A stretch of DNA of 41,630 nt, from the NCBI GenBank assembly GCA_947302765.1, contig CAMYWN010000002.1:1-41630 (forward strand), in the 5' to 3' direction. The DNA comes from an uncultured Candidatus Saccharibacteria bacterium (GTDB taxonomy: Bacteria > Patescibacteriota > Saccharimonadia > Saccharimonadales > Saccharimonadaceae). The notes beneath the pieces are model-generated. The model had not been told where the DNA came from and made no database searches. It was given only the letters and a program-made list of their open reading frames with translations. A program made the position numbers and the translations under genes. This document shows, in pieces, positions 1 through 41,630 of this stretch. Numbering within the stretch: the stretch's first letter is position 1; each line of letters begins with the position of its first letter.

Positions 1-60
1 ATGGGAATAACTATTCATCTTAAAAAAGTGTCCACGATGTAGTGAGGACGAACAAAGCCA

Positions 61-89
61 TTGACAGCACAGCATATTCATGTTACAAT
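61..89 (+). promoter_or_regulatory. sigma70-type promoter for ORF 170-745 (TTGACA-N17-TACAAT, extended -10 TGt)
   Basis: ttgaca at 61-66, 17-nt spacer, tacaat at 84-89; downstream aaggagg SD before ATG 170. Confidence 0.75.
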
Positions 90-169
90 CTACCTAGAGT
101 CCAGAGTATAGCTCTTACGCTCTACAAATCTATAGCCGACAGGCTAAAAACGTAAGGAGGACAACGCCT

Positions 170-745
170 ATGTTGTATAAGAACCTTTCAACTCGGGAGC
201 TTTACGCTTCCATCCCTGATACCAACATTATTACGGTATTTTTCGAGACTGGACTGAAATTCGGTAGCACGCAGCTCGCCGTCTCAGCCATGGAGGAGTT
301 AATGATCCGCGAGGATACAGACATTATCGCCGCAGTACTCCAGTCGGCCGCCGACACAGGAAAGCTGGTACCCGGCACCCCCATGGCCGGCATGATTGGT
401 AGATCCTTAAAAGAAAGCTGCCGTCACGATCCTCTTCTCCAGAAATACGGCATAGCCCTCCTGAAAGGTGAAGGGGGAAAAGGACCCTTCAAATGGGCAA
501 AATCCGGCGAGGCTACCAAGTACTTCGACCACAGCGAAGGATACGTGAAACTACGCGACGGCATCGAAGCAAGGTATAAGACCGCTACGACTGCGTATCT
601 CACGAAGCACAGCGAGAGGTTGAAGAAAATACTCGAAGCATCCAATCTCGCCCCGATGGAACGCACCGCCTCAGAAGGTGTCGCATCCATACATGACGAT
701 TGGATCGAAGAAGCACTTCGCGAAATTACCCAGCCTCAAGGGTAA
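170..745 (+). CDS. hypothetical protein (191 aa)
   Basis: Complete ORF with strong SD (gtaaggaggacaacgcct-ATG), consensus promoter upstream and terminator downstream; no family recognised. Confidence 0.75.
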   Translation: MLYKNLSTRELYASIPDTNIITVFFETGLKFGSTQLAVSAMEELMIREDTDIIAAVLQSAADTGKLVPGTPMAGMIGRSLKESCRHDPLLQKYGIALLKGEGGKGPFKWAKSGEATKYFDHSEGYVKLRDGIEARYKTATTAYLTKHSERLKKILEASNLAPMERTASEGVASIHDDWIEEALREITQPQG

Positions 746-763
746 CCATCAGCACATTACTCA

Positions 764-794
764 AATCCCGTTAACAAGGTTAACGGGATTTTTA
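764..794. terminator. Intrinsic terminator between convergent ORF 170-745 and pnp
   Basis: aatcccgttaac-aag-gttaacgggattttt stem-loop plus T-run. Confidence 0.8.
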
Positions 795-816
795 ATTGCC
801 AAACTTAGATGCTACG

Positions 817-2991
817 CTATTTTACACCAATCATCGAGAGACTCAGCTTCCCATGGTCAATCGCCACCAGCTTCACCTTCACCTTATCGCCCACATGGAG
901 CACCTCATCCACAGATTTCAGTCTCTTCCCCTCACGAATCTGCGAGATATGTAGCATCCCGTCAATTCCTGGCATAATGTTCACAAACGCACCAAAGTCT
1001 TTAATCGATACCACAGTGCCTTCGTAAATCTTACCAACTTCCGGCTCCTCTACTAGCGACTTAATCCACTCCAAGGCCTTAGCGATCTTCTCCGGATCAT
1101 TACCAGAGACCGTCACAAGTCCAGAATCTTCAATGTCTACTTCAGCCCCAGTCTCGGTCGTAATCTTATTGATCATTTCTCCGCCCTTACCGATAATCGC
1201 ACCAATTTTCTCCGGCTTCACCATTAGCTTCTCAATCTGTGGCGCATACTTAGAAATCTCCGCCCTCGGCTTATCAATCACTTCCATAATATGTTTCAAG
1301 ATAAACATCCGCCCCTCATGCGACTGCCCGATCGCTTTCTCTAGAATCTCTACCGGTAAACCATGTACCTTCATATCCATCTGAAGCGCCGTTACACCCT
1401 CTGAAGTTCCAGTCACCTTGAAATCCATATCTCCAGCAAAATCCTCCGCATCCATAAGATCCGTTAGTACATAAGCCTTGTCAATATCATCCGCCGTAAT
1501 CTCAGTACCCTTCGGCACATCCACCATCAGCCCCATCGCGACCCCTGATACTGGCCTCTTAATTGGCACACCGGCATCCATCAAAGCCATACAGGACGAA
1601 CAAGTCGCCGCCATCGAAGTAGAACCGTTCTGCGACATAATCTCAGTCACCGAGCGAATCGCATAAGGAAAGTCCTCTTCTGACGGCAGTACCGGAATCA
1701 AAGCTCTTTCTGCTAGATACCCATGCCCAATCTCGCGCCTACCAGGAGAGCCAATCCTACCGGGCTCACCCACAGTATAAGACGGCGCATTGTAATGATG
1801 CATATAGCGTCTTTTACCATCCGTCACCTCCATCGTATCTACATCCTGCGAATAGGACAAAGGTGCCAAAGTTACGATATTCATCGCCTGCGTTACGCCC
1901 CTAGTAAATAGCGACGAACCATGCGTTCTTGGCAAAATCCCAACCTGGCTCGACAACGGTCTCACCTCATCAAGCTTACGACCATCTGGGCGTACGCCTT
2001 CCTCAACAATTCCACGCCGTACCTCTTTGTGTACCGCAAGTTCAAACGCTTGATCATAAATATCACGCAAGTTTTCATCATACCATGCCACCTTTTCATT
2101 ATCCGTCTCACCTTGCCCCTTAGCAAGCGCAAACTCATCATGCATCGCATATTTAATATCATCCAAAATATGTGCTCTCTCCATTACATTACCACGCACT
2201 TTGGAACCAAACTTACCCTTAGTCCACTCTTCAACTTCCTTCAAAATCGCCTCATCCGGGAGCACCAATTCATACTCTTGCGGCGTCGCATCTACCTGTT
2301 TTGCTAGCTCCCTCTGGAGATTTAGCACCGGCTGTACGTTTGAAACCGCCCAATGCATCGCCTCGATAATGGTCTCTTCTGGTACTTCTTTCATCCCGGC
2401 TTCCACCATCATCACCTTACCATCTTTACAAGCTACCACAAGGTCCATCGGCGAAAGTTCACGCTCTTCCGGGCTTAAGAACCCCTTGAATTCACCGCCA
2501 ATTCGCCCAATCCGAATTCCAGCCACCGGCCCATCAAAGGGCACACCGGCATTCATCAGTGCCGACGACGCCGCAATCATCGCTACACAATCTGGTCTAA
2601 ATGATGGGTCCATCGACAGAACTGTACAAACTACCTGCACCTCCTGTCTGTAGCCTTTCGGGAATAGCGGTCGTATCGGCCGATCAATCAACCGCCCCAC
2701 CAGCACCGCTTCATCCGCTGGCTTTCCTTCACGCTTGATAAACCGCGACCCAGAGATTTTGCCTGCCGCATACCACTTTTCTTCGTAGTCAATCGATAGC
2801 GGGAAGAAATCCTGTACCACTGGCTTAGTCCCCACCACGACAGAACCCAGCACCACAGTATCACCATAGGTCACCAAGACCGAAGAAGTCGAACGAAAAC
2901 CAACTCTGTTCACTTCCAACGTCAGTTCTCGCCCTAACCATTCCGTCGAAACCCTCACCGTCTTCTTGCCATTAGGGTTAATAATTTCCAT
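817..2991 (-). CDS. pnp: Polyribonucleotide nucleotidyltransferase (PNPase)
   Basis: 724 aa; full PNPase with duplicated RNase PH domains, KH (IGKGGEMINKITTETGAEVDIEDSG) and S1 (GKIYEGTVVSIKDFGAFVNIMPGIDGMLHISQI) domains; SD aagaaagga upstream. Confidence 0.97.
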   Translation of the reverse strand: MEIINPNGKKTVRVSTEWLGRELTLEVNRVGFRSTSSVLVTYGDTVVLGSVVVGTKPVVQDFFPLSIDYEEKWYAAGKISGSRFIKREGKPADEAVLVGRLIDRPIRPLFPKGYRQEVQVVCTVLSMDPSFRPDCVAMIAASSALMNAGVPFDGPVAGIRIGRIGGEFKGFLSPEERELSPMDLVVACKDGKVMMVEAGMKEVPEETIIEAMHWAVSNVQPVLNLQRELAKQVDATPQEYELVLPDEAILKEVEEWTKGKFGSKVRGNVMERAHILDDIKYAMHDEFALAKGQGETDNEKVAWYDENLRDIYDQAFELAVHKEVRRGIVEEGVRPDGRKLDEVRPLSSQVGILPRTHGSSLFTRGVTQAMNIVTLAPLSYSQDVDTMEVTDGKRRYMHHYNAPSYTVGEPGRIGSPGRREIGHGYLAERALIPVLPSEEDFPYAIRSVTEIMSQNGSTSMAATCSSCMALMDAGVPIKRPVSGVAMGLMVDVPKGTEITADDIDKAYVLTDLMDAEDFAGDMDFKVTGTSEGVTALQMDMKVHGLPVEILEKAIGQSHEGRMFILKHIMEVIDKPRAEISKYAPQIEKLMVKPEKIGAIIGKGGEMINKITTETGAEVDIEDSGLVTVSGNDPEKIAKALEWIKSLVEEPEVGKIYEGTVVSIKDFGAFVNIMPGIDGMLHISQIREGKRLKSVDEVLHVGDKVKVKLVAIDHGKLSLSMIGVK

Positions 2992-3018
2992 AAAAATAAT
3001 CCTTTCTTGGGAAAACTT

Positions 3019-3198
3019 CAGGTATCATCAGTCAAAGTCACCAGATACCAAAAACGCCAAATCGAAGGACGTAAAGGTCAAATCTATGATTTGACCGCCG
3101 AAGGGGCGAAGCGATGTGATAAAATCTCTGATTTATCACATCACGAAGCTCCTGAGATTGGCGTTTTGGTATTTGGGACTTTGACAACATAATATCTG
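3019..3198 (-). promoter_or_regulatory. Long branched stem structure in the pnp 5' leader region
   Basis: Outer arms gtcaaagtcaccagataccaaaaacgccaaatc (3031-3063) and gattggcgttttggtatttgggactttgac (3156-3185) are near-perfect inverted repeats; inner hairpins ggtcaaatc-tat-gatttgacc (3076-3096) and gatgtgataaaatc-tct-gatttatcacatc (3113-3142). Confidence 0.8.
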
Positions 3199-3245
3199 CC
3201 GTCTTCCCAATTTGTTAAATATCCTGCCCCCAATTATACCAAATC

Positions 3246-3274
3246 TTGCCTTTTAGAGCAAAATATGGTATAAT
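3246..3274 (+). promoter_or_regulatory. Promoter of alarmone synthetase gene (TTGCCT-N17-TATAAT, TGg extended -10)
   Basis: ttgcct 3246-3251, tataat 3269-3274. Confidence 0.7.
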
Positions 3275-3332
3275 AGAAAAGGTTACGTTTAGTTACTTGA
3301 TTAACAGTACTTTAGAAAGCGAGGTCGAAATA

Positions 3333-3953
3333 ATGACGCCCCAAGAGCAACTCGAAAACTATACCTTTTGCCAAGTTCTCTGTGAAAGAGCCATGGAACA
3401 CATTAAGACAGATATCAATGACTACTTACGGGAACTGGAATTAGGAAACGAAAAACCACCAATAAAACCTATCGAAACACGAATCAAGAGTTTCGAGTCT
3501 GCGAGGGAAAAATGTCGCAGTCGAAAGATAAAGATGACCATCGACTCTATGCTAACTAGTCTTAGAGATATAGCTGGCATCAGGATCACCACATTGTACA
3601 TAGATGATGTATACAGCATCGCGGAGGCCCTTAAAATACGGTTCCATTCAAGTATCCCGGATGACGGGATAAGAGATCGCATCGTCGAGCCAAAGGATAA
3701 TGGATATCGGAGCTTTCATATTGTTGTACAGAAGGCATTGTTTTTCAAAGGAAGGACTTATATTGTCCCAGTTGAAATACAAATCCGAACAATCGTGATG
3801 GACGTATGGGCGGCACTAGAACACGACCTCGTCTACAAAAAAGAAGGTTGCTCAGAAGCAGTCAAGACGAAATTCAGGGATATGGCCGATTATTTGAACG
3901 AAGTTGACACGGCAGCAAATGCCCTGCATCAGAAAGCAGTAGCCAAACCATAA
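3333..3953 (+). CDS. Small alarmone synthetase ((p)ppGpp synthetase, RelA/SpoT catalytic domain only)
   Basis: Motifs RIKSFESAREKC, DIAGIRI, EPKDNGYRSFHIVV, PVEIQIRT typical of RelQ/YjbM-type SAS; start moved from ORF-track 3246 to ATG 3333 because the promoter lies at 3246-3274. Confidence 0.9.
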   Translation: MTPQEQLENYTFCQVLCERAMEHIKTDINDYLRELELGNEKPPIKPIETRIKSFESAREKCRSRKIKMTIDSMLTSLRDIAGIRITTLYIDDVYSIAEALKIRFHSSIPDDGIRDRIVEPKDNGYRSFHIVVQKALFFKGRTYIVPVEIQIRTIVMDVWAALEHDLVYKKEGCSEAVKTKFRDMADYLNEVDTAANALHQKAVAKP

Positions 3954-3956
3954 CAA

Positions 3957-3990
3957 AAACCCCGCGCTTTTACAGGCGGGGTCTTTTTTA
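3957..3990 (+). terminator. Intrinsic terminator after alarmone synthetase
   Basis: accccgc-gcttttacag-gcggggt followed by ctttttta. Confidence 0.8.
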
Positions 3991-4254
3991 TTTCCTAAGT
4001 CCTAACTTGCTGATGGTCTTCTTGTACAGCTCAAAATCGGTCTCTTCTAGATACTTTAGAAGCTTCTTACGCTTCCCAACCATCTGCATTAAACCTCTTT
4101 TGGCCATAAAGTCATGTTTATTATTCTTGACATGCTCGGTCACTTCTTTAATCCGCTCAGTCAGAATAGCAACTTGAACTTCAGGAGAACCAACATCCGC
4201 CTTATTACGGGCGACTTTGGCAATAGCCTTAGTTTTATTCTCTTTTGTTATCAT
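3988..4254 (-). CDS. rpsO: 30S ribosomal protein S15
   Basis: MITKENKTKAIAKVARNKADVGSPEVQVAILTERI...HDFMAKRGLMQMVGKRKKLLKYL; start at 4254, 6 nt from the TATAAT box. Confidence 0.95.
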   Translation of the reverse strand: MITKENKTKAIAKVARNKADVGSPEVQVAILTERIKEVTEHVKNNKHDFMAKRGLMQMVGKRKKLLKYLEETDFELYKKTISKLGLRK

Positions 4255-4359
4255 GCTCACATTATAGCACACTCCACCCCTAGCGTCAACGGAGAGTAAA
4301 ACCTAGCCACAACTCTAGGACGAAACTTAGTTACAACCCCGCAAGTAAAGTCTCAAGAA

Positions 4360-4839
4360 TTACTCGTTCTCTTCAACAACCTCTACAAATTCCGGTCGCG
4401 TCTTAATAATATAATAGAGTGTCGATTTTTCAATCACTTCGCCAGAAATCACTACCCGTTCCCCATCTTGAGGATATTCGTCTTCGTCTAGCCCCTCGAT
4501 TACAAACTCCGTCCCAATCTTATTTCCATCCTCATCTTCCTGAACAATCGAATATTTCGTCATCGGGTGTGACACAATTCCTTCAATTCGGACCGTCTTA
4601 CCCAACATCTCGCCATTTTGAATCGCCTTTGATTGCGCTCGCATCGTATCATAATCGCCGTACTCTACCACTACATCTGGCTCCGAATAATCCATCTGTA
4701 CAACGATACCACCATCCCCAGATTCGATCGTTTCTTCCCGATCGCTTTTCGTAACCAGCACTACTGCCACCACCGCAATCAGCACAACTACCGCCACTAC
4801 TATACCAACTATAATGCCTTTGTTTTTCTTTTCCACCAT
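4360..4839 (-). CDS. Hypothetical membrane-anchored protein (one N-terminal TM helix)
   Basis: Lys-rich N-terminus followed by hydrophobic GIIVGIVVAVVVLIAVVAVVLV; SD aaaaggaggataaa-ATG. Confidence 0.75.
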   Translation of the reverse strand: MVEKKNKGIIVGIVVAVVVLIAVVAVVLVTKSDREETIESGDGGIVVQMDYSEPDVVVEYGDYDTMRAQSKAIQNGEMLGKTVRIEGIVSHPMTKYSIVQEDEDGNKIGTEFVIEGLDEDEYPQDGERVVISGEVIEKSTLYYIIKTRPEFVEVVEENE

Positions 4840-4877
4840 TTTATCCTCCTTTTGCTAATTAAAACAGTTGGTTTCAG

Positions 4878-5567
4878 CTATTTACTCTCAAGCGCCTTGT
4901 ATGTATAAGCCGCAAGTAACCCGCCCACGAGTGGCCCTGCGATAAATACCCACAATGCCCCCATTGGTGCGCCATTTCCACTAAATGCCGCAACTATCGC
5001 TGGCCCAACCGACCTCGCCGGATTCACACTCGTGCCAGTTAAACCTATTCCTAAAATATGCACTGCAATTAGAGAAAGTGCGATTACTAGTCCAGCAACA
5101 TGGCCGTGCTTGGCCTTTTCCGAAGTTACGCCGAGAATCGAAATCACAAACACAAATGTTAGCAGCACTTCTACCAAAAGTCCTACCCATGCATTATCAT
5201 TTACACCAGCAAGACCATTCGCTCCAAACCCTCCAGTCATATCCACAATACCAGCCCCATTAAATATTAAAGCCAAAACTCCAGCTCCAACAAAAGCACC
5301 TAATACCTGAGAAACCACGTAGCCACAAAAGTCTTTTCCTGACATCTTTTTCGAAATCAACATCGCAAGCGATACTGCTGGATTAATATGACAACCCGAA
5401 ATATTCCCAATACTATACGCCATCGTAAGTAGCCCTAATCCAAACGCAAGCGCCGTCAGAACATAGCCACCACCCAGCATCGCATCGCACCCCACCGCCA
5501 TAGCCGTACCGCAACCAATCAGCACCAACACCATTGTGCCGATAAATTCAGCAATGTATTTTTTCAT
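4878..5567 (-). CDS. Aquaporin / MIP-family channel
   Basis: Two NPA motifs (SGCHINPAVSLAM and GTSVNPARSVGPA), six TM pattern; SD ttggaggaac before ATG 5567 (MKKYIAEF). Confidence 0.93.
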   Translation of the reverse strand: MKKYIAEFIGTMVLVLIGCGTAMAVGCDAMLGGGYVLTALAFGLGLLTMAYSIGNISGCHINPAVSLAMLISKKMSGKDFCGYVVSQVLGAFVGAGVLALIFNGAGIVDMTGGFGANGLAGVNDNAWVGLLVEVLLTFVFVISILGVTSEKAKHGHVAGLVIALSLIAVHILGIGLTGTSVNPARSVGPAIVAAFSGNGAPMGALWVFIAGPLVGGLLAAYTYKALESK

Positions 5568-5601
5568 ATTGTTCCTCCAATTAGTTATCCTAATAATAAC
5601 A

Positions 5602-6507
5602 TTATTTGCAAAAATCATCCAGTTTTATCGCGTCATCTACGCTGTATTTTCCCACCTTCGTCCGCCGCAATGCCGTCAGATACGCCCCAAGCCTTAATTT
5701 CTCACCAATATCTTCGGCTAACGTTCGAATGTACGTTCCGCTCGATACGGCACATCTTATTTCAAGCTCCGGCCATTCATATCGCAAAATCTCAATCTCG
5801 TAAATTTCCACCTCCCGACTCGGCATTTCAAAATCTTCACCTTTCCGAGCTAGCTTATACGCACGCTCCCCACCAACCTTAATCGCCGAATACCTCGGCG
5901 GCACCTGTTTTATTTTTCCAACAAAAGATTTAATAACAGTCTCAATCGTCTTCAGAGAAGGCAAATCTTGACAAGATAAGGGATCATGAACTGGCTGAAC
6001 AGCGCCAGGAGCAGACGAAAAGTCATGAGTCGACTGAACAACGTCAGAAGCAGACGAGGAACCATGAGCTGATTGAACGGCGCCAGAAACAAGCGCCGCG
6101 CCCTGAGTTGAATATGATTGAATCTCCCCTTCGGGATCACCCGTAGTAGAAACGTACCCAAGTTTCATTGTCGCTACATATTCTTTGTCCAGCTTCAAAA
6201 ATTCTGCAGATTTTTTCGTCATCTTCCCGGTCAAAACAATCAAAAGCCCCGTAGCAAATGGGTCAAGCGTACCCGTATGCCCCACTTTTACTTTCTGACC
6301 CAACTCCTTCCGCATCTTGCCACGCACTTTCGCCACAACCCCAAACGACGAAATCCCGCTCGGTTTATCAATCAAAATCATTCTGTCTTTCGGACGGTCG
6401 CTACTCTCCGCTTTCAAATAGTTGTCACTCTGCACTCTCAAACGGTTATCACTTTGCACCTTCAAATAGTCGCCGCCTTGCGCCTTCAAATCATCATCAC
6501 TTTGCAT
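5602..6507 (-). CDS. truB: tRNA pseudouridine(55) synthase with N-terminal and internal tandem-repeat insertions
   Basis: IDKPSGISSF, GHTGTLDPFATGLL (catalytic Asp), QVPPRYSAIKVGGERAYKLARKG; alternative start at 6381 would exclude the N-terminal repeats. Confidence 0.93.
   Translation of the reverse strand: MQSDDDLKAQGGDYLKVQSDNRLRVQSDNYLKAESSDRPKDRMILIDKPSGISSFGVVAKVRGKMRKELGQKVKVGHTGTLDPFATGLLIVLTGKMTKKSAEFLKLDKEYVATMKLGYVSTTGDPEGEIQSYSTQGAALVSGAVQSAHGSSSASDVVQSTHDFSSAPGAVQPVHDPLSCQDLPSLKTIETVIKSFVGKIKQVPPRYSAIKVGGERAYKLARKGEDFEMPSREVEIYEIEILRYEWPELEIRCAVSSGTYIRTLAEDIGEKLRLGAYLTALRRTKVGKYSVDDAIKLDDFCK
5968..6084 (-). repeat. 39-bp (13 aa) tandem repeat inside truB, 3 copies
   Basis: GAVQSAHGSSSAS / DVVQSTHDFSSAP / GAVQPVHDPLSCQ. 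Confidence 0.85.
6388..6507 (-). repeat. 24-bp (8 aa) tandem repeat at truB N-terminus, 5 degenerate copies
   Basis: MQSDDDLK / AQGGDYLK / VQSDNRLR / VQSDNYLK / AESSDRPK. Confidence 0.85.
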
Positions 6508-6540
6508 AGAGACAATTATAACATGTGTTATAATTTAATC
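6508..6540. promoter_or_regulatory. Palindromic bidirectional leaderless promoter for truB (-) and PRC-barrel gene (+)
   Basis: attataacatgtgttataat: TATAAT on + at 6529-6534 (6 nt to ATG 6541) and on - at 6520-6515 (7 nt to ATG 6507). Confidence 0.75.
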
Positions 6541-7143
6541 ATGTTAGTGTATAATTCTCGCCTTATTGGTACTCCTATTCTTAGCATTCAAGCCTCAAGC
6601 CCCATCGGCCGCATTGACTCTATCATCGTAGACCCAGACAACCTTAAAATCGTCGCCTTCAGGCTAAGCGGCCCCACTATTTCAAAAGGCTCTAATAGCT
6701 TACTCGATATCAAAAGTATTCGTGAGTATTCAGATCTTGGTATGATTATCGACAGCACCGACGAGCTCATCGCCGATGATGACGTTGTTAAAATTAGCAA
6801 AATTCTTGCCCTCAATTTCGACCTTATCGATCTCAAAGTCGAAACCAAAAAAGGTTCCAAACTTGGTAAGGTTTCAGCCTTTACTGTCGACTCTAATGAT
6901 TTCACTGTCAAGCAAATCATCGTTAAACGCCCACCACTTAAGGCTTTCATCGACCCCGAGCTCACCATCTCTTGTCGAGAAATCGTCGAAATCACAGACT
7001 ACAAAATCATCGTCAAAGACGAAGAAAAAGTCCTCAAACGTCGCGCCGAAAAAGAAGATTTCATCCCAAATTTCGTCAACCCCTTCCGCGGACAAAACCT
7101 TGCCCAAATCGAAGCAGACAAAGAAGAAAAAGAAGCTAATTAA
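6541..7143 (+). CDS. PRC-barrel domain protein
   Basis: MLVYNSRLIGTPILSIQASSPIGRIDSIIVDPDNLKIVAFRL and repeated KGSKLGKVSAFTVDSNDFTVKQIIV pattern; start 6541 placed downstream of -10. Confidence 0.75.
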   Translation: MLVYNSRLIGTPILSIQASSPIGRIDSIIVDPDNLKIVAFRLSGPTISKGSNSLLDIKSIREYSDLGMIIDSTDELIADDDVVKISKILALNFDLIDLKVETKKGSKLGKVSAFTVDSNDFTVKQIIVKRPPLKAFIDPELTISCREIVEITDYKIIVKDEEKVLKRRAEKEDFIPNFVNPFRGQNLAQIEADKEEKEAN

Positions 7144-7292
7144 TACCATCGGCATTCAAAACCATTAAACCCTAACTTATCAAATAACCCGCACAAACTT
7201 CAATCGCATCCTCATTCATGAGTCATACTTGAAACTACAAGCCCCCCAAGCTTACATTTTCAAAAACATAATCCAAGAATCGCTAAGCTAGC

Positions 7293-8072
7293 TCAATCTT
7301 CCTCTTCAAGCACCACTTGTCGCACTAAATCATACGAAAACCCTTGCCTACATAAATAAGCAATCAGTTTTTCGTCATCATATTTGGCTCGCTTCCTTGC
7401 AATTATCTTTTTAATTTCCTCTTCATCTACTCGTCCACCTAGGACCTCCTCAACCACGTCCTGCTCAATCCCCTTTTTGATTAGCTCCATCTTAAGTCTC
7501 TTCTGGCTAACCCCCTTTTTCACAAACCGGTTTTCCACATACCATGCCGCAAATTTCCGATCATCCACATAACCACGTTCACATAATCTCTCTACGATTA
7601 AATCAGTAAAATCATACTTCCGCAATGCGCCACGTCTCGACTCCCTCTTACTAACCCGCCTAGCATTCGCATCCTCGCCCTTTGCTATCAAATCTGCAAT
7701 TTCCCGCTCCTTCTGCCACTCTCTCTTCCTCTCCTCCGCTTCATCTCTCATTTCCCGCCTCTTGAGATAATCCCTTAATTCTCCCACGCTCCTCGGCCTA
7801 ACCAAAACCCATTCTAGCGCCCTCTGGTATGCCTTGCCAAACTCCGAAGCCCGTTTCATCTCCTCTAACTCTGTCTCATTCAATGCCCGCCCAACTTTCA
7901 CACCAAAATCCACTACCTGCGCCACATCTAACGAAAAGCTATATTTTCCATCTACAAAAACATTCACTCGATTCGGATTCTTCGCTCCCTGCTTCAAATT
8001 AGTAATGAGAAGTGGGGCCCTAGATTCCTCTTCCTCGTCTAGTTCACCATCTGCCAATCTATATATTTGCAC
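7293..8072 (-). CDS. recX: Regulatory protein RecX
   Basis: Repeated three-helix RecX modules (RALEWVLVRPRSVGELRDYLKRR, LIVERLCERGYVDDRKFAAWYVENR...KGVSQKRLKMELIKKGI); apparent GTG start. Confidence 0.82.
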   Translation of the reverse strand: MQIYRLADGELDEEEESRAPLLITNLKQGAKNPNRVNVFVDGKYSFSLDVAQVVDFGVKVGRALNETELEEMKRASEFGKAYQRALEWVLVRPRSVGELRDYLKRREMRDEAEERKREWQKEREIADLIAKGEDANARRVSKRESRRGALRKYDFTDLIVERLCERGYVDDRKFAAWYVENRFVKKGVSQKRLKMELIKKGIEQDVVEEVLGGRVDEEEIKKIIARKRAKYDDEKLIAYLCRQGFSYDLVRQVVLEEED

Positions 8073-8154
8073 TATTGACTATTCCTTAATCTTATGTTAT
8101 AATTAAATATTCTACTTTACATCAACCAAAAGCCAAAAAGCCGTCCTATTCGCT

Positions 8155-8663
8155 CTAATTTAACAACCCCCACGCCCTTAGCCACACGTCAAGTTGCAAA
8201 AACGATAGATCGGCACGTCTTAAAGGTTCTCTTGCGAAGGTCTTCCGAAAATTCTCCATTTCATCATACTTGATCCATTTCACTTTTGATACTTCACCGT
8301 CGTCAAATATAAATTTGTCTGGTCGACCCGTCCAATCCACTAAATACATCCAGGCCATTGTGTTCTGATCTACTAACACGCTTGTTACAAATTTCAACTC
8401 ACCCATCTCAATCTTCGCACCGATTTCCTCCTTTACTTCCCGAATTGATGCTTCCACCGGTGTCTATCGACTTCCATCGAGCGCTTCTGCCACAAAAACT
8501 CCAATTCACCATCAAAATTAATCCTGTACAGAAAAACTACCACACCTCCAATAATCGCCTTCGATTCCCCGTACTTCGGGTTTCCTAACGCCGAATCCCA
8601 CCCCTCCCCCGGGATAGCTTCGCCATTCGGCGCATAAACTTGCCACATTTCGTCATGATGCAT
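8155..8663 (-). pseudogene. Nudix hydrolase broken by a frameshift/deletion inside the Nudix box
   Basis: N-terminal part MHHDEMWQVYAPNGEAIPGE...FLWQKRSMEV in one frame; C-terminal part TPVEASIREVKEEIGAKIEM (REVKEEIG core) in another; the first half of the Gx5E motif is missing. Confidence 0.7.
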
Positions 8664-8675
8664 AATTCTCCTTTC

Positions 8676-8801
8676 TTGATTAGGTATTATTGTGAATGCT
8701 ATACGAGGATAGAGGAGCAACGGAGCGAGCCGTACTTATGGTACGGTGAGCGAGTAGCGCACCTCTAGACGAAGTAGAGCACCACAAGAATGCCTAATCA
8801 A
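8676..8801. repeat. Long imperfect inverted repeat between recA and Nudix pseudogene, including the recA stop codon
   Basis: ttgattaggtattattgtg (8676-8694) pairs with cacaagaatgcctaatcaa (8783-8801); inner arms agaggagc...gagccgtac and gtacggtgagc...gcacctct. Confidence 0.8.
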
Positions 8802-9840
8802 TTGCCTTTTCGCGGACTTTCGCCTCAATCTCCGCCATCAGCTCCGGCTTTTCGCGGAACAATTTCTTCACCGCTTCGCGTCCCTGTCCCAGCGTCTCGC
8901 CGTTATACTTAATAAATGCTCCGGCCTTATCCAGTACGCCATATTGCACACCAAGGTCGAGTACGTCTCCAGACTTCGATATCCCCTCATTATACATAAT
9001 ATCGAATTCCGCCGTACGAAATGGCGCCGCAATCTTATTTTTCACCACCTTAATCTTCGTCCGGTTCCCAGAAATATTATCGCCATCCTTAATCTGCCCA
9101 ATCCGCCGAATATCCACTCGCACGCTCGCATAAAACTTTAGCGCATTACCACCCGTCGTGGTCTCTGGATTACCAAACATCACACCAATCTTCATCCGAA
9201 TCTGGTTGATAAATATCACCGTCGCTCGCGACTTCGAAATAATCCCAGTTAACTTCCGCATCGCCTGCGACATTAATCTCGCCTGGAGCCCCATCTGCGC
9301 GTCACCCATATCGCCATCAATCTCTGCCTGTGGCACCAACGCCGCCACCGAGTCTACCACAATCAAATCCACCGCATTGGATCTTACCAATGTCTCGCAA
9401 ATCTCTAACGCCTGTTCCCCATTATCTGGCTGCGAGATTAATAAGTTCGCCGTATCGACTCCTATCTTCTTAGCATAAGCCGGGTCCAACGCGTGCTCCG
9501 CATCAATAAATGCCGCTTGCCCGCCCTGCTTTTGTATTTCTGCAATCGCGTGAAGCGCCAAAGTCGTCTTACCAGAAGACTCTGGCCCGTATATCTCAAT
9601 AATCCGCCCCTTCGGCCAACCACCTCCAAGCGCCAAATCTAGCGACAAAGACCCCGACGGCAAAAGTTCTACATCCATTTTTGGCGTCTCACCTAGCTTC
9701 ATAATCGAACCATCACCAAATTGCTTCGTAATCTGCGCAATCGCCAGCTTCAAAGCTTCACTTTTTCCGTCCTTAGCTTTATCGGCCGCACCGCCATCAG
9801 TCTTATTATTATTTTTATCCACCGCATCCTTTTTTGTCAT
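8794..9840 (-). CDS. recA: Recombinase A
   Basis: [100 protein letters not shown]. Confidence 0.98.
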
Positions 9841-9979
9841 AAATATTACCTTTCTTTTATAACATTATAATACATTTTCTCACTCTATGTAACACGCTCC
9901 AAAGTTCATTGCAACCCCACTACCGCACAATCCCTAGCATAACCAATTTCCTCCCCTCAAAATATGTTATAATCATACT

Positions 9980-10990
9980 ATGATAACATACGAAAATGTC
10001 CCTATTTCAAAGCTCACTACCATGCGCCTCGGCGGCCCCGCCCGCTACGTTATTGAGATCGAATCGCCGCAAGACATTATCGACGCGTACGATTTCGTCG
10101 AAGAATTTCATTATCGCACTTTCATCCTAGGTTATGGCGCAAACACTATCGGCCACGACGAAGGCTTCGACGGTGTCATCATCAAGAACCGCATACTCGG
10201 CATCACAAAAACCGACCTCGAAAACGGCGCCGAACTCGAAATCATGGGCGGCGAATACTGGGACGACGTAGTCGCATTTGCCTGCAATAATAATCTTACC
10301 GGTATCGAGGCCTTAAGCAAAATTCCAGGTTTCGCTGGAGCTGCCCCAGTTCAAAATATCGGCGCATACGGCCAAGAACTCGCCGACACTTTCGTCTCGG
10401 CCGAAGTTTACGACACCAAAGAACGCCAGTTCAAAACCCTCACCAAATCCGACATGCAATTTTCCTACCGTCACAGCCTTCTCAACACCTCCGCCAAAGG
10501 CCGTTTCTTCGTAGTCTCTATCAAGCTAAGGCTCACCTACGGCCAAATGTCACGCCCCTTCTACAAATCCATCGAAACCTATCTCGCCGAACACAACATC
10601 ACCGACTTCAGCCCACAATCTATTCGTTCTATCGTCAGCGCCATTCGCGCCGATAAACTCCCCGACCCCCTAGAAATCGCCAGCGCCGGTTCCTTCTTCA
10701 AAAACATCTATCTCTCCCGCGAAGAAGCCGAAAAGGCCGAAGAAAGAGGCTACCCAGTCCATCACGGTCAAGATGGTCACAAAATTAACTCCGGTTGGCT
10801 CATCGAGCAAGCCGGCTTCAAAGGTCAACTCCTCCATGGCATCCGCGTCAATGAAAAAGCCTGTCTCGTTCTCATCAACGAATCCGCCACCTCTTACCAA
10901 GACCTCAAAAAAGCTCGCGACGAAATTGCCAGCACAGTCTACGACAAATTTGGCTATTGGCTAGAACAAGAGCCAGAAGAGCTCCAGTAA
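9980..10990 (+). CDS. murB: UDP-N-acetylmuramate dehydrogenase
   Basis: NTM-like TTMRLGGPARY, GIEALSKIPGFAGAAPVQNIGAYGQEL, SYRHSLLN, SAGSFFKNI, NSGWLIEQAGFKG. Confidence 0.93.
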   Translation: MITYENVPISKLTTMRLGGPARYVIEIESPQDIIDAYDFVEEFHYRTFILGYGANTIGHDEGFDGVIIKNRILGITKTDLENGAELEIMGGEYWDDVVAFACNNNLTGIEALSKIPGFAGAAPVQNIGAYGQELADTFVSAEVYDTKERQFKTLTKSDMQFSYRHSLLNTSAKGRFFVVSIKLRLTYGQMSRPFYKSIETYLAEHNITDFSPQSIRSIVSAIRADKLPDPLEIASAGSFFKNIYLSREEAEKAEERGYPVHHGQDGHKINSGWLIEQAGFKGQLLHGIRVNEKACLVLINESATSYQDLKKARDEIASTVYDKFGYWLEQEPEELQ

Positions 10991-11103
10991 CCCTTCTCCG
11001 CAGATCGTCAAGAGCCCCATTCGTCAAGCACAACCATTAAAATTATAGCCAAAAACGTCATTATCTGACTAAAAATCATCATTTCACTAAGGAAAGGATT
11101 ATT

Positions 11104-11886
11104 ATGAAAATTCTAAACGGCCAAGACCTAGCAGATTTCGTCAAAGCCCGTCAAGCACAACAAGTTTCCACTCTTCAAAACCCTCCAAAACTTCTCATCA
11201 TACGAGACAGCGACAACCCAGTCATCACCAAATACGTCAACCTTAAGATTGAATACGGCAACGATATCGGTATTACGGTCGAGGACTACCTTGCTAAAGA
11301 TTCAGCCGATATCGCCACAAAAATCCAATCCGCCAATACCGATCCAACCATTTCCGGCATTATCCTCCAATTACCCATTCTAGAAAAAGCCAAAACCGAC
11401 GAACTCTGCAACCTTATCGCTCCAGCAAAAGACGTCGACGGTCTCGGCCAAAACGCTAAATACGACTCTGCCACCGCCACGGCTATTAACTGGCTGCTCG
11501 CTGGCTACGACATCAAACTAAATACCGCCAAAATCGCCATCGTTGGTCGCGGCAAACTCGTCGGAGCACCTTTGTACCGCATGTTTATTAACTCCGACTA
11601 CGATGTCACTCTCTTTCATCGCGGCGACGACTTGACAAAGCTTAACCAGTATGATATAATCATCACCGCAACCGGCGTTCCCGGCTTGGTTTCTGATTCA
11701 ATGATTAAGCCTGGCGCCATTCTCGTCGATGCTGGTACCGCCAGCGAAGACGGAGTCTTAAAAGGCGACACCGCCCCAGAAATCCGCAGCCGAACCGACC
11801 TTGCCGCCATTACACCCACCACCGGCGGCGTCGGCCCGCTCACCATCTCCTGCCTCTTCGACCACGTCATCCAGGCCAGCAACTAA
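11104..11886 (+). CDS. folD: Bifunctional methylene-THF dehydrogenase/cyclohydrolase
   Basis: ILQLPI, PAKDVDGLG, IVGRGKLVGAPL, TGVPGLV, TPTTGGVGPLTISCLFDH; SD aaaggatt. Confidence 0.93.
   Translation: MKILNGQDLADFVKARQAQQVSTLQNPPKLLIIRDSDNPVITKYVNLKIEYGNDIGITVEDYLAKDSADIATKIQSANTDPTISGIILQLPILEKAKTDELCNLIAPAKDVDGLGQNAKYDSATATAINWLLAGYDIKLNTAKIAIVGRGKLVGAPLYRMFINSDYDVTLFHRGDDLTKLNQYDIIITATGVPGLVSDSMIKPGAILVDAGTASEDGVLKGDTAPEIRSRTDLAAITPTTGGVGPLTISCLFDHVIQASN
11632..11660 (+). promoter_or_regulatory. Perfect-consensus promoter-like sequence inside folD
   Basis: ttgaca (11632-11637) + 17 nt + tataat (11655-11660), with TGa extended -10. Confidence 0.5.
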
Positions 11887-11901
11887 ATCTAAACTGCCGC
11901 A

Positions 11902-14900
11902 CTAGCCCTGCATGTTCTTCGAGTTTGTATTGCGACGCCCAGCATTCGAATCATTGTACCCCCCTGCACTTCTGGCTGCATCAATACTCCCACCCAGAAT
12001 AATACCGGAAGGGGTAGTGCTAACCGGCGTTGGAGCACGCGAAGCACCAGCCGTAGAAGCAGAACCAGGAGCCGGATTAAGTCGAAATCTTTCTTCTAGG
12101 TATGCTTTATTCTTATCACTCAATCGATTATAAAATGCGGAACTTGGCTCGTTATTTGCCTTAAGAATTGCTTGAGCTTTATCGCGATCCAAAACACCTG
12201 AATTCGCAGCCCTATCAAGCGCTTCCGTACTTTGCGTCACCCAGTGTTCCATCTTATTCTTCTGAGCTTCTTGACTAGTAAAATAGCTAAGTCCATCAAA
12301 TTCTCCATCCCCACGCTTCCCCCCGCTCGTTAACATACTGAGGATATCCTTATTGTCTTCCTTTAGCTCTTTCATTATAGCTGGGTTAGAAATTATATGT
12401 TCTTTAGCAGCGCCAATGCTTCTACGTAATTCTTTCGTATCCAAGTTTCTACCCTCCCCCGCATAAAACTTTCCCAAGAAACCGGCTGTTCCTTTTGCAC
12501 CATGCAATTCTGTCATTGCACCAAGCAAAGCTTCCGCTTTTTCCACATCGCCGTTCCTCAACGCCTTTTCGGTATCATCGTTTAATTCCGTAACACTTTT
12601 ACCTTTATATCGTTCTCTAGCTGCAAAGATGTTTGCTACCTTATCCTCATTTTCAAGTTTTTTCAGTGTACTACCAGCGGACAACATCTGCATCTTCTGC
12701 GAAGCACTTAGTTTTTCTTTACCGGATAATCTATCGATTGTTTTCCTCGCAGCATTTAGCTGGTGTGTTCTTTCCATATTTTTAACCGGTTCACTTTTTA
12801 GAGCTGCGCCTTTAGCCACGCCCGAGAGATTTCTAGCTCTATCTCCAAGCCCACTAAACATCTGGCCAATTCTCGGCAACGCAGTAATGGCTTCTTTGAG
12901 TAGTGATGGTAAGAAGAAAATCGGCACAATTCCTACCACCATCGCGGTTAGGGCCATATAAAACTCACCAGGAGCCGCCAAAAGCAACAGTTTCGATACA
13001 TAGTTTCCCCCCCCCGTAAGAAGTCCCATAATAGGATAAACCAGTAACAAAATTTGGAACATTTTAATAAACCTACTATACACAGACTTCGTATTTGGCA
13101 ATGCGCTAAACAACACAATTACAGGAGAAACCGTCACAAGTACGACGATCGCCGACTGCCTCGCCCCCAACAAGAAGAAAGTAAATACAATCGATATTAA
13201 TACGCCCAATCCAGCAAATAATAAAGAAATTAGAATCATTGGACCAATACCCGACGCCCAAATCGGCCCCAGCATAGTTGCAAATCCAACCAGTAGACCA
13301 ACACCTACCATTCCCTCGATGGCCGTAGCAGCAAAACCGCTCCCTGCACTAGCACCAGAAGGGTACGCCTGAGCCGGCTGATCAATCACGACATTATTCA
13401 CGCTTAGTTCATTTCCGAGATTATCAAACATTAGTTTTAATCCATTACCCAAGATATTCGATAAATCAATCAATATTGCGCAAATCAAATATGACATATT
13501 TATTAATACGATGCAGACAATTAGCTTTGGTAGTATCCGCTTTATCCCATAATTGTCAATGCCAATCCCCGTCACTTGTGAGAATATCACCACAAGCAAT
13601 ACTATTACAAACATCACATTAGCCATATCCCTAAAAGTAGACCACGCTCTATACACAGCAGTATCCTGTCCGTTAAAAAGATAACTCTTTATCTCTAACA
13701 TCGGCGCTACCATATTTTGATATATACCTTCCGCCCCATCTCCAATAAGCTCTAAAATCGGACACAGGATCCATCCAAGCGAACGACCTGCCCCCATACC
13801 GCGACAATCATCCGTTGGACCACTATATTCCCTAGCGCCACTCTCAATTTCGCTCAGCTCAGCAAGCTCACTTTCGTCAAATTCCCTCAACGCCTGCGAA
13901 TTCAGCTCCGCCTTCAAAGCGTCCACTCCAGCAATGCTATGATAAACAAAATCACCATTGACGATTCCATTAACGGGATCGTCGTCTTTTCCATTACCAG
14001 TATTTGTAATGTAGCATTCCTTTACCGCACCGCTGGCACTATCATACCACCATATCTTCTCCGAATCGGTGTGTTCACTAGCGCAATCAACCTCATAACC
14101 ATAATATCCTGTAAAATACTCCTGATACAAAATCCTCTGTTCCGCACGAGACACAGATAAATCTTCACCAACAGCTCCATTAGACAAATAATTAATTGCT
14201 TTGTTAGCCGATACAAGAAGACCATTCGCCCCTGGAACATTACTCGGCGCACCAGGTATAGAAGATTGCAAATTGGCTACCAGACCACTACGTCCAGGAA
14301 CCTGTCCGTAATCACCGAGAGCATCACTGAACTTATACTCAGGTGCATTTTGACCCTTAAAATAACACAAGCCCGGCTCAGGCGATTCACCATCGGAGAA
14401 CCCCGTCTGCGCTTGTTCATTCCCAGACTTAGAATCGTTACAAATATTTCGCAAAGTCTTAGAAAGGCTATTCGAAGTCAGCTTGCCTCCACCCCATTCA
14501 CCGCATCTTTCTGCGTTCCCTTCGTCAAGAAAAACAAGACACAGTTCATTCTCATCATTATTAACCTTAAAACCCACTCGTCCACCACTGCTAATTCCGT
14601 CGAATTCCTCAACGAATAGCTTTCCATCCTCGGATTGGCAAATCTTATTTTTGGTTTTCCATTTTCTAAAATGTGTATACGTCGGCTGGAAACATGTATT
14701 CTGGCCAGTTTCGGTCACAGTATAACCCATGCCCTCAAGAAATTCTTTTAGTTTTGTAGTATCCTGACCGTCCAAGGGGGCCTTTCCTTCTACTAATCCA
14801 TCACTAGACCCGCCCGTACCCCTAAATGTCCCCAAAAACAATTCGCGACACGATAACGCCTCGTCTGCAAGATTATAATTCAACTGGCTATAGTTAGTTA

Positions 14901-15201
14901 TACGTCCTACCAGTCCATCCTCTTGAGAGCCACTAACTAAAGGAACAAAATGATGATCATTGTTAGAGTTGCCGTCCAAAAAATAATCTGACGAGTCATA
15001 ATACTCTAACTCTATCGAAGGCTTCAACATCCCATTCGTATAACACTTACGCACCCCCTGATATTCAGCTTTATCCATAATACGTTTTTGGATATTTACA
15101 TTGGGTGCAGCATACGCAGTTTCTCCAAGAGAATACAAACAAAAACATAATAACAAAAACCCGATTATTCTAAAACCAATTTTGTTTGCTCTTTTCATCA
15201 T
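11902..15201 (-). CDS. Large polytopic protein with TrbL/VirB6-like (type IV secretion) membrane region
   Basis: 1099 aa: N-terminal hydrophobic segment (signal-like), Cys-containing exported region, then multiple TM helices (VIVLLVVIFSQVTGIGIDNYGIKRILPKLIVCIVLINMSYLICAILIDLSNILGNGL) and charged C-terminal tail. Confidence 0.65.
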   Translation of the reverse strand: MMKRANKIGFRIIGFLLLCFCLYSLGETAYAAPNVNIQKRIMDKAEYQGVRKCYTNGMLKPSIELEYYDSSDYFLDGNSNNDHHFVPLVSGSQEDGLVGRITNYSQLNYNLADEALSCRELFLGTFRGTGGSSDGLVEGKAPLDGQDTTKLKEFLEGMGYTVTETGQNTCFQPTYTHFRKWKTKNKICQSEDGKLFVEEFDGISSGGRVGFKVNNDENELCLVFLDEGNAERCGEWGGGKLTSNSLSKTLRNICNDSKSGNEQAQTGFSDGESPEPGLCYFKGQNAPEYKFSDALGDYGQVPGRSGLVANLQSSIPGAPSNVPGANGLLVSANKAINYLSNGAVGEDLSVSRAEQRILYQEYFTGYYGYEVDCASEHTDSEKIWWYDSASGAVKECYITNTGNGKDDDPVNGIVNGDFVYHSIAGVDALKAELNSQALREFDESELAELSEIESGAREYSGPTDDCRGMGAGRSLGWILCPILELIGDGAEGIYQNMVAPMLEIKSYLFNGQDTAVYRAWSTFRDMANVMFVIVLLVVIFSQVTGIGIDNYGIKRILPKLIVCIVLINMSYLICAILIDLSNILGNGLKLMFDNLGNELSVNNVVIDQPAQAYPSGASAGSGFAATAIEGMVGVGLLVGFATMLGPIWASGIGPMILISLLFAGLGVLISIVFTFFLLGARQSAIVVLVTVSPVIVLFSALPNTKSVYSRFIKMFQILLLVYPIMGLLTGGGNYVSKLLLLAAPGEFYMALTAMVVGIVPIFFLPSLLKEAITALPRIGQMFSGLGDRARNLSGVAKGAALKSEPVKNMERTHQLNAARKTIDRLSGKEKLSASQKMQMLSAGSTLKKLENEDKVANIFAARERYKGKSVTELNDDTEKALRNGDVEKAEALLGAMTELHGAKGTAGFLGKFYAGEGRNLDTKELRRSIGAAKEHIISNPAIMKELKEDNKDILSMLTSGGKRGDGEFDGLSYFTSQEAQKNKMEHWVTQSTEALDRAANSGVLDRDKAQAILKANNEPSSAFYNRLSDKNKAYLEERFRLNPAPGSASTAGASRAPTPVSTTPSGIILGGSIDAARSAGGYNDSNAGRRNTNSKNMQG

Positions 15202-15230
15202 TTTCTTTTTAAATCCTTCCTTTACCTTTT

Positions 15231-16682
15231 CTAATCAATAAAGTATCTTATACTAAACAAACCGCTAATAATACTGTTTTGGGTATTATCTACTATCGCA
15301 AAAATACGATTCATTCCATTAGATGTCATTCGTAAGTATTCAAGCATATCCGCATTTTCCCTCTCTGTAGCACACCCGTAATCTATTTCTTGATCTACTA
15401 TACACCCAACAATACGGTATTCTTCAATCGTTGCTAATTGATTGTCACCATACCTGCCCACCAAATCAGCTATATTATTATTGTATAATACCCCGACACT
15501 ATTATATTCACTCGCAACCTGCCAGACGTATTCTTCAGCCTTGTCGTATCCTAATTGTTCATACACTTCTAATATGTCGTCCCTATCCGGCACCCCCACA
15601 TTATAATACTTGTCCAAAAACTTTATCTTCTTACTATAATCTTCCACCATGCTCGTCATCTCGTCCGATCGGTCCTCTAGCTTCATAAACATCCCCTGAA
15701 AAACCTCGTAATCCGCATCCATTATTGCAATCTCGCCTCCTACCGTCTTCTCACCAGATTTAATCGCTTCAATTTCAAACGGCTTGTCTACTACCTTCCT
15801 AAAATAGCTTTCAAACCCATCTTCGACCGTTGCATCCCAGTTCACCGCCTGCTTACTTCTCTCTCCAAACAAGAAATAATTTGCATAAATATTAAATGCC
15901 TCTTCGTAATTCTTCGCCTTTATTCCTGTCCCAGTTTTAGGTTCCGAAGTTAATATGATTGCAAGCACTAGCGCTACTACGCCAACCACAGCCACAATTC
16001 CACCAATCACGCCAAAAATCAACCATTTCTTTTTCTTCTTACCACCAAGAATAATGTCACCATCGTTCGCACTCAAGGCATCAACGGATTGCTTAAAATC
16101 AGTATAAAAACTATCCCCTTGAACCTGACTATCCTCATTGCTAAAGTCATCATTATTCACGCTAACATTAGCATTATTCTCATTGCCAAAACCAATATTA
16201 TTAGCATTAGCATTATTCCCACTACTAATACCATTATTATTGGCATTGGCATTATCCCCACCACCAAAGCCATTATTATTAGCATCAGCATCAACGCCGT
16301 TCCCATTACCAAAACCACCGTTATCAACATTAGAGTTATTATTCAAATTCGCACTAAAGTCAACACCATGATTACCGGCTACGTTAGCGCGAATATCAGC
16401 GCCGACATTGATGTTAGAATTATTCGCTGCGCTAGCATTGACATCAAGGCCCGCACTAGAGTTAACATTGCCACTGATCGCCCCAGAATTAACATCACCA
16501 CGAACCATCCCAGGATTAACGTTACTACGACCCATTCCAGAATTAACATCGCCGCTGACCATTCTAGGATTAATATCGCCACGAATCATTCCAGAATCAA
16601 CGCCACCACGACTACCACCGGTACCTAGCCCGCCTTTGTCGCCATTTTGTGGCCGCATAGAATTATCATATGACGAATCCAT
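15231..16682 (-). CDS. Membrane protein with Asn/Gly-rich repetitive N-terminal region
   Basis: Repetitive N-terminus (GDVNSGMxx, NANANNNGxxxGN) then KKKKKWLIFGVIGGIVAVVGVVALVLAIIL TM and a ~240 aa domain; start set at MDSSYDNS. Confidence 0.75.
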   Translation of the reverse strand: MDSSYDNSMRPQNGDKGGLGTGGSRGGVDSGMIRGDINPRMVSGDVNSGMGRSNVNPGMVRGDVNSGAISGNVNSSAGLDVNASAANNSNINVGADIRANVAGNHGVDFSANLNNNSNVDNGGFGNGNGVDADANNNGFGGGDNANANNNGISSGNNANANNIGFGNENNANVSVNNDDFSNEDSQVQGDSFYTDFKQSVDALSANDGDIILGGKKKKKWLIFGVIGGIVAVVGVVALVLAIILTSEPKTGTGIKAKNYEEAFNIYANYFLFGERSKQAVNWDATVEDGFESYFRKVVDKPFEIEAIKSGEKTVGGEIAIMDADYEVFQGMFMKLEDRSDEMTSMVEDYSKKIKFLDKYYNVGVPDRDDILEVYEQLGYDKAEEYVWQVASEYNSVGVLYNNNIADLVGRYGDNQLATIEEYRIVGCIVDQEIDYGCATERENADMLEYLRMTSNGMNRIFAIVDNTQNSIISGLFSIRYFID

Positions 16683-16736
16683 ATTAATTCCATTATAACA
16701 TAACCTTTTTATTTTCAATTACAAAAAGCCCCAAGC

Positions 16737-16830
16737 ATAAACATCTCCAAATGCAGATATGAACATCTTCAAAAACAGGTATAAAACAACTCCAAACACA
16801 AGCATAAACATTCTCAAACACGATTATCAC
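16737..16830. repeat. Degenerate ~22-bp tandem repeat upstream of ORF 15231-16682
   Basis: ataaacatctccaaatgcagat / atgaacatcttcaaaaacaggt / ataaaacaactccaaacacaagc / ataaacattctcaaacacgatt. Confidence 0.6.
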
Positions 16831-16916
16831 ATCCGGCCAACAAGCAAATACAAGCATCTCCAACCACAATTATCACAACTAACCAACTACATTTCCAAAC
16901 ACCGAAATATCGCAAC

Positions 16917-16953
16917 ACAAAAAACAACAGAGCCGTTTGGCCCTGTTGTTTTT
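16917..16953 (-). terminator. Intrinsic terminator after surface protein gene
   Basis: aacaacag-agccgtttggcc-ctgttgtt with A-run/T-run flanks. Confidence 0.75.
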
Positions 16954-16992
16954 ATCCCCCCTCTAAGACCACCCGTGTAAAGCGGTCAGTCT

Positions 16993-18381
16993 TTATTGTA
17001 GTTTTTTGCGGCTAGCAATGTAGTAGCCAAGCGTGGTTACTACCGAACCCGCACCAAGTGCACCAGTCACAATTGTTTCCGGACCAGTGCTCACGATAGC
17101 CTTAGGAGTCTCCACTGGAGTCTCTGGCTTCGGATCCTCCGGAGTCGGAGTTGGCGTTGGTGTTGGTGTTGGTGTAGGTGTTGGTGTAGGTGTTGGCTCC
17201 GGATCATCAGGCTTTGGAGTCTCACAAGTCTTTGCTACGTATACCTGCGCCGAATCCTGTACAGCAAATCCGTTAGCACTTGCTTTAGCCCAGTTAATTA
17301 ACCTATTGGTTTTATTACACTCTAGGTTTTCATCAACAACTTCCGCAACGAAGTAAAGGTACGCATCACCATTGACGGCGTAGTTACCAACATTTACTGC
17401 ATCAATCGTCGGATCTTTATAAGCTAATCCCTTCGGATGACTTGCGTTCTTTAATTGTGCAGAATCTTTCACGTACTTCAAGTTCTTTGGCAAAGAATCT
17501 CGAATCATTACATCTTTTACCATAGAGGCATTTAAGTTCTTATAATGAATTCTAAACTCTACTTTGTCGCCAACTTTTGCATCAACAGACTCGGTAAACT
17601 TATCCGAAGTACCTGCCTTGCGTACAACCTTTTCGATCGAAGTGGATTCAAAGACTGGTTTGACTTCAATCGTATAGTATGAAGCATATTCGTAACAACC
17701 AGGAACTTTACCGTCTTCCTTGGTCTTATAGCTTACTTTCACGCCATTACTACCAACGATCGAATCGCCAACAGTTTTACCACCTTTTGCACCATAATAG
17801 TTGCTTTCTAGAAGCGAGCTCCCCTCAACATAGTCAAGGAAAAAGTTTCTTCCGTCCGCACTCTTAAAATCAACATAGTCCCAGTAAGAACTAATCGCTG
17901 TTCCAGGAGCGTCAATAAAACCATTCACTCGCTGAGTCGTCCCCACTACCTCGGGAATCTGGAAAGAAACCTTCACATCATTCGCCGTAGCTTTCTCACC
18001 ATTTGGGTTATTGTTGTGTACATAAAGGCGAACAACGTAAGTCTTCCCCTCTTCTACGGTAATCGTATTACCTTCCCAAACGTTGTTTTTTCCATTATTG
18101 CCAGTCGATGCATCTCTCGCGCCCACGAAATTCCTTTCGTCAGTTAGCGGGATAATCACCCCTGCTTCTTTATCCTTTGCGGATAGATTATCATTAGAAT
18201 CTTTAATTGAGTTAAAAACGATTTTATCCCCCAATGCACCGTCGTTAATCTCTGCAATAGTATAGGTCCTCCGACCTTCGCCCGCGTTACCCCAAGCACT
18301 AACAACCGCTGGAGCAATCGCTACGGCGGAAACAGCTATTGCAACTGTCGCGCCGAGCGTAATTTTTAATTTCTTACTCAT
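16993..18381 (-). CDS. Secreted surface protein with DUF11-like domain, (PT)n linker and C-terminal TM anchor
   Basis: Signal peptide (KITLGATVAIAVSAVAIAPAVVSAWG), VRKAGTSDKFTESVDAKVGDKVEFRIHYKNLNASMVKDVMIRDSLPKNLKYV, PTPTPTPTPT linker, C-terminal VTGALGAGSVVTTLGYYIASRKK. Confidence 0.8.
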   Translation of the reverse strand: MSKKLKITLGATVAIAVSAVAIAPAVVSAWGNAGEGRRTYTIAEINDGALGDKIVFNSIKDSNDNLSAKDKEAGVIIPLTDERNFVGARDASTGNNGKNNVWEGNTITVEEGKTYVVRLYVHNNNPNGEKATANDVKVSFQIPEVVGTTQRVNGFIDAPGTAISSYWDYVDFKSADGRNFFLDYVEGSSLLESNYYGAKGGKTVGDSIVGSNGVKVSYKTKEDGKVPGCYEYASYYTIEVKPVFESTSIEKVVRKAGTSDKFTESVDAKVGDKVEFRIHYKNLNASMVKDVMIRDSLPKNLKYVKDSAQLKNASHPKGLAYKDPTIDAVNVGNYAVNGDAYLYFVAEVVDENLECNKTNRLINWAKASANGFAVQDSAQVYVAKTCETPKPDDPEPTPTPTPTPTPTPTPTPTPEDPKPETPVETPKAIVSTGPETIVTGALGAGSVVTTLGYYIASRKKLQ

Positions 18382-18570
18382 ATAATTCCTTTCTTAAACA
18401 TTTATGAATAATATCTTTTTGCTAGCCGACTTGTTAATATTCGTCTTTACAGCCAAATCATCTCAAATTTCAATTCTTGGAGTGAGGCCTGGCGATACTA
18501 ATCGCCAGACCCAAATAAAGTACAAAAGATCTTTTGCCTATCTTCCAGGCCCCACCCTCTATGCTATCTA

Positions 18571-20466
18571 TCAATCCTCGGGGACGAATTCTCCGTCCCC
18601 TCCTTCAGTTTCAGTTGGCGCTGTTGCGCCGTCCGCAGCACCTCGGTTCGAGACAGGATCCTGTGTATAGTCCATTTTGTTTTCATGGTCTACAACCGAT
18701 TTCTGCTCTTGTTTATGCTGCTCAACAGGCGGTGTCTCCGGCTTTTTCTGGGGCGTCTCTGAGACAGGCTTCGTTTCCTGTCTCGGATCGCTCTTCTGCT
18801 CCTCACCAGAGCTACTACCGCCAGAAGAACTGCTGCCTCCACCGCTATTGTCTCCGCCACCTTTGGACGCCTCTCCCCTGTTTACGGGATCCTGCTTCGG
18901 AGCCTTGGGCTTCGGAGTTGGATCGCTTCCGCCACCAGGAACCGGTGTCGGCGTTGCTGTCGGCTTCGGCGTTGGCGCTGCTGTCGGCTTCGGTGTCGGC
19001 GTCGGCGGATCATAGCCCTTCGGCATCTCCGGCACCTTCTCCGTCGGGATATTCATCTCCTTAGAAATAGGAGTAACAGTTCCGTCCCTCCGGAAAACGG
19101 CACAGACATTACAACATTGAAGCCTGAAGCCCAGGCCAACGTCATTTTGGCGATCACCCCCCTTAGTCCTGAGCCAAGCAATCAAAATGTCGCCACTCTG
19201 ATGAGTCTCAGCGACCACTACGTGCGGAATTCCTTCTCGAGTATAGATGTCGAGATAATACTGGTCTATGACATCCTCACTCTGGACTAGGTCCAATTCT
19301 CTGGTCTCGTTGTTCAGCATATCCAGAAACTTTTCGGAAAGATTCACGAAAGTTCCGGGCGTATTGAAAAAGTCCTCAACCATAAGGTTTATGGACTTTG
19401 CCCACTCGGCATTGTCCCCATTGTAGTAATCACCACAAAGGTCAGTATGCCTGATCTGGTCCGCGGTCGAAATTGCTTCGGCCAGAATAAACGGGTCCTC
19501 TTCCATCATTGCTTTGATGGTTCGCCAATAATCGGACTTCGTTTTGTCCTGGCTAAGGATGTTTGGCCCAAAATAACTATTGTTATCCGGGTCATCATCC
19601 GTCGTCAACGGAAAATTATGAAACACAAATTCCGGATGCTTCTTTACAACACCAGCATAAGTATTCCATTTTACCGGGACAGATTCCTCAGCTTCCGCCT
19701 CGGTTTCTGTCGCAGCTGCTACAGACTCCTCTGCCGCCTCAGCGGCGACAGATTCATCATCTGCCACCTCGGCAACGACAGATTCGTCATCAGTCTCAGC
19801 CGGAGCGGCCTCCTTAGAGTTGCCAAAGATTCTTCCGAAGAATTCCTTCAGCCCCTCAAAGGCCTCACTGTCTGTAGCAAAGACAGACGGAATGCCCGCC
19901 TTGACTGATTTCGACTGCGGTACTGCTACTGCAGCAGATACGACCGAAGAAATGGTCATGATCACCACCAATGCGATAGCAATCCACCGCACAGCAGCGA
20001 CACCTCGGCTGTACCGCCTCTGACGGCAGAAAGTCGACCAGACAGCGGCTAGCAGCACAATAAAAGCAATTGCCAGAGCCCAGCTCCCGAACACCATCGC
20101 TGAATGATTACTGCCAAGCCCTCTCACGAAACAATCGAGAGAGTAAGCCAGCGGCAGCCAGCAAAAGCAAGGGATAAGGATAGTAGCACAAATAGCACTA
20201 CTTACCCTCAGAGAGTCCCTTTCTCCAGCAGCAATATCGCGCCACGCAATAAAAGAATACACAATATTAATGCCAGCAACGAGTTGCAGCCCAAAGCTCA
20301 CCAAGGGACGAGAAGCTACCGCAAATCTCATTACAGCCGTCGCCATAAGCGCAACAACTGCCCCGTTTGTCGCTGCTCTACGCTTTCTCTGCCCCGTTGT
20401 CTTCGGGAAAATAGCATAGAACAGAAGACTACAGATCACAAAATAAAACACATACATAACTAACAT
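18571..20466 (-). CDS. Multi-TM membrane protein with extracytoplasmic domain and P/T-rich tail
   Basis: About 6 N-terminal TM segments, Ala/Glu-rich stretch, folded region, PTPTPKPTAAPTPKPTATPTPVPGGG linker; start chosen at ATG 20466 with gggagg SD. Confidence 0.75.
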   Translation of the reverse strand: MLVMYVFYFVICSLLFYAIFPKTTGQRKRRAATNGAVVALMATAVMRFAVASRPLVSFGLQLVAGINIVYSFIAWRDIAAGERDSLRVSSAICATILIPCFCWLPLAYSLDCFVRGLGSNHSAMVFGSWALAIAFIVLLAAVWSTFCRQRRYSRGVAAVRWIAIALVVIMTISSVVSAAVAVPQSKSVKAGIPSVFATDSEAFEGLKEFFGRIFGNSKEAAPAETDDESVVAEVADDESVAAEAAEESVAAATETEAEAEESVPVKWNTYAGVVKKHPEFVFHNFPLTTDDDPDNNSYFGPNILSQDKTKSDYWRTIKAMMEEDPFILAEAISTADQIRHTDLCGDYYNGDNAEWAKSINLMVEDFFNTPGTFVNLSEKFLDMLNNETRELDLVQSEDVIDQYYLDIYTREGIPHVVVAETHQSGDILIAWLRTKGGDRQNDVGLGFRLQCCNVCAVFRRDGTVTPISKEMNIPTEKVPEMPKGYDPPTPTPKPTAAPTPKPTATPTPVPGGGSDPTPKPKAPKQDPVNRGEASKGGGDNSGGGSSSSGGSSSGEEQKSDPRQETKPVSETPQKKPETPPVEQHKQEQKSVVDHENKMDYTQDPVSNRGAADGATAPTETEGGDGEFVPED

Positions 20467-20498
20467 AATTCGCATCCTCCCAACATATAACAATAATC

Positions 20499-20520
20499 AT
20501 AGATAGATAGATAGATAGAT
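20499..20520. repeat. Tetranucleotide microsatellite (ATAG)n, about 5.5 units, in the leader of ORF 18571-20466
   Basis: atagatagatagatagatagat read directly. Confidence 0.95.
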
Positions 20521-20610
20521 TTTCTCAGATTTCTTTTGAAACCTGAGATGATTTGGTTGTTAAGGGCCCTCTTGTTTCGTGAGAAAATACCCAAAACTCA
20601 GACTGATTTC

Positions 20611-20639
20611 AGTATATCACACTTTAGCAATTTTGTCAA
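20611..20639 (-). promoter_or_regulatory. Promoter for ORF 18571-20466 (TTGACA-N17-TATACT)
   Basis: Minus-strand ttgaca (20639-20634), 17-nt spacer, tatact (20616-20611). Confidence 0.8.
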
Positions 20640-20807
20640 TAAAAATACCACTTTTCTCGCTTATGTCTAAATACCTTTCCATAAAACTCTAAATTATAGC
20701 ATTAGCTAAAGCAATATAGACTCTTAGAAAGAGATACACTGAGTCAAGTAAAACAACCCGGAAGCCTGCATCACTTTCATCATCTCGCAACCAGAAAACG
20801 TCCCAAT

Positions 20808-20836
20808 TTAAAAAGCCAGCCCTTTGGGCTAGCTCA
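20808..20836 (-). terminator. Intrinsic terminator after ORF 20840-21427
   Basis: Minus strand agctagcccaaagggctggct followed by tttttaaa. Confidence 0.75.
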
Positions 20837-20839
20837 CTT

Positions 20840-21427
20840 TTAGATAAATAATTTCACTATAGATACAAACATCCGCCAGAATATTATTAATCCAGCTATC
20901 CACCCAATTATGACCACTGGCGCTCTCCAACGCCGAAGCCCCAGTCGACTCAAGTACACAATCCACACTACAACCTCGATTAACACTAAGAATCCTAAAT
21001 TATAGTACCAGATCATTATCCGTGTAACATCTTTCACACCAAGGAGCCCCTCGATAAAGCTTGCAAACGTAAATGCAAACCCAAGCCACAGTAGAAAGAA
21101 TAATATGGTAGCGAAAAATGCGCGAGAAACCCCAATTTCTGAAACCCCCGGCCCAGAAAGCACTACCCAAGCGACTAAGCTTAACAGGATGACAAACACG
21201 GCTAAACTCATTGCAAGCACAGACGTCACGGGGCTTATTAAGAGTAATCTACTTAAGATAATTGCAAGAGTAACAAAAAAACTATACACTCCAGAACTCC
21301 GAGTTTTCCCTGTATCGTTCAAATAAACAGTTTCGCCAATCACTTCCACAGAAAGCCACCAAATCACAAAGAAATAAAGTGCAATTATACCGAATTCTCT
21401 TAATGCAAATAATACTTCCTCTAACAT
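20840..21427 (-). CDS. Hypothetical polytopic membrane protein
   Basis: 195 aa with about 5-6 hydrophobic segments; promoter and SD (aggaaaggaag) upstream. Confidence 0.75.
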   Translation of the reverse strand: MLEEVLFALREFGIIALYFFVIWWLSVEVIGETVYLNDTGKTRSSGVYSFFVTLAIILSRLLLISPVTSVLAMSLAVFVILLSLVAWVVLSGPGVSEIGVSRAFFATILFFLLWLGFAFTFASFIEGLLGVKDVTRIMIWYYNLGFLVLIEVVVWIVYLSRLGLRRWRAPVVIIGWIAGLIIFWRMFVSIVKLFI

Positions 21428-21515
21428 TCCAACCCTTCCTTTCCTTAGTCATACCAAGCGCTACTGTGTTGTTCGGAATCTAATACTAGATACTTCCATG
21501 CCTCATGAACATGAA

Positions 21516-21552
21516 CTGTGTCTATTATGACACAGCCCATAATATTTGTCAA
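21516..21552 (-). promoter_or_regulatory. Promoter (TTGACA-N17-CATAAT) with 7-bp palindrome over the -10
   Basis: tgtcaa 21547-21552, attatg 21524-21529; ctgtgtc-tattat-gacacag 21516-21535. Confidence 0.65.
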
Positions 21553-21849
21553 AATAACACCTCAGTGGACCCCTAAATCATTTTGCTCACTAATAGGGTT
21601 CCTTCAAAATCTATGCTTTATCCATAGGCGACCGAATCTGAAGACTCACGTTCAAAATACATAAATACCTAGCCAATTTTACCTGTATAGTTATTTTTTT
21701 CGATTAAATAATATCATTTAGGTATGCGAGTCAACTAGTAAAACGTTCAGCCCTCTATCTCCACCCTAAACAAAGTATCCTAGCTGTCACCCTCCAAATT
21801 TGAACTAATCATTCAATAAAACAGTCCAAATCATCTAAATCTTGAACAT

Positions 21850-21878
21850 TTAAAAAGACCAGCCCGAAAGCTGGTCCA
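21850..21878 (-). terminator. Intrinsic terminator after ORF 21893-22375
   Basis: Minus strand gaccagctttcgggctggtc followed by tttttaaat. Confidence 0.85.
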
Positions 21879-21892
21879 TTGTTGGTGGGATT

Positions 21893-22375
21893 TTAGAACT
21901 TGAGCTTACTTCCAGTATTATACTTTTTCAGCTCAATGGTGAACATGCCGCCGAGATCTTTATCATAATCACCCTCCAGATCTTCTCCGCAGCACACGTA
22001 AAAATCCAAAGGAATATATGTATCCACTTCGCGAAGTTCGAACGTGTTTGCCAAAAACACAACCCCTGATTTTTTCAGGTCCTCTTTTTTTGGTACACCA
22101 AGCTGCACGTGGATACGGCTAGAGTAATTTTTACCCTTCTCAACCGCTTCGCGGTCCGGGTCAATATCCACGTCGACATCCTCGGGACGTCTCCCCACGA
22201 GATCAAGTCCCAGATACATCGTAGTCGAACCAGTTGTGAATGTTTTTTCGATGATGGCATACTTAACTCCGGCTTTTACGCCAGAATTTCTTACGACCAC
22301 AGATGGAGAGGACGATGTCCTATTTACGTCTTGCCCCGTCATCCAATCGTACGCACTCTTAAATACATTCGCCAT
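21893..22375 (-). CDS. Hypothetical soluble protein (160 aa)
   Basis: Complete ORF with SD (aaggagggataatat-ATG), promoter and terminator. Confidence 0.75.
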   Translation of the reverse strand: MANVFKSAYDWMTGQDVNRTSSSPSVVVRNSGVKAGVKYAIIEKTFTTGSTTMYLGLDLVGRRPEDVDVDIDPDREAVEKGKNYSSRIHVQLGVPKKEDLKKSGVVFLANTFELREVDTYIPLDFYVCCGEDLEGDYDKDLGGMFTIELKKYNTGSKLKF

Positions 22376-22430
22376 ATATTATCCCTCCTTAAATGACATT
22401 TTTTAAACAACTTCCCCAACCAACACCATC

Positions 22431-22459
22431 ATATTATCACACTATACACTATTTGTCAA
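22431..22459 (-). promoter_or_regulatory. Promoter for ORF 21893-22375 (TTGACA-N17-TAATAT)
   Basis: tgtcaa 22454-22459, atatta 22431-22436. Confidence 0.75.
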
Positions 22460-22562
22460 TACTTTCATAATAAACTTATCCTAAATCAAGTTTTCCCCAT
22501 TACAACACCCCCTGCCAAAACGAGCAATTACAACAAACTACCAAAACGTATATTGAAGCCGG

Positions 22563-22665
22563 CCACTAGAATAGCTTATCAAAGCAACCCTCTAGGATAG
22601 TTTATCGAGGCAACCCTCTAGGATAGCCCATCGAGGCAACCCTCTAGGATAGCTTATCGAAACAG
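22563..22665. repeat. 26-bp tandem repeat, about 4 copies, intergenic
   Basis: caaccctctaggatagtttatcgagg / caaccctctaggatagcccatcgagg / caaccctctaggatagcttatcgaaa plus a diverged first copy. Confidence 0.9.
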
Positions 22666-22669
22666 CTCA

Positions 22670-23266
22670 TCAAATAAAGCCGTCGAAACCAACCGCCGGA
22701 CCAGTCTCAATATCGTATATCAGGTTCCCACAATACTCAATAAACATCCGCTTGGGTATAACTTTAGACACACCGCCAGTCGTGCTGTTAGGCACACCAT
22801 CGGTCGTGCTGTTAGGCACACCATCAGCTGCACTATTGAGTGCACTATCAGCCACGCCGCCAGGCACAGCATCAATCGCAACGTCAAGCGAATTATCAAG
22901 CGGATATCCGCTGATTTCTACCCACGCCTCACGCCAACCTATCGTAAGAAGACCAAGCATGCGTTCGCTTATCTTCTTTTCCCAATCATTCTTCAACTCC
23001 GCAAAATGTAACGACTCTTTTTTACCAGTTTTATGATAAAAAACCACTACTGTTACATTGATATCCCTCAACCCCCTATAGCCCTCAAGCGCTTGCATAA
23101 ACATTTCCCAAAACTCCCGAGTACATTTACCCATCTCGTTAGATTCATTCAATGCATCAAACGCCACAAAAGTTGCCGTTATACATTTCTCATATCTATA
23201 AATCACAAAGATAAGCACAGCCCCAACTATTTTCACTATTTCACAAATATGCAACATTATCTTCAC
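22670..23266 (-). CDS. Hypothetical membrane-anchored protein with repetitive C-terminal insert
   Basis: N-terminal TM (IVKIVGAVLIFVIYRY); contains DGVPNSTT repeats; apparent GTG start with aagaaagag SD. Confidence 0.65.
   Translation of the reverse strand: MKIMLHICEIVKIVGAVLIFVIYRYEKCITATFVAFDALNESNEMGKCTREFWEMFMQALEGYRGLRDINVTVVVFYHKTGKKESLHFAELKNDWEKKISERMLGLLTIGWREAWVEISGYPLDNSLDVAIDAVPGGVADSALNSAADGVPNSTTDGVPNSTTGGVSKVIPKRMFIEYCGNLIYDIETGPAVGFDGFI
22770..22889 (-). repeat. 24-bp (8 aa) in-frame tandem repeat within ORF 22670-23266
   Basis: acaccgccagtcgtgctgttaggc / acaccatcggtcgtgctgttaggc / acaccatcagctgcactattgagt / ... Confidence 0.85.
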
Positions 23267-23351
23267 CTCTTTCTTAAACTACAATTTCAAGCTAATCCTC
23301 ACAGATTTACAGCCTAGACACCAATTCCACCGACTGGTGCAATCTATCTTT

Positions 23352-23380
23352 ATTATATCATATAATACGCGATTAGTCAA
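23352..23380 (-). promoter_or_regulatory. Promoter for ORF 22670-23266 (TTGACT-N17-TATAAT)
   Basis: agtcaa 23375-23380, attata 23352-23357. Confidence 0.75.
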
Positions 23381-23495
23381 TAATTCACCCCTGTTGCATT
23401 TTTCTCCCAAGTATGCTACAATTAAAACATATTAACATTAATTATCAAGCCCGAAAAACTCATGTCTTTCGAGGTTATCGGGCCAGAAAGGTAAT

Positions 23496-23822
23496 ATGCC
23501 AGAAGCAAAAAAAGATGAGGGCCTCAAAATCAGGATTCGCCTCAAAGCTTACGATCATCGCGTAATTGATCAAAGCGCCAAACAAATCGTCGATACGGCT
23601 ATCCGTACCGGCGCCAAGGTGAGCGGGCCTATCCCTCTACCTACTAAACGTTCAACTTTCACCGTCGTGAAATCCCCACACGTCTACAAGACTGGTGGCG
23701 AAGCTTTCGAGATGAAAGTCCACAAGCGTCTAATCGATATCTCAAACGCCACCCCAAAGACCATCGAGAGTTTGCAAAACCTCTCCCTCCCGGCCGGCGT
23801 AGATGCAGAAATCAAGATGTAA
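23496..23822 (+). CDS. rpsJ: 30S ribosomal protein S10 (standalone locus)
   Basis: [72 protein letters not shown]. Confidence 0.97.
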
Positions 23823-23837
23823 TCCATCTTATCGTTC

Positions 23838-23868
23838 CAAACCTCTCCCACTCGGAGAGGTTTTTGGT
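23838..23868 (+). terminator. Intrinsic terminator after rpsJ
   Basis: aacctctcc-cactc-ggagaggttttt. Confidence 0.85.
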
Positions 23869-23909
23869 ATCAAACAAAAATAACCATAAATGGTTATTTT
23901 TACTTTTCT

Positions 23910-23984
23910 TGGTGCGGGTAGAGAGAATCGAACTCTCATCTCAAGTTTGGAAAACTTGCATACTAACCACTGTACTATACCCGC
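23910..23984 (-). tRNA. tRNA-Gly (anticodon TCC), CCA encoded
   Basis: GCGGGTATAGTACAGTGGTTAGTATGCAAGTTTTCCAAACTTGAGATGAGAGTTCGATTCTCTCTACCCGCACCA; all stems pair. Confidence 0.95.
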
Positions 23985-23992
23985 ATTGTTAA

Positions 23993-24070
23993 TGGGGTGG
24001 GATATCGGGATCGAACCGACGACCTTCTGGACCACAATCAGACGCTCTAACCATCTGAGCTAATCCCACC
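23993..24070 (-). tRNA. tRNA-His (anticodon GTG), encoded G-1 and CCA
   Basis: G-1 opposite C73; GTGGGAT...ATCCCAC acceptor stem; TTGTGGT anticodon loop. Confidence 0.95.
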
Positions 24071-24204
24071 ATACCCTATATTATATCATATAGATCCCAA
24101 AAATCCCAATAACTCTTCATATCAAAACTTACTCTCTACAGAACCTAAAAACTCATAAAAACCTTAACCCAACCCATTTTCTACTACACTATCAGCCCCT
24201 ACTA

Positions 24205-25422
24205 CTATTTCGGTAACAATAAGAAAGCCACCGTCCCCGCAGCCGCCCCTAGCACAATCGTTAGGATAATAGTTACCAACAAACCAACCTTTGAATCCTT
24301 CTCCGAATTGGTAATAATCGTTACTGGACCTTTCTTCTCCTCTTTAGCGACTGGTTTTTGATAAACATTTCTAGAGGATAGCGGCCTTTTTACAACTTTA
24401 TCCTGATTAATGAATGGCGATCGCGGAGCAACAAAAGTTGCGCTAGACGGTGCCTTCTTATCCCGTTCTTTCCCAAAACTAGCTCGCACTTCTTTAGCAC
24501 CCATCCCTTTCTCAGCGCTCATCACCTTTCCAATATTCGTCCCTCTTGCATTACTCATCACCTTTCCAGCATTCATCACTCTTGCGGTACTTGTCGCCTT
24601 TCCAGCGTCCATCCCTCTCCTAACATCCGCTTTCCTTCCAATATTCGACGTAGTCTCACCCACAGTCGACAAACCATTTTTCGCTCCACCCCTTGTTGCA
24701 GAAAACGCTTTGTTATCTTTCTCGGCATTTCTTTGCGCCATAGATATTTTGTTGTCTATAGGTATTGCTTCTCGTTTCTTGCGTCCCAATAGACCACGCT
24801 TGACCTTCTGTGTTTTAGCTTGAGCGATTTCTTTCTTCCCTTGATTCGCTAAAGCCACACCTGCAGCCTCCGCCATTGTAGTATAGTCTGCCGATTCATT
24901 GTGCAATGGGCGCTTCGGCACGTCGGTGTTTACAAACCTTGGCTTATAATCCTCCACCACGCCAAGCTTCGGAGCCGGCTTAATAGAAAAAGCATCATCT
25001 TCACGATACCTAACTGCCGCTTCCTTCCAAACATCATCTTCACGATACCTAGCCGCCGCCTCCTTCCAAGCATCATCTTCACGGTGATTTGTTACCAATC
25101 CTTTCCGATCAGCACCCTTTTTCGCTGTTTCATCAATGCCACCAACCTCGTCAACGCCGCGAGCACCATTAACACCACGAACGCGACCAACACCGCGAGC
25201 ACCACTAGTACTACGAACGCGCCCAACACCCTGAACAACGCCCGTATCTTTACTGACAGCACGAACAACCCTCGTTCGAGAAACCTGTTCCGCATTCGGC
25301 AGTGCCACCACCACATCCTCTTCCCTGATTTCTCTCACGACTTTCCTTCGCGGAGCAACCACCCGCGAGCCCACACCTCTCGCCCTCGAAGACGGCACAA
25401 AATCTATATACTTTTTGTTCAT
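24205..25422 (-). CDS. Repeat-rich Arg/Lys/Ala protein with C-terminal TM anchor
   Basis: Three separate in-frame repeat arrays; C-terminal KVGLLVTIILTIVLGAAAGTVAFLLL; ATG overlaps tpiA stop. Confidence 0.75.
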   Translation of the reverse strand: MNKKYIDFVPSSRARGVGSRVVAPRRKVVREIREEDVVVALPNAEQVSRTRVVRAVSKDTGVVQGVGRVRSTSGARGVGRVRGVNGARGVDEVGGIDETAKKGADRKGLVTNHREDDAWKEAAARYREDDVWKEAAVRYREDDAFSIKPAPKLGVVEDYKPRFVNTDVPKRPLHNESADYTTMAEAAGVALANQGKKEIAQAKTQKVKRGLLGRKKREAIPIDNKISMAQRNAEKDNKAFSATRGGAKNGLSTVGETTSNIGRKADVRRGMDAGKATSTARVMNAGKVMSNARGTNIGKVMSAEKGMGAKEVRASFGKERDKKAPSSATFVAPRSPFINQDKVVKRPLSSRNVYQKPVAKEEKKGPVTIITNSEKDSKVGLLVTIILTIVLGAAAGTVAFLLLPK

Positions 25423-26189
25423 ACTCTCACTCTTTTAGCTATTTCTATTATATCAACAAACTCCCCCAAAATCAAACTAGCCCCACCAATCAAAAGCCCA
25501 TTCACCCCAGGCACAGTCAAATAAGAGCCTGCATTAGAAGCATTCACGCTTCCCCCAAATAAAACAGGTACATTCTCAGCTGCATCTTTCCCGTAAATCT
25601 CCCTAAGAGCACCCCGAATCAGCCGCACTACTTCCGCAACTTCATCTGGAGTTGCTAATTTTGCTGATTTTACCGAAGAAATCGCCCATACTGGCTCATA
25701 AGCAATTACTATTTTATCCAATTCATCATCTCCAACCTGAGACAAACCGCTAGCCAGTTGATCCCTGATTACATCCGCTGTTTCACCAAAAGCCCGCTCC
25801 GACTCCGTCTCGCCAATACACAAAATCGGCGTAATCTTATTTCGGATCGCCGCCGCAACTTTCTTCTGTATAAACTTTTCATCCTCACCAAAAATATATC
25901 GTCTTTCTGAATGTCCAATAATTGCATAGTCTACCATTCCGCGTAGTTGGCTAAAAGATGTTTCTCCTGTAAACGCTCCATAATCGCGATAAAACCCATT
26001 TTGTGTCGCCAATTTTATCTTGTGCCTATCAATCTGTAGAGATAATGGCTGCAACGCAATTGTTGATGGCGCCACTACCACTTCCATTCCCCTATGCACC
26101 GGTAAAGCCTTCATTAGCTTATGTAGATAAATCGACGACTCACCCACTGTAAAGTTTAACTTCCAATTGCCCACTACGTAAGTTTTCAT
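25419..26189 (-). CDS. tpiA: Triosephosphate isomerase
   Basis: VGNWKLN, IIGHSERR, AYEPVWAI, VPVLFGGSVNASNA, GVNGLLIGGASL. Confidence 0.96.
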   Translation of the reverse strand: MKTYVVGNWKLNFTVGESSIYLHKLMKALPVHRGMEVVVAPSTIALQPLSLQIDRHKIKLATQNGFYRDYGAFTGETSFSQLRGMVDYAIIGHSERRYIFGEDEKFIQKKVAAAIRNKITPILCIGETESERAFGETADVIRDQLASGLSQVGDDELDKIVIAYEPVWAISSVKSAKLATPDEVAEVVRLIRGALREIYGKDAAENVPVLFGGSVNASNAGSYLTVPGVNGLLIGGASLILGEFVDIIEIAKRVRV

Positions 26190-26234
26190 ACTTTCATTAT
26201 ACCACGCATATTTAAGCCATGCTATAATAAAGCC

Positions 26235-27002
26235 ATGAAAAAAGTTTTAGCATTCGACATAGATCAAACCTTAAACGTCGCCAAGACCCCTATCACTGAC
26301 GACATCGCAGAGCTGCTCCTAGCCTGTCTCAATCATTTCGAAATCTGCCCTATTTCTGGCCAGAAATTCGATCAATTTCTTATTCAAATCGTCAATCGCT
26401 TACCAAACCCCACCCCAGAGCAGCTTAGCCACCTACATCTTTTTGTTGCCCAGGGTACTCAATATTACCGCTATAACACCGAGAAAAAAGATTGGGAACA
26501 AGTCTATAATTATCCCCTCACAGATGAACAAGTTACCAAAATCACTTCCACCATCGAGCAAGCCGCCAAAGAGCTTGGCTATTGGGAAGAAGACAAACTC
26601 ACCCCTGGTGACGAAATTATTGAAAACCGCCTCTCTCAAGTTACCTTTTCCGCCCTCGGTCAGAAAGCTGACACCGAAGCCAAATACGCCTGGGACCCAG
26701 ATTGCAAAAAACGTGAAAAAATCGTCGCGAGATGCAAAGAACTTAGTCCTGAGTTCGAATATGAAATTGGTGGTACCACCTCTATTAATGCCATTACTCC
26801 GGGTATGAATAAAGTCTTCGGTATGACTCATCTTCTAGAAGAGCTCAAAGTCGAAAAATCCGACATTCTCTACTTTGGCGACATGACTCAACCAGGCGGC
26901 AACGACTACCCTGTCGTCCAAATGGGTATCGATACTATCACTGTTCGCAGCCACGAAGACACCGCATTCGCCCTTCGTGGTATCCTCGGTGTCATCAACT
27001 AA
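26235..27002 (+). CDS. HAD-superfamily hydrolase, phosphomannomutase (eukaryotic PMM-type)-like
   Basis: FDIDQTLN at N-terminus, PISGQKFDQF, INAITPGMNKVFGM, YFGDMTQPGGNDYPVVQMGIDTITV (PMM-like GGND loop). Confidence 0.75.
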   Translation: MKKVLAFDIDQTLNVAKTPITDDIAELLLACLNHFEICPISGQKFDQFLIQIVNRLPNPTPEQLSHLHLFVAQGTQYYRYNTEKKDWEQVYNYPLTDEQVTKITSTIEQAAKELGYWEEDKLTPGDEIIENRLSQVTFSALGQKADTEAKYAWDPDCKKREKIVARCKELSPEFEYEIGGTTSINAITPGMNKVFGMTHLLEELKVEKSDILYFGDMTQPGGNDYPVVQMGIDTITVRSHEDTAFALRGILGVIN

Positions 27003-27126
27003 TCAATCTTATCACAACCTCACTAAACAAATCTTGGCAACCTAAAGTTTATTTCTGATTTTTTCTTGCAAAAGACAACCTCGGCATTTTTATTCTCCCT
27101 CCCCGAAATGGTGATATAATAGACAT

Positions 27127-28215
27127 ATGCGTAATAGGAAGCTGTTTCTTATCTGTCTACCATTACTTTTTCTCGCCTCATTTTGTTTGTCATCAACAGC
27201 TTCCGCTATAGAATGTGGCGGAGTCAACACAATCATTCTCAGCTGTGAAGGCGAGGCCGAAGATTCCATCTTCGAAATCCTCCAACTCATCGTCGATATT
27301 ATGTCTATCGGTGTCGGCATCCTTGCCGTTATCGGTATTACTATTACCGGTATTCAATGGATCACATCCGGAGGCAACGAACAAACCGCCACCAAAGCCA
27401 AGCGTCGTTTCTTTGAAATCATTGTCGGCGTCGCTATTTATGTTACTGCCTTTCTCTTACTCGAATGGGCATATATCGCACCAAACAGAGAAAGGTCCAG
27501 TGGCCAATCTAGCACCAATACTTCCCAATCGGGGACCACATCGCATACTCAACCAAATAGCAACAACTCAACAACCCCCACCAGTGCCAATCAAACCGGC
27601 GCTGGCCCCGGCAATAGCAACAATACGGCATCAAACAATAATAGCAACAGCGGTTCATCCTCAAATAACAACAGACGCAATACCAGTTCCTCGAGTGGGC
27701 CAAAATATATGGGAGTACCATTAGCGCACTATTCCAATCTTAGAGGCATCACCGCCGATATGCTAGTCGAACGTGCGGACACCATTATGAATTACGCACA
27801 AAAACACGGCTGGACCTATGGCGATTCTCACGGTGTTCCACCAGGTAGCGACAAACTCATTAGTTGCGACCGTCTCGCTTCCATTGATTTGTACACTCTA
27901 GGCTTTACTCTCCAACCCCCCGGAGGCTATACCATTGGAAACATGTTCCCCTGGCTCCGCAGACTTGGCTTCAAAGAAAGTCACAGTCTCAGCTCAATCA
28001 AACGAGGCTCCATTGTCTGGCTTAAATATGCAGGCGGCACCAACGGCGGCCATGTCTTCATTGTTTCACAGTGGAACAGAAGCACTAATCAATTTATCAG
28101 GTATGATGCCGGAAGGTACTGGAACCACAAACAACCAATAACCACGAACGGTTTTCCTTACAATATCGTTGATAATAACTATAACGCTTACTTAAAAGTG
28201 TTTAATTTACCATAA
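27127..28215 (+). CDS. Fusion: VirB2/TrbC-like two-TM N-terminus + low-complexity linker + NlpC/P60- or CHAP-like domain
   Basis: ILQLIVDIMSIGVGILAVIGITITGIQWITSGGNEQTATKAKRRFFEIIVGVAIYVTAFLLLEW; S/N/T/Q-rich linker; LISCDRLASIDLYTLG ... GGHVFIVSQWNRSTNQFIRYDAG (Cys/His arrangement). Confidence 0.65.
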   Translation: MRNRKLFLICLPLLFLASFCLSSTASAIECGGVNTIILSCEGEAEDSIFEILQLIVDIMSIGVGILAVIGITITGIQWITSGGNEQTATKAKRRFFEIIVGVAIYVTAFLLLEWAYIAPNRERSSGQSSTNTSQSGTTSHTQPNSNNSTTPTSANQTGAGPGNSNNTASNNNSNSGSSSNNNRRNTSSSSGPKYMGVPLAHYSNLRGITADMLVERADTIMNYAQKHGWTYGDSHGVPPGSDKLISCDRLASIDLYTLGFTLQPPGGYTIGNMFPWLRRLGFKESHSLSSIKRGSIVWLKYAGGTNGGHVFIVSQWNRSTNQFIRYDAGRYWNHKQPITTNGFPYNIVDNNYNAYLKVFNLP

Positions 28216-28233
28216 AATAACTAAAGGAGCAAA

Positions 28234-28920
28234 ATGCAACCACAAGACAATCAACAAACAAATCCAGAACCACAGCTGGTCCAGCCAGAAGTTTTACAAT
28301 CAGTACCCAACTCTCCCCAAGGGGATTTATCTCAAACTGATTCTTCTACCACATCATCTTCGCATAATCTCCCGAAAGTTTTATCCATTACCGGAATTGT
28401 GGTCGCTGGCCTCAGCCTTGTCCTTAGCGTCATTAGCCTTGTCATCTCCCTCCAAAACAGCCAACCATCAGACCAAACAAACGACATAGTTGCTGGTTCT
28501 TTCGAAAGTCAACCCGTCAAGATCAGTTGCAACCTTCCTAAATCCGCAGACGATATTGTTTATTTATACTTGAGCACCAACAGCGGCACAACCGGTATCT
28601 TCGTTAGCCCAGAAGGCAATATCGAATCCTTCACCAAAGACTCCAGTAGTACCGGCGACATCCTCACTACTACCAAGAATGTCGAGACCGACACTAGCGA
28701 CATCTTCGAGCAGCTATTAAATAACGGCATTAATGATTTCTCAAGCTACGAGTACCCCGGCTACTCTCAAAACGAAAACCCCGAAGAGCAGGCAAATTGG
28801 GGTTGGCTTGCCCAGATTGACAATTCAGACTCGAGTTCCTGCGAAGCAAAAGGCAATGACGCTCCTCCTGCTTGGTTCAACGATCTAAAAGGCCTTATCG
28901 ATAGCAAATTTGCCCAATAA
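28234..28920 (+). CDS. Hypothetical single-pass membrane protein
   Basis: TM segment VLSITGIVVAGLSLVLSVISLVISL; SD aaaggagcaaa-ATG. Confidence 0.75.
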   Translation: MQPQDNQQTNPEPQLVQPEVLQSVPNSPQGDLSQTDSSTTSSSHNLPKVLSITGIVVAGLSLVLSVISLVISLQNSQPSDQTNDIVAGSFESQPVKISCNLPKSADDIVYLYLSTNSGTTGIFVSPEGNIESFTKDSSSTGDILTTTKNVETDTSDIFEQLLNNGINDFSSYEYPGYSQNENPEEQANWGWLAQIDNSDSSSCEAKGNDAPPAWFNDLKGLIDSKFAQ

Positions 28921-29012
28921 CACTTCCAACCTTTGTTGACCCAGTATTACGAATAGCACCGGCAGCCCATTTCCTAACACACCGCTCGGTATTCGTATGA
29001 TATAATATAACC

Positions 29013-30839
29013 ATGAACGTTTTAATCGTAGGCACAGTTCTAAAAGACGTTTATCTTAATCTCGATTCCAGAAAAGAATCTTTTGAAATAGATAAACATG
29101 GCACCAGATGGCTAAATCTTAGTTTTGATGCGAGTAAACATTACTTTTTTCACCGCAAAAGCTGCCTTGGTGGTGCTGCTGTCTCCTTAGAGGTTCTTTC
29201 TAAAATGGGCCTAGAAGCAAATATTATTAACTCCAATCTCCATCTCACCGAAGACGGCCTATCATCATCATCCGCCGATTCCTGCCGATATATTCTCATT
29301 TCAGACCAACAAGCCTGTTACTTTGCACCTAGCGATTTTGCTAACACACCCTTTATTCCCCCTGAAGAGTCCTACGATTATATCTTCGTCGACCGCTCCG
29401 CAAACCTCAAAGAAAGCACAATTAATCGCCTCGTATCATATTTAGAGTCCCACCCCCGTACTATTTTCGCATTCTACCTACCCGCAACGCACAACCCAAA
29501 ACTCGAGTTTCTGGCTCAAATCGCCGATATCGTTTTTGTCGAAACCCCTTCATCAAACTCATCCAATCTATCACTAAAAAACGACTCTCGGCTCCTTGTT
29601 TATCTAGACGAACATTCAATTTCTTGCCGCAACCTCACCGAGCCCATTTCTCCTAACCGTGTTGATTTATCTACTCATCTATCCACCTACACAACTGCCT
29701 CAGCCACCATCTTGGGCGGTATCATTCTCGGTCTTTCCCTTGAAACTTGCCTCAAAATGGCCCGCATTAACGTCGAAAACTCCAAACTAGATTCCACATT
29801 ATCTCTTGCAAAACTGAGGTACCTTGCCAGTACTAGCTCCTCCAGCCAAAATCTCGAGCTCATCGCCGCCAACCTCCTTATTAAACCCAAAGGCATTCTT
29901 GCCGCCGACGAATCTGGTGGCTCAATTAAGAAAAAATTCGCTAAACTAAACATCCCTGATACCTACGAGTCCCGTCGCTCTTACCGCAATATCCTCATCA
30001 CGGCTCCCGACCTAGAAAAATACGTTAGTGGCGTTATCCTATTTGACGAAACGGCTCGTCAAAGTACCAACACTGGCGAAAACTTCGTTGAATACCTCAC
30101 TCGTCATCGCATCATTCCTGGAATTAAGGTCGACCAAGGCCTCCAAAAGTACCCTAATTCCGAAGAAACTTATACTTCTGGCTTAGATGGCCTAGATCGT
30201 CGTCTTAATGAATACTACAAAATGGGCCTTCGCTTCGCTAAATGGCGCGCCGCCTTTGAAATCCGCCTAGATCATGAGAATCGCATCCTAACCCCCACCA
30301 AACATGCCGTTATAAATAACTGTTATATTCTCGCCAAGTACGCCAAAACCTGCCAAACGCACGGCATCGTACCTATCGTCGAACCAGAAGTTGTTTATGA
30401 CGGATACTATAGCATCGAACAATCCGCCGCAGTGACCGCAAAAATCCTCGACATCCTCTTCTCGGAGCTAAATACCGCCGGTGTCAATCTTGCAGCCTGC
30501 ATCCTCAAGACCAGCATGGTCATCGCTGGCAAGCACTATCCTTCTCCTTCTACTCCAAAAGCAGTCGGCTCTACCACCGCCAAAGTTCTCAAAAACCACG
30601 TTCCACCAGAGCTCGCCGGCATTGTCTTTCTCTCTGGCGGCCAAACCGTGGAGCAAGCCACCGACAACCTCGCTGCAGTCATCAAAAACGGTCCTTTCCC
30701 CTGGCCTGTCACCTTTAGTTTTGCTCGCGCACTTCAAGACCCCGCACTCTACGCCTGGAAGGGTGACAATTCTAACGCCGAGCCAGCAAAAAGCGCCCTG
30801 ATCGAGCGCCTCATTGCCAATACTTCTGTATTAAATTGA
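29013..30839 (+). CDS. Fusion: PfkB-like (degenerate) domain + class I fructose-bisphosphate aldolase
   Basis: N-terminus MNVLIVGTVLKDVYLNLD...CLGGAAVSLEVLSKMGLEANII and TTASATILGGIILGLSLETCLKMARINVENS; C-terminus GILAADESGGSIKKKF...GVILFDETARQ...PGIKVDQGL...KWRAAFEI...PIVEPEVVYDG...LSGGQT (class I FBA). Confidence 0.85.
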   Translation: MNVLIVGTVLKDVYLNLDSRKESFEIDKHGTRWLNLSFDASKHYFFHRKSCLGGAAVSLEVLSKMGLEANIINSNLHLTEDGLSSSSADSCRYILISDQQACYFAPSDFANTPFIPPEESYDYIFVDRSANLKESTINRLVSYLESHPRTIFAFYLPATHNPKLEFLAQIADIVFVETPSSNSSNLSLKNDSRLLVYLDEHSISCRNLTEPISPNRVDLSTHLSTYTTASATILGGIILGLSLETCLKMARINVENSKLDSTLSLAKLRYLASTSSSSQNLELIAANLLIKPKGILAADESGGSIKKKFAKLNIPDTYESRRSYRNILITAPDLEKYVSGVILFDETARQSTNTGENFVEYLTRHRIIPGIKVDQGLQKYPNSEETYTSGLDGLDRRLNEYYKMGLRFAKWRAAFEIRLDHENRILTPTKHAVINNCYILAKYAKTCQTHGIVPIVEPEVVYDGYYSIEQSAAVTAKILDILFSELNTAGVNLAACILKTSMVIAGKHYPSPSTPKAVGSTTAKVLKNHVPPELAGIVFLSGGQTVEQATDNLAAVIKNGPFPWPVTFSFARALQDPALYAWKGDNSNAEPAKSALIERLIANTSVLN

Positions 30840-30916
30840 TAATACTATCTCCTTAGCGTTGTCACTAAACCCTGCTTCAGTATTAAACCAACTCAATAAC
30901 CCCCTCATCAGCTTAA

Positions 30917-31597
30917 CTATGCAGCCTCTTCAATGTCACCTTCCGGCTTAGCGTCGCCACTTTCAGCTGGAGCCTCCTCGTTAGCAGCCTCAGTAGCCGC
31001 TTTTTCCTCCGCCTCACGCTTTTCCGCTTCAGCGGCCGGGTCATAAAGCGACACTACTACTTGCTCCATATCAAGCTCCTTATCAGCAAATTCCACACCT
31101 TCGGGCAGCTTAATATCTGCAATCGTCAACTTATCATCCAACTCCTTAAGATTGGCAGCATCTACCGTCAATTCCTTCGGTAAATCAGAAGGCTTCGCCT
31201 TTACGTCAATCTCATCAATCTGATGCGACAAGACATAATGAAAGGTCTTCGCTGCCTCGGACTGTTCAAAATTCGTTATTACAATCGGAGTAGTCGCCTC
31301 CACCGCTTCTTTTGCCGAAACCGCCAAGAATTCAATATTGATAATTCTACGCGAAACCGGATTAAATCCTACATTCTTTATGATCGCGATTCTTTTCTTC
31401 CCTTCAATATCCAAATCAATCGGCGAATGATAGCCTGCTTTCTCTAAAACTTTCTCGGTTTCCACATAAAAAGAGGCCGTCAAAATCGGCGCTTTACCGC
31501 CATAAACCACCGAAGGAATCATTCCTTCATTCCTTAAAGCCGCTAACTTCTTACCAGTCAATTCTCTATTTTTTAACTTTAACTTATATTCAGCCAT
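30917..31597 (-). CDS. rplY: 50S ribosomal protein L25/CTC family
   Basis: LKNRELTGKKLAALRNEGMIPSVVYGG, FNPVSRRIINIEFLAV, acidic Ala/Glu tail. Confidence 0.9.
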   Translation of the reverse strand: MAEYKLKLKNRELTGKKLAALRNEGMIPSVVYGGKAPILTASFYVETEKVLEKAGYHSPIDLDIEGKKRIAIIKNVGFNPVSRRIINIEFLAVSAKEAVEATTPIVITNFEQSEAAKTFHYVLSHQIDEIDVKAKPSDLPKELTVDAANLKELDDKLTIADIKLPEGVEFADKELDMEQVVVSLYDPAAEAEKREAEEKAATEAANEEAPAESGDAKPEGDIEEAA

Positions 31598-31771
31598 AAA
31601 AATCCTTTCTACTTCCCCTTATTTTATCACCCCACCTCTTAAAAGTAAACCCCGCTCCTCATTTAATAAGATGACATTTTAATAAAATATGCAACATCTT
31701 AGCGCAATATCGATGTCCACCCTTGCTTCCCTATCCAATACATCCCTACCCCCATAATAGCATTACGGCAT

Positions 31772-31797
31772 TAAAAAGGACACTCAACTGAGTGCCC
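31772..31797 (-). terminator. Intrinsic terminator of the 31819-32392 operon
   Basis: Minus strand gggcactcagttgagtgtcctttttaa. Confidence 0.75.
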
Positions 31798-31818
31798 TAT
31801 CTTAGCCTACTTGTAAAG

Positions 31819-31998
31819 CTACGACCATGTCGAGCCGTCCGGCTTTTGTCTTCCGCAGGAGTTACTGGCATCAGGACCAGTCTTACGGCCAACTTCAGAT
31901 TTTGATTTTTCCTCTCTCAACTCCGCCTCGATTCTTGACCACTTTACGGAGCCTTTTTGATATCCCGGTTTACTCACCACACCATGCCCACTACGCAT
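31819..31998 (-). CDS. Small unknown protein (59 aa), translationally coupled
   Basis: MRSGHGVVSKPGYQKGSVKWSRIEAELREEKSKSEVGRKTGPDASNSCGRQKPDGSTWS*; SD gagaggaggta; start overlaps the stop of ORF 31991-32392; absent from the ORF track (length below cutoff). Confidence 0.6.
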   Translation of the reverse strand: MRSGHGVVSKPGYQKGSVKWSRIEAELREEKSKSEVGRKTGPDASNSCGRQKPDGSTWS

Positions 31999-32392
31999 CT
32001 CGAATTACCTCCTCTCTTATTTTACCATTAAATGGTGCGCCGTTCGATGAAAGAATATTAAATACTCCATTCGCCGAGTTCAGTTTTCCATTCCTCAAAT
32101 AATACCCCCATCGCTTACCATCACGACCTTTTGGGAGGATTAATACGTTACTTGATAATCGAAGGACAAAACCGTCTTCGTCTGTCGTCGAGCCAGGGTT
32201 CATCTTACCGAGTATCTTAAGAACATAATCCTGAGGCAGCTTATAGCTCCATCGACCACCAAAGCACCACATACGCAGTTCGTCATCCTTAGTCCATACC
32301 GGCTCCCCAATCGAGCGTGGTTCATCTACTGTCTCCATATGATTAGCTAAGAGGTTCGGGAACATTCCCGTAATTAGTCCGCCAAAACACAT
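31991..32392 (-). CDS. Hypothetical protein (133 aa)
   Basis: Complete ORF with SD (gtaggagatgtattt-ATG), preceded by a long leader and consensus promoter. Confidence 0.65.
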   Translation of the reverse strand: MCFGGLITGMFPNLLANHMETVDEPRSIGEPVWTKDDELRMWCFGGRWSYKLPQDYVLKILGKMNPGSTTDEDGFVLRLSSNVLILPKGRDGKRWGYYLRNGKLNSANGVFNILSSNGAPFNGKIREEVIRDA

Positions 32393-32777
32393 AAATACAT
32401 CTCCTACTTTTTAAAGAACTACTAAAGGAAAATTGGCTCGAGCAATGCCGCCCGAGCCATAATATGTAATGTTATCCCCCAAAAGGCTTTTTGTGAAAAT
32501 ACCTTTTCAAGGAATAACAGAGGGGGCTGACGCCCCCAGCCCTATTTGAGAGAAGACGTAGACTGATGATACTCCCCTATAGTCCCTACGTAAGGCCATG
32601 GCGAGGCGTGTTTACTGTCCCGCCGGACTACTCAGTGTTGTCATCTTAGTTACCCCCTTTCTTCCCTCTATCAACTGGATGGGATGACTAAAGACAATAA
32701 AACTAACATGTTTTTCCTATCATCCCCAATCATCCCATCCCGTATTTGGGCCTTTTAAATGTACTTAGTTACCTATA
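32393..32777 (-). ncRNA. Long structured leader RNA (~385 nt) of unknown class
   Basis: Runs from a perfect-consensus promoter to ORF 31991-32392; stems ggatgggatga/tcatcccatcc, acgtagact/agtccctacgt, gggggc-tgac-gccccc, ggctcg.../...cgagcc; no long ORF. Confidence 0.5.
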
Positions 32778-32783
32778 TTCACT

Positions 32784-32812
32784 ATTATAGCACAGATTGC
32801 TATTTCTGTCAA
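32784..32812 (-). promoter_or_regulatory. Perfect consensus promoter TTGACA-N17-TATAAT with TGc extended -10
   Basis: Minus strand ttgaca (32812-32807), tataat (32789-32784). Confidence 0.9.
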
Positions 32813-32838
32813 AAGCCCTACCCTCGGAATCTCAGGGT

Positions 32839-33312
32839 TTAGACCCGTTTCACCTTCACCATTGCAGGGCGGAGCACCTCTCCTTGATAATAGTACCCAG
32901 TCCTTAGAGTCTCTGCCACTACTTCCTTTTCACCGTCGCCCTCTACCATTACCGCATCATGAATGCCCGGGTTAAATTCCGTCCCTTCATCTGAAACTAT
33001 CTTAGCAAGTTCCAACTCCTTCATCGTCTTCGCTAACACCCCGGATACTGGACCTAGCTCATTCTTATAGCTCGCCACCGCTCTATCTATATCGTCAATT
33101 AGTGGCAAAAACCTCATAACCGTCGCAAACTTCGCCGTCTTAGCCGCATTTTCGCGTTGTACCTCCACCTGCTTACGATAGTTCTCAAAATCTGCCCTCG
33201 TTCGCTGCAAATCGTTAGTCAGCTCAGCAATTTTTGCTTTAGACTCTTCTGAAATTTTAGTAATTTCCGCTTCAAAATCACCCTTGCCTTGTGTTTTTTC
33301 TACTTTTTTCAT
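32839..33312 (-). CDS. grpE: Nucleotide exchange factor GrpE
   Basis: LQRTRADFENYRKQVE, FLPLIDDIDRAVA, GTEFNPGIHDAVM, VVAETLRTGYYYQGEVLRPAMVKV. Confidence 0.93.
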   Translation of the reverse strand: MKKVEKTQGKGDFEAEITKISEESKAKIAELTNDLQRTRADFENYRKQVEVQRENAAKTAKFATVMRFLPLIDDIDRAVASYKNELGPVSGVLAKTMKELELAKIVSDEGTEFNPGIHDAVMVEGDGEKEVVAETLRTGYYYQGEVLRPAMVKVKRV

Positions 33313-34046
33313 AATCCTTCCTCCAACATATTACCGGCATATTTTACCAGTGACATTACTTTTAAATAATCTTGCCTTGTCGGCCCTAGCACCCCGATAT
33401 AGCTTCTATCCGAAAAAGGCGAACGAAACTTCGATATAATCAAAGATACCTGTGAATTCCTTCCAATCGGGTTTTCCTGTCCAATAAAGATATTCAGTGG
33501 CTCACCCGGCGCCGCCTCCATCAACCACGGCTCCAGATTATCCAGTAGTTTTGCCACCGCCTGCACGCGGTTATTATCTAAAAACTCCGGTTGCGTAAAA
33601 AGCTTAGATATCCCTGCTAAATACAGCTGCCCTCCTATCGTCGCTAGCCCCAAATTCCCAGTCAAATCCACCAACACATCCACCGCCCGCCGAATCGCCG
33701 CATCAGCCCGCGACTGCGAGCTCACTCGTACTTGCAGAGCATGTTCTCCCCGCTCAAACGACCGTTGTCTCATTTCTCTCTTTTCAATATCGCCCAGTTG
33801 CTCCCTATTATCACTGATATGGTTCACATAAAAACGATATCCCGCATCAGTAGGCACGCGTCCCGCCGAAGTGTGCGGCTGCGCCACTAAACCAAGCGCC
33901 TCCAATCTTGCCATCTCGGCCCGAATTGTTGCCGGAGATACACCAAACAGCTTCGCCATTGTCATACTGCCTACCGGCGCAGCCGTCTCCGCATATTCTT
34001 CCACTACCTGACAGAGAATCTGTCTCTGTCTTTTTGTTATTTCCAT
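33309..34046 (-). CDS. hrcA: Heat-inducible transcription repressor HrcA
   Basis: TKRQRQILCQVVEEYAETAAPVGSMTMAKLFGVSPATIRAEMARLEALGLVAQPHTSAGRVPTDAGYRFYV; start corrected to 34046 (6 nt from TATAAT). Confidence 0.96.
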   Translation of the reverse strand: MEITKRQRQILCQVVEEYAETAAPVGSMTMAKLFGVSPATIRAEMARLEALGLVAQPHTSAGRVPTDAGYRFYVNHISDNREQLGDIEKREMRQRSFERGEHALQVRVSSQSRADAAIRRAVDVLVDLTGNLGLATIGGQLYLAGISKLFTQPEFLDNNRVQAVAKLLDNLEPWLMEAAPGEPLNIFIGQENPIGRNSQVSLIISKFRSPFSDRSYIGVLGPTRQDYLKVMSLVKYAGNMLEEGL

Positions 34047-34063
34047 AACTACATTATACAAAA

Positions 34064-34090
34064 TTAGCACCCAGAATGCAAGAGTGCTAA
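34064..34090. promoter_or_regulatory. CIRCE operator upstream of hrcA-grpE
   Basis: ttagcaccc-agaatgcaa-gagtgctaa matches CIRCE TTAGCACTC-N9-GAGTGCTAA with one mismatch. Confidence 0.95.
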
Positions 34091-34147
34091 TTTCATCATG
34101 TCCATACTAATTTCATCCTATCTATACTAACCCAGCCCTGTCTACAC
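34086..34147. repeat. Degenerate ~20-bp tandem repeat (3 copies) adjoining CIRCE
   Basis: gctaatttcatcatgtccat / actaatttcatcctatctat / actaacccagccctgtctac. Confidence 0.6.
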
Positions 34148-34211
34148 TTCAAATCCCCAGTAGCAACAAATACCCCACCCTAATTCAGTCATTCTATGAT
34201 AACATTATAAT

Positions 34212-34835
34212 ATGGAATCAAAAATCGAAGTTATCAAACAATGGCTAGGCGCAGGCTCTATCAATATTTTTGGCCTCCCGATGTCAGGTAAAGACACTCA
34301 AGGCATCAAACTAGCCGAAACTCTAGGCGCCAAATTTCTTTCTTCTGGCATCATTATCCGCGCCATGGAAGCAAAAACCAATAAATCTTATACCGCCTCT
34401 GGCGCTCTCACTCCCACCGACGTCTTCTACGAGTGGGTTCTACCATATTTTGAACGCCCCGATCTCTTCCGCACCCCCCTCATCCTATCCTCCATCGGGC
34501 GCTGGTCAGGTGAGGAAAACCCAGTCATGTCCGTCGCCGCAGGCGCCGGTCACCCAATCATGGCCGCCATTATCCTCGATTTATCCGAGGCCGATATCAA
34601 TGAAAGATTCACAAAATCCAAAGAACTAAATGATCGCGGCAACCGTTCAGACGATCAAACCCCGGCAATCTTCCAAAATCGCATTAAAGAATTCCGCGAA
34701 AAAACCATCCCAGTTATCCAGCACTACAACGAACTCGGCCTCCTCATCAGAGTTAGAGGCGACCAACCTCGCGACGCTGTCTTTAATGAGATAATCGCAA
34801 AGCTCTACGAAAAAGCCTTACAAGCTCGCTCCTAA
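34212..34835 (+). CDS. Adenylate kinase-like nucleoside monophosphate kinase
   Basis: P-loop INIFGLPMSGKDTQGIKLAETLGAKFLSSGIIIR; lid/C-terminal pattern RFTKSKELNDRGNRSDD. Confidence 0.8.
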   Translation: MESKIEVIKQWLGAGSINIFGLPMSGKDTQGIKLAETLGAKFLSSGIIIRAMEAKTNKSYTASGALTPTDVFYEWVLPYFERPDLFRTPLILSSIGRWSGEENPVMSVAAGAGHPIMAAIILDLSEADINERFTKSKELNDRGNRSDDQTPAIFQNRIKEFREKTIPVIQHYNELGLLIRVRGDQPRDAVFNEIIAKLYEKALQARS

Positions 34836-36162
34836 ATTCGTAGGCCAAATATAATACACCTACTAAGACTACAATCCCTACAATCCACCAAGCTACGAAT
34901 GACGATTCGCCCTCATTCTCTGATGGTTTCAATTCGTAGTCCGCCCCCTTATTCTCCACAATCTTACGGCAACGATTTGTCTCCGGATTTAAATAATAAC
35001 CCTCCTTACATTCCTTTTTTGCCGACTCTTGAGGTATATTTCTGCACCGGCCAGTCAGAATATTCAAATATTGACCTTCGGGACATGTTTTTACTGCCAC
35101 GCTTGTTACTTTTACGCAATTTCCAGTCTCTTCATTAATTACTTTCCCCTCCTCACAGGTTTTGTATTCCTGATAAACATTCCCAGCTCCCGGCGTAGGA
35201 GCATATGTCGTCCTCCATGTCTCCTCCCCCTTCGCATCGTATCCAATCAGGGCGTAAGCCGTCCCCTTCCTCTGTCCGTTATAATAATCTAGCTTGTCAA
35301 CCACCTCCCCATCCACATCTATTAACTCAATGGTATTCTTATTTGTCGGATTTTTCGTCAAAGCAAAATCTCGTGGATAATAAGCCATGTACCCTTCCGG
35401 CTTTACTATTCCCATAAGGTCATAACTTTTATTCTTATATTTTAGATTACAACCGTCCAATAACACTTGCTCCGAGCCAGAATTATATATTTCTATAAAC
35501 TGCTCCGTTCTTGCCGTATCGTAATAACTTAATATCTCTGAAAACTGCAAGCTTCTACACTGCGGTAGCAATTTATCGTCACTTTCGTTCACCTCCTCTT
35601 TTATCAGAAAAGCCTTTGCATCATAAATCGCCTCATACTCCTTAACGTGCTCAAATAAATTAGTTTCCACATTCCGTACCAAAACCGTTGGCTCAGCCGA
35701 TTTAAAATCCTTATAACATTCATCCTTTCCCGTCCAACACACCTTATCTATTACTTCATCTCCCCTTTTTATAGTCAAACCCGCCCGAAAAGCCAGCGTC
35801 TTTGTGTAGTTCATAGCGGCTAGCTCGTTCTCGGGCGAGCTAGCCAAACGAAGGAGTATGCTCTCGCCAGTCAAAAAACTATTCTCGGGAAACTCCACCA
35901 AAACCGAGTCGTTCCCGCTTGAGTTAGTATAGCCTATAGTTATGCCAGCGAGCGAAATCATTTCGTCGGAGCTATTCTTGCCAATTTCAATCATTTCTCC
36001 GACATTACTTTTGCCGTCAATCGTATATCCAGGATTAATTGCTTTTATATATATTTCTGGCAAATCACTATTTACTTCTACCGCAAATACACGACAACAC
36101 ATCGCTATCAAAGCAATCATTAAGCCACACATTAAGACGACAATTCTATTTTTTCTTTTCAT
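34783..36162 (-). CDS. Secreted lamin-tail-domain (LTD) protein with Cys repeats and C-terminal TM
   Basis: Two LTD-like segments (EMIEIGKNSSDEMISLAGITIGY; EQFIEIYNSGSEQVLLDGCNLKY), three C-x-EG-x-xxN-xxTxxC-xK repeats, C-terminal TM. Confidence 0.75.
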   Translation of the reverse strand: MKRKNRIVVLMCGLMIALIAMCCRVFAVEVNSDLPEIYIKAINPGYTIDGKSNVGEMIEIGKNSSDEMISLAGITIGYTNSSGNDSVLVEFPENSFLTGESILLRLASSPENELAAMNYTKTLAFRAGLTIKRGDEVIDKVCWTGKDECYKDFKSAEPTVLVRNVETNLFEHVKEYEAIYDAKAFLIKEEVNESDDKLLPQCRSLQFSEILSYYDTARTEQFIEIYNSGSEQVLLDGCNLKYKNKSYDLMGIVKPEGYMAYYPRDFALTKNPTNKNTIELIDVDGEVVDKLDYYNGQRKGTAYALIGYDAKGEETWRTTYAPTPGAGNVYQEYKTCEEGKVINEETGNCVKVTSVAVKTCPEGQYLNILTGRCRNIPQESAKKECKEGYYLNPETNRCRKIVENKGADYELKPSENEGESSFVAWWIVGIVVLVGVLYLAYEFRSELVRLFRRALRLSH

Positions 36163-36221
36163 GCCGCAAACTTAGCACTCAAGCTATAGAAACGCAACCC
36201 CCTTCGTGGTATAATCAAAGC

Positions 36222-36923
36222 ATGAGTGTTTTCGCCTCTATCGGAATCGTTATCCTGTCTATGCTAATCATGTCGTCTCTCCAAATCGTACCTGGAGTTT
36301 TTGCTTTGTTTTATCATTACGCCCTTGGCAAACGCTCACGCCGCAAGGCTTCCATATTAGGGCTCTTTTTTATTCTAGGTACCGAAGTTATCTCTGCTTG
36401 CCTTTTCCTTTCCTCCTATTATCTAGTAAACCTCTTGTTTCTCGGCGAAGCTCGACCAGAAAATAGTTTCGTTGTCTGGCTAGCCGCCGGAGTTACTCTA
36501 GCATTAGCATTTTCGAGCTTCTTCTTTTATTATCATAAAGGCTCCACTACTACTTTTCTATCCAGAAAATACGCCAAATCCCTCCATCGCTATGCCACAA
36601 AAACCAATCGCCTATCCGACGCTTTCACACTTGGCGCACTTTCAAATGTCTGCGAACTCCCTTTTACACTTCCTCTGTTTATTATTACAGCAATCGAAAT
36701 CATGGAGATGTCAGCCGCATATGTCGCCAACGACCTCCTTACCGTCTTATACATTATCACCCCCACCATTCCACTTTTTATCATTTATTACAAATATCAT
36801 ACTCACCACAACCTTGCCGACATTTTAAGATCGCGCGCCAAAGAAAAGACCTTCACAAAATTTATTATCAGTTTTAGTTATCTAATAATCGCATTATTAA
36901 TTATAATCTTCAGGGCAATTTAA
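36222..36923 (+). CDS. Polytopic membrane protein of unknown function
   Basis: About 6 TM segments; start corrected to 36222 (TATAAT-N6-ATG). Confidence 0.75.
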   Translation: MSVFASIGIVILSMLIMSSLQIVPGVFALFYHYALGKRSRRKASILGLFFILGTEVISACLFLSSYYLVNLLFLGEARPENSFVVWLAAGVTLALAFSSFFFYYHKGSTTTFLSRKYAKSLHRYATKTNRLSDAFTLGALSNVCELPFTLPLFIITAIEIMEMSAAYVANDLLTVLYIITPTIPLFIIYYKYHTHHNLADILRSRAKEKTFTKFIISFSYLIIALLIIIFRAI

Positions 36924-36924
36924 A

Positions 36925-37164
36925 ATGGAAGAATTCGATCTCGACAAAATCACTAAAGCACTAAAAATCGACGCCAAAGCTATAGGCATACCCTCTGGTG
37001 CCGCCGAAGATTTTATCCAGAAGTCCCTTAAAGCCGCCACAAAAAAGCTTAGCACAAAAACTATCATTACAGAAAAAGATCTACAACGTACCCTAGCCAA
37101 AGAATTAAAAAAATACCATCAAGATTTAGCTTATGTTTATGAAAATCGTGATACAATTATATAA
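36925..37164 (+). CDS. Small hypothetical protein (79 aa)
   Basis: ORF tightly packed between flanking genes, same strand. Confidence 0.65.
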   Translation: MEEFDLDKITKALKIDAKAIGIPSGAAEDFIQKSLKAATKKLSTKTIITEKDLQRTLAKELKKYHQDLAYVYENRDTII

Positions 37165-37166
37165 AG

Positions 37167-38534
37167 ATGGGCAAAAAATACGATTTTAAATACATAGTCA
37201 TAGGCAGTGGCCCAGCCGGCAGTGCTGCAGCCTTAACTCTTGGCAAAGCCAAAAAACGTGTCGCCCTCGTCGAAGGACGTTATTTTGGTGGCTCAAACCT
37301 CAACACTCGTGACATCCCCTATGCTGTTGCGCTGGATTTTTCCCACACATATTCCAAAGCACGTTCACTCCCAGAATTTGGGCACCAAGATTTAACCTTT
37401 AATTTTTCCACTATTGCTTCTCGTGAGCTTAAAGCTATCGTCAATGCCGGCGGTAACAATCAAAAGCTCTACGAAGAATCCGGCATAATTTGTTTCAATG
37501 GTTTTGCTAACTTTCTTGACCCTCATACTATTGCTATCGGTAATCGCAGAATTACCTCAGAGAATTTCATCATCGCTACTGGCTCACACCTCAAAATTAG
37601 CGAAATTTCTGGCACCGAAACCGTCGGATTCTTATCCCCCGAAACTGCAATTAAAACTAGACGTCTTCCCAAAGTTCTCGCTATCGTTGGCGGCGGTTCC
37701 ACCGGTTGCGAAATCGCCTCGTTTTATGCGGAACTTGGTGTCAAAGTAATTCTATTTGAATTCGCCGAACGTCTCCTCCCCAAGGAAGATCAAGAAGTCG
37801 GAGAAACTATCTCGAACTACTTCACACAAGAATTAGGTATGTCCGTCTTTACCAGCACCAAAGTCGTCGCCATTCAAGAAGACAGCTTTAGTAAATCCGT
37901 TATTTTCCGCTTCGAAAACCAAGAAAAACTCATCCGCGTAGACAATATAGTCCTAGCCACCGGTAGCGAACCTAACTTAGATTGCGGCCTCGAAAACGCC
38001 AAAGTCAAATACAAAAACTCCGGCATTGTTGTTAATAAACACTTTGAAACCACAGCCAAACACATTTACGCCATCGGAGATTGTATCAGCACCGAATCTT
38101 CCACTGAGCGCGCCTACACCGAGGGTCTCACTCTCGCCACTAACCTCATCCATAAGTCAAAAAACATCCTCAACTATCATGGCTTCATTCGTCAAACTAA
38201 TACCTTCCCAGAAGTCGCCACTATTGGCTATAGCGAAGACGATCTAATTAAACGCGATCGCAAATACAAAAAAGCCATCATCAAACTAGACGAGATCCCA
38301 GCAAGCAAGATTTATAATTTCAACTATGGTTTCATCAAGCTCTTGTCTGATAAGAATAATCGCCTCATCGGCGCCAGCCTCGTCTGTCCTAACGCTAGCC
38401 TTATCGCCAACGAAGTTTCTGTTGTCATCAGACATCACCTCACGGCTCTCGAGTTAGCTAGCACCCCCCATATCATGAATAGTTTCAATTATGCTCTTAA
38501 ACTAGCTGCGAAAAAAATAGTCGAAAAAAAATAA
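37167..38534 (+). CDS. FAD/NAD(P)-dependent oxidoreductase of the class I disulfide reductase family, redox Cys pair missing
   Basis: IVIGSGPAGSAAALTLGKAKKRVALVEG, GGSNLNTRDIP in place of GGTCxNxGCIP, ATGS, AIVGGGSTGCEIASFYAELGVKVILFE, IYAIGDC. Confidence 0.85.
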   Translation: MGKKYDFKYIVIGSGPAGSAAALTLGKAKKRVALVEGRYFGGSNLNTRDIPYAVALDFSHTYSKARSLPEFGHQDLTFNFSTIASRELKAIVNAGGNNQKLYEESGIICFNGFANFLDPHTIAIGNRRITSENFIIATGSHLKISEISGTETVGFLSPETAIKTRRLPKVLAIVGGGSTGCEIASFYAELGVKVILFEFAERLLPKEDQEVGETISNYFTQELGMSVFTSTKVVAIQEDSFSKSVIFRFENQEKLIRVDNIVLATGSEPNLDCGLENAKVKYKNSGIVVNKHFETTAKHIYAIGDCISTESSTERAYTEGLTLATNLIHKSKNILNYHGFIRQTNTFPEVATIGYSEDDLIKRDRKYKKAIIKLDEIPASKIYNFNYGFIKLLSDKNNRLIGASLVCPNASLIANEVSVVIRHHLTALELASTPHIMNSFNYALKLAAKKIVEKK

Positions 38535-38547
38535 ACCCAGATAATTC

Positions 38548-38624
38548 TGGTTGCGGGGGTTGGATTTGAACCAACGACCTTTTGGTTATGAGCCAAACGA
38601 GCTACCAGGCTGCTCTACCCCGCG
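38548..38624 (-). tRNA. Initiator tRNA-fMet (anticodon CAT), CCA encoded
   Basis: CGCGGGGTAGAGCAGCCTGGTAGCTCGTTTGGCTCATAACCAAAAGGTCGTTGGTTCAAATCCAACCCCCGCAACCA; C1xA72 mismatch diagnostic of initiator. Confidence 0.95.
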
Positions 38625-38767
38625 ATGTACCATACATTATAGCTCATTAGCATCATTATGTCAATATTTTCCAATATCTCAACACCTTCGGCTAGCAACC
38701 AACATAACGATCATAGTAAGCTACCAACCCATCGATTATGGCTAATAGCTAAGCCATTACGCCAACG

Positions 38768-39907
38768 CTATTCTTTAAAGTTATGCTCCGTCGTCACTGA
38801 AAAGTCTTTCCACAAGCCATCATCGCCCAGGATTAATGGGCCACCTATCACTAAGTCACCCTGCCCTTCTGCGTCTAGAGTCACTTTAACCCTTTTATAC
38901 AAATCGTTTGCCCTACCTGTCGAATCCACCACAAATTGATTCTCAATACTAACCGGCTCGTCACCATCTTTAAGATAATTAATACTCACAGGTTCCTCAT
39001 TATTGTTGCCACTATCGAAGCTCATAATCGCTATTTCAAACAGACCGTCCGCTTTCTTTACCGAATCACTCCCATTATAAACGGCAGGTAATTCTATAAT
39101 AGCCTCACATTTATCAGCGCCCTCATTACAGCTAATAGTACGCATCTCATTCTGGACAGTCTTGTCATTGGACTTCATTACAACCTCCTTAGAAACAGAC
39201 CCATCACCCCCAGTATCGCCACTAGTCAAAAATACTGTACCCAAGTTAGTCCCAGTCTCGTCATTATCACCATCTAATGACGGAAAAGTAAAATCATCAA
39301 AATTAAAGCCACTCGGTGCCTGCAAAATCGTCACGGATAATTTAGAATTTCCGCCCCACCGGACCTTTATCTTTTTTATTTCGCTCGCCGAACCGGATGC
39401 GAACACTGGTTTAAACACTGCTGTCTCATATGGCCGAAGACTCTTAGTTTGTTCTTGCGGCTGATTATTTATCTTCACGCAGGTATAGTATTGCTGCATA
39501 TTATTCCCATTCCCATCTTCTTCTACCTCTATACCTACATTTGAAGTTACAGTTCGGCCAAGCATTTTGGCCACCATGTCACAATCAGGATTATTCATAT
39601 AATATAAGATATAGCTACAGGCACCACTATCGTCATTCGGTAGTCCCCCGTCAGGATTAACACTCGACGCTGCCGTGTATCCGGCCGCCTTGCAATTCTT
39701 ATAGTTCAGATACGCCAACTTAGCGTCTTCTACGCCAGCCATCGCCGCATCATAAGCAGACTGCGACAAATCCGCGTTCGAAGTTCGCTCCATTTGTGAA
39801 ACGATTAGCGTGGCAAAACTCGCCACGACAATAACAAGTATCAACGTAGATATCGCCACAATATAAAAAGACGCAGCACCTTTTCTCCTATCACCTAGAC
39901 TAATCAT
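38768..39907 (-). CDS. PilX-like pilus assembly/pseudopilin protein
   Basis: RRKGAASFYIVAISTLILVIVVASFATLIVSQMERTSNADLSQSAYDAAMAGVEDAK; start at ATG 39907 with ggaggaag SD, overlapping the upstream gene. Confidence 0.7.
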   Translation of the reverse strand: MISLGDRRKGAASFYIVAISTLILVIVVASFATLIVSQMERTSNADLSQSAYDAAMAGVEDAKLAYLNYKNCKAAGYTAASSVNPDGGLPNDDSGACSYILYYMNNPDCDMVAKMLGRTVTSNVGIEVEEDGNGNNMQQYYTCVKINNQPQEQTKSLRPYETAVFKPVFASGSASEIKKIKVRWGGNSKLSVTILQAPSGFNFDDFTFPSLDGDNDETGTNLGTVFLTSGDTGGDGSVSKEVVMKSNDKTVQNEMRTISCNEGADKCEAIIELPAVYNGSDSVKKADGLFEIAIMSFDSGNNNEEPVSINYLKDGDEPVSIENQFVVDSTGRANDLYKRVKVTLDAEGQGDLVIGGPLILGDDGLWKDFSVTTEHNFKE

Positions 39908-40874
39908 TTTTTCTTCCTCCACTCGCCAAAGCGGTAATATTAAATTTATTAATCGCACAAAAATCCAAATCATTCGCCCCGCCCGAAACCTTACAGTTTT
40001 CGTCATTGATATTAATCCCACTGTCTATCGTTCCAAGCGTAATCGATAGATTATACAAAGTTCCATCTCCAATCGCCGGCGTCTCAACGTCAAATCCATA
40101 CACCGCCACCTTGCTTTCATTCGTCAAAATCTCCGCCATATCTTCACCAATATCAAAACCATTATCTAGCGTGAACAGGATACTATCATTAATATCACTA
40201 GACTCAGCTCCACTGGGCCCATTATTAAAGTAACTAAACGCATCTCCTGGCGGATTAATCAAATCCCTACATACCGCTCTTTTCTCATCCTTAATTCTCA
40301 GTAAACGTCCACCCTTTTCCTTCCCCCAAATCTCTGTAAAACCGCCAGAGCTATTATCTTGTACCCTAAAGGAAAGCCCGTTCATCTCCGCACTATTACG
40401 ATCTTCCACTTCATAGTCACTATTGAAAAAATATCCCGAATTCCAGATGTACGAATAATTTCCCAGACACACCGCCCCATAAACTGGCACACCTTCAAAA
40501 ATCCTGTCTCCGCCCTTATAAATATCTCCCCTCTGAGACACCGCAATCAACCCCGCGCCATTATAATCCAAACATTTATCCTTGTCACTCCCATCCCCAT
40601 ACACCCCACGACACAAAGACTCAAAACTCATAATCATTGGCGCCTTATGTACAGTTGTTTTTATCTCCTCGGTCACCTCAGTACCTACAGTATTAACTAA
40701 ATTCAAGGTTATTCCTCTTCTATACGACGAAACCGCCCCATTAATCACAAACACAATAATAATTGAGAGAACTCCAATAAACGCCATTGATAAAGAAAGT
40801 TCGACCAAGGTAAATCCACTCCGAAATAATCGCTTTTTACTCCAATCGGACTGCTTCTTTTCAAAATATCTCAT
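39900..40874 (-). CDS. Type IV prepilin-like protein (PilW-like)
   Basis: RSGFTLVELSLSMAFIGVLSIIIVFVINGAVSSYRRG: prepilin cleavage/N-methylation motif. Confidence 0.85.
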   Translation of the reverse strand: MRYFEKKQSDWSKKRLFRSGFTLVELSLSMAFIGVLSIIIVFVINGAVSSYRRGITLNLVNTVGTEVTEEIKTTVHKAPMIMSFESLCRGVYGDGSDKDKCLDYNGAGLIAVSQRGDIYKGGDRIFEGVPVYGAVCLGNYSYIWNSGYFFNSDYEVEDRNSAEMNGLSFRVQDNSSGGFTEIWGKEKGGRLLRIKDEKRAVCRDLINPPGDAFSYFNNGPSGAESSDINDSILFTLDNGFDIGEDMAEILTNESKVAVYGFDVETPAIGDGTLYNLSITLGTIDSGININDENCKVSGGANDLDFCAINKFNITALASGGRKND

Positions 40875-40876
40875 CG

Positions 40877-41630
40877 CTACACACGTCTCCTACATCTATT
40901 ATTTCCAGAATCCATAATTACATCTATCCCAACGGCATTGCCCGCATTATTCGCAATTCTCACATCAGCACTAATCGCACTCGGGGCCCCATCAATTCCA
41001 TTTGGGTTAATACAAAAATCCACATCTTCATATGAAAACTTCAGATCATCTGCACGAAAAGCAGCCGATAACTCACTCTCCGTCATCGCTTTATTCGAAA
41101 ACAGCGTATGAACTTTACCAGAATACGGATGTCTAACTATCAAAATAGTCCCCTCAAAAGGTTTAGGACTAGAATCTCCTACAACCTTCTCCTGAACCCC
41201 CACCCCCCACTTTGGTGAATATGTTTCAATAACTCCAGCTAAAGCCTCCCCGCCTCCAGTACTCTCACCCGAATCATCACTATTCGCTGGGACCGTTGTA
41301 CTCAATCCCACAATTTGCAATAAAGCAGTCAATCCAGTATTTTCCATAACGTCAGCCATTTCAGGATTATTACGCACCCACCAATCAGGATCTTTACCCA
41401 CCAACGTATAAACACAAAAACCTTGCTCCGTCTCCAAACCAGCCCCCTTCAAATGTTCCAAGCATCCGCTACTATCACCACTCCCGCTATCGCCGCCATC
41501 GCTATCACCACCACTACCCTCATCATCGTTCTCCTCGCTATCAAAAACTATCATCTTACCATACACTACCGTGTCTTCGCTTCTACCGTAACCCGACCCC
41601 TGCACATTTAGCACCCCATCATAAACACCT
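40877..41630 (-). CDS. Partial pilus-cluster protein truncated by the window edge
   Basis: Frame stays open upstream of 41614 (GVYDGVLNVQGSGYG...); C-terminus DVIMDSGNNRCRRRV; adjacent to prepilin genes. Confidence 0.6.
   Translation of the reverse strand, partial: GVYDGVLNVQGSGYGRSEDTVVYGKMIVFDSEENDDEGSGGDSDGGDSGSGDSSGCLEHLKGAGLETEQGFCVYTLVGKDPDWWVRNNPEMADVMENTGLTALLQIVGLSTTVPANSDDSGESTGGGEALAGVIETYSPKWGVGVQEKVVGDSSPKPFEGTILIVRHPYSGKVHTLFSNKAMTESELSAAFRADDLKFSYEDVDFCINPNGIDGAPSAISADVRIANNAGNAVGIDVIMDSGNNRCRRRV

Follow-up and report, generated by a model that had tools for sequence, protein, structure and literature searches.

A structured leader before an orphan gene pair in a gut Saccharibacterium resembles the leaders of other accessory genes

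A two-gene unit inserted between grpE and rplY

The stretch of DNA analysed here (41,630 nt, hereafter the window) is contig 2 of the 0.92-Mb, 110-contig genome of an uncultured Candidatus Saccharibacteria bacterium. The L25 protein that it encodes has named relatives in Candidatus Saccharibacteria of the ruminant gut, Ca. Nanosyncoccus alces among them, and the source organism is a tiny gut Saccharibacterium close to Ca. Nanosyncoccus. The minus strand of the window carries a small unit flanked by grpE, itself downstream of hrcA, and by rplY (Table 1). It comprises a promoter, a leader of about 385 nt, genes for proteins of 133 and 59 residues and an intrinsic terminator, all of them present as described in a first-pass annotation of the DNA.

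The inserted nature of the unit had escaped that annotation. We compared the grpE-rplY spacer in 35 relatives in which these two genes are adjacent. It measures 26-157 nt in 30 of them and typically contains little beyond the rplY promoter and Shine-Dalgarno (SD) sequence, as against 1,241 nt in the window, where an rplY promoter of the relatives' type is retained at the far end of the insert. Other relatives harbour different sequences in the spacer, namely a convergent gene for a small membrane protein (L057, L070, L074 and L080), a gene for a surface-protein-like product (L105) or a fragment (L069). The spacer thus takes up insertions repeatedly in the genus, and their cargoes are not homologous. 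Neither transposase or recombinase genes within the window's insert nor inverted repeats at its ends were found. Outside the insert, at 29013-30839 on the plus strand, the window also codes for a 608-aa protein whose C-terminal half is a class I fructose-bisphosphate aldolase, preceded by an N-terminal part of ~280 residues.

The promoter of the unit belongs to a pattern that is frequent in this lineage. Perfect promoters of this type occur 32 times in the 0.92-Mb genome of the organism, as opposed to 0 for a reversed control pattern, which indicates that they are real rather than chance matches. All 147 genus genomes that were searched contain the pattern too, the reversed control being near zero.

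Table 1. Features of the two-gene unit and of its surroundings in the window
Feature	Position	Strand	Basis or remark
grpE	32839-33312		Pfam GrpE; flanks the unit, downstream of hrcA
Inserted segment, ~1.2 kb, from grpE to the ancestral rplY promoter	31650..32838	-	Spacer comparison
Promoter TTGACA-N17-TATAAT with extended -10 (TGc)	32784..32812	-	12/12 consensus match
Linear block TAACTAAGTACATTTAAA, between promoter and P1	32754..32771	-	Common to other structured leaders
P1, uninterrupted 26-bp hairpin with several G-U pairs	32677..32740	-	z -7.0
Possible leader peptide MTTLSSPAGQ*	32612..32644	-	Sequence only; purine-rich SD-like GGGGG upstream
6-bp G-C hairpin, terminator-like	32522..32537	-	Pattern and fold
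18-bp leader hairpin	32471..32518	-	Fold
Terminator-like hairpin, 11 bp, tail ATTTTCCTTT, just before the first gene; candidate attenuator	32434..32459	-	Pattern and fold, z -5.2
Gene for 133-aa orphan protein	31991..32392	-	ORF, SD AGGAG, coding-like codon use
Gene for 59-aa orphan protein, own strong SD AGGAGGT	31819..31998	-	Overlaps the 133-aa gene by 8 nt
Intrinsic terminator ending the unit, 9 bp + TTTTT	31777..31798	-	Pattern and fold, z -5.0
rplY promoter of the relatives' type, retained	31649-31621
rplY	30917-31597		Ribosomal_L25p; other flank of the unit

Products of the two genes

An ATG-initiated ORF of 133 codons arises in only 0.5% of dinucleotide shuffles of the region, and this frame has the best codon usage of the six, within the range of the window genes. 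The 59-aa frame also has the best codon score of its six frames, at a weaker level than that of the 133-aa frame.

Both proteins are orphans in the sets that we searched. No relative of the 133-aa protein was detected in 60 relatives, in the 173 other genus genomes (174 searched), in the genome_contigs, viral_contigs, phage and plasmid collections or, at E 0.001, in 393 class genomes, and the 59-aa protein had no relative in the sets searched either. The protein family libraries had no match for either of them. The 133-aa protein gave no match in Pfam, NCBIfam, PADLOC or PDB; its hits to phrog_15756 of PHROG (E 0.022) and to a PDB entry (E 0.12) are not significant. Its single-sequence structure prediction has a mean pLDDT of 45. 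Weak, repeated matches to the OB domain of XseA in the class search (E 0.004-0.1) were set aside, as profile comparison yielded a probability of 2% with no Pfam support.

Structure of the leader RNA

The leader (32777-32393, 385 nt) folds at -143 kcal/mol, compared with -102 +/- 5 for shuffled sequences (z -7.7). Its complement folds at -104 only, and the transcript strand has 24 G-U pairs versus 6. The pairing is thus strand-specific, which speaks for a structure formed by the RNA. Folding alone would not carry the case, since 200-nt windows elsewhere on the contig have z values similar to or stronger than that of the leader. The segments 3001-3300 (on both strands) and 19301-20000 reach z values down to -10, below that of the leader; the strong folding of both strands at 3001-3200 is probably due to a large inverted repeat.

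The most prominent element of the leader is the hairpin that we call P1. An 11-bp perfect stem had been described there; it exists, but it is only the outer part of an uninterrupted 26-bp helix. Two terminators are predicted between the promoter and the first gene by pattern and fold (32537-32522 and 32459-32434), in agreement with the two hairpins noticed initially. The second one has an imperfect tail (ATTTTCCTTT). Terminator-like sites are frequent in this region, with 11 on 3.5 kb versus 2.5 expected. The sequence GCTTAAGAACATT could conceivably be read as a boxA-like element. We noticed no counterpart of the possible leader peptide in the leaders of the relatives.

No Rfam model reached its gathering score in the window leader, and the sub-threshold matches were to models of eukaryotic or unrelated RNAs; the leaders of the relatives described below gave no Rfam match beyond chance either. 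The leader thus matches no known riboswitch or housekeeping RNA. As the unit also has no ligand-linked gene context, the earlier suggestion of a riboswitch finds no support.

P1-type hairpins in leaders of sister genomes

We built a covariance model of the window's P1 alone (R1) and searched 174 genomes of the genus. The best match, at E 2e-4 per genome, came from the minus strand of genome G078, where the hairpin follows a 12/12 promoter and precedes an ORF of 121 codons. The next-best match (G122, E 0.043) is an ordinary hairpin (z -1.8) and was rejected as a relative of P1. A model made of the two hairpins, the window's P1 and that of G078 (R3), retrieved G119 at 1.4e-9 and G106 at 7.4e-9. 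All three genomes have a 12/12 promoter before the hairpin and the same gene after it; this gene codes for a Crn4 ring nuclease (PDB 9r7b, E 4e-9; PADLOC Unk_01, 1e-24).

We rate as fairly low the probability that P1 resembles the crn4 leader hairpins by chance, the unit being an isolated orphan insertion that happens to contain a strong hairpin. In favour of chance, an E-value of 2e-4 per genome over 174 genomes corresponds to ~0.035 matches expected, and model E-values are rough. With R1, however, only two non-self matches at E <=0.05 were obtained in 174 genomes versus ~9 expected, which indicates that the E-values are not inflated. To guard against circularity, natural hairpins were scored against the window's P1 alone. 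The sense strands of the G078, G106 and G119 hairpins scored 24-27, well above 58 background hairpin strands (mean 10.5, sd 2.1, maximum 16). This preference for the sense strand and the common order of promoter, hairpin and gene also argue against chance.

Covariation in the leader had been proposed as a test, and P1 provides some. In the four-sequence alignment of P1, 90.5% of the cells pair, compared with 36-62% for slid partners, and three pairs change on both sides versus none in the slid controls. These changes are suggestive only, being few and with two of the three distinguishing the window from the other sequences. Where the crn4 hairpins have an A-C mismatch and an internal loop, the window's P1 is paired throughout. 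The window leader has no close homologue, which limits the covariation analysis to P1, and a model of its 3' part found nothing outside the window.

The similarity between the window and crn4 leaders is limited to P1 and a short block. Alignments of the flanks are not significant, with G078 a marginal exception, a point in favour of chance. Upstream of the hairpin, the block GCTTAAGAACATTAAGACCAATAYGAC may have a counterpart in the window's TAAGTACATTTAAAAGGCCCAAATACG, although pairwise comparisons are not significant for G106 and G119. The crn4 and MYG1 leaders carry GCTTAAGAACATTAA, which has weak similarity to the window block TAACTAAGTACATTTAAA (mean score p 0.034 versus shuffles).

The crn4-type leader also precedes different genes, since in G013 the same leader sequence (AAGCTT...GCTTAAGAACATTA, followed by the hairpin) sits directly before MYG1, behind a promoter with one -10 mismatch. 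In G106, three genes come after crn4, coding for an AAA-type protein with a Cas_csx3 domain at its end, an HD_4 protein and MYG1; a phage-type integrase lies on the opposite side. We take the Cas_csx3 domain to represent a ring nuclease family as well. This row of genes (L150, G106:C20:58000-71748, 5698-11485) brings two ring-nuclease families together in one Saccharibacterial cluster. No relatives of crn4, csx3 or MYG1 were found in the 713 kb (of 919 kb) searched of the window's own genome. The P1-arm pattern occurs in 18 stretches of viral contigs, about chance level, and none of them has a matching hairpin.

A second type of leader and its reuse

Two further loci, in G018 and G023, were fetched solely because their promoters resemble that of the window. 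Where the window has TAACTAAGTACATTTAAA, the G018 leader reads TAACTAAGTACATTAAA; next come a 22-bp hairpin and a nucleoside deoxyribosyltransferase-like gene. This leader shares 14 identical nucleotides with that of the window (TAACTAAGTACATT). This common linear block is evidence separate from P1 against a chance likeness. The combination of promoter and block was found only in the window in 530 kb of its own genome, with 0.14 occurrences expected by chance. The leaders of G023 and G018 are ~86% identical over ~165 nt, and the G023 cargo is a 120-aa protein unrelated to that of G018. Modular reuse of a leader is thus directly evidenced, as the two leaders match while their genes differ.

Other leaders of this general kind were observed. 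A third structured leader, likewise conserved, contains AATTAGCTAGGAATRTC and a hairpin GAGYAGCGYCAAGCC... and lies behind perfect promoters at L113 (G078:C2, 5016-4700, minus strand), L150 (~11580-11830, plus strand) and L151 (~2125-1900, minus strand). Its gene codes for an unknown product of 496-562 aa (MKKTMAIVEAREMFGETCYETETGF...) and adjoins MYG1. In the window's own genome, a gene for a 198-aa protein (MEESFLALHEFIRLGC...) has a 12/12 promoter and a structured leader of ~245 nt (L170, G000:C19, 4682-4437, minus strand), an element of which, ACATTA...TAGTTGTCA, resembles the G018 and G023 leaders.

Possible function of the leader

The initial reading of the locus as a leader-controlled two-gene unit of no known type is supported, and P1 recurs in the leaders of other accessory genes. 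We give roughly an even chance to a specific form of this reading, an accessory cassette with its own promoter, a coupled gene pair and a cis-acting attenuation leader that belongs to a lineage-specific, reused set. The two small genes would be translationally coupled and driven by their own strong promoter. The leader would be one of several lineage-specific structured leaders joined to varied accessory genes, elsewhere crn4 and the exonuclease gene MYG1, and it would most likely act in cis. P1 may be a recognised or a structural element, and the choice between a short RNA of ~340 nt from the leader and the full-length mRNA would be made at the hairpin that immediately precedes the first gene. 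The two terminator-like hairpins ahead of the first gene suggest attenuation with P1 as the element recognised, in the manner of the LoaP-dependent dfn leader, and we infer that attenuation is the likeliest role of the leader with respect to its cargo genes; a trans factor would presumably act on the leader.

Attenuation is not a trait common to the leader set, since the G106 and G018 leaders have no terminator-like site. It may be that the terminators are an addition in the window cassette, or that P1 has a different mode of action, such as an effect on stability. Along this line, the leader could be passive or constitutive, a stabiliser of the mRNA or an insulator of a strongly expressed accessory pair, with no regulated termination. 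We consider this unlikely, though related leaders do keep the hairpin without terminators, the tail of the candidate attenuator is imperfect and strong promoters with structured leaders precede several accessory genes. The occurrence of two terminator-like hairpins in one leader, in a region rich in such sites, speaks against it. Furthermore, typical mRNA stabilisers sit at the 5' end, whereas P1 lies ~40-90 nt from it.

It is less probable still that the structured RNA, ~340 nt long and ending at the 32434 hairpin, is a stand-alone non-coding RNA, with the ORFs incidental or driven by read-through. Its strong fold, the terminator-like hairpin at its 3' end and the lack of relatives of the proteins fit such an RNA. 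However, both ORFs have strong SD sequences and overlap in a manner typical of coupled translation, the 133-aa frame is gene-like in codon use and of a length rare in shuffles, there is a terminator behind the second ORF, and in every relative a gene comes directly after the P1-type leader. The toxin-antitoxin-like pair evoked at first, whether of two proteins or of an RNA and a protein as in type III systems, has very little probability: two small overlapping ORFs, a structured RNA that has a terminator-like hairpin ahead of the first gene and a lineage-specific insertion would suit it, but neither protein matches a toxin, antitoxin or defence family, the leader is devoid of tandem repeats and related leaders precede enzymes (Crn4, MYG1) rather than toxins.

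The recurrence of P1 before unrelated, defence-linked genes of sister species points to an undescribed leader-RNA family that would be reused with different genes. A bolder proposal, which we regard as possible though doubtful, is that undescribed structured leaders serve Saccharibacteria as a portable control module for unrelated accessory genes, including those of ring nucleases, enzymes that break down CRISPR second messengers. Several anti-phage or counter-defence genes might in this way be switched on by a single trans factor, and the window cassette would belong to the set and bring two new proteins of this sort. A role of these two proteins in conflict with mobile elements is a guess based on the company of the related leaders.

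The unit is not explained by any of the RNA or toxin-antitoxin families tested, and its interest rests on the leader. Conservation of a leader while the gene changes is an uncommon pattern, and it offers a handle on how newly acquired genes are controlled in reduced epibionts. Because of the link to crn4, csx3 and MYG1, a place of the orphan cargo in conflicts with phages or other mobile elements becomes a testable idea. Work on regulatory RNAs of Saccharibacteria appears to be scarce, and a limited literature search retrieved no study of such leaders.

Comparison with known systems

Type III toxin-antitoxin systems have the same order of RNA, terminator-like hairpin and gene, but the window unit has neither tandem repeats nor a toxin family match; in particular, no ToxN-like endoribonuclease match was obtained for the 133-aa protein in Pfam, NCBIfam, PADLOC or PDB. 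The architecture of the window leader is similar to that of the LoaP-dependent dfn leader of Bacillus velezensis, which combines a hairpin required for antitermination with an intrinsic terminator ahead of the first gene (PMC12691694). In that system, a NusG paralogue binds a small UNCG-loop hairpin before polyketide operons (PMC12691694). The window hairpin, in contrast, has 26 bp.

Crn4 ring nucleases, of which phage and plasmid copies have been proposed to be anti-CRISPRs (PMC12830947), are encoded behind related leaders, but the 133-aa and 59-aa proteins have no similarity to Crn4. The crn4 leaders (G078, G106 and G119) differ from that of the window by their Crn4 cargo, internal mismatches in the hairpin, a shorter length and, in G106, the lack of terminator-like sites. 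They resemble it by a perfect extended -10 promoter, a long hairpin with arms GGUGGGAUGA...UCAYCCCACC or YCAYCCCACC and a small accessory gene. The window has two traits of this P1-leader set, a consensus promoter directly upstream on the same strand and a long hairpin with the common arm sequences.
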